From assembly GCA_030608565.1 (NCBI GenBank), contig JAUWDY010000020.1, positions 1 through 37,688 on the forward strand: a stretch of DNA of 37,688 bases. Direction: 5' to 3'. The notes beneath the pieces were generated by a model. That model was not told where the DNA came from. It saw nothing but the letters and a program-made list of their open reading frames with translations, and searched no databases. Shown here one piece after another: positions 1 through 37,688 of this stretch (position 1 is its first letter; each line of letters begins with the position of its first letter). The position numbers and the translations under genes are program-made. The stretch is from Candidatus Bathyarchaeota archaeon. Its GTDB lineage: Archaea > Thermoproteota > Bathyarchaeia > Bathyarchaeales > Bathyarchaeaceae.

Positions 1-282
1 TTCAATAATAATGTGAATATTCTCTTGAGTTTTTGTTTTTCCCTCAGGAAAAATGACGAGGTCAGCTCTCTTTCTTGATCTCCCTAATCGTATAGGAAAC
101 TCTACTTTGATTTGTTCCCTTTTGTATTTGTGTTCGATTACTAAGCGTTTTTCTATGTTTCGCCGAATGTATTCCTCAGGAGTGTCTTTACGGAGTTTTC
201 CATCTATGTAATCAGAAATATAACCATCAGGAATAATAATTGCCTGAACTGGAGGGGGGCGCGTACTGTTACTTCTTGTCAT
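1..282 (-). CDS. N-terminal fragment of a HsdR-N-type (type I restriction R protein N-terminal domain) protein, truncated by the window edge
   Basis: Reverse-strand ATG at 282..280 opens a frame to position 1: MTRSNSTRPPPVQAIIIPDGYISDYIDGKLRKDTPEEYIRRNIEKRLVIEHKYKREQIKVEFPIRLGRSRKRADLVIFPEGKTKTQENIHIIIE, resembling HsdR-N (EYIRR..KRLV.E..Y...QI..E..I..G..RKRADLVIF). Absent from the supplied ORF track because it is open at the edge. Confidence 0.65.
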   Translation of the reverse strand, partial: MTRSNSTRPPPVQAIIIPDGYISDYIDGKLRKDTPEEYIRRNIEKRLVIEHKYKREQIKVEFPIRLGRSRKRADLVIFPEGKTKTQENIHIIIE

Positions 283-409
283 TTAAACACAAAGCAAGAT
301 AGATACAAAGGGCTATTTGGATTTTATGGTTTTCCAACCATAAAACAGGTTTAAATGTCCATCCCACACAGAACCAACTGAAGTTTATGTTTTGTTATGT
401 GCCGATGGT

Positions 410-856
410 TTATGAAATACTCTGTTTCTTTGCGACAACAAGTTTAGCATGTATCTGTTCTATTCTCTGTCTAAGTTCTGGAATCTTTGAAACTGAACTC
501 CACATCTCTTTCAATTCACGTGCTAACTCTTCTATCCTACTTTGTGCAAATGTGTATCCTACCTTGAGTTCACCATAAGCTTGTTCAAGATGAAAAATCC
601 TCTGTTCCAAGTTTTGAAATCTTATTCTGATCGCTCTTCCTCTCTCAAAGTGCGGAACAGAAACCCAACCACCATCGAAGGTTCTTCCAAATAGGGATTG
701 ATGCCCCTTAAAGAAGATACCTCTCTGTGCTAATCTTGCGCCTCTTAGTCCTTCGTTATAGCTCCTATCCAAAAACCATGATGCACCGATGGCTAATGGG
801 ATACCCACAAGAACCCCTCCAGCAAGTAATCCTAAACCAAATTTTTCGTCAATCAT
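410..856 (-). CDS. hypothetical protein with N-terminal hydrophobic segment and coiled-coil C-terminus
   Basis: 148-aa ORF; hydrophobic LGLLAGGVLVGIPLAIGASWFL near N-terminus, then heptad-like FQNLEQRIFHLEQAYGELKVGYTFAQSRIEELARELKEM. Confidence 0.55.
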   Translation of the reverse strand: MIDEKFGLGLLAGGVLVGIPLAIGASWFLDRSYNEGLRGARLAQRGIFFKGHQSLFGRTFDGGWVSVPHFERGRAIRIRFQNLEQRIFHLEQAYGELKVGYTFAQSRIEELARELKEMWSSVSKIPELRQRIEQIHAKLVVAKKQSIS

Positions 857-1095
857 GTTAGCACTTTGCCATACTTGCTTTAATAATGTGTTGAAAAACG
901 CTTTTATACTTTATTATCGTCGGTTCTGTGAAGTCGTATATGCACGCATTTCAGCTGTGCAAAAAGCTATGAAGCCTAAGACATTGTTTCTGAAGTTTTA
1001 AGTGCTGCAACTGCATAATTATACAAGGAAGAAGGGATAGAATGAATAATCAGACTGTTTCATGCCCACATACATGCAGGATAGGAGATTAAGAT

Positions 1096-1308
1096 ATGAT
1101 CCGAAAACCTGTCAGTTCAAGTAATTTGCGCTCGATTGGTTATGACCTAAAATCCCTGACCTTGGAAATAGAATTTCACGACGGTAGTGTCTACCAGTAT
1201 TTTGATGTCCCAGAGTCCGTATACAATGCACTAATGTCTGCATCTTCCCATGGATCCTTCTTTCATCGCCATATTAAAGATCGATTTCAGTGGGCAAAAA
1301 TTCGGTAG
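1096..1308 (+). CDS. KTSC domain protein
   Basis: 70 aa: MIRKPVSSSNLRSIGYDLKSLTLEIEFHDGSVYQYFDVPESVYNALMSASSHGSFFHRHIKDRFQWAKIR matches the KTSC family pattern (SSNLRSIGYD, LEIEF..GSVYQY..VP..VY..L..A.SHG.FF...IKD.). Confidence 0.85.
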   Translation: MIRKPVSSSNLRSIGYDLKSLTLEIEFHDGSVYQYFDVPESVYNALMSASSHGSFFHRHIKDRFQWAKIR

Positions 1309-1319
1309 GGCGATAAACA

Positions 1320-3299
1320 ATAATAATTGAATCAATCCATGTTCAAAACTTCCGTTGCATCCGAGACGAAACGCTGCCCTGTGAACAACTAACAGTACTT
1401 GTCGGGCCAAACGGATCAGGAAAGTCATCATTTTTGCGGGCTTTAGATATGTTCTATGCACCAAATGCGAGATACACTGAAGACGACTTCTATGATCGGG
1501 ACACCTCGCAAGACATTGTAGTTACAGTTACATTCGCCGATTTGACAGAAGATGAAAAGAAACTTTTCCGGATATACATAGAGGGTGAAAAACTAACGGT
1601 CGAAAAGGTCATGAAATGGTCTCCAAGCAGAGGAAGCCAAAAATATCACGGAATAAGTCTTCAGAATCCTGAATTTAGTTCTTTTCGATTGGCAAAGGGA
1701 TCTAATCTAAGAACAGAGTATAACAAGTTGCGGGAGGCCAAATATTCTGATTTGCCTGAGTATACTAACAAAGATGACGCTGGGAGTGCACTGCAAGCGT
1801 GGGAAGAATCACACCCCAACCAATGCTCACGGCAACGGGACGAAGGCCAGTTCTTCGGTTTCAGGGAAGTTGGGGAGGCGCGTCTTGAACGTTTTACACG
1901 ATTCATTTCCATCCCAGCTGTTCGTGAAGCATCTGATGATGCAGCAGAGGGAAGAGGCACACCTCTAACTGAGATTATGGACTTGGTTGTGCGAAGTGTT
2001 CTTGCACGAAGGAAGGAAATAATAGAGTTGCAAAAAACAACTCAGAATCAATACGAAAAAATAGTAGATCCAACTAAGCTTGTGGAATTGCAGACTCTGG
2101 AGCACGATCTGAACAGTACACTCAAAACGTATGTTCCAGATGCAGGAGTCAACTTGACTTGGTTAACTGAAGATGCTATTGATATTCCGATGCCGAAGGC
2201 CAATATCAAGCTCGTAGAAGACGGGTACCCATCTTCGGTGGAACGCACTGGACATGGCCTGCAACGTGCTTTGATTCTAACCATGCTTCAACACCTCGCC
2301 ATCGCACGGCCGCCTGCACAAGAAGAAACAGATGAGAAACAGACTGAGACTGACACTGACGGAACTTCCAAGGATAAACTAGTGCTGGGAATACCTAATC
2401 TTATTATAGGAATAGAGGAACCAGAGCTTTATCAACATCCTAATAGGCAACGTCATCTGTCCAAAATTCTTCTGAAACTTGCGACAGGGAGAATAAAAGG
2501 TGTAGCGGATTGCACGCAAGTCATTTACAGCACACATTCGCCACTATTCGTAGACACAAAACGATTCGACAAAGTGCGGGCACTTCGTAAAGTCCGCGTA
2601 GAAGCTAATAAGCCAAAGCAGACCAAAGTGAAATACACGACTTTTGACGAAGTAGCAAGAATTATTGAAAAGGCTGACGGAAAGCCAGAAGGTACCTACA
2701 GGCGTAGCACCTTAGAACTCCGTCTTCAAACACTTATGACTCCTTGGTTGAGCGAAGGGTTCTTTGCTGATGTTGCTGTGTTGGTGGAAGGACAAGAGGA
2801 TCGCGCAGCAATACTCGGAGTAGCTACAGCACTTGGACATGACTTTGAGAGCATGGGTATTTCAGTCCTACCTTGCATGGGCAAAAGGAGCTTAGATAGG
2901 CCAACGGCTATTTTCAGAGAGCTGCAAATTCCAGTATATGTTATATGGGACAGTGATTATGGAAAAGCGGCAAAAGCAGAGGATAACCATAGGTTATTAA
3001 GGCTCTTTGATAAACCGATTGAAGATTGGCCTGAGAAGGTAACAGAAGAGTTTGCTTGCTTCAAACAGACTCTCCACGAGACTTTACGCACAGAAATTGG
3101 TGAGGAATTGTGTAATGATACTTTAAAGGCATGCTGCAAAGATTTATGTTTGGATAAGAAGCATGCCATTAAGAATCCGAAAGTCATCCAAGAAATTATT
3201 TACGAAGCTCGGAAGCAGGGAAAATCAAGCACCACTTTGGAGAAAATCATTTCCCAGATTTTTGCCCTTAGAAAAACCGAAGCATTGGCTGGGGAGTGA
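1320..3299 (+). CDS. OLD-family ATP-dependent endonuclease (AAA ATPase + TOPRIM)
   Basis: ORF track gives 1434..3299 (TTG start), but the same frame is open from 1317 and encodes IIIESIHVQNFRCIRDETLPCEQLTVLVGPNGSGKSSFLRALDMFYAPN with the Walker A GPNGSGKSS. Downstream: GIEEPELYQHP (Walker B), YSTHSPLFVD, and TOPRIM VLVEGQEDRAAILG. Start at 1320 is inferred. Confidence 0.85.
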   Translation: MIIESIHVQNFRCIRDETLPCEQLTVLVGPNGSGKSSFLRALDMFYAPNARYTEDDFYDRDTSQDIVVTVTFADLTEDEKKLFRIYIEGEKLTVEKVMKWSPSRGSQKYHGISLQNPEFSSFRLAKGSNLRTEYNKLREAKYSDLPEYTNKDDAGSALQAWEESHPNQCSRQRDEGQFFGFREVGEARLERFTRFISIPAVREASDDAAEGRGTPLTEIMDLVVRSVLARRKEIIELQKTTQNQYEKIVDPTKLVELQTLEHDLNSTLKTYVPDAGVNLTWLTEDAIDIPMPKANIKLVEDGYPSSVERTGHGLQRALILTMLQHLAIARPPAQEETDEKQTETDTDGTSKDKLVLGIPNLIIGIEEPELYQHPNRQRHLSKILLKLATGRIKGVADCTQVIYSTHSPLFVDTKRFDKVRALRKVRVEANKPKQTKVKYTTFDEVARIIEKADGKPEGTYRRSTLELRLQTLMTPWLSEGFFADVAVLVEGQEDRAAILGVATALGHDFESMGISVLPCMGKRSLDRPTAIFRELQIPVYVIWDSDYGKAAKAEDNHRLLRLFDKPIEDWPEKVTEEFACFKQTLHETLRTEIGEELCNDTLKACCKDLCLDKKHAIKNPKVIQEIIYEARKQGKSSTTLEKIISQIFALRKTEALAGE

Positions 3300-3427
3300 A
3301 GCATAATGAATGTGAAGAAATTCCCCTTTCTTAAGCACTCGCACATTATGAGTTCCTAACAGTTACCAGAACCTGGTATACACGCATAGAAACACAAATC
3401 GATATCAAGGTGAGTAAGAGACTATTG

Positions 3428-3751
3428 TTATCCCCAAATTGTAAGCAAAAGAAGGATAAGCATGCCAATTATCAGGCCAACCAACATCAAAAGACAGAAA
3501 TACGCTGAAATTTTCAAACTGTGTGGTTCACTTCTTCTTCCTGAAACTATTGCTATGCCAGAAACAAGAACTACCACAGTCAAGACCACCACCAATATGG
3601 TTACCCAAACTTGAAGAATTAAGGATATACTTCTATCACTAAGCGTGTAAGCAAATATGATCGCAAGCATTGTTGCGCATGTTCGCAAGACTATATCAAG
3701 AATACGCATGTGTTTCTCGTAATCGCTGTTCTCTTTTGACACACCTTTCAC
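3428..3751 (-). CDS. small membrane protein
   Basis: 107 aa with about three hydrophobic segments; directly downstream of the 3752..4213 ORF. Confidence 0.5.
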   Translation of the reverse strand: MKGVSKENSDYEKHMRILDIVLRTCATMLAIIFAYTLSDRSISLILQVWVTILVVVLTVVVLVSGIAIVSGRRSEPHSLKISAYFCLLMLVGLIIGMLILLLLTIWG

Positions 3752-4213
3752 CTAAAAATCCACATCTAAGGAGTAGTCATCTACCTCCATACTTGCTCGT
3801 AATAACTTCACTGAGATGTGATAGCTTCCTGTCTCTGGGCTTCCATAGCTAACCCAAACAAATGTGTACTCCCCACTTGGTACGTCTTGCAGAGTTGAAT
3901 TGAATACCAGAGCCCCATTTTTGGACACTTCAACTTTGATGGTATATGCACCTACTCCGACAGAAGGGGAAGGGAATAGAGATATTATCAGTGGCACACG
4001 GGGGTTTTCTACAAACAGATTTTTGATGATGTCACGATCTGTGGTGATAATTATGCGAGTTTGAGGTAATAACGGCATGGTGGAAGTAATAAGAACAAGC
4101 AATAGGGCAATTGCAATTATCAGTGGTCCGGTTAGGCCTGTTTTGTATACTGGCATCTTTCGTTTTCCGCTTTGATAGTTTTCTACCTCATCATTCAAAG
4201 GCTTTTCGGACAT
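3752..4213 (-). CDS. membrane-anchored protein with Ig-like/beta-sandwich ectodomain
   Basis: 153 aa; one TM (GPLIIAIALLLVLITSTMPLL) then a beta-rich segment ending in YTFVWVSYGSPETGSYHISVKL. Confidence 0.5.
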   Translation of the reverse strand: MSEKPLNDEVENYQSGKRKMPVYKTGLTGPLIIAIALLLVLITSTMPLLPQTRIIITTDRDIIKNLFVENPRVPLIISLFPSPSVGVGAYTIKVEVSKNGALVFNSTLQDVPSGEYTFVWVSYGSPETGSYHISVKLLRASMEVDDYSLDVDF

Positions 4214-4512
4214 AATTGTTTCGCCTCATCTCAAAGGAAAAATCGAGAAAGCCCACCAAGTTGGGGCATTTACTCGAAAAGTTTCGCCAACCGCATACAT
4301 GCAGAAAAAAGCACAAATAATAAAAAATAACCAGATAAAACACTGAAAAGCGTTGACGTTACCTCAGGCATGTCGGTTGAATTTTCTAGGATGAAGAACA
4401 ACCCAAAAAGACGCGTATGCGCGCGCGCAAATAAAGAAAAACCCTAAAAACCCTCAAAGATGATTAAAACTTCCCGACGGTTTTCGGCATGCATGCATAA
4501 ATTTGACCTTTC

Positions 4513-5757
4513 TCATTCTATCTGTAATTCAAGCATGTCTGACAGCTTTTCTTTTGCGTCTTTCACTATGCTTGCAAAAAATTTTCTTCCACCAGGGAGT
4601 TGAAGCATTTTCTCAATATCTTTTAGAAGTGGGTCTTCGGTTTGTCTGATTATTGGACTGGTGTAGATGTTGATGTAAGGTTCAAGTTTTGCGTATTCCC
4701 TTTCAATTACATCCTCTCGGATTTCTGGGGTTCTGTCGTATGCTCCTCCAACAGCTTCAATGCCGTTTCCATGTCCCATCCAAAACTCTACAATATGTCT
4801 GTCAATGCATCTTTCTGGCACGCTTGCTTCAGTCTTGAATAGTTTGCGGAACATATGACTTACCTGCTCCCATGCCTTCTTTTTCTTCATGGCGTTCAAG
4901 TAGTTTTGTTGAAAATTGTTTCCTCCATAGGGCGTAGCATTGTTGGTAATGAAGATGGGTGTACCTTCAACGATTTCTGGTTTAACGAATCCTCTTTCTT
5001 TTTGAACTTTCTCTACAATTCTATCTCTTTTAAGTAGCCATTTTTTGAGTTCGTGGATTGCATCTCTTGAAATATATGTGAAGTACCATTTGTCGTGACC
5101 TTTCCTTCCAGTAATCTCAATTTTAATGCGTTCCCTTCCTTCATCTAACTGCTGTTTGACCTCGGACCACATATACCCAAACTTGTAGATGACCGCACCG
5201 ACTTCCATGCCGCTCTGAAGCATAATCAACAGAATGGTGCGTTCTCGTTGCTTCATTTTTCCCAGAATCTTCTTTGCATCGAATACCGAGATCTGCCGTG
5301 GATGATGCCTCCGTTTCTGGCGATGACCATACCTTCCCTTCGCTGACGTCAACTGCACTTCATAATATTCATAAAAACTCTTGATAACCACAAACTTGTG
5401 ATATTTGCGTCCGTCGCTTAACCGCTGAAAATACGGGTCCTGATTGTCCCTTGTGTATTCCATAACCAAACTAATATGCTTCTGTCTCTCCTCCACATCC
5501 CCGCTCTTACGCCTACGCAACTGATCATTCAGCAACTCACGAGGAGAAACATCCCAGCCCTTCTCCAACCTCAACCACTTGAAATACCTACATAAAGTCG
5601 CGGCATTCTGATCCCGCGTACAAGCAGACCCTTTCCTCCGGCGCCCATCATACTTCATCAAAAAACTCTTGACAACCGCACTCCCCTCAACAAAACCCTC
5701 AACCTCCTCCCGCGAAACCCCAAACCTACTCCTCACTGGCATCCGATTCCTCACCAC
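4513..5757 (-). CDS. tyrosine recombinase / phage-type integrase
   Basis: 414 aa; catalytic-domain layout RTILLIMLQSGMEVGAV, KGHDKWYFTYISRDAIHELKKWL, HMFRKLFKTEA, VEFWMGHG, AYDR/Y near C-terminus. Confidence 0.8.
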   Translation of the reverse strand: MVRNRMPVRSRFGVSREEVEGFVEGSAVVKSFLMKYDGRRRKGSACTRDQNAATLCRYFKWLRLEKGWDVSPRELLNDQLRRRKSGDVEERQKHISLVMEYTRDNQDPYFQRLSDGRKYHKFVVIKSFYEYYEVQLTSAKGRYGHRQKRRHHPRQISVFDAKKILGKMKQRERTILLIMLQSGMEVGAVIYKFGYMWSEVKQQLDEGRERIKIEITGRKGHDKWYFTYISRDAIHELKKWLLKRDRIVEKVQKERGFVKPEIVEGTPIFITNNATPYGGNNFQQNYLNAMKKKKAWEQVSHMFRKLFKTEASVPERCIDRHIVEFWMGHGNGIEAVGGAYDRTPEIREDVIEREYAKLEPYINIYTSPIIRQTEDPLLKDIEKMLQLPGGRKFFASIVKDAKEKLSDMLELQIE

Positions 5758-5792
5758 TCTAACGAGAAACTTGAAGAAGTTATAGGCTTTTC

Positions 5793-6866
5793 TTAAAAAA
5801 CGTTCCAGAATTCTTTAGGAGTCACTTTAGCCTTTCTTGCTGAGGCTATGTTGTATGGACAAACCTTTATGCATGTTGAACAATCCATGCCGTTTTGGCA
5901 CCAGTAAAGGTAGCATCGTTCGACATCAACATACCATTTCAACGCTCCTGGATTGTTGGATCTGCATGTTGCTTGGAAGTTTGGTTCATTATCCATAGAA
6001 ATCGCAACCGCCTTGCATTGTTGAGCGCACAACTTGCATTCTTCACAGAATTCTTTTACGCCGAATTCTATGGGTTTGTCAGGGCCCAACGGAAGATCTG
6101 TGAAAATCTTGCAGAGTCTTACTCTTGGGCCGTATTGAGGTGTTATCAATAGGCCATTGCGACCTAGTTGTCCAAGTCCAGCGTCAATTGCAAGTGGAAT
6201 GCTTAAGGCTGTGTCATTTCCGCATTGAATTGCTTCATATCCTAGATTTCGGATAAACTCGCCCATGCCTGCAAGTATAAAAGCCATTTTTGAATACCCT
6301 GCTCCAGTGGCGGCTGCAGCAGGAGCAGCTGGAGAAGTTGCAATCCCATCCGCATCCATTTCAACCGCCATAACAATAACATTTTCGAATTTCTCTGGAA
6401 TATCAACATCTGCATATAGCCAGTCTCTATTTAGCTTGCAGATTCCAACCAGCGATGCACCGAAAAGATTTGCTGCTCGCTTGGTAAAAGTGCTCATTTT
6501 ACATGGGTCATCAATTTCATGTTTCGTTTTTGTCCAATCAATTCCAATAGTAGCTGCTGGGGTTCCATACAATTTAATTTTCTTCCAGGAAAAACCACCT
6601 TCGAAAGCGTCATGCACTATCCAAGAGGCGTGAGCTAACGCAAAGTCGACTCTTGAATAACCCGGTTTTCCATTTGCAATGATGTCAATCACCTTTTCAT
6701 CGTACATTTGCTTGTAGCCTTTCCATGATGAATCCCACATTACTCTATCAAAAACTGTGTTTTTGCTGTTGAAGCGGTGAAGTTTGGATCTATCAATAAC
6801 GTAGGGCGGTTTTCCAATCCTTTTGACTTTAGCTTTGGGAGCGTTGTTTGTTCGATTTGAATTCAT
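5793..6866 (-). CDS. reductive dehalogenase (RdhA)-like corrinoid/4Fe-4S protein lacking a TAT leader
   Basis: 357 aa; IDAGLGQLGRNGLLITPQYGPRVRLCKIFTDLPL and GVKEFCEECKLCAQQCKAVAIS...CYLYWCQNGMDCSTCIKVCPYN are RdhA-type; no RRxFxK leader in MNSNRTNNAPKAKVKRIGKPPYVIDRSK. Confidence 0.85.
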   Translation of the reverse strand: MNSNRTNNAPKAKVKRIGKPPYVIDRSKLHRFNSKNTVFDRVMWDSSWKGYKQMYDEKVIDIIANGKPGYSRVDFALAHASWIVHDAFEGGFSWKKIKLYGTPAATIGIDWTKTKHEIDDPCKMSTFTKRAANLFGASLVGICKLNRDWLYADVDIPEKFENVIVMAVEMDADGIATSPAAPAAAATGAGYSKMAFILAGMGEFIRNLGYEAIQCGNDTALSIPLAIDAGLGQLGRNGLLITPQYGPRVRLCKIFTDLPLGPDKPIEFGVKEFCEECKLCAQQCKAVAISMDNEPNFQATCRSNNPGALKWYVDVERCYLYWCQNGMDCSTCIKVCPYNIASARKAKVTPKEFWNVF

Positions 6867-7075
6867 AATCTAGCACCTAAAGACATAACAGAATAGAGGA
6901 TTTAAGTTGATTTTCTTTCTTTTCTAGATTCTGTTGGCTCTTCTATCATGAAAGCTTTTGTCGTAATGTTTCAAAAACCTTCTACTGGTCCCTCGCAAGT
7001 TTCAACCTTGACGTAAGAGTTTAAAAAGTCAGAAACCTTCATATTCTAAACCTCTTGAAATAGAAAAAAAGGGAA

Positions 7076-8020
7076 GTGCACGACATGGGACCTTGGAAAG
7101 GGATGCGTTATTATCAGGATAGGGACACATTCGTAGAAATTGATGATACCTTCGCCGAGATGTTTCCGATGTGGGCTGGAAGAATTCTGATAACGGCTCA
7201 CAACAAGAAATGGGCGTTAACAGCAGCGGGCATGGCAACAGGATTCGCTGCTTCCATAATCATGTCTCCAGCAGAAGCCGGAATAGAAGATATCGTTCCA
7301 TCCAATAAAACTCCGGATGGACGAGTTGGAGCGGTGATCCAAATTTACCACAGGACACGGAGGGAATTGAAGACCCAGATGATCTTAAGGATAAGTCAAT
7401 GTGTCATGACCTGTCCTACGACCGCAGCCTTCGACGCGCTGCCCAAAGCTAAGAGAAGATTGAAAGTGGGACGAAGCCTTCGCCTTTTCGGTGACGGATT
7501 TCAAAAAAAAGATGCTGTCGCAGGGCGTGATGTTTGGCGCATCCCAGTCATGGAGGGAGAATTCGTAGTGGAAGATCGCTTCGGCGTTATGAAGGCCGTT
7601 GCTGGGGGGAACTTTTTGATTCTAGCGGAAAGTCGTGATTCCTGTCTTGAAGCGGCGGAGGATGGGGTAAAGGCTATCAACCAAGGGGCTGAAGGAGTCA
7701 TATTGCCGTTCCCTGGAGGTGTATGCGGGTCTGGATCTAAATCAGGCTCAATGAAATACAAACTTAGAGCATCGACGAATCACCCGCTCTGTCCGGGACT
7801 GAAGAAAATTGTGCCTGACTCGCAGGTTCCAGACAACGTGAATAGCGTTTACGAAATCGTCATAAACGGTTTGAATTCCAATTTTGTTAAGAAAGCGATG
7901 GCTGAAGGGATAAAAGCAGCAGTGAAGGTTCCAGGAGTCGTTAAAATCTCGGCTGGTAACTATGGGGGAAAGCTCGGTCCGTTCCGAGCTTATCTTAAAG
8001 AAGTACTACAACTAACATAG
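7076..8020 (+). CDS. ftr: formylmethanofuran--tetrahydromethanopterin N-formyltransferase
   Basis: IDDTFAEMFPMWAGRILITA, MSPAEAGIE, PFPGGVCGSGSKSGSMKYK, VYEIVINGL, GVVKISAGNYGGKLG are Ftr signatures. A later start (MGPW or MRYY) is possible. Confidence 0.93.
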   Translation: MHDMGPWKGMRYYQDRDTFVEIDDTFAEMFPMWAGRILITAHNKKWALTAAGMATGFAASIIMSPAEAGIEDIVPSNKTPDGRVGAVIQIYHRTRRELKTQMILRISQCVMTCPTTAAFDALPKAKRRLKVGRSLRLFGDGFQKKDAVAGRDVWRIPVMEGEFVVEDRFGVMKAVAGGNFLILAESRDSCLEAAEDGVKAINQGAEGVILPFPGGVCGSGSKSGSMKYKLRASTNHPLCPGLKKIVPDSQVPDNVNSVYEIVINGLNSNFVKKAMAEGIKAAVKVPGVVKISAGNYGGKLGPFRAYLKEVLQLT

Positions 8021-8032
8021 CAGGTGCACAAC

Positions 8033-8599
8033 ATGCGATTAATAGTGGCCATAACCGGAGCCAGTGGAGTCATTTATGGCAAACGCATGTTGGAAGTGTT
8101 ACGGCGCAAAAACGTTGAAACTCACCTCGTAATTAGCAAGGCCGGGGAGAAAGTAATTGAACACGAACTTGACGCCTCAAAGAGTGACCTCAAAAAACTA
8201 GCTAACTACGTTTATGATATGGATGATTGGAGTGCTCCAATCGTGAGCGGATCATTCAAAACGGATGGAATGGTTATCATTCCTTGTAGCATGAAAACGC
8301 TGGCAGGAATAGCTCATGGATACTCCGACAACATCATTTTAAGAGCCGCAGATGTTACGTTAAAAGAAAAACGAAAACTGATTATCGTCCCTCGTGAAAC
8401 CCCTTTGAGTGCTATTCATTTACGCAACATGCTAGAACTCGCGGAGGAAAACGTCACAATTGTTCCAGCAATGCCCGCATACTATCACGAACCTAAGGGC
8501 ATAGACGATCTTGTGGACTTTGTAGTTGGAAAAGTTTTGGATCTCTTGGGAATAAAACACACTCTTACTAAAGGTTGGTCAAATAGAACACCTAAGTGA
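8033..8599 (+). CDS. ubiX: UbiX/Pad1-family flavin prenyltransferase
   Basis: MRLIVAITGASGVIYGKRMLEVLR; IIPCSMKTLAGIAHGYSDNIILRAADVTLKEKRKLIIVPRETPLSAIHLRNML. ORF track starts at 8024; ATG at 8033 fits the family N-terminus. Confidence 0.92.
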   Translation: MRLIVAITGASGVIYGKRMLEVLRRKNVETHLVISKAGEKVIEHELDASKSDLKKLANYVYDMDDWSAPIVSGSFKTDGMVIIPCSMKTLAGIAHGYSDNIILRAADVTLKEKRKLIIVPRETPLSAIHLRNMLELAEENVTIVPAMPAYYHEPKGIDDLVDFVVGKVLDLLGIKHTLTKGWSNRTPK

Positions 8600-8740
8600 A
8601 TCACTACTATGTTGAATTCTGGGTTAGGAGTGATTTTGAGGTTAATTTTGTCCTGTATGGTATTTTTGCACACAATGATGTACAGGATTTTAACATTCTC
8701 TCTCTAAGAGTTTTGACATTGTTTGGGGTGAGAGAGTAGC

Positions 8741-8755
8741 GTTGCACAGTGCAAC
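8741..8755. promoter_or_regulatory. palindrome GTTGCAC-A-GTGCAAC, candidate operator
   Basis: Perfect 7-bp arms around one central base, 81 bp upstream of the coiled-coil PLD gene. Confidence 0.45.
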
Positions 8756-8835
8756 AAAAGTGAAACAACATTTCTCCTAGTACTTCAATTCAACTTGTAC
8801 TAAAGATTTAAGAAAGAAACTTCTATAGTGCAGAA

Positions 8836-9765
8836 ATGGTGTCTCTGATGAATAGAGAATGGATTCCTTTCGTTGTTTTATTCTTGACTGCTGGAGTTGT
8901 GGTAGGTTATGCTTCCTCTTATGGAGAAATTTCAAGACTTGAATCAGAAATTTCAACATTGACAACCGAGTTTAACAATCTCAATGTAGCACACGAACAG
9001 CTTGAAGATGATTACAACAATCTGAACTCAACACACAATGAGCTGAAAGCAAACTGTACTCTACTGCAATCAGAGGTCTTGACGTTGACTACTAATTATG
9101 GTAATCTTAATGCAACATACAGTACGTTGCTTGGTAACTATAGCTCTTTAAATTCAACTCATCATGAGCTTCAAGAAGACTATACGCAACTTGAAGATGT
9201 ATATGAGCTCCTTAATGGTAGCTATACTTCTTTGAACTCTAGCTATAGTGAGCTCCAAATGGATTACGAAGAGGCTATTGAAAGAATTGCCGATTTAGAG
9301 CAGATAGTAGAATATGAGGTCTATGATTTGTTGGATGAGGAATATTATCAATCCGTGAAAGATGATATGGAGAATGCTAGTGAGACAATCTTAGTTGCCA
9401 TGTATTCTATGATATATGATCCAGGCGACTTAGACGATTGGGCTAATGATCTGATTAGAGAACTTGTTAATGCCAAAGATAGAGGGGTTAATGTAACTGT
9501 AATCATTGAGAATAGAACCTATTTCGGCTATATGAATGACAATCTGGAGGCATACCAGTATCTATCAGAAAATAATGTCACCGTACAGCTAGATAATGAG
9601 GATGACACTGATCATATGAAACTCGTAATAATAGATGATAACATTGTTTATGTTGGGTCGCATAATTGGAGTGAATCTGGGCTTTACTACAACCATGAAA
9701 CTTCGGTTAAGATAGTTAGTGAGGGTATCGCTAGGATATTCACAGCATACTTCGAGACTATTTAG
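8836..9765 (+). CDS. membrane-anchored coiled-coil protein with C-terminal phospholipase D-like (HKD) domain
   Basis: N-terminal TM (WIPFVVLFLTAGVVVGYASSYG), degenerate coiled-coil repeats (LNSTHNEL, LNATYSTL, LNSTHHEL, LNSSYSEL), then ILVAMYSMIYD...HMKLVIIDDNIVYVGSHNWSESG (single HxK motif). Confidence 0.85.
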   Translation: MVSLMNREWIPFVVLFLTAGVVVGYASSYGEISRLESEISTLTTEFNNLNVAHEQLEDDYNNLNSTHNELKANCTLLQSEVLTLTTNYGNLNATYSTLLGNYSSLNSTHHELQEDYTQLEDVYELLNGSYTSLNSSYSELQMDYEEAIERIADLEQIVEYEVYDLLDEEYYQSVKDDMENASETILVAMYSMIYDPGDLDDWANDLIRELVNAKDRGVNVTVIIENRTYFGYMNDNLEAYQYLSENNVTVQLDNEDDTDHMKLVIIDDNIVYVGSHNWSESGLYYNHETSVKIVSEGIARIFTAYFETI

Positions 9766-10192
9766 AATATCAGTAATCAAGCCACTTGATTTTAACAGAC
9801 TGCAACTTCTTCATTACCAAGTTAATTCTTTGTCTGTTCCATTATGGTGCTCTTGTCTATGGTGGTCCATAAGTGAAAAAAGCATCTGTTTTCTTATGAT
9901 ATTCCTTATCTATTGTCATCTTATTATAGATGGTGTTCAAAATAGACACAATATTACTAGAAGGTGGCGAGAAAGATAATTCGCTGTGGTTTCATCTCTA
10001 AAGAGAATGTTGATCAGGAGAGACGCGGGGCTTTTTCCTCAGTCGTCAAGAGGCTTCTCAGGTGTGGGCAGGCGTTAATAGAGGCCTTTTTTGGGGTCTA
10101 GAGCAGGGTATGCTGAAGAGAAAGGAGAGTTTTTCCAGCATATCAGGGGAGAAAACGGAGTTGCTCTAAACCTATCCAACGGCCTCATAATG

Positions 10193-11353
10193 CTAAAGTG
10201 CCTTAAATGCTTCAAACCAGCGGTTATATTTAGCCACCATATCCACCGAAACGCTTGGCTTTCTATCTTCCAGAATATGCTTAAAGTCGTCCATAGATAT
10301 TGATCTTGGCTGAGCCTGTTTATCATCTGCTTGACCAGATTCAAAAAATTCTCCAATAACCTTGAGGTGCGCTGACTGACACACGTCACGTAGGTCACTT
10401 CCAGAAAATCCCTCAGAAAATCTAGCTAGTCCATGCGTGTCTATGTCTGATGCTAGTTTTAGCTGAGTGGAGTAGAGCTTGAACATTCCCAAACGCGCAG
10501 AATGGTCTGGTAACGGAACCAAAATTCGTTTCTGAAATCTTCTTATGAACGGCCAGTCCAGAGCCCACGGCTTGTTTGTGGCTCCGATTACATACATATG
10601 GAGGTTTTTACCCTTGTCTACTATACCGTCCATCTCTTTAAGGAATTGATTACGCACCCTAGTTTCGCCACCAACCTCGTTTGAGTGCATTCCAATTAGT
10701 GAATCAAGTTCATCGATGAAAACTATAGCGGGACGTCCTCCGTTAGCTGACTTTCTCGCCGAGCCAAAAAGTCTAGCAACATTTTGTTCCGCTTCCCCCA
10801 GCCACTTCGACATGATAGACGCGGCGTCCACTGAGATGAACGTTGCATCGATCTCTGTGGCCACAGCCGCAGCTATTAATGTTTTTCCGCATCCAGGTGG
10901 ACCGAACAGAAGAATTCCTCTTGGCCAGCCTAACGGGAACAAGTCTGGCCTCTGAACTGGATAAACGATTGCTTCTTTGATTGCCTTCTTTGCCGTCTCT
11001 AAACCGACAACCTGCCCCCATCTCACATCGAGTTTTTCTTTGAGCACAAGCTCATCATAGCTTACTTCCTCTCCTTGTGAAGGCGTTGCCGCTACGCCTG
11101 GTTTTCGTTCTCCCCGTGGCTCCATAGGACCAACACCTTGCAGAGCCTTCACTCTTTCTTGATACGCCATTGCCCGCTGAATGTAAACTTTGTTCAAGTT
11201 GTAGTCAGGGTATAGCTGAGCAAGTTTTAGGAGGGTTTCAATGGCTTTCTGATACATAGTGATAGCCATTCCTTTGGCACCCTGTTTATCAAGGCGGATG
11301 GCTTCAACTGCATAGTTCTTCGCTGCTTTTTCAAGTTCTTGAGATGCACTCAT
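10193..11353 (-). CDS. cdvC: Vps4-like AAA ATPase (CdvC) with N-terminal MIT domain
   Basis: MIT-like ELEKAAKNYAVEAIRLDKQGAKGMAITMYQKAIETLLKLAQLYP; GPPGCGKT; IVFIDELDSL; second region of homology; C-terminal VAKYNRWFEAF. Adjacent to ESCRT-III genes. Confidence 0.93.
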   Translation of the reverse strand: MSASQELEKAAKNYAVEAIRLDKQGAKGMAITMYQKAIETLLKLAQLYPDYNLNKVYIQRAMAYQERVKALQGVGPMEPRGERKPGVAATPSQGEEVSYDELVLKEKLDVRWGQVVGLETAKKAIKEAIVYPVQRPDLFPLGWPRGILLFGPPGCGKTLIAAAVATEIDATFISVDAASIMSKWLGEAEQNVARLFGSARKSANGGRPAIVFIDELDSLIGMHSNEVGGETRVRNQFLKEMDGIVDKGKNLHMYVIGATNKPWALDWPFIRRFQKRILVPLPDHSARLGMFKLYSTQLKLASDIDTHGLARFSEGFSGSDLRDVCQSAHLKVIGEFFESGQADDKQAQPRSISMDDFKHILEDRKPSVSVDMVAKYNRWFEAFKAL

Positions 11354-11359
11354 AATTGA

Positions 11360-12223
11360 TCACGGTTCAACCCTTATCTTTCTCTGCGCGCCCAGATTTT
11401 CTAGGGCCTTCTCCACATCTTCAGATGAGACATTCAATTCTAGCGCGCATTGATTAACACCAATTTGACCTTCATGTCTCTTAATATAACCTAGCAGTGT
11501 GTCCTCCAGCGGTGATGAGCTCTGGATTGTGAATGAGACACGTTTCATTTCCACATACGTTTGTGGATCTTTTTCTCTATAAACTTCTGAACAGCCAGTG
11601 GTAAGCGCGACCATTTGTTTTGGACTCTCTACAGGTTCAATTTTCTCCGTGACTGTGACAGAGACGGGCGGTTGAGGAAGCTTCTCCTTTAACCTTTGCT
11701 CAAGAAGCGTGGAGACTTCTTCAAGTATTTTCTCACCACCAGGAGTCTTTACTTCGAGTGGCATGGCCAGATGCGGGGAACCGATGCTGGTTATAGCAAG
11801 AGTCTCACTGATAGCATCGTTCACCTTTCCCAGTTCAGATGAAACATCAGGCATTATTCCATCAATACATTTTGTCACATTTTCAAGAACTTTAAGCGCA
11901 GGCTTTAGGTCCACCATTACGATGTTCAATTCTTTGATGGTTTCAAGTCTTAGAATGACTCGTTCTGTGACTAGCTCGGTTTGCACAACGATAGTAATCA
12001 GTTTTCTAACTTCAGCAGATTCGTTAGCAAAAATGATTGCCCGCTCTTGATTTTGATGTTTAATCGCCATAGTGCATTTTGCGAATAACATTCTGTCTCT
12101 TTGACGTAGTCTAAAACTTACTTTTTGCAGTCTGACCTGTTGAATCTTCAGTTCTCGCATTGCCTGACGAATACGATCTTCAAGTGGAGGGGTGCGAAAA
12201 ATCTTCTTGAACACCGTCCCCAC
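11360..12223 (-). CDS. cdvB: ESCRT-III-like protein CdvB with C-terminal winged helix
   Basis: Helical Snf7-like core (IRQAMRELKIQQVRLQKVSFRLRQRDRMLF...), proline-rich LPQPPVSVTV linker, C-terminal wH-like LLGYIKRHEGQIGVNQCALELNVSSEDVEKALENLGAQRKIRV. Confidence 0.9.
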   Translation of the reverse strand: MGTVFKKIFRTPPLEDRIRQAMRELKIQQVRLQKVSFRLRQRDRMLFAKCTMAIKHQNQERAIIFANESAEVRKLITIVVQTELVTERVILRLETIKELNIVMVDLKPALKVLENVTKCIDGIMPDVSSELGKVNDAISETLAITSIGSPHLAMPLEVKTPGGEKILEEVSTLLEQRLKEKLPQPPVSVTVTEKIEPVESPKQMVALTTGCSEVYREKDPQTYVEMKRVSFTIQSSSPLEDTLLGYIKRHEGQIGVNQCALELNVSSEDVEKALENLGAQRKIRVEP

Positions 12224-12244
12224 CCATCCTGTCTGCGTAGAATT

Positions 12245-12970
12245 TTAAGAACTCGGCTTCACGTGAACTACAACTGGTGGTTCAGGAAGAGTTGAAGCCT
12301 GAGGAGCTGGAGCTTCTTTTTCCGTCTCTTTTTCTACCGAAGTTATAGATGTATCTCCAAGAACTATATTGGATAGTTTGTTTCTCATTGCGTTAAGATC
12401 TGTCTTTTCAGCATTGACATGTTTCAAACCTTGCTGTATCATACCCATAGCCGTTTGATACGATTCGTCATCAATTCTGCTAATTTCGCGTTCAATTTCC
12501 AGGTTTACTAAAGCTGAGTGAAGATCGTTAACCTGCTGAGCACACTTCTCCATCTGCTGGTCTATATCATCTATGGTAGCTTGCGCATCCGCTTTCAGCT
12601 GATTCAACGCACCTTCAAAGCTTTTATGAATATCATTAAACATTTCCGTTGAAACCCGTTTCTTTTCTGAGAGTTCTTTCAACGCTTGATCTTTTCGCCA
12701 GATTAACGGTATCTCATCACAGAGTGTCTTCACCTTCAATTTAACAGAGGGCAAGATTATGATGTTGCTGCCATTTACTCTAAACTGAGTGTTTGGGTAG
12801 CGAAGAAATTCTCCGTCTCCATGCTCGACAAAAACTGTGTTAATGCGTCCATCTGGGCTAACCATAAATGATGCGATTCGCCCAATTTGGCGTCCATATT
12901 CGTCGCTAACAGTCTTGCCGACAAATAGAAAGGGGTTGGAAGAAGGCTTTGGCATAACTTCATCTTCCAT
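12245..12970 (-). CDS. cdvA: CdvA: PRC-barrel + coiled-coil
   Basis: PRC-barrel-like FVGKTVSDEYGRQIGRIASFMVSPDGRINTVFVEHGDGEFLRYP, coiled-coil middle, C-terminal STLPEPPVVVHVKPSS; located between the ESCRT-III genes. Confidence 0.88.
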   Translation of the reverse strand: MEDEVMPKPSSNPFLFVGKTVSDEYGRQIGRIASFMVSPDGRINTVFVEHGDGEFLRYPNTQFRVNGSNIIILPSVKLKVKTLCDEIPLIWRKDQALKELSEKKRVSTEMFNDIHKSFEGALNQLKADAQATIDDIDQQMEKCAQQVNDLHSALVNLEIEREISRIDDESYQTAMGMIQQGLKHVNAEKTDLNAMRNKLSNIVLGDTSITSVEKETEKEAPAPQASTLPEPPVVVHVKPSS

Positions 12971-12992
12971 AGCTGTTCATCCATCGATGAGA

Positions 12993-13649
12993 TCATCCGA
13001 TTTCAGTTGGGGCCTTCTCGCCTATTGATGGTATACCCGCAGGCAACTCAGGGAACTTTTCTTTGATCTTCGTCTCCGCAACTGTGGCTGCTTCAGATAA
13101 AATCTTCTGTGCATCTTCATTTGTCGCTCCAAAGTCTAGGTTCAGACCTGTAGTCTGGCCAGCGTCTACGATTATCCCGCTGAGCATGTTTCCAATTTGT
13201 CCAAATTCTTTTTCTGCTTCCGGAAAGATATTGGCCATCCCTGTTTGAATGCTGCGTAGCACGCCTACTGCTGGAGCAAGCGTAGTGACTATGTCGCCAA
13301 GCTCCGAAACTGTTCTTAACCTAAGGACAATCTGCTCTAAGGCGAGCCTTGCGTGCATTATCATTTTTTCCATTTTGCGTATTTCTGCTAGTTCGCTAGC
13401 GAAGACATTGGCACGTGGCGTGTCATGTTTTGTGTATGCGTCAACGATTCGTTTAAAAATTGATTTGTCACGGTCTGAGAATCGATCGGATGCTTTGTCT
13501 AGTTTTTGAACTTGCATGTCGATGCGTCTGATCGCAAAATCCAAGCGCGGTTTCAATGGACCTTGAGGGCGAACGGCTTCTTTGATTTTTGTGGTAATCG
13601 GTGTTTTATTGTATCCTTCTCCCCATCGTTTAACAAATTTGTCTGGCAT
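12993..13649 (-). CDS. second ESCRT-III-like protein (CdvB paralogue without winged helix)
   Basis: Snf7-like core (PRLDFAIRRIDMQVQKLDKASDRFSDRDKSIFKRIVDAY...ELAEIRKMEKMIMHARLALEQIVLRLRTVSELGDIV), tail KFPELPAGIPSI; 23 bp upstream of cdvA. Confidence 0.87.
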   Translation of the reverse strand: MPDKFVKRWGEGYNKTPITTKIKEAVRPQGPLKPRLDFAIRRIDMQVQKLDKASDRFSDRDKSIFKRIVDAYTKHDTPRANVFASELAEIRKMEKMIMHARLALEQIVLRLRTVSELGDIVTTLAPAVGVLRSIQTGMANIFPEAEKEFGQIGNMLSGIIVDAGQTTGLNLDFGATNEDAQKILSEAATVAETKIKEKFPELPAGIPSIGEKAPTEIG

Positions 13650-13674
13650 TTTGATTTCCTCTCAAATGAAAGGG

Positions 13675-13737
13675 TCTTTAAGCGTATTATTACGTTATTA
13701 ATATGTAGAGAACATATGAGTATATCTCTAAGCGTAT
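13675..13737. promoter_or_regulatory. pair of 13-bp direct repeats upstream of the Cdv cluster
   Basis: TCTTTAAGCGTAT (13675-13687) and TCTCTAAGCGTAT (13725-13737), 12/13 identical, 50 bp apart start to start. Confidence 0.5.
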
Positions 13738-13851
13738 ATCTGGGTTTCCTTTCCGTTTTGAGCTTTAAATCCAATATGAGAATAGAGGCTAGGCGAATTC
13801 GTATTAATAGACAAAATTGTGTAAGTTAGGCTAAAAAGCACGAAATTTAGA

Positions 13852-14088
13852 ATGTTAAACCAAGTGATTAAAATGAGTGAAAGAATAAAAGTGCTTGGGA
13901 CCTTTGCGTTGTTGGGCTTCATTGCTGGAATCGCTGCTAACCTTTTCTATCACACGGCTTGGCCTTGGCTGCTAAAGGCTTTTCCAACCATACTTCAGGT
14001 AGAGTGGATGGTATCAGGGATTGCCGGTGCATTGCTAACTGTTATCATGCTAGTGCTTTGGGTCTACCTAAGCAGGTCTCAGGAATAA
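13852..14088 (+). CDS. small two-TM membrane protein
   Basis: 78 aa; hydrophobic VLGTFALLGFIAGIAANLFY and WMVSGIAGALLTVIMLVLWVYL. Confidence 0.5.
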   Translation: MLNQVIKMSERIKVLGTFALLGFIAGIAANLFYHTAWPWLLKAFPTILQVEWMVSGIAGALLTVIMLVLWVYLSRSQE

Positions 14089-14444
14089 AACAAACAGCCT
14101 TCCGAATTTCCAACGCTTTTTCTCTCTTTGTAGTAGTGTAAACTTTCATTAGGTTTTATAGCAGTTGAATAACTCCAAAATAATTTTTAATCCGTCTGCA
14201 CTCGAACTCTATGAGAACCGCTACAGAGTGAGGAGCGATCACCAATTTGACATAAGAAAAAATGCCGATGCATTCCAACGTTTTCGACCTACTAGCAAAA
14301 CCAGTGCGTAATGCATTAACCCAGTTAAGATTCTCTGAGCCCACCGCACCACAAGTTAAGGCCATCCCAGCCATTTTAAGAGAAGAAAAACGTTTTAAAC
14401 AAAGGTGAAAGTCTTTGGCAGTCAAGACGTGATCTGAGGAAGGG

Positions 14445-15077
14445 ATTGAGATTTTTGGTACATTTTCTATAGTGGCTAGATGTCCAAAAACACTAGCGCT
14501 AGGTGTTTGTGTCTCAACTGCTGCTCCTGCGGTTGGAAGCCGAGTTCCCCATGTTGAGGCAAGGGTCGGTGCTATAGCAACTCAGGCTGAAACCATTGTT
14601 CTTTACGGTATAAACGGGTTAAGACTGTTAAAGATGGGTTTCTCTCCGCAAACAGCGCTGGAAACTATGCTGAAAGAGGACTCTGATCGGGAGTCAAGAC
14701 AGGTGATTATCATAGATAGCGAAGGAAGAAGCGCCGCGTTCACTGGCAGGGAAACCAGCGACTGGAAGGGACATTTGATTGGCAAAGATTATGTGGTCGC
14801 GGGTAACATGCTTGTTGGAAACAGCGTTATTGATGCGATGGCTCAGGTGTTTGAAAGTTCAGAAGGAGAGTTATCTGAGAGATTAATGAGAGCTTTAGAG
14901 GCTGGACAGGAGGCTGGAGGTGATAAGCGAGGGAAAACGTCTGCTGCATTACTTGTAGCGCAAAAAGGACAGGTGGGAACGCGTCCCTTACTTGACTTGA
15001 GGGTTGATGAGTATCAGGACCCTGTTAAAGAATTGAGGAGAGTTTTTGAAATCTATAAAGAATCGAAGGAAACGTAG
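14445..15077 (+). CDS. DUF1028-family (Ntn-hydrolase-like) protein
   Basis: Track ORF begins at GTG 14472, but the frame upstream reads IEIFGTFSIVARCPKTLALGVCVSTAAPAVGSRVPHVEARVGAIATQAE, matching the DUF1028 N-terminus TFSIVARDP..GELGVAV.S..PAVGSRVPHA..GVGAIATQ. Start at 14445 (ATT) is inferred; frame closes upstream at 14430. Confidence 0.82.
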   Translation: MEIFGTFSIVARCPKTLALGVCVSTAAPAVGSRVPHVEARVGAIATQAETIVLYGINGLRLLKMGFSPQTALETMLKEDSDRESRQVIIIDSEGRSAAFTGRETSDWKGHLIGKDYVVAGNMLVGNSVIDAMAQVFESSEGELSERLMRALEAGQEAGGDKRGKTSAALLVAQKGQVGTRPLLDLRVDEYQDPVKELRRVFEIYKESKET

Positions 15078-15131
15078 CAAACACTCGTTTTATGATTCAC
15101 TAGTCTACTCGTGGATTAAGCTTCTTGGAAA

Positions 15132-15629
15132 CTATTTTATTTCTCCTATTTGTTTGAAAGAGAAGTTTTTCAGCGTCATGCCTCTTAGCGGGACTAGAAA
15201 GTTGTCGATGTCTGTTATGTTTGCAGCCCATCTCGACCTAATATCTGACATAAATTGGTCGAAGTCGGTGAAATCTGTGTGTAAAGACACTATGGCGCAA
15301 TTGAACCCGTGTAATCCCCTGCCTGTAGATGCGAATAGGATTTTTGGGTTTTCTTTGATTTCTTTTATTTTGGCTTTCATGTCAGACTGAGCGATGTTCA
15401 TGAATGTGAAGGCTGCGATTTCGTATCCGAGTTTTGTTAGGTCAGGTAGGGCTGTGTAGCCTCGTATGTATCCTGTTTTTTCTAGTTTTTTTCTTGTTCT
15501 GGTGATGGTTGGTTGTGATACTTTTAGGATTTTTGCGAGGTCTCTGTCGCTTCTTTTTGAATTTTTGACTAGTTCGTATAAGAGTTTTATCATTTTTTCT
15601 TTTGGCATAGCCACGAATTCTTGATTCAA
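15132..15629 (-). CDS. Lrp/AsnC-family transcriptional regulator
   Basis: HTH KNSKRSDRDLAKILKVSQPTITRTRKKLEKTGYIRGYTALPDLTKLGYEIAAFTFM, C-terminal ligand-binding-like domain. Confidence 0.8.
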   Translation of the reverse strand: MNQEFVAMPKEKMIKLLYELVKNSKRSDRDLAKILKVSQPTITRTRKKLEKTGYIRGYTALPDLTKLGYEIAAFTFMNIAQSDMKAKIKEIKENPKILFASTGRGLHGFNCAIVSLHTDFTDFDQFMSDIRSRWAANITDIDNFLVPLRGMTLKNFSFKQIGEIK

Positions 15630-15965
15630 AATATTTAAATCTTTTTGCGACTTTTTTGAAGACTTTATTGAATTGATTGATGCAGTGTTGCTCTATGGTT
15701 TATTGTTTTCGTTGCGTTTCTTGTGTTTTTTTGCCACGTTATTTGCGTATGTCTCTCTTTATAGACCCCCTACCTAGGGGGTATGGCTTCATTCTTTCCT
15801 TCTTTTTTTGTTTACGCAGGTATGCATGCGTGTGCGTGTTTTCTGATATGTCGTTTTCCGTTATGTTATGCGCGAGTGCATGTTATTGACAGGGGAATTT
15901 CCTTCATAAGTTACTTCTATAACTTACTTCTATAGAGAGTGACTGTATTGTTAGAAACGCTATTC

Positions 15966-16058
15966 ATGAAGTCAGGGCTTGTAGTATGCTTACTCTTTGT
16001 TTCCTTGTTAGCTTCCACAGCTTTATGCGGTGCAGTTTTCCTCTTAATGGAAAAATAG
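15966..16058 (+). CDS. 30-aa single-TM small ORF
   Basis: ATG AAG TCA ... TAG: MKSGLVVCLLFVSLLASTALCGAVFLLMEK; below the ORF-track cut-off. In-frame GTG at 15939 would give 39 aa. Confidence 0.4.
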   Translation: MKSGLVVCLLFVSLLASTALCGAVFLLMEK

Positions 16059-16097
16059 AATGACGAGTCTTATGCAACAAGAACAAAGAGAGGATTT

Positions 16098-16451
16098 GTG
16101 TTGGAAGAGGCCTTGGAAATCAACTCACGTAAACGCAGAGATCGTCTGCACATAATAGCTGATATATTAGGCATAGCAATAGGTGGAAGTCTTAAAACTC
16201 AGATTATGTACAAAGCGAATCTGAGCTTTGCTCAACTTAATGAATACTTATCTTTCCTTCTTGAAATAAAACTCATTGTATCTATTACACAAAATGGAAA
16301 AACATTTTATAAAGTGACTTCTAAAGGAACAAGATTTCTTCATAACTACACAAAGATTAGAGATTTACTGAAGACAGAGGGCGAACAAAAGGCTGAGAAC
16401 AATCCGCTGATCTACACTAAAGATGGAAACTGCTACAAGACAAAAGAATGA
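16098..16451 (+). CDS. winged-helix DNA-binding protein (HTH_45-like)
   Basis: RRDRLHIIADILGIAIGGSLKTQIMYKANLSFAQLNEYLSFLLEIKLIVSITQNGKTFYKVTSKGTRFLHNYTKI is the archaeal HTH_45 pattern. Confidence 0.82.
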   Translation: MLEEALEINSRKRRDRLHIIADILGIAIGGSLKTQIMYKANLSFAQLNEYLSFLLEIKLIVSITQNGKTFYKVTSKGTRFLHNYTKIRDLLKTEGEQKAENNPLIYTKDGNCYKTKE

Positions 16452-17035
16452 ATCGTTGTGCATGCATGCAGGATCTCTCCAAAGCGGAGTACATTGAATA
16501 GTCTTCTATCACAATGATTCTATTACCTAATATTCTCTTTTAGGAAATTAGATGAACATACAAGTTGATGGAGCGAGTATCGGGCTTCTTTCTTCTGATT
16601 ATTAATTAATATACTGTTGGTTTTGTAGTTTTTGAAGGTTTTTGGAACCACCTTTCTCTTTCACGGCAACGCGTGTATGCATTTGTTTTAGAGGTTGGAA
16701 CATTCTTTTGATGTTGAAACAATTCTTTAAAACTCTAAAAACAACATTGTTCTAATTGCATGCATGCAAAGATCAGTCTTGGAAAGCTTCTTATTTTAAG
16801 GTGGTGCGGTGTTTGAAGGTGAAGAGAGTGAGAGGAAGGTGATTGTCTGTCAGTGGTTCCCTATCCGCACCAATTAAACAATCTTCATGCAGACTTAAAA
16901 CATTGATGCAGTAATGTTCCATAGAGAAATACTCCATGCATTGCATGCGATATATATTTGCTTCTAATACTTATCCACGGTTCATACATGTTAAATATCT
17001 CATGCTGAGACATCTTAAAGAATGCGGGTAAGGCT

Positions 17036-17368
17036 ATGTTAGATGAGAACGAAGCCTTCAAGGCTGGGCTGGCTATCTCAGTTGTGATGTTGGCAAGCGG
17101 ATTTTCGTTGCTGTTCATCCCCACATTCACTGGAGACGGGGCAGTGGTCCTGTCGTTAGGTGTGATGACCATGGTGCTGGTTTTAATGATAAAAGTCTTA
17201 GTGTCCCAAATCAGAAGATGGATGGACTACAACGCGAGAATCGAAGAAACAATCTCGGAAATCCTTACTTTGAGACGCAAACACTCAGGCATTGAACCAA
17301 CATCACACACGTACGCAACCGACATCCCCATTGAAGCGAAACAAACCTGCAAAGAAGTAGAGGCTTAA
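17036..17368 (+). CDS. small two-TM membrane protein
   Basis: 110 aa; hydrophobic AGLAISVVMLASGFSLLFIP and VVLSLGVMTMVLVLMIKVLV. Confidence 0.5.
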   Translation: MLDENEAFKAGLAISVVMLASGFSLLFIPTFTGDGAVVLSLGVMTMVLVLMIKVLVSQIRRWMDYNARIEETISEILTLRRKHSGIEPTSHTYATDIPIEAKQTCKEVEA

Positions 17369-17721
17369 AGAAATCGCCCGCACGCGCGTGGTGCATGCAT
17401 GCAACAGGCGTTCATTCATTCAGAATAGGAATATTTGGGTCATCGCTAGGATTATCTCGATCGGTAACAAGAATACTAGACCCATTAGTTCGGCACAGAT
17501 AGCCCCAAACCAACTTGAATCATGGTCTGAGCTGACATTTGCGGCTGTAGAAAAGTAAAAAGCAGTTATGAGGGGCAAATAACAGTCAGAGGATAAATTT
17601 TATCTTTCTTTATTTACAACTTGCCTCCACCACTATAAGCTTTGAATAAGAGAGGAAAAACTTAGGGTGTATGAACAAGCATTATACTGGGCTTAGTTAA
17701 TTCTATAGTGTTGTGTTGTGT

Positions 17722-17830
17722 GCGGTCGTAGTCTAGAGACTTTGGGTGAGAACTGTGCCCTAGTTGGAGAGCTTGGTTAGGACCTCGGCCTCCCACGCCG
17801 ACGACCCGGGTTCAAATCCCGGCGACCGCA
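17722..17830 (+). tRNA. tRNA-Gly (anticodon CCC) with a D-arm intron; genomic CCA at 17831-17833
   Basis: Acceptor GCGGTCG (17722-17728)/CGACCGC (17823-17829), discriminator A, CCA; anticodon arm TCGGC-CTCCCAC-GCCGA; T arm CCGGG-TTCAAAT-CCCGG. About 34-35 nt extra at ~17736-17771 interrupts GTCTAG...CTTGGTTAGGAC. Confidence 0.93.
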
Positions 17831-17890
17831 CCATTAGAGAATTATAATACTTAATATGATAATACGCTTGAAACCTTCAATCATGTCTTC

Positions 17891-18457
17891 TCAAGGCTTA
17901 TACTTTAAGAATAACAGTTTTATGAGGCTGCTAACAACAATCATCAAGCCTATAATGATTATGAGCCCAGCGAGAAAGGCAAACCAGCTGATATTTCCAG
18001 CCGCCAAAGCGAACAAAAAATAGCTTGCACCAAGCCAGAAGATTACGCTTGAAACTGTTCCCGACTTCCTATTCAAAGGCTCTTTAAAAACGATTCTTAG
18101 TCCTAAGACGATGGTGTGGAATATGCCGAACGTAAGACAGAATTGGGCAATAGCCGTATAGACCACTGGATGAGGTGATGCTGGAGCAGGCAAGTACACG
18201 TTTTCAGTAATGTTTTCAAGATGGAAATCTTTGGCGAAGGCAAGGGCTTCATCGTAAGGGTTGGGTGTAATAAGCCATATTACGCCGACAAGGATTAGAA
18301 AGAAGCCGAAAGAAACGATGCTTAACCAATCTCGTTCTTTCCACCGTTCAGCTATCAATAACACCTTACCGGAGATGATATAATATAGTTGATTTGTTCC
18401 GTTTTTAAGCGCTTCTAACAAGACGTTGTTCATATCAAGGGGCATTGAAAACGTCAA
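17891..18457 (-). CDS. multi-TM membrane protein
   Basis: 188 aa with about four hydrophobic segments (LSIVSFGFFLILVGVIWLI, PVVYTAIAQFCLTFGIFHTIVLGL, VSSVIFWLGASYFLFALAAG, WFAFLAGLIIIIGLMIVVSSL). Confidence 0.6.
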   Translation of the reverse strand: MTFSMPLDMNNVLLEALKNGTNQLYYIISGKVLLIAERWKERDWLSIVSFGFFLILVGVIWLITPNPYDEALAFAKDFHLENITENVYLPAPASPHPVVYTAIAQFCLTFGIFHTIVLGLRIVFKEPLNRKSGTVSSVIFWLGASYFLFALAAGNISWFAFLAGLIIIIGLMIVVSSLIKLLFLKYKP

Positions 18458-18843
18458 ACATACATGTGCTCCATCTTCTGTTCCTTTCCTGCTGTGAATG
18501 ATAAGTATTCAAGGCTTACGGGACTGCAGGATATTTGGGTTTCGCACCGTTGGCATCTAATTTTTATTATTATAGGTGTTATCCTCTCCCTTTCACCAGT
18601 GAGCCCTGTTATGGTGGGAGCCGCATAAGTAACTTCAACCAATTCCGGCTTTCCTAACTCAAACGTTCCAGACTTCAAATGGTCAAGATATGTTATCTTC
18701 TGTTTGTAGCCACAAGCTTTACATGTCAGGGTATGCGGGGTTGCAAGCAGAGGGTTGCGATCAAAAATTCCTTTCCTAGCCATATTCATAATTTTCTCTT
18801 TAGGATCAGGTCGAGCAACGCTTGGGCCAAGTTTCTTTTTCAT
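18454..18843 (-). CDS. zinc-ribbon-like protein
   Basis: 129 aa with paired CxxC motifs (CKACGYKQ, CQRCETQISC); start-stop overlap with the downstream membrane protein. Confidence 0.6.
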   Translation of the reverse strand: MKKKLGPSVARPDPKEKIMNMARKGIFDRNPLLATPHTLTCKACGYKQKITYLDHLKSGTFELGKPELVEVTYAAPTITGLTGERERITPIIIKIRCQRCETQISCSPVSLEYLSFTAGKEQKMEHMYV

Positions 18844-18981
18844 TCTACGTAATCCTTGACTTTTCGCACAGATATTGTTTTTCGGTCTTGGCTAATGACC
18901 AGACATGAGTTAATGGATAAAATTAGCTTTTGACCTTTCAGATGTCACCCCTGACTTCACTGCAACCTCGGAAATGTACAA

Positions 18982-19962
18982 TTAAATTGGGGGTCTAACC
19001 AGTTTCCTTTCAGAAAGTGGTAATTTCATCCATTTTTTAAACTCGAGGCTTGGCGGTTCAGTTTCAAACAGTGGTTTTCTACGAAACTCTAACAAGTTAT
19101 TTTCTTTCTCTGCAAATTCAGCAGCCGTAACAACCACATGACCCACTTTTGACGCTGCATCAAAGATTGGTTGAGAAAGTTCCCTCCAACGTTCGTCCCG
19201 AAGGATGTGATGCTCCAGAATCGTTAATGGAACGTTCTTAACTACGGTTTCAAGATTTTGTATTCCACGTTGAATGTGATCTTCTGGCACTCTGAACCCT
19301 GCTAAATAAAGTGGAGGTCCACCTATAATGATCAACTGAGGTCTTTCGCCGAGAATCAGTTTCAACGTATGGTCGTACATGGGACCTTGAACATCAGGAG
19401 CAAACAACACCCGCTCATCACCATGTTGAACGGTGGTCATCAAAACCCAGCCTAGCGGCGTGTTCTCGGCTCCATGGAAAACAGGTTCAGAAAACTTCAC
19501 ACTCGTTTCTCCGAACTCAAACGTTCTGCTGTCTGCAATCTCCAGCGTCTCAGCATGCTTGCCACCCGTTTTCTTAAACATCCAGCCTCGACGCCTCTGG
19601 CTGAAGTTAATTATAGCTCGATAGTCCTTGGCGAGAACCAGCTTTCCCAAATAGATTTGCCTAGCCATCTCAGCAGAAGACCAGTTACAGAACCAGTCCA
19701 TGTATGAGGGAGTGTGGTGATCGAAATGATAATGACTCACCGTGACTACATCCGCTTCTTCTGCAGCCTTCAAAATTCTCTCACGGCATTCAGCCATGGC
19801 CTCATACTCTCTAGGATGCGGAGGAAAACCGAGGCGACTCGGACCCAAAGAAGCCCCAGCATCCAAAAGCACTTTCACGTCAGGGGTCTCCACGTAGGTG
19901 CACATCGACCTGACGCCGAGACTCTCCGCAGCCAATGGAACAACCTTGATTTTTTTAAGCAT
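18982..19962 (-). CDS. UPF0282-type metallo-beta-lactamase-fold hydrolase
   Basis: VTVSHYHFDHHTP motif, DAGASLGPSRLGFPPHPREYEA, FAPDVQGPMYDHTLKLIL, LEHHILRD. Confidence 0.85.
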   Translation of the reverse strand: MLKKIKVVPLAAESLGVRSMCTYVETPDVKVLLDAGASLGPSRLGFPPHPREYEAMAECRERILKAAEEADVVTVSHYHFDHHTPSYMDWFCNWSSAEMARQIYLGKLVLAKDYRAIINFSQRRRGWMFKKTGGKHAETLEIADSRTFEFGETSVKFSEPVFHGAENTPLGWVLMTTVQHGDERVLFAPDVQGPMYDHTLKLILGERPQLIIIGGPPLYLAGFRVPEDHIQRGIQNLETVVKNVPLTILEHHILRDERWRELSQPIFDAASKVGHVVVTAAEFAEKENNLLEFRRKPLFETEPPSLEFKKWMKLPLSERKLVRPPI

Positions 19963-20203
19963 TCACGCTCAACACACCGTTTCTATGAACTATACGTTTT
20001 TATGTGGGATTTACATTTAGTTTTGCTCGGTGGGCGATGACGACTCTGGCCCCACTGATTTATGATTGTGATCTTGAGTGCGGGAGCCCACTCTTATTAT
20101 TAATGGAAATGGTGTTTTCGGAGTACACTTCTTGAGGTGCCGCTAAGATATATAGTATGATATGCTCTTTTTTTGTCGATGCATCCGCTGATCTTTCCTA
20201 TCT

Positions 20204-20233
20204 TGCACGCATGTGTACATGTATGTGCGTGTA
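20204..20233. repeat. 30-nt perfect alternating pyrimidine-purine tract
   Basis: TGCACGCATGTGTACATGTATGTGCGTGTA, strictly alternating throughout, intergenic. Confidence 0.8.
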
Positions 20234-20313
20234 ATCATGTTCCAAGGTTGAGGACCAAATAATCACCTTTCGTGATACAGTAAAGAAATAAGAGATCGTC
20301 ACTGACATTATTA

Positions 20314-20688
20314 ATGATCGATATGCCTTGGAATTGGCGACAGCCGGTAACTTGGATTTTGAAAGTTAATCTCATCTTTTTGGTAATTGACCTTTTGTTA
20401 CTACCATTTTTATCGTTATTCCTTGGGGTTAGCGTGCTCAGTTTAGTGAAAGCAGGTTTTTTTCCTACGATGCTGCTTCTTAATTCCAGCATTATTTTTT
20501 TGGCAGGCGGATTAATAGCAATGTTTTCCTCGATTTTTCCAAGTAAAATCAGGGAGTATATCTTTCATTCTGATGAGAAGTGGTCTCAAGAAACACAGAA
20601 AAAGAGTGAGCGAAAGGCTAATTTGTATATCTTGGCAGGAATCATTTTGTTTCTAGAATCCCTTGTCTCAATTTATATGATTCTGTGA
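20314..20688 (+). CDS. small membrane protein, hypothetical
   Basis: 124 aa with three hydrophobic segments. Confidence 0.5.
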   Translation: MIDMPWNWRQPVTWILKVNLIFLVIDLLLLPFLSLFLGVSVLSLVKAGFFPTMLLLNSSIIFLAGGLIAMFSSIFPSKIREYIFHSDEKWSQETQKKSERKANLYILAGIILFLESLVSIYMIL

Positions 20689-20723
20689 AGTCTAGATACA
20701 AAAAAAGGGTGCGGAAGGCCCAA

Positions 20724-23063
20724 TCAGAGCCTTTTTCTTGCCATGTATATAGCGACTACCAATGCAACTGCAATAACTAGCGCTGCAACAGCTACATATG
20801 TCATCGTGTTTACTGAACTCTGCAGTGCGTCTATTTGACTGCCCAACGTATCCAATGTTTCAGAGTTGTCCGCTATTAGGTCGTAGAGGGGTGTCATCGC
20901 ATCGTCAACCGAGGAAGCATTCAGCATTTCAACGTATGTCCATTCAGTCCCAATTGTGGCTAAACGATCGAATAGATAATAATAGAATACTCCTGTACTT
21001 GGTGGCGTTACGGTGAAACCGTACCAGCCGCTCAGATCTGTAGTTGTTAGACCTATTTTAGCATAGACTGTTTCGTACGTTGCATTGTTAGTGACTTCCC
21101 TCAACTCAAGTTCCCTGCTAGCCAATGGGTTCCCATCTGCACCTGTGTAGATGCCCCTTATGGGGGCTGACATTCCGAGTAAGAATGAAGGAAATGCTGG
21201 CTTAGGCGGTGGACCCGGAACCGTGTAACCTGCTTTCTCCAAGTATTCTCTTGCCTTCGATAGGTCGTATGATCTTGCAGTTATCGAGGCGTTGTAGAAA
21301 GGATATGTTGGTAACCAGTATGTTGTTGCAGGTTGTCCATAGCCTGCCATCGGGTTGTCGATAATGAGTTGTCTCGGAATGGCGTATTCAATAGCCATTC
21401 TCACATACTTGGCTGCTTCTGCGGCTCTTGTTGGATCAGACTGGCCCAATGGAGTGTCTACGCCGGTGCCAAGAATCGGGTGTTGGTGGTTGTAACCGAC
21501 TTCTTGCCTACCTGTGCCTTCATTAAGCAACACCTTGCCCCATGTTGGGTCTATGGTTGGAATGTCCACTTGAATCTGGTATTGAGGATCCAGAATGTCG
21601 ACTTCATCATTCTTTAACGCTGCTAGAGCTGGAGTCTTGTCGGCGATGAATCTGATGTAGTAGTCCTCTACTTCGAACAATCCATCGGCTTCCAGAGCCG
21701 TTCTATTCCAATAGCCAGTGAATTTTTCGAGATGGACAAGCTGAGCAACTGAATCGAAGTCTACCCATTTGTAAGGTCCAGTTCCTACAGGTCCAGTATA
21801 TGTAGTTCCCCCTATGTCTATCGATCCGTCACCAGTGTTGAACGGGCTGTCCGTCCAATCTGCGGGGGCCATTTCCCCAAAGATGTGTTTAGGAATTATG
21901 TTGTTGGCGAAACCTAAAAGGTATGGGTCAAAGTATCCGTAGGGCTTACCAGGGAGCAATTCAGGAAGCCACATCTCAATCGTAGTTGCGTCCACAGCTG
22001 TTATGTTGCCTACTCTGGTACCCGTTCCTAAAGTTGTTGATGAGCTGTCGGTATATGTGAATTTGACATTGTCTCCGAAAGCCTGTGTGTAGGTTCCTTG
22101 GTGCTGCGTACCTGTGGCGGGGTTCATGAGAGCCCATATAGAGAACACAACGTCATCTGCAGTGAAGTCTTCTCCGTCATGCCATTTCACACCAGTTCTA
22201 CAGGTCCAAGTCCATTTGAAACCATTTTCACTTGGCACCCACGACGTTAGCAAGTTGGGATCAGTGTAACTGGATAGACTTGGTTTCACCAATACCAAGC
22301 CGCCGAAAACGTTTGCAGATATAATAGTGTCATACCAGGAGTTAGACAGAGGCGGGATCAATGATTCAATTTCGCCAGTAGAAGCATAGACTACTGTGCT
22401 TTTGCCTGTAAGCATTTCAGGGTTGGGTTGAGCATTGAAGTAAAGCCAACCTTCACCCCCTGGGCTTGTACCTAATGCTGGGCCTCCCAATTCAGGAGTA
22501 ACTGCAGTAGGTGTGCTCGAATAGAAGATTTGAGAGCCTGGCAATTCGTTGTAAAAGATTGTCTGCAATCTCTTCGAAACCTCATCTCGCTCGGTTGTAT
22601 TAGCTGTGGTTAGAAATATATCCATGAGGTCGTTGGCTTCTGTGTTGTTGAATAGATAGTAGTTATTTCCAGTCGGCGCGAAGCCTTCTTCGCTTCCGTA
22701 ATATAGTTGACTGGGTTCAGGAATCAATCCTGGTGTCCAACCTACCAACTGAATGTCGAACCCGCCTTCAGCGTAAGGCTTGCCCACATTCTCTTCTGGA
22801 GGTGTGAAAACGCGGTCGTAAACGCTTGCCCAGCCCAAATATACTACTCTAGCGTCGATTCCTAGTTGTATCAGCGAGTTTGCAATTATCTGTCCCCACT
22901 GGCGTCTCAACATGTTTGCGTTTCCCGGAGCGATTATTGTAACACTGAATAATGTTTCATCTTGTGCTTTTGCCGTGTTTAGTGGTAACGTAGTTAAAGT
23001 CAACAGCGTGATCAACGATAGTATTAGCAATATTTTTTTGGAGTTAGCCATAATTTTCACCAT
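20724..23063 (-). CDS. ABC transporter solute-binding protein, SBP_bac_5 (peptide/nickel) type, with C-terminal Ig-like region and TM anchor
   Basis: Signal peptide, SBP_bac_5 motifs (WTCRTGVKWHDGEDFTADDVVFSI, VGTGPYKWVDFD, YDLSKAREYLEKAGY) and C-terminal TM MTYVAVAALVIAVALVVAIYMARKRL. ORF track starts at 23093; a TATA-like TTATATAAG lies there, so MVKIMANSKK (23063) or MANSKK (23051) is the more likely start. Domain order unusual (see findings). Confidence 0.9.
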   Translation of the reverse strand: MVKIMANSKKILLILSLITLLTLTTLPLNTAKAQDETLFSVTIIAPGNANMLRRQWGQIIANSLIQLGIDARVVYLGWASVYDRVFTPPEENVGKPYAEGGFDIQLVGWTPGLIPEPSQLYYGSEEGFAPTGNNYYLFNNTEANDLMDIFLTTANTTERDEVSKRLQTIFYNELPGSQIFYSSTPTAVTPELGGPALGTSPGGEGWLYFNAQPNPEMLTGKSTVVYASTGEIESLIPPLSNSWYDTIISANVFGGLVLVKPSLSSYTDPNLLTSWVPSENGFKWTWTCRTGVKWHDGEDFTADDVVFSIWALMNPATGTQHQGTYTQAFGDNVKFTYTDSSSTTLGTGTRVGNITAVDATTIEMWLPELLPGKPYGYFDPYLLGFANNIIPKHIFGEMAPADWTDSPFNTGDGSIDIGGTTYTGPVGTGPYKWVDFDSVAQLVHLEKFTGYWNRTALEADGLFEVEDYYIRFIADKTPALAALKNDEVDILDPQYQIQVDIPTIDPTWGKVLLNEGTGRQEVGYNHQHPILGTGVDTPLGQSDPTRAAEAAKYVRMAIEYAIPRQLIIDNPMAGYGQPATTYWLPTYPFYNASITARSYDLSKAREYLEKAGYTVPGPPPKPAFPSFLLGMSAPIRGIYTGADGNPLASRELELREVTNNATYETVYAKIGLTTTDLSGWYGFTVTPPSTGVFYYYLFDRLATIGTEWTYVEMLNASSVDDAMTPLYDLIADNSETLDTLGSQIDALQSSVNTMTYVAVAALVIAVALVVAIYMARKRL

Positions 23064-23098
23064 TTTCCTTTTGACAACAACCCATATCTGCAATTTCT

Positions 23099-23107
23099 AC
23101 TTATATA
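23099..23107 (-). promoter_or_regulatory. candidate TATA box for the SBP gene
   Basis: Reverse strand reads GTTATATAAGTAG about 36 bp upstream of the inferred start at 23063, in the divergent SBP/permease spacer. Confidence 0.45.
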
Positions 23108-23170
23108 ACTTTCATATCCAAAATCACGATTCTGCATATACAATTTAAGTTACGATGGATTCACAAAAAT

Positions 23171-23176
23171 TATAAA
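23171..23176 (+). promoter_or_regulatory. candidate TATA box for the dpp-type permease operon
   Basis: AAATTATAAACTTA in the divergent spacer upstream of dppB. Confidence 0.4.
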
Positions 23177-23212
23177 CTTAAGTAAGCCTAACTTCTTATG
23201 AAACTGCACTAA

Positions 23213-24244
23213 GTGGGATGGACATTATTGAGTTCTAGCAGATCCATCATCAGAAGATTTTCATCGGTGCTAGGCAGCGCAATGTTCAGATACATTGTTA
23301 GACGGCTACTCTACATGATTCCTGTATTCTTAGGCATCTCCATAATCAGTTTCTTTGTAATGTACGCAGCAGGAGACCCTCTCAACATAATTAGACTCGG
23401 AAGACCAAACATAACTCAGGAAACCATAGATGCACTAAAAGTATATTATGGTCTTGACAAGCCGATACCCATACAATATTTGACTTGGCTCACAAACCTA
23501 CTGCAATTCAACTTCGGAAAGTCTCTGTATGGTGGCAGACCCGTGAACTTCCTCATAGGAAGCTGGGTTTGGGAAACAGTTAAACTTCAGCTAATCTCAA
23601 TTCTACTGGCCTTTGCTATATCTATACCCATAGGAATAAACTCGGCAAAGAAACAATACTCAAAACAAGACATCGCCGTTACATCCATTTCCTTATTTGG
23701 AGTTTCAATGCCCACTTTCTGGCTAGGGCTCATATTGATAATAATATTTTCATTTCAGCTAGGATGGCTACCTTCAGCGGGCGCATATGGAGCACCATAT
23801 CTTTGGTGGGACAATCCAGTCTTGGACGAAATAGCACATCTAATACTACCCGTCACTGTCCTTGTTTACGTCATGTTGGCTCAAAACATTCGCTTAATCC
23901 GAGCAAACATGCTCGAAATCTTGAGATCCGACTATATTCTTGCAGCTAGAGCAAGCGGATTAAGCGAACGTAAAGTAGTGTACAAGTACGCCTTGAGAAA
24001 CGCCATCGGCCCTGTGATCACATATCTTGGAATCTCATTGGGAGCGATAATAGCCGGTGCGCCAATGACGGAATACGTGTTTAACTGGCCAGGTCTTGGC
24101 CGTAGATATGTTGATGCCGCCATGAGGTTAGACTTCCCACTCGTGATGGGAATTAACATGGTAATAACTGTGATGACTTTGATCGCGACCCTGATAATAG
24201 ACATATGTTATGTCTACATAGACCCGAGAATAAGACTCAGGTAG
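23213..24244 (+). CDS. dppB: ABC transporter permease (DppB/OppB family)
   Basis: MFRYIVRRLLYMIPVFLGISIISFFVMYAAGDPL ... EAA-type loop RASGLSERKVVYKYALRNAIGPVITY. ATG at 23282 fits the family N-terminus better than 23213. Confidence 0.9.
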   Translation: MGWTLLSSSRSIIRRFSSVLGSAMFRYIVRRLLYMIPVFLGISIISFFVMYAAGDPLNIIRLGRPNITQETIDALKVYYGLDKPIPIQYLTWLTNLLQFNFGKSLYGGRPVNFLIGSWVWETVKLQLISILLAFAISIPIGINSAKKQYSKQDIAVTSISLFGVSMPTFWLGLILIIIFSFQLGWLPSAGAYGAPYLWWDNPVLDEIAHLILPVTVLVYVMLAQNIRLIRANMLEILRSDYILAARASGLSERKVVYKYALRNAIGPVITYLGISLGAIIAGAPMTEYVFNWPGLGRRYVDAAMRLDFPLVMGINMVITVMTLIATLIIDICYVYIDPRIRLR

Positions 24245-24252
24245 ATGAAGAA

Positions 24253-25266
24253 ATGGCCTCAAACAAAACAGGACAGAAAAAGAAGGAGAAATCCAAGCGA
24301 AGGGGCGCCAGCCAGTGGGCGGTAGCTTGGAGAAGATTCAAAAGAAATAAGGCTGGCATCTTTGGCTTAATCATTGTAATGGCTGTGTTCTTCGTTGGAA
24401 TCTTTGGAAGTTTTTTCGCTCCCTACCCAGCTAGACCAGATCCACATGCCTATGATCCTTTCTATGATATAGATCCTATTACCGGGATAGGAGATGTCCG
24501 TAAACCGCCAAGCTGGATGGATCCTGAAGAACCAAATAGCTGGAAATACCTCTTTGGAACAACGCCTATAGGCACAGATGTCTTCAGTGACATAATTCAC
24601 GGAACAAAGTATACAGTTTACGTGGGGGTTTTAGTGACCGTCATCACCATGGCTTTGTCCATCGCTGTTGGAGCCATAGCTGGATTCTACGGACGTTGGG
24701 TTGACAATATTCTGATGAGGATCTCTGAAGTGTTTCTGGTTTTTCCATCCTTGCTGCTTATTCTAGTATTTGTCAGAATATTTACAGTATCAGTAGGGGA
24801 ACCATTCTTGAACATTCCAATAATTAACATTCAAATTCCAACAGGCCTCACAATCGTCATAGTGATTCTCGGTTTGTTCAACTGGGCATCAAATGCAAGA
24901 ATGATACGCGGTGAATTCCTCAGAGTTAGAGAACTCGAATTTATAGAAGCTGAGAGAGCGTTAGGAGCTGGTAATATTAGAATCATTTTTAGACATATCC
25001 TGCCCAATCTTATGTCGTCTATAATAGTCGTTTCAAGCCTGACAATTGCCTACGCAATCTTGTTAGAAGCTGCAGTGAGTTTCCTCGGGTTCGGAGACGC
25101 AAACACGATAACCTGGGGACAGATTCTTCAAGAAAACTTCTCAGAGATGAGAATCGTTTGGTGGGCGGAGGTCTTCCCGGGTATAGCCATCTTATTAACA
25201 GTATTTGGTTTCAACTTGCTTGGTGACGGCTTATCCGATGCTATGAATCCAAGACTCAGAGATTAG
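24253..25266 (+). CDS. dppC: ABC transporter permease (DppC/OppC family)
   Basis: WAVAWRRFKRNKAGIFGLIIVMAVFFVGIFGSFFAPY; GTTPIGTDVFSDIIHG; ERALGAGNIRIIFRHILPNLMSSIIV. ORF track start 24205 overlaps dppB; ATG 24253 preferred. Confidence 0.9.
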   Translation: MASNKTGQKKKEKSKRRGASQWAVAWRRFKRNKAGIFGLIIVMAVFFVGIFGSFFAPYPARPDPHAYDPFYDIDPITGIGDVRKPPSWMDPEEPNSWKYLFGTTPIGTDVFSDIIHGTKYTVYVGVLVTVITMALSIAVGAIAGFYGRWVDNILMRISEVFLVFPSLLLILVFVRIFTVSVGEPFLNIPIINIQIPTGLTIVIVILGLFNWASNARMIRGEFLRVRELEFIEAERALGAGNIRIIFRHILPNLMSSIIVVSSLTIAYAILLEAAVSFLGFGDANTITWGQILQENFSEMRIVWWAEVFPGIAILLTVFGFNLLGDGLSDAMNPRLRD

Positions 25267-25274
25267 AGGAGTGC

Positions 25275-26273
25275 ATGCAAATGGCGGAGACCTTACTGAA
25301 CATCGAAGGATTGAAAACACACTTCTTTACTGAAGCGGGAATAGTCAAAGCTGTGGACGGCATCTCTTTCAACTTGAAAAAGGGTGAATCCCTAGGACTC
25401 GTAGGTGAATCTGGGTCTGGAAAAACAGTAACAGCCCTCTCTGTGCTCAGAATAGTTCCAAAACCTGGCAAAATCACGGATGGAAAAATAGAATTCAATG
25501 ATGAAAATCTTCTCAAAAAGACTGAAAAAGAAATGCAGAAAATACGAGGAAGTAAAATTGCCATCATTTTTCAAGACCCCTCATCTTCATTAAATCCTGT
25601 ATACACTGTTGGGACCCAACTAAGAGACGTCATAATGGCTCACCAAACCGTATCCAAGACAGAGGCTAGAAAAAAGACAATCGAAATCCTAGAAGTCGTC
25701 GGCCTTCCTGACGCGGAGACTAGAATGCGTGAATATCCTCACCAGTTCAGTGGTGGCATGAAACAGCGAGTAGCCATCGCCAGAGCCCTAGCCTGTGAAC
25801 CAACACTCTTGTTCGCTGATGAGCCCACTACAAACCTAGATGTCACGATTCAAGCTCAAGTACTAAATCTCCTGAATGACCTGAAAAAAAAGCTTGGAAT
25901 GTCACTTGTAATGATAACGCATGACATGGGAATCATAGCCGAAATGACAACCAGAATCGTGGTCCTATATGCTGGCCGCGTATGTGAAATCGCCGAAACT
26001 CATGACCTTTTCGAACGCCCTAGACACCCGTACACAGAGGCCTTACTTGCCGCTGTCCCTAGGCTGGATATGAGAAAAACTTTGCGCGTCATTCCCGGCA
26101 ACATCCCTAACCTCATCGAGCCTCCTTCAGGCTGTCGTTTCCATCCACGCTGCAACTATGCCAAACAGACTTGTAAAGAAGATATCCCTGTCTTGGAGGA
26201 GATAGAATCCGGGCATTTTGTTGCCTGCCATGAATGGCAAAATATCACGTTGAAGGGGGAAAGAAGCCACTGA
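25275..26273 (+). CDS. dppD: ABC transporter ATP-binding protein (DppD/OppD family)
   Basis: Walker A GESGSGKT, signature FSGGMKQRVAIARAL, Walker B LLFADEPTT, C-terminal oligopeptide-type CRFHPRCNYAKQTC. Confidence 0.92.
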   Translation: MQMAETLLNIEGLKTHFFTEAGIVKAVDGISFNLKKGESLGLVGESGSGKTVTALSVLRIVPKPGKITDGKIEFNDENLLKKTEKEMQKIRGSKIAIIFQDPSSSLNPVYTVGTQLRDVIMAHQTVSKTEARKKTIEILEVVGLPDAETRMREYPHQFSGGMKQRVAIARALACEPTLLFADEPTTNLDVTIQAQVLNLLNDLKKKLGMSLVMITHDMGIIAEMTTRIVVLYAGRVCEIAETHDLFERPRHPYTEALLAAVPRLDMRKTLRVIPGNIPNLIEPPSGCRFHPRCNYAKQTCKEDIPVLEEIESGHFVACHEWQNITLKGERSH

Positions 26274-27265
26274 CTAGTAATAATCTTATCGAAGTTAAGA
26301 ACTTGGTCAAGTATTTCCCAGTGTATTCTAGAGGCGTCTTGCTTAAGAAACAAGTTGGCATTGTGCACGCCGTGGACAATGTTAGTTTTAATATCAAAAG
26401 GAAAGAAACTTTTGGTCTAGTTGGAGAAAGCGGATGTGGAAAAACCACGGTTGCCCGGCTAATATTGAACCTAATAAAACCCACATCTGGAGAAGTTTTT
26501 TTTGAAGGAGAAAACGTTTTCGATAAATTTCAATCTGCTAGCAAGAAAGAAAAATTGAAATTAAGGAGGAAAATGCAGCTAATTTTCCAAAATCCCTATG
26601 GCTCATTGGATCCGCGAATGACGGTTTTCGACATTATCTCTGAACCATTTATCATCCATAAACACGTGCCTAAGAGCCAGTGGAAAGAGAAAGTTTACGG
26701 GCTTCTTGAGCTCGTGGGACTAGAGGAATATCATGCGGAGAGGTACCCTCATGAGTTCAGTGGAGGGCAAAGACAAAGAATATGCATGGCTCGGGCATTA
26801 GCCGTTGAACCTGAATTCTTAATCGCAGACGAACCAGTTTCTTCGTTGGACGTATCCATCAGAGCTCAGATTCTCAACTTGCTGGGAGAACTTCAGGAAA
26901 GAATAGGGCTTGCCTATCTGTACATATCGCACGATTTGAGTTCTGTTAGACAGATCAGCCATAGGGTAGCAGTCATGTATTTAGGCGAAATAGTTGAACT
27001 TGCAGACACCGATAAGCTTTTCAAAAGTCCCCTCCACCCGTACACTGACGCTTTGATTCAAGCAGTTCCAATTCCTGATCCAAAAGCAAGAGCTATGAAA
27101 ATTGTCCTGCCCGGAGAGGTGCCTAGCCCAATTAACCCTCCCTCAGGTTGTCGCTTCCATCCAAGATGCCCAAGAGCACAAAAAATTTGTGGTAAAAAGG
27201 AACCAGTGTTCAAAGAGTTGAAAAGTGATCATTTCGCAGCCTGCTTTTTTCCCCATCTGGATTGA
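26234..27265 (+). CDS. dppF: ABC transporter ATP-binding protein (DppF/OppF family)
   Basis: Walker A GESGCGKT, signature FSGGQRQRICMARAL, Walker B FLIADEPVSSLD, C-terminal CRFHPRCPRAQKIC. Confidence 0.92.
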   Translation: MAKYHVEGGKKPLTSNNLIEVKNLVKYFPVYSRGVLLKKQVGIVHAVDNVSFNIKRKETFGLVGESGCGKTTVARLILNLIKPTSGEVFFEGENVFDKFQSASKKEKLKLRRKMQLIFQNPYGSLDPRMTVFDIISEPFIIHKHVPKSQWKEKVYGLLELVGLEEYHAERYPHEFSGGQRQRICMARALAVEPEFLIADEPVSSLDVSIRAQILNLLGELQERIGLAYLYISHDLSSVRQISHRVAVMYLGEIVELADTDKLFKSPLHPYTDALIQAVPIPDPKARAMKIVLPGEVPSPINPPSGCRFHPRCPRAQKICGKKEPVFKELKSDHFAACFFPHLD

Positions 27266-27384
27266 TACTTGACATAGAGATTTTTGGCAGAACCCCAAAG
27301 GATAGGACAAGGCATCTCTGGACAGACAAAAACATAAATCAGTTTATCTACAATGAAGGTACGATGAAGACGACGGGCTGAACT

Positions 27385-28590
27385 ATGTACCACCATACCA
27401 ACGTGTTCAAGAATGAAAGTAAATTGGACATCAACTATGTACCGCCTCGTCTCCCTCACAGGCATTTCCAACTCAATCTCTTGAATCAATTCTTCCGCTT
27501 CGTCCTCGAAAATCCCGGAAAAATGGCTCAACGTGTGCTAATCACCGGAAATGTTGGAACTGGAAAAACAGTTCTTTCCCAGCACTTCGGACTAGAAATG
27601 GCAAGAAAGGCAAAAGAGAGAGGAATAAACCTCAACTACGTTCACGTCAACTGTCGCGAATGCAAGGGAAGCCTCTTCATGATTCTTCAACGAGCCATCT
27701 TAAATTTTCATCCACACTTCCCTAAACGCGGCTATTCAGCGGAAGAACTCTTACAAACGCTTATACAGATTCTTGATGAACAAAACGCCTATCTCATCTT
27801 GGCGACCGACGAGTTAGAAGCACTCATCCAAATCGGAGGATCAGACCCTCTTTACAAACTCACCCGCATTCAAGAAGACCGCCTTAAAGCTCCCCAAAGA
27901 TTCTCCCTCATCTGCATCCTCCGCGAACCCAAATACCTGGACAGCCTCGACCACAGCACAAGAAGTACTCTTCAACATAACATCATCCGTCTAGAAGAAT
28001 ACTCACTATCTAAGCTTCAAGACATACTGAAAGACCGAGTAGACCTCGCCTTTAAATACGGAACAGTCTCCACATCAACTCTACACTTCATCGCCGAATT
28101 AGCTTCTTCAGAAGGCGGCGACGCACGATACGGAATTGAACTTCTATGGCGCGCTGGCAAATACGCCGACGCCTTGCAACTGTCAGAAGTTTCACCTGAG
28201 TGCGTTCGAAAAGCGGCTGCTGATGTCTACCCAGTTGTACGAAAAGACATCATCTTTTCTCTCAGTCTTCATGAAAAATTGTTTCTCCTCGGTATTACAA
28301 GATACTTTAAACATTCCGAAGCTGCCTATCTGTCTATGGGAGAGGCTGAAGGCGCTTACGCGGTTGTTTGCGAAGAGTATGATGAAAAGAAGAGGGGTCA
28401 CACTCAACTTTGGAAATACGTGAAAAAGCTTTCTGCATTGGGCATAATCAGAACAGAGCTTTCCAGCGTTGGACAACGAGGGAAAACTACGTGTATCAGT
28501 TTGCCGGGGGTTCCAGCCTCAGACTTGGAACAAGAGTTGACCAAAATTCTCTCCACAGAGAAAAGACGGAGTAATCCGCATGTCAATTGA
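27385..28590 (+). CDS. Orc1/Cdc6-family AAA ATPase with C-terminal winged helix
   Basis: YVPPRLPHRHFQLNLLNQFF, Walker A TGNVGTGKTVL, sensor-like LICILREPKYLDSLD, Cdc6-type C-terminal wH (SLSLHEKLFLLGITRY..., YVKKLSALGIIRTEL). Confidence 0.85.
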   Translation: MYHHTNVFKNESKLDINYVPPRLPHRHFQLNLLNQFFRFVLENPGKMAQRVLITGNVGTGKTVLSQHFGLEMARKAKERGINLNYVHVNCRECKGSLFMILQRAILNFHPHFPKRGYSAEELLQTLIQILDEQNAYLILATDELEALIQIGGSDPLYKLTRIQEDRLKAPQRFSLICILREPKYLDSLDHSTRSTLQHNIIRLEEYSLSKLQDILKDRVDLAFKYGTVSTSTLHFIAELASSEGGDARYGIELLWRAGKYADALQLSEVSPECVRKAAADVYPVVRKDIIFSLSLHEKLFLLGITRYFKHSEAAYLSMGEAEGAYAVVCEEYDEKKRGHTQLWKYVKKLSALGIIRTELSSVGQRGKTTCISLPGVPASDLEQELTKILSTEKRRSNPHVN

Positions 28591-28846
28591 AGATATATTC
28601 TCCTCGAAAGGACGCGTAAGAATCCTTAGAATTCTGGTAGAAATCGAAGAACTAAACATTTCAGAAATCGCTCGACGCGCCGGGCTCAACTATACCACAA
28701 CAAATCAGCATCTGCAAGCTCTCGAAAATGCTGGGCTTGTTCGACACAAAAGATTTGGGAGAATTCGCATTTTCCGCTTCAACGAAGAAGATTCTCGAGG
28801 AAAACTCATCAAGAAACTCATAGAAAACTGGGAAACAAACAAATAA
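28580..28846 (+). CDS. ArsR-type winged-helix regulator
   Basis: MSIEDIFSSKGRVRILRILVEIEELNISEIARRAGLNYTTTNQHLQALENAGLVRHKRFGRIRIFRFNEE; overlaps the end of the Orc1/Cdc6 ORF. Confidence 0.82.
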   Translation: MSIEDIFSSKGRVRILRILVEIEELNISEIARRAGLNYTTTNQHLQALENAGLVRHKRFGRIRIFRFNEEDSRGKLIKKLIENWETNK

Positions 28847-28885
28847 ACCTCGATAATCCATGAAATAAGTCAGTGAGTAAAACGG

Positions 28886-29344
28886 TTGGTGATTATTCAC
28901 ATGTCGATGGTTGATGTGACCGCGAAACCAGAAGTATATCGAGAAGCAACAGCAAGAGGCACTCTCAAACTGAAGTCTGAAACCATAGAATTAATTAAGG
29001 AAGGGAAAGTCGAAAAGGGCGATCCTTTCTATGCGGCAAAAATCGCAGGAGTGTTAGCGGCGAAGAACACGAGTTCTCTGATTCCATTGTGCCATCCTCT
29101 TCCCTTAACTGACGTAAAAGTTGATATAGAACTGGTCGATGACTCGAGCGTGCAGGTAGAGGCAACAGTTAAAACGAAGGCACAAACCGGAGTTGAGATG
29201 GAGGCTCTTGTTGCCGCCTCAATGGCTTTGTTGACGATATGGGACATGACAAAACAGTACGAAAAGGACGAGCAGGGACAATATCCACACACTCTCATTC
29301 AGAATATACGCGTCGTACGCAAGGTAAAGGGAAAAGGCAGATGA
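28886..29344 (+). CDS. moaC: cyclic pyranopterin monophosphate synthase
   Basis: MVDVTAKPEVYREATARGTLKL, KNTSSLIPLCHPLPLTDVKVDIEL, TGVEMEALVAASMALLTIWDM. Confidence 0.95.
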   Translation: MVIIHMSMVDVTAKPEVYREATARGTLKLKSETIELIKEGKVEKGDPFYAAKIAGVLAAKNTSSLIPLCHPLPLTDVKVDIELVDDSSVQVEATVKTKAQTGVEMEALVAASMALLTIWDMTKQYEKDEQGQYPHTLIQNIRVVRKVKGKGR

Positions 29345-29874
29345 GCAAGACATCGATCGGCCACAAGGCTACGGCACCGAAGAGCCTAAACTTCGCAGTT
29401 GTTATTTGCAGTTCTTCCCGTTATCAAAAGCTGAAGTCAGGAAAAACCGTTAACGACCCATCTGGAGACCTGATCGTTGAAGCCCTGCGACAACATGGTC
29501 ACATCGTTACCTCTCGAACGATAGTACCTGATGATCAGTATTTCATCTTACAGCATGTAAGAAAGGCTTTAAGTTCAAACGATGTGGATGCGATTGTAAC
29601 CTGTGGCGGAACAGGGATTGGCCCAGCAGACGTAACGATTGAGACTGTTCAGCCGCTTTTGGAGAAAGAAATTCACGGCTTTGGTGAGATTTTTCGAGCG
29701 CTTGGTTATGAACAGATTGGTTCAGCGGTTATTCTTACTCGTGCTTTGGCTGGAGTGTCACGTGGAAAAGTTGTTTTTTGTATACCTGGTTCTCCTGAGG
29801 CGGTTTCGCTTTGTCTTGAAAAGCTTATATTGCCTGAGGTGGGTCACATCGTCAAGCATGCCCGTGAAAGATAG
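29341..29874 (+). CDS. moaB: molybdenum cofactor biosynthesis protein (MoaB/MogA family)
   Basis: VVICSSSRYQKLKSGKTVNDPSGDLIVEALRQHGH, VTCGGTGIGPADVTIETVQPLLEKEIHGFGEIFR, IPGSPEAVSLCLEKLILPE. ATG at 29341 overlaps the moaC stop; track ORF (29239) is an upstream extension. Confidence 0.93.
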   Translation: MSKTSIGHKATAPKSLNFAVVICSSSRYQKLKSGKTVNDPSGDLIVEALRQHGHIVTSRTIVPDDQYFILQHVRKALSSNDVDAIVTCGGTGIGPADVTIETVQPLLEKEIHGFGEIFRALGYEQIGSAVILTRALAGVSRGKVVFCIPGSPEAVSLCLEKLILPEVGHIVKHARER

Positions 29875-29885
29875 GAGTTTTCTAG

Positions 29886-30812
29886 ATGATCTGTGACAAT
29901 TATGGGCGGCCGACACTTAATCTGCGGGTTTCGGTTAGCCAGAGATGCAACTTGAAATGTCCATACTGTCACCGTGAAGGAGAAACTGCGTCTCCGTCAA
30001 CCGAAATGTCGGTGGAAGAAATTATCCGTATTGTTAGGGTAGCTCTCTCTCTTGGTGTTTCTTCGATGAAACTGACCGGCGGTGAACCTCTTCTTCGATC
30101 AGACATTCTTGAGATAGTTAAAGGGATAGCTGAACTTCGAGGCTTGCAAGATTTGTCCATGACCACTAACGGAACTTCTCTAGCTCCTTTAGCAGGCTCG
30201 CTTCGTAAATGCGGTTTGAAACGGGTAAACGTGAACATTCCAACGTTGAACGCTGAAACTTATCGAGAGCTGAACGGCGGAAACTTGAGAGACGCAATAG
30301 ACGGAGTGAAAGCAGCGGTGAAAACTGGGCTCTATCCGGTGAAGCTGAACATGCTTGTTTTGCGCGGTGTTAACGATGAAGAGATTTCTAGAATGATGAA
30401 ATTCGCGGAGCAGAGTGAGACGATTCTTCAGCTTATCGAGTTAGAGCCAATAAATATCAGCTCCGACTACTATCAGCGTTATCATTATCCTTTAGATGAG
30501 ATTGAAGCAATGTTAGAAAAGGAAGCATCAGAGATCAAAACGCGGGAAGACATGCAAAATCGTAGGATGTACTTTCTACCACGAGTGAAGGTTGAAGTAG
30601 TTCATCCGATCGAGAACACAGAGTTTTGTACTCATTGCACAAGGCTTAGGGTGACAAGTGATGGGAAGCTGAAGCCTTGTTTAATGAGGAATGATAATCT
30701 TGTGGATGTGTTGACTCCAATGCGGAATGGTGCTGATGATGCGGAGTTGACTAAGCTTTTCATTGAAGCTGTGAAGAAACGTGAACCATACTATAAAGTA
30801 ATGAACAGTTAA
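29886..30812 (+). CDS. moaA: GTP 3',8-cyclase (radical SAM)
   Basis: RVSVSQRCNLKCPYCHREG (CxxxCxxC), KLTGGEPLLR, C-terminal FCTHCTRLRVTSDGKLKPCLM cluster. Confidence 0.95.
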   Translation: MICDNYGRPTLNLRVSVSQRCNLKCPYCHREGETASPSTEMSVEEIIRIVRVALSLGVSSMKLTGGEPLLRSDILEIVKGIAELRGLQDLSMTTNGTSLAPLAGSLRKCGLKRVNVNIPTLNAETYRELNGGNLRDAIDGVKAAVKTGLYPVKLNMLVLRGVNDEEISRMMKFAEQSETILQLIELEPINISSDYYQRYHYPLDEIEAMLEKEASEIKTREDMQNRRMYFLPRVKVEVVHPIENTEFCTHCTRLRVTSDGKLKPCLMRNDNLVDVLTPMRNGADDAELTKLFIEAVKKREPYYKVMNS

Positions 30813-30918
30813 AAAAAGCGTGATCTCTCTATTCTTCGATAGATTTGGAATCTGTATTTTCAATCCGCAGGTTTTTAGTTCAACCGAAAGGACTAGGTTA
30901 AATTAGGAGTTCTAAAGG

Positions 30919-31362
30919 TTGGGACGATCAGAACTGGATGAAAAGAGCATTGCCAGCAAATTGAAAGGTAATACACTTCGGGTTTACTGGCGTTTGTTAA
31001 GGTCTTCAAGTGGTCTAGTGAGGGTTAGGGAGACGCAGAGGTCATTGGGTTTTTCGAGTCCAGCGTTGGCTTCGTATCATTTGGAGAAGCTGATGGAACT
31101 TGGTTTAGTACGGAAGATACGGGATGAGTATCATCTGGTGAGGACTGTCAACATTGGGGTTCTTAAGCAGTTCATGAAAATCGGCACTTTTCTTCTTCCT
31201 CGTTGCACCCTGTATGCAACTATGTTTACAACTCTGCTAATTTTTTATGTTTCGCAGTTTAGCGCAGTTAACTTCTACAGCGTATTTGCTCTGATCTTTG
31301 GGGTTCTTGCTACAGGAATTCTATGGTATGAAGCTGTCAGGACATGGAGGCAGAGGCCTTAG
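30919..31362 (+). CDS. winged-helix regulator with C-terminal TM segments
   Basis: VYWRLLRSSSGLVRVRETQRSLGFSSPALASYHLEKLMELGLVRKIRDEYHLV then two hydrophobic helices. Confidence 0.75.
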   Translation: MGRSELDEKSIASKLKGNTLRVYWRLLRSSSGLVRVRETQRSLGFSSPALASYHLEKLMELGLVRKIRDEYHLVRTVNIGVLKQFMKIGTFLLPRCTLYATMFTTLLIFYVSQFSAVNFYSVFALIFGVLATGILWYEAVRTWRQRP

Positions 31363-31962
31363 TCATGGAAGGACCGTTGCCTTTAATACTGGCCTAAAGT
31401 TTTTGCTTTGGCTGACTGCTACCCAGTCGGCTTGCATGTCAATGAGAACGGCTGTTGTTCCGCCTATTGCTATTTCAAAGTGTATAATGACTTTGATATG
31501 TTCGCTAGGCACATCTAGATCAGGGGTGTCGCCGTTGGCATAGGTTGCGTTGGCTGTTTTTACGTGCATTTTGATCATAGTGTAGTTTCCTGGAGGGATT
31601 TCAGCGATAGAGAGGATCATTGCCAAGTCTTGTAGTGCCAGTAAATCGAAGTAGACCTCTGTTACGTTATTGACAAAGGCTAGGTTTACCCAGGTTTCGT
31701 TGCCGCCTCCCTTTCTGTGGGCTGAGATGCTGTCAAGGGTTACGTTGAGATGCGTTAGATTGACCGGCGCATCAGTTAACATCACAACCAGCGTACCCGT
31801 GTTAGGGGCGGGAGGAGAAGGCGGAGTGAACCATGGAAATCTTAGACTGGGCATCGTCAAGCTTGAAACTGCCATGGATGTAATAATGAGAAAGGCTATA
31901 AGAGCTCCAGCAGTTGCGTACAAACCCATTTTCTTGCCATTAATTGCCATTCCACTTTTCAT
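31363..31962 (-). CDS. membrane-anchored DUF4382-type protein
   Basis: Signal/TM then GTLVVMLTDAPVNLTHLNVTLDSISAHRKGG...WVNL.....YFDLLALQ.....IPPGNYTMIKM, typical DUF4382. Confidence 0.82.
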   Translation of the reverse strand: MKSGMAINGKKMGLYATAGALIAFLIITSMAVSSLTMPSLRFPWFTPPSPPAPNTGTLVVMLTDAPVNLTHLNVTLDSISAHRKGGGNETWVNLAFVNNVTEVYFDLLALQDLAMILSIAEIPPGNYTMIKMHVKTANATYANGDTPDLDVPSEHIKVIIHFEIAIGGTTAVLIDMQADWVAVSQSKNFRPVLKATVLP

Positions 31963-31968
31963 CTCCTT

Positions 31969-32124
31969 TTATTCCAGTTTGCTTCCACACGTTGGACACT
32001 TGCTCAAGTCGATTCCACAGTTAAGACAATACCATTCGTCGCATTTTCTACAGTGAAATCTCACGCTGTTTATCGTTGCCTTGCACTTTTGGCATGATCT
32101 CTTTGAAATCCTTGAATGAAACAT
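31969..32124 (-). CDS. small zinc-ribbon protein
   Basis: MFHSRISKRSCQKCKATINSVRFHCRKCDEWYCLNCGIDLSKCPTCGSKLE; four CxxC pairs. Start at 32124 chosen from the 32295 ORF; 32154 (MFTTNQ) possible. Confidence 0.6.
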   Translation of the reverse strand: MFHSRISKRSCQKCKATINSVRFHCRKCDEWYCLNCGIDLSKCPTCGSKLE

Positions 32125-32201
32125 TTTGTGTATATACTGATTCGTGGTGAACATGTTTTTCATCGAATATATTAGTGGAATCGTGAGATATAATACAATA
32201 C

Positions 32202-32222
32202 TTTTGAACAGTCTGTTCAAAA
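32202..32222. promoter_or_regulatory. 21-bp perfect palindrome, candidate operator
   Basis: TTTTGAACAG-T-CTGTTCAAAA (10-bp arms), plus an extra half site CTTTGAACAA starting at 32223. Confidence 0.6.
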
Positions 32223-32399
32223 CTTTGAACAACACTTCACGTATGTATGCAGAAGGCTTAAAATTAAAAAAGATCGATGATCGAGGCCTAGTCAAGAAGT
32301 TCTTCCATTCACACAGGCACCATATCTATCATTTCGGAGGCTTTTTCCTAACAAAGTTTTTAAAAGTAATGATTTTTCTGTTGTAGATGACAATGAATT

Positions 32400-33572
32400 A
32401 TGTTGGTGAAATTGATGGATTTTTCTTCTTCAAGCAAATGGATGTACGTATCTTTCGTTCTAATCGCTGTGTTGATTTTTAACAGCGGTTTCTTTATATA
32501 CACACATCTTAACGTTCAAACCCAATTTTCCGCTCTGCAAACTAGTCTCGATGCTCAAGAACAACAACTGCAAGATTTACAACAACAAATTGATATTCTG
32601 AACTACATAAACCAAACTGAATTCATGCCTTGGCCAAAAATCTACGATCAAATCAAATATAGCATAGTGCTTATTCAGACCGAAATCGGTTTAGGCTCAG
32701 GCTTTGTCATTGATCACGAGGGTCACATCGTAACCAACTATCATGTAATCGAAGGTGCCACCACAATACAAGTTTCATTTCTTGATGGAAACATAACCGA
32801 TGCCAGCAGAGTTGGGGAAGATGCCTATAGCGACCTAGCCGTCATCAAAGTCAACCCGGACATTACGGAACTATATCCAGTTGTGGTGGGAAACTCCTCC
32901 GAGCTCGCCGTGGGGGAGCCAGTAGCAGCTATAGGAAATCCCTTTGGACTAAGCGACACCATAACCGCCGGCATAGTCTCCGCACTAGGGAGAGACTTGG
33001 AAGCACCTGGTCACTACCGAATTGTAGACATTATTCAAGTTGACGCTGCTATAAACCCAGGGAACTCGGGTGGACCCCTAGTTAACCTCGAAGGCCAAGT
33101 GGTAGGCGTCAACACGGCTATAATATCAGGTTCTGGAACTTTTGCCGGCGTAGGGTTCGCCATACCCTCCGACACTGTAAGAAGGGAGCTCCCCGATTTG
33201 ATTGCAGTAGGTCAATACAAACATCCTTGGGTAGGCATTGCTGGAATTGATGTCAACCTAGCCATCGCGCAATATATCGGCTTAGAAAAACCTCAGGGAT
33301 TTCTTGTAATCGATGTTGTTCCTGACAGTCCAGCAGAGGATGCCGGTTTGAAGGGAGGTAATCAAACGGTTGTAATAGGTGGAAGAGATATCAAGATTGG
33401 TGGTGACGTGATCGTGGGAATAGATGGTCTAAATGTTAGAACTTTGAACGATCTGGTCGTGTACACAGAGAGAAATAAACGCCCTGGAGATATCGTGAGC
33501 TTAGCAATTATCAGAGATGGTCAAGAGATCACCAAGTCGTTAACATTGGGAGAACGCCCGCCACCGTCGTAA
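32400..33572 (+). CDS. HtrA/DegP-like serine protease with PDZ domain, N-terminally membrane anchored
   Basis: Catalytic NYHVIEGA, YSDLAVIKV, AINPGNSGGPLVN; PDZ-like FLVIDVVPDSPAEDAGL; N-terminal TM and coiled coil. Confidence 0.92.
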   Translation: MLVKLMDFSSSSKWMYVSFVLIAVLIFNSGFFIYTHLNVQTQFSALQTSLDAQEQQLQDLQQQIDILNYINQTEFMPWPKIYDQIKYSIVLIQTEIGLGSGFVIDHEGHIVTNYHVIEGATTIQVSFLDGNITDASRVGEDAYSDLAVIKVNPDITELYPVVVGNSSELAVGEPVAAIGNPFGLSDTITAGIVSALGRDLEAPGHYRIVDIIQVDAAINPGNSGGPLVNLEGQVVGVNTAIISGSGTFAGVGFAIPSDTVRRELPDLIAVGQYKHPWVGIAGIDVNLAIAQYIGLEKPQGFLVIDVVPDSPAEDAGLKGGNQTVVIGGRDIKIGGDVIVGIDGLNVRTLNDLVVYTERNKRPGDIVSLAIIRDGQEITKSLTLGERPPPS

Positions 33573-33639
33573 GAAACACATTTCTTGCCTTGAACAACCT
33601 TTCAAACATTAGTTTCTGAAAAAATCACCGTTTCAGACT

Positions 33640-34869
33640 TCATGTTTTTGCATGTGTCAGATATTCTACCATAGTATCGTCCAAGTCGAGCCATTTTGTT
33701 ATACCCGCTCGCATTTGTGGGTTGTTTTCAAAAATTATTCTTATGTATGGGAGGATTTCTTTGACGGCTACGATTGAAGAGACATGGCATTTCCGTTTGA
33801 TTTTCATTCCTATAGCTGACTTCATCTGTCGTTCCCCTTTAGTTCGTCCTAACCATCGAATTCTCTGTGGAAATCGGTATGGAACCCAGCCAGATGGTTT
33901 AGTTTTTTCACGAGCCATAGCCACCCCAGCCGTCATGAAATCATATACGTATCGCATCAATTTCCAGTTTTGCGTTCTACGAATTCTACCGCGATACAAA
34001 TCAGCTTGACTCAACGCCTCCATAGCCTTCGCCAAGTCGCTTGGATGAGTCAGTTGATACGGCGCATTCTCGTAAACCCACTGAAACAACATGTCAGAGT
34101 CCACATCAGCGATATCTACTGCTCGCTTCGCCTCAGCACAACTTCTCGAATAAAAGATGGTTTTCATTACGCTGAAGATGACTTCTTTTCGGTCGCGACT
34201 CGACAGCCAGGCCACATTTTCATACGTCAATCTGTCGCGCCCTTGAGCCAAAGCCTGTAAATCGTTCACCGCTGACCTAACGTCGCGCCCAGATCGTTCA
34301 GCAATAAATTTGAGAGCCCGTTCCTCCGCCTCAATTTTCTCACCAGCACACACCCTCTTCAAATACTTGATCACCTGCAAAGTCGTAGGCCTCTTAAACT
34401 CGATGAGTAGGCAGTGCCTGCGAAGCGTGGCAAAACGAGGGTTATACGCATTGTTTGCTATAAGCACAAGGGGACACTGAGCATCCTTTGCAACCGCTAT
34501 AACAGCTCTGATGCCACCTCGATCCGCGGTTCCCGTAACCCCATCCAACTCATCCAATAGAACCAGTCGGCGACCACCAAACAATGTACCATACTGAGAG
34601 GCTAAACCGGCAAAACGCTGAACCCTCTCAGCTGTTCGATAGTCACTCGCGTTCTTCTCCACCAACTCCATGTTCAAGTCATGGGCTAGAGCCTCTACGC
34701 AAACAGTTTTTCCAATGCCTGGAGGCCCGTAAAGAAACGCAGCTCTCTTCTTGGGAACTCTCTTGCTCCAAGATTCTACCCAACTTCTGAATTTTTCAAT
34801 TGCCTCTCTGTTTCCAACAACCGTAGATAATGTCCGGGGCTTGTGCTTCACCGTCCAAGCGGCGTACAC
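33640..34869 (-). CDS. rfcL: replication factor C large subunit
   Basis: WTVKHKPRTLSTVVGNREAIEKFRSWVESW, GPPGIGKT, LLDELDGVTGTADRGGIRAV, GRDVRSAVNDLQALA. Confidence 0.9.
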   Translation of the reverse strand: MYAAWTVKHKPRTLSTVVGNREAIEKFRSWVESWSKRVPKKRAAFLYGPPGIGKTVCVEALAHDLNMELVEKNASDYRTAERVQRFAGLASQYGTLFGGRRLVLLDELDGVTGTADRGGIRAVIAVAKDAQCPLVLIANNAYNPRFATLRRHCLLIEFKRPTTLQVIKYLKRVCAGEKIEAEERALKFIAERSGRDVRSAVNDLQALAQGRDRLTYENVAWLSSRDRKEVIFSVMKTIFYSRSCAEAKRAVDIADVDSDMLFQWVYENAPYQLTHPSDLAKAMEALSQADLYRGRIRRTQNWKLMRYVYDFMTAGVAMAREKTKPSGWVPYRFPQRIRWLGRTKGERQMKSAIGMKIKRKCHVSSIVAVKEILPYIRIIFENNPQMRAGITKWLDLDDTMVEYLTHAKT

Positions 34870-35000
34870 TCTAGCTAAACGCCCCTTTTCATCTCATAAC
34901 CAGCCTATAGGGCATTATAGATTTCTCTATCTTGCCTCTCTCTACTGTTTGGGTTGTTTCTTGCATGTTTATCATCTGCTTTCTTGAATCGGAGTAGACA

Positions 35001-35216
35001 ACTAATAAAGTTTTACTCGCAAGATAACTTTATAGTTGGCTACGGTTTGAAGGGGGGTAGAATAGCAATTCGTAGGGGGGGTTTCCCCCCTAATTCACAT
35101 GCATACTTGCATGTATTAGTGAAGAAGGGATACAAAGGGAAGATTATCCCTTTGTTAAATAGGATTGAGGGCTTCTAAATTCATAAGTTCTTTGGTTCTT
35201 TCTTTTAAAGAAAGAA
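35001..35216. other. cluster of five hairpin-forming inverted repeats, candidate structured RNA
   Basis: Arms read directly from sequence: 35001-35036, 35073-35092, 35097-35114, 35132-35155, 35196-35216 (see findings). Confidence 0.5.
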
Positions 35217-35494
35217 TGTGCCTTTGTGGTAGTGTTGAAGTAAAATTTACATTTATTACGGTGATGCATGATTAATGAGGCAGATTGAATCTAGCATATA
35301 GAGTTAAAGTTGAAGGCATATTGAATATAGCAAAAAAATAGCTTGAATTTGGAGTCTGAAATATACATATTTGCGTGGGTAATTGTGAATCAAGGGCTTC
35401 TCCTATTACTATCTCACTTCTGTTAATACCTGTATGCATGGTATTCCGATAGTTTTTTGAGCAAATTGCCCTTAATGTTTGTTGGCTAAAACAC

Positions 35495-36253
35495 ATGTTG
35501 TCATCAATATCTATACTCTTTGACCATATTGGAAAAATCGTTGAGGAATTACACAATGCAATCCGATGGAAGAGTCTCCAGAAGATGGAAGTTGAGTTTG
35601 AGAAACTCACGGCATTATTGGACTGTCTGAAATCACACTTCCCAAAGGAATTTGTAGAGACAGCTTTTGCATATGTTGACCAACACTTACACTTTGTGAA
35701 ACGCTATATCGAGGAAAGAAATATCAATATGGTTAAGCAGAATTTTGATTGCATAAGAGAAAGAGACTTACCAAAAGCCAAATTAAAAGTCTATGTTTTT
35801 CTCAAAAGTCAGAGAGATTTTGATTATGGCAAAGAAGAGAAAGTCTATCCGAAAGGGCATATATACGATTTCTACAAGGACATTCGAGACATAACAAAAG
35901 AAGCAAAGAATGAGGTTTTTGTGATTGATGCCTATGTGGATGAAGACTTGCTTAATTTATATTTAGAAAAGATTCCGATAGGAGTGAAAATCAAAATACT
36001 GACAAAACAACCTAAAGGCAATTTCATCACGGTAGCCCAGAAATTTAAAATTAAACCGAAAGTGGATTTCGAGGTTAGAAGAAGCAACGATTGTCATGAT
36101 AGACTTTTCTTCATTGATGATAAGTGCTGGGTTATGGGGCAATCAGTTAAGGATGCTGGAAAGAAACCAACCTATCTTGTCAAAATAGAGGTATACGACC
36201 TTTTCCGAAAAGTATTTGATGATTTGTGGAAAACAGCATCGAAATTGGTATGA
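35495..36253 (+). CDS. protein with C-terminal PLD-like domain (degenerate HD motif)
   Basis: 252 aa; EVFVIDAYVDEDLLNLYLEKIPIGVKIKILTKQ ... CHDRLFFIDDKCWVMGQSVKDAGKKPTYLVKI resembles PLD-like C-terminal modules, with HDR in place of HxK. Confidence 0.65.
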   Translation: MLSSISILFDHIGKIVEELHNAIRWKSLQKMEVEFEKLTALLDCLKSHFPKEFVETAFAYVDQHLHFVKRYIEERNINMVKQNFDCIRERDLPKAKLKVYVFLKSQRDFDYGKEEKVYPKGHIYDFYKDIRDITKEAKNEVFVIDAYVDEDLLNLYLEKIPIGVKIKILTKQPKGNFITVAQKFKIKPKVDFEVRRSNDCHDRLFFIDDKCWVMGQSVKDAGKKPTYLVKIEVYDLFRKVFDDLWKTASKLV

Positions 36254-36363
36254 GGAAAGACGAATAGTTAAGGTGACTTGCTTGCATGCATGAATCAACT
36301 TCGCAACTTCGCTTTTTTGACAATCCTCAACAACAGCATGCATGCGTGTCATGACTGCTTATG

Positions 36364-36471
36364 TCAATTGCAATGTGGACACACGTTGAGTGACACTGAA
36401 TACATCCTTCCACATTTAGAACATCTTTTTCTGCGAAATTCTTTCAAAACTCTTCTTTCATTTTCGGGCAT
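36364..36471 (-). CDS. 35-aa zinc-ribbon microprotein
   Basis: MPENERRVLKEFRRKRCSKCGRMYSVSLNVCPHCN*, read codon by codon on the reverse strand; below ORF-track cut-off. Confidence 0.55.
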   Translation of the reverse strand: MPENERRVLKEFRRKRCSKCGRMYSVSLNVCPHCN

Positions 36472-36486
36472 GAAACTCACCAATTT

Positions 36487-36687
36487 TTATTCTTTATTGC
36501 AGAAGGGGCACTTATTAAAATAGGCGGAATACCATTTTCCGCAATGATTACATTTCACTCTTCGGGCCAGTTCTTCGAACTCGCATTCTTCTTTCTTCTC
36601 TTTTTCGGGCAAGTTTTTCATTCTCCCTTTTATCCAGCAGTACTTTCTCATAATCTTTATAAAGCGTTTTTGTGTTCCAAATCCCAC
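36487..36687 (-). CDS. small zinc-ribbon protein, paralogous to the 36364..36471 ORF
   Basis: C-terminus VKCNHCGKWYSAYFNKCPFCNKE parallels RCSKCGRMYSVSLNVCPHCN. Internal ATG (MKNLPEKEKK) is the likely start; overlaps the 3' end of the upstream ORF in another frame. Confidence 0.5.
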   Translation of the reverse strand: MGFGTQKRFIKIMRKYCWIKGRMKNLPEKEKKEECEFEELARRVKCNHCGKWYSAYFNKCPFCNKE

Positions 36688-37606
36688 GTATGAGATAGAG
36701 AATTGTTATGAGGGGCATCAAAAAGGAAAAAATTGTCAAAAAAGTGATTTGAATCTTTTCATTTATGAAAATAGTGAAAGCCAGAAGCAGAATTGTGACT
36801 CCTAGATGATGAATTATATCTGCTGTGAAAAGATGCCAAAAGCGTTCGGCTGAATGTGCCATTTGTGATGCGAGAAAGAATAAAAACATTGAAATCAGTA
36901 AGAACACTATCAAAGTTATTGCGTCTGAAAAGTTATCGCGATAGAAACCAATTATGAGAGATAGGGCCGTAAGAGTAAATCCAGCCAAAGTCAGATTCCT
37001 ATCGCTAAAATATCTAATCTCTTCTTGTCTCAAATCATCCATTCTCATGACAGCCAAAAAAGATGCATTTAATCGCACTTCATTTCTTTTTTTGAACAGG
37101 TAGCTTGCGATACTTCCCACAAGCCCACTGAGTAAACCCGATATTATGGAGGAGTTACGGTCTCTAACCCATTTGGCTGGGGCATTAGGAATGGCTTCGA
37201 TTGTAGGATTGAATCCACTCTTGCTTACCTCTATTACTGTTACTTCTCCAACATACTCAACTTGAGTGTGACCACTGGAATTAGTCAAGTATTCAAAGAC
37301 CAAATCTCCATTCTTCTTCACCGCAACTTTAGCGTTCTCAACTGGCATACTATCAGAATCGTTTCTCACGGTCACCATAATACTTTCGCCGATAACCGCA
37401 GGAGTCTCTGGACTTATCGTAACATCAAAATTCGATTCGAGTTGAACAGCTGAGAGAGGGACGACACCGCGAAAAACCCACCAAAGTGGAATGCGTAGGA
37501 TTTGAGTTGAGATAAGAAATGCTGTAAAACCTACGATGATGAATGATGAGAACAGGATAGAAAGGATTTTGGTGTTCTTTCTCATAAACTTAGAGTAAAA
37601 AGTCAA
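36548..37606 (-). CDS. membrane protein with Ig-like/carboxypeptidase-regulatory-like ectodomain and C-terminal TM cluster
   Basis: 352 aa; N-terminal TM, ESNFDVTISPETPAVIGESIMVTVRNDSDSMPVENAKVAVKKNGDLVFEYLTNSSGHTQVEY, then multiple TMs. Confidence 0.6.
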   Translation of the reverse strand: MTFYSKFMRKNTKILSILFSSFIIVGFTAFLISTQILRIPLWWVFRGVVPLSAVQLESNFDVTISPETPAVIGESIMVTVRNDSDSMPVENAKVAVKKNGDLVFEYLTNSSGHTQVEYVGEVTVIEVSKSGFNPTIEAIPNAPAKWVRDRNSSIISGLLSGLVGSIASYLFKKRNEVRLNASFLAVMRMDDLRQEEIRYFSDRNLTLAGFTLTALSLIIGFYRDNFSDAITLIVFLLISMFLFFLASQMAHSAERFWHLFTADIIHHLGVTILLLAFTIFINEKIQITFLTIFSFLMPLITILYLIRGIWNTKTLYKDYEKVLLDKRENEKLARKREERRMRVRRTGPKSEM

Positions 37607-37688
37607 CCCTTAAAACATATTCGCATACATGCATTCAACTGGTCAATTTTCTAAGGAAGGTAAAATCTTTTGTTGGAAGCTCTAAACT

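Follow-up and report, generated by a model that had tools for sequence, protein, structure and literature searches.

A circularly permuted SBP_bac_5 solute-binding protein beside a divergent Dpp-type importer operon in a bathyarchaeon, and repeated permutation of its fold

The window analyzed here is a 37,688-nucleotide stretch of DNA from a Candidatus Bathyarchaeota archaeon (contig JAUWDY010000020.1). It carries a solute-binding protein (SBP) gene of the SBP_bac_5 family (P0001) at 20724-23051 on the minus strand, encoding 775 residues from the ATG at 23051, with an in-frame TTG at 23093. Divergent ORFs at 23213-27265 on the plus strand encode two permeases and two ATPases of the Dpp/Opp (PepT) type. 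The dppB-type (23213-24244) and dppC-type (24205-25266) permeases are homologous to permeases adjoining other permuted SBPs. They are followed by a dppD-type ATPase (25275-26273) with a Walker A motif and the signature FSGGMKQR, and a dppF-type ATPase (26234-27265) with a Walker A motif and the signature FSGGQRQR. An Orc1/Cdc6-type replication initiator gene (Cdc6_lid, Cdc6_C) lies immediately after dppF, at 27385-28590 on the same strand.

The window protein begins with a hydrophobic signal segment (about aa 1-29; 22965-23051, minus strand, as for all its parts) with a hydropathy peak of 2.1 and a predicted helix at residues 3-20. Next comes a translocated segment (aa 33-190; 22482-22955) that corresponds to residues 343-493 of mature DppA and is C-terminal in canonical proteins; profile and PDB sequence matches, a doubled-sequence match and dN/dS all bear on it. 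The junction between the old C-terminus and the old N-terminus (aa 191-216; 22404-22481) spans the gap that separates HMM matches to residues 48-190 and 203-610. The part that is N-terminal in the canonical fold, identified by profile matches and the doubled sequence, then runs through the motif AREYLEKAGY (aa 217-610; 21222-22403; DppA 1-342). A C-terminal tail of 165 residues contains a predicted beta-sandwich stalk (aa 629-712; 20916-21167) and a long helix combining a coiled coil with a C-terminal transmembrane (TM) anchor (aa 730-775; 20727-20864; hydropathy 2.9). An earlier note on this DNA had described the open reading frame, its sequence motifs and the order of its parts just as we find them; its residue numbers run 14 higher because it started from the TTG. 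Part of the stalk and TM tail (aa 662-774) resembles part of several ORFs of 840-875 residues in five genomes (L019, L024-L027, L035; G015, G019, G021, G022, G023), which match over the tail only.

Every part of the SBP_bac_5 fold is found once in the window protein, with none missing and none doubled, but the canonical chain order is broken. The whole protein scores 178.5 bits against Pfam SBP_bac_5 (PF00496; cut-off 32.4), and the match comes in two swapped pieces: 22946-22698 covers profile positions 288-359, and 22259-21222 covers positions 4-279. Canonical controls match as one piece. A phmmer search against PDB sequences gave the same arrangement, aligning aa 33-184 to residues 358-495 of AppA (1xoc) and aa 218-450 to residues 2-206 of DppA. 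Conversely, a profile built from 37 window-type relatives (the type A profile) splits DppA (1dpp) into mature residues 1-342 and 343-493, with zero gap and zero overlap at the break.

A circular permutant should match its family continuously when its sequence is written twice, and this is what was found. A canonical reference profile of 531 positions, built from 11 canonical Bathyarchaeia SBPs, gave two matches of 34 and 114 bits to a single copy of the core of the window protein. Against the core written twice, it gave a single unbroken match over the junction (model 28-511, 160 bits), which defines a circular permutant at the sequence level. Two relatives behaved likewise (L082, breakpoint A, 353 bits; L100, breakpoint C, 378 bits), each continuous, and a doubled canonical control was matched as two complete copies. 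The same order is common to close orthologues at 90, 73 and 60% identity. These results confirm, on sequence grounds, that the window protein has a circularly permuted version of the SBP_bac_5 (cluster C, DppA/OppA) fold, as the earlier note had proposed; the duplicated-sequence search and homologue survey it had suggested both bear it out. None of the NCBIfam models matched fits the permuted order, and the window protein stays below the curated cut-offs of DppA and the related Opp/Nik models, with 58.7 bits against DppA_dipep (cut-off 1005) and a best score of 78.7 bits against Opp4A (cut-off 650).

Two other explanations of the swapped order were considered. The N-terminal segment (aa 33-190) could be an extra domain, unrelated or duplicated, placed on a complete SBP_bac_5 protein. 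Long decorated SBPs do exist, and the 165-residue tail could in principle fill the missing part. This explanation is very improbable. The window protein holds no second copy of profile positions 280-366, a Pfam search of the tail gave no match to an SBP or any other family, and the match in the doubled sequence is continuous. Moreover, the permutants of Salipiger and Neorhizobium stop 2 residues past the match and therefore have no tail that could supply a missing lobe. We reject the extra-domain explanation, which such tail-less members refute; together with the single profile copy, they rule out the alternative that the earlier note had itself raised, namely an added domain or a tail acting as the missing lobe.

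The other explanation is an artefact of assembly or annotation, or an erroneous fusion of two tandem genes. The window and many of its relatives do come from draft metagenome assemblies. However, dozens of genomes carry the rotated gene as one unbroken ORF, among them archaeal genomes on a single contig and finished plasmids sequenced by independent groups. The window SBP gene is also under strongly purifying selection, the moved segment above all: compared with the orthologue in genome G003, dN/dS is 0.032 for the moved segment (aa 33-205), 0.139 for the remainder of the fold and 0.37 for the tail. An artefact is scarcely credible and was rejected, as the same order recurs in finished genomes.

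An AlphaFold2 model computed from an alignment gave a pLDDT of 81.5 and a pTM of 0.73, the latter lowered in part by the tail. Most of aa 35-610 is confidently modeled, and confidence is low in the signal (18-30), the new junction (195-200), the region after the break (615-628) and the stalk helix (714-757). For the tail, the model predicts, with low to medium confidence, a sandwich of six strands (aa 629-712) and a long helix that contains the TM segment (aa 730-774). This agrees with the tail architecture given in the earlier note, although its label "Ig-like" finds no Pfam hit. Structure matches of the model in the PDB are family 5 SBPs, with a target TM-score of about 0.5 over about 420 columns of the sequential part only. 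Such a score is expected, because Foldseek aligns sequentially and covers only part of a rotated fold. No solved permuted SBP_bac_5 member appeared among the results of the PDB sequence search, and homology indicates that the fold of the window protein closes. A model of a second permuted protein from the same genome (L002) reached a pTM of 0.79 and gave PDB matches of the same kind.

Permutation in this family extends well beyond the window. Order classes were assigned to SBP_bac_5 ORFs of fetched loci, giving 54 canonical, 62 type A, 25 type B and 4 type C proteins; the loci were chosen, so these counts are not prevalences, and the canonical class includes a few fragments or single-match rows. 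The breakpoints lie at about profile position 366/370 in type A (the window type), 232 in type B and 274 in type C. Type B proteins remain split when doubled, because a few model positions are shared by both of their pieces, and their assignment rests on piece order. Type A occurs in Bathyarchaeia, other families of Thermoproteota, haloarchaea and Alphaproteobacteria. In the latter two groups it resides on finished plasmids, with full ABC operons where annotated, and the carriers include Ketogulonicigenium vulgare, Neorhizobium galegae and Halalkalicoccus jeotgali. For types B and C, the listed plasmid records contained no single-piece hit, and thus only type A is demonstrable outside Thermoproteota.

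Type B is widespread in Thermoproteota, and the two remaining SBP_bac_5 genes in the window genome (L002:1282-3420 and L003:124-2241) belong to it. Their proteins end in a dockerin-like double repeat, which in L002 scores 20.3 bits against Dockerin_1, slightly below the cut-off of 22.9. The B order also occurs, together with weak matches to the N-lobe, in complete genomes of 2-3 Mb from one family and in genomes that bear archaeal amoA and are therefore those of ammonia oxidizers. SBP-like ORFs of 819-966 residues from ammonia-oxidizing archaea (L206-L211) have an apparent type B order and a very divergent N-lobe half. Type C was seen in one genus. Among the canonical architectures, one contig of genome G003 (G003:C28; L056, L031) has a 2064-residue open frame in which a canonical SBP_bac_5 domain comes first and well over 1000 residues follow.

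A tree of 84 SBPs with re-ordered sequences indicates more than one origin. Its starred branches force at least three changes at breakpoint A. Approximately unbiased (AU) tests rejected the hypotheses that breakpoint A arose only once (p 5e-8) and that all permutants share one origin (p 7e-66). The type C proteins form a supported clade, and type B occupies one side of a branch with a support of 0. Four type A proteins, designated A' (L082, L083, L085, L089), group with type C within a canonical Dpp clade, apart from the clade of the window, and make a robust case for a separate origin of breakpoint A. When the A' clade is left out, a single origin of the remaining type A proteins is weakly rejected (p 0.028), in a set that contains long branches and was named post hoc from the tree. 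The SBP_bac_5 fold has thus been permuted several times, at three breakpoints, one of them used at least twice.

The A' and C proteins also show that chain order can differ between orthologues. In the genus sampled, four genomes have order A' and four have order C (L096, L098, L099, L100). The two proteins are orthologous, about 53% identical and matching in two swapped pieces, and their genes lie directly upstream of orthologous dppB-dppC genes that are about 66% identical. A canonical-order gene, L095:2159-4230 (G099:C66), is nested in the A clade of the window, and its locus is an equivalent one with a divergent dppB. It can be regarded only as a candidate reversion, because it is frameshifted exactly at the junction (the A breakpoint) and lies on a draft contig.

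These observations bear on whether the permutations are selectively neutral, with repeated duplication and trimming yielding a rotated gene whose product folds and docks equally well. We give this possibility about an even chance. It would account for two orders of one operon's SBP in one genus beside dppB genes about 66% identical, for canonical-order L095 inside the A clade, and for an importer that stays unchanged while the termini vary. On the other hand, there are only three breakpoints and A recurs, which suggests a constraint on the permitted sites, and the frameshift and draft status of L095 weaken that example. A more far-reaching proposal is that cluster C SBPs are topologically fluid, taking four or more orders of the chain through breaks at a few permitted sites and switching even between orthologues that serve one permease pair, perhaps with returns to the canonical order. 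We consider this rather unlikely.

The earlier note had raised a possible link between permutation and surface anchoring, and this link holds in part. Most A and B permutants of Thermoproteota have a C-terminal TM segment, which is mostly absent from canonical proteins (present in about 14 of 49). Relocated termini might thus have been favored because they let a stalk tether the C-lobe to the membrane. But the A' and C permutants (four each) end at the break or within about 20 residues of it and have no C-terminal TM segment, and an N-terminal hydrophobic segment is kept in nearly all. The alphaproteobacterial and haloarchaeal A permutants also lack a C-terminal anchor, ending about 2-35 residues past the break. 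In addition, some canonical proteins are anchored too, and the association in Thermoproteota is a loose one, confounded by shared ancestry. Permutation as an adaptation to anchoring is therefore doubtful; anchoring is possible for some clades, and the anchorless permutants exclude it as a general explanation.

The genomic context points to an ordinary transport role. Dpp hits flank 49 of 61 type A, 17 of 24 type B and all 4 type C loci. Since Dpp genes adjoin most permuted loci and a divergent dppBCDF operon adjoins the window gene, the window protein most likely serves as the binding protein of that importer, as neighborhood and conservation suggest. Two residues of E. coli DppA, R383 and D436, bind the termini of the dipeptide and also make contact with DppB (PMC12136057). 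Their equivalents fall within the moved segment, where the alignment of the type A profile is gapped at R383 and lacks an Asp at D436, and the window sequence there (GWTPGLIPEP) has a counterpart of neither. A dipeptide ligand is therefore unsupported. Near type A SBP operons of haloarchaea and Alphaproteobacteria, an M28-family peptidase gene is found (L131, L133, L137, L139), which hints at peptide use. Genes for flavin-dependent monooxygenases (LLM class / nitrilotriacetate monooxygenase) adjoin the plasmid type A operons of Salipiger and Neorhizobium (L129, L130).

A plausible course of events can be outlined. In the canonical SBP_bac_5 fold, the N- and C-termini lie in the same lobe. A canonical gene may have been duplicated in tandem and then have lost its outer parts, so that a short linker would join the old termini and new termini would arise just after the KAREYLEKAGY helix, at the equivalent of DppA 342/343. 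The product would be exported by its N-terminal signal and, as predicted, held at the membrane by its C-terminal stalk and TM helix. It would close on its ligand as an ordinary Venus-flytrap SBP and may hand the ligand to the divergent DppBCDF importer. Taken jointly, a natural cluster C permutant that is exported, anchored and feeds DppBCDF by flytrap closure, with a fold permuted several times in evolution, is our preferred explanation, with a probability of roughly 0.88.

Few transport families are as common as SBP_bac_5, and automatic annotation takes the order of its parts to be fixed; the permuted members are annotated merely as "ABC transporter substrate-binding protein". Recurrent permutation at a few sites is a natural experiment on the chain breaks that a flytrap fold tolerates. 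One orthologous gene in two permutations beside the same importer bears on whether the position of the tether affects docking. Bench testing is feasible, as type A occurs on plasmids of named strains. No cluster C permutant was found in the open-license literature searched.

Compared with known systems, the window protein is closest to DppA, OppA and AppA (cluster C, PF00496). Like them, it has all parts of the fold, scores above the Pfam cut-off and lies adjacent to a DppBCDF-type importer. It differs in that its parts are rotated about the equivalent of DppA 342/343, that R383 and D436 of DppA are not conserved and that it has a C-terminal stalk and TM anchor. Related SBPs with a permuted topology include the glycine-betaine binding proteins OpuAC and ProX, which belong to another SBP cluster and not to SBP_bac_5. 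Repeated circular permutation of a family in evolution is also known from the classes of DNA methyltransferases, an unrelated enzyme family that shares this feature with SBP_bac_5. TpMglB-2 (Tp0684) of Treponema pallidum, designated "Type Ic / Cluster Bc", is a binding protein of an ABC importer that is likewise a natural circular permutant; it still binds ligand and changes conformation, and anchoring was proposed as a possible reason for its permutation (PMC4990184). Its sugar-binding type I / cluster B fold belongs to a different SBP class, and such a fold was rejected for the window protein, whose sequence and structure matches are to SBP family 5. TpMglB-2 is not known to have repeated origins or multiple breakpoints, whereas the SBP_bac_5 permutants show both. 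Here, a known fold and a known type of rearrangement come together in a large, recurrent and apparently undescribed set within a major family.
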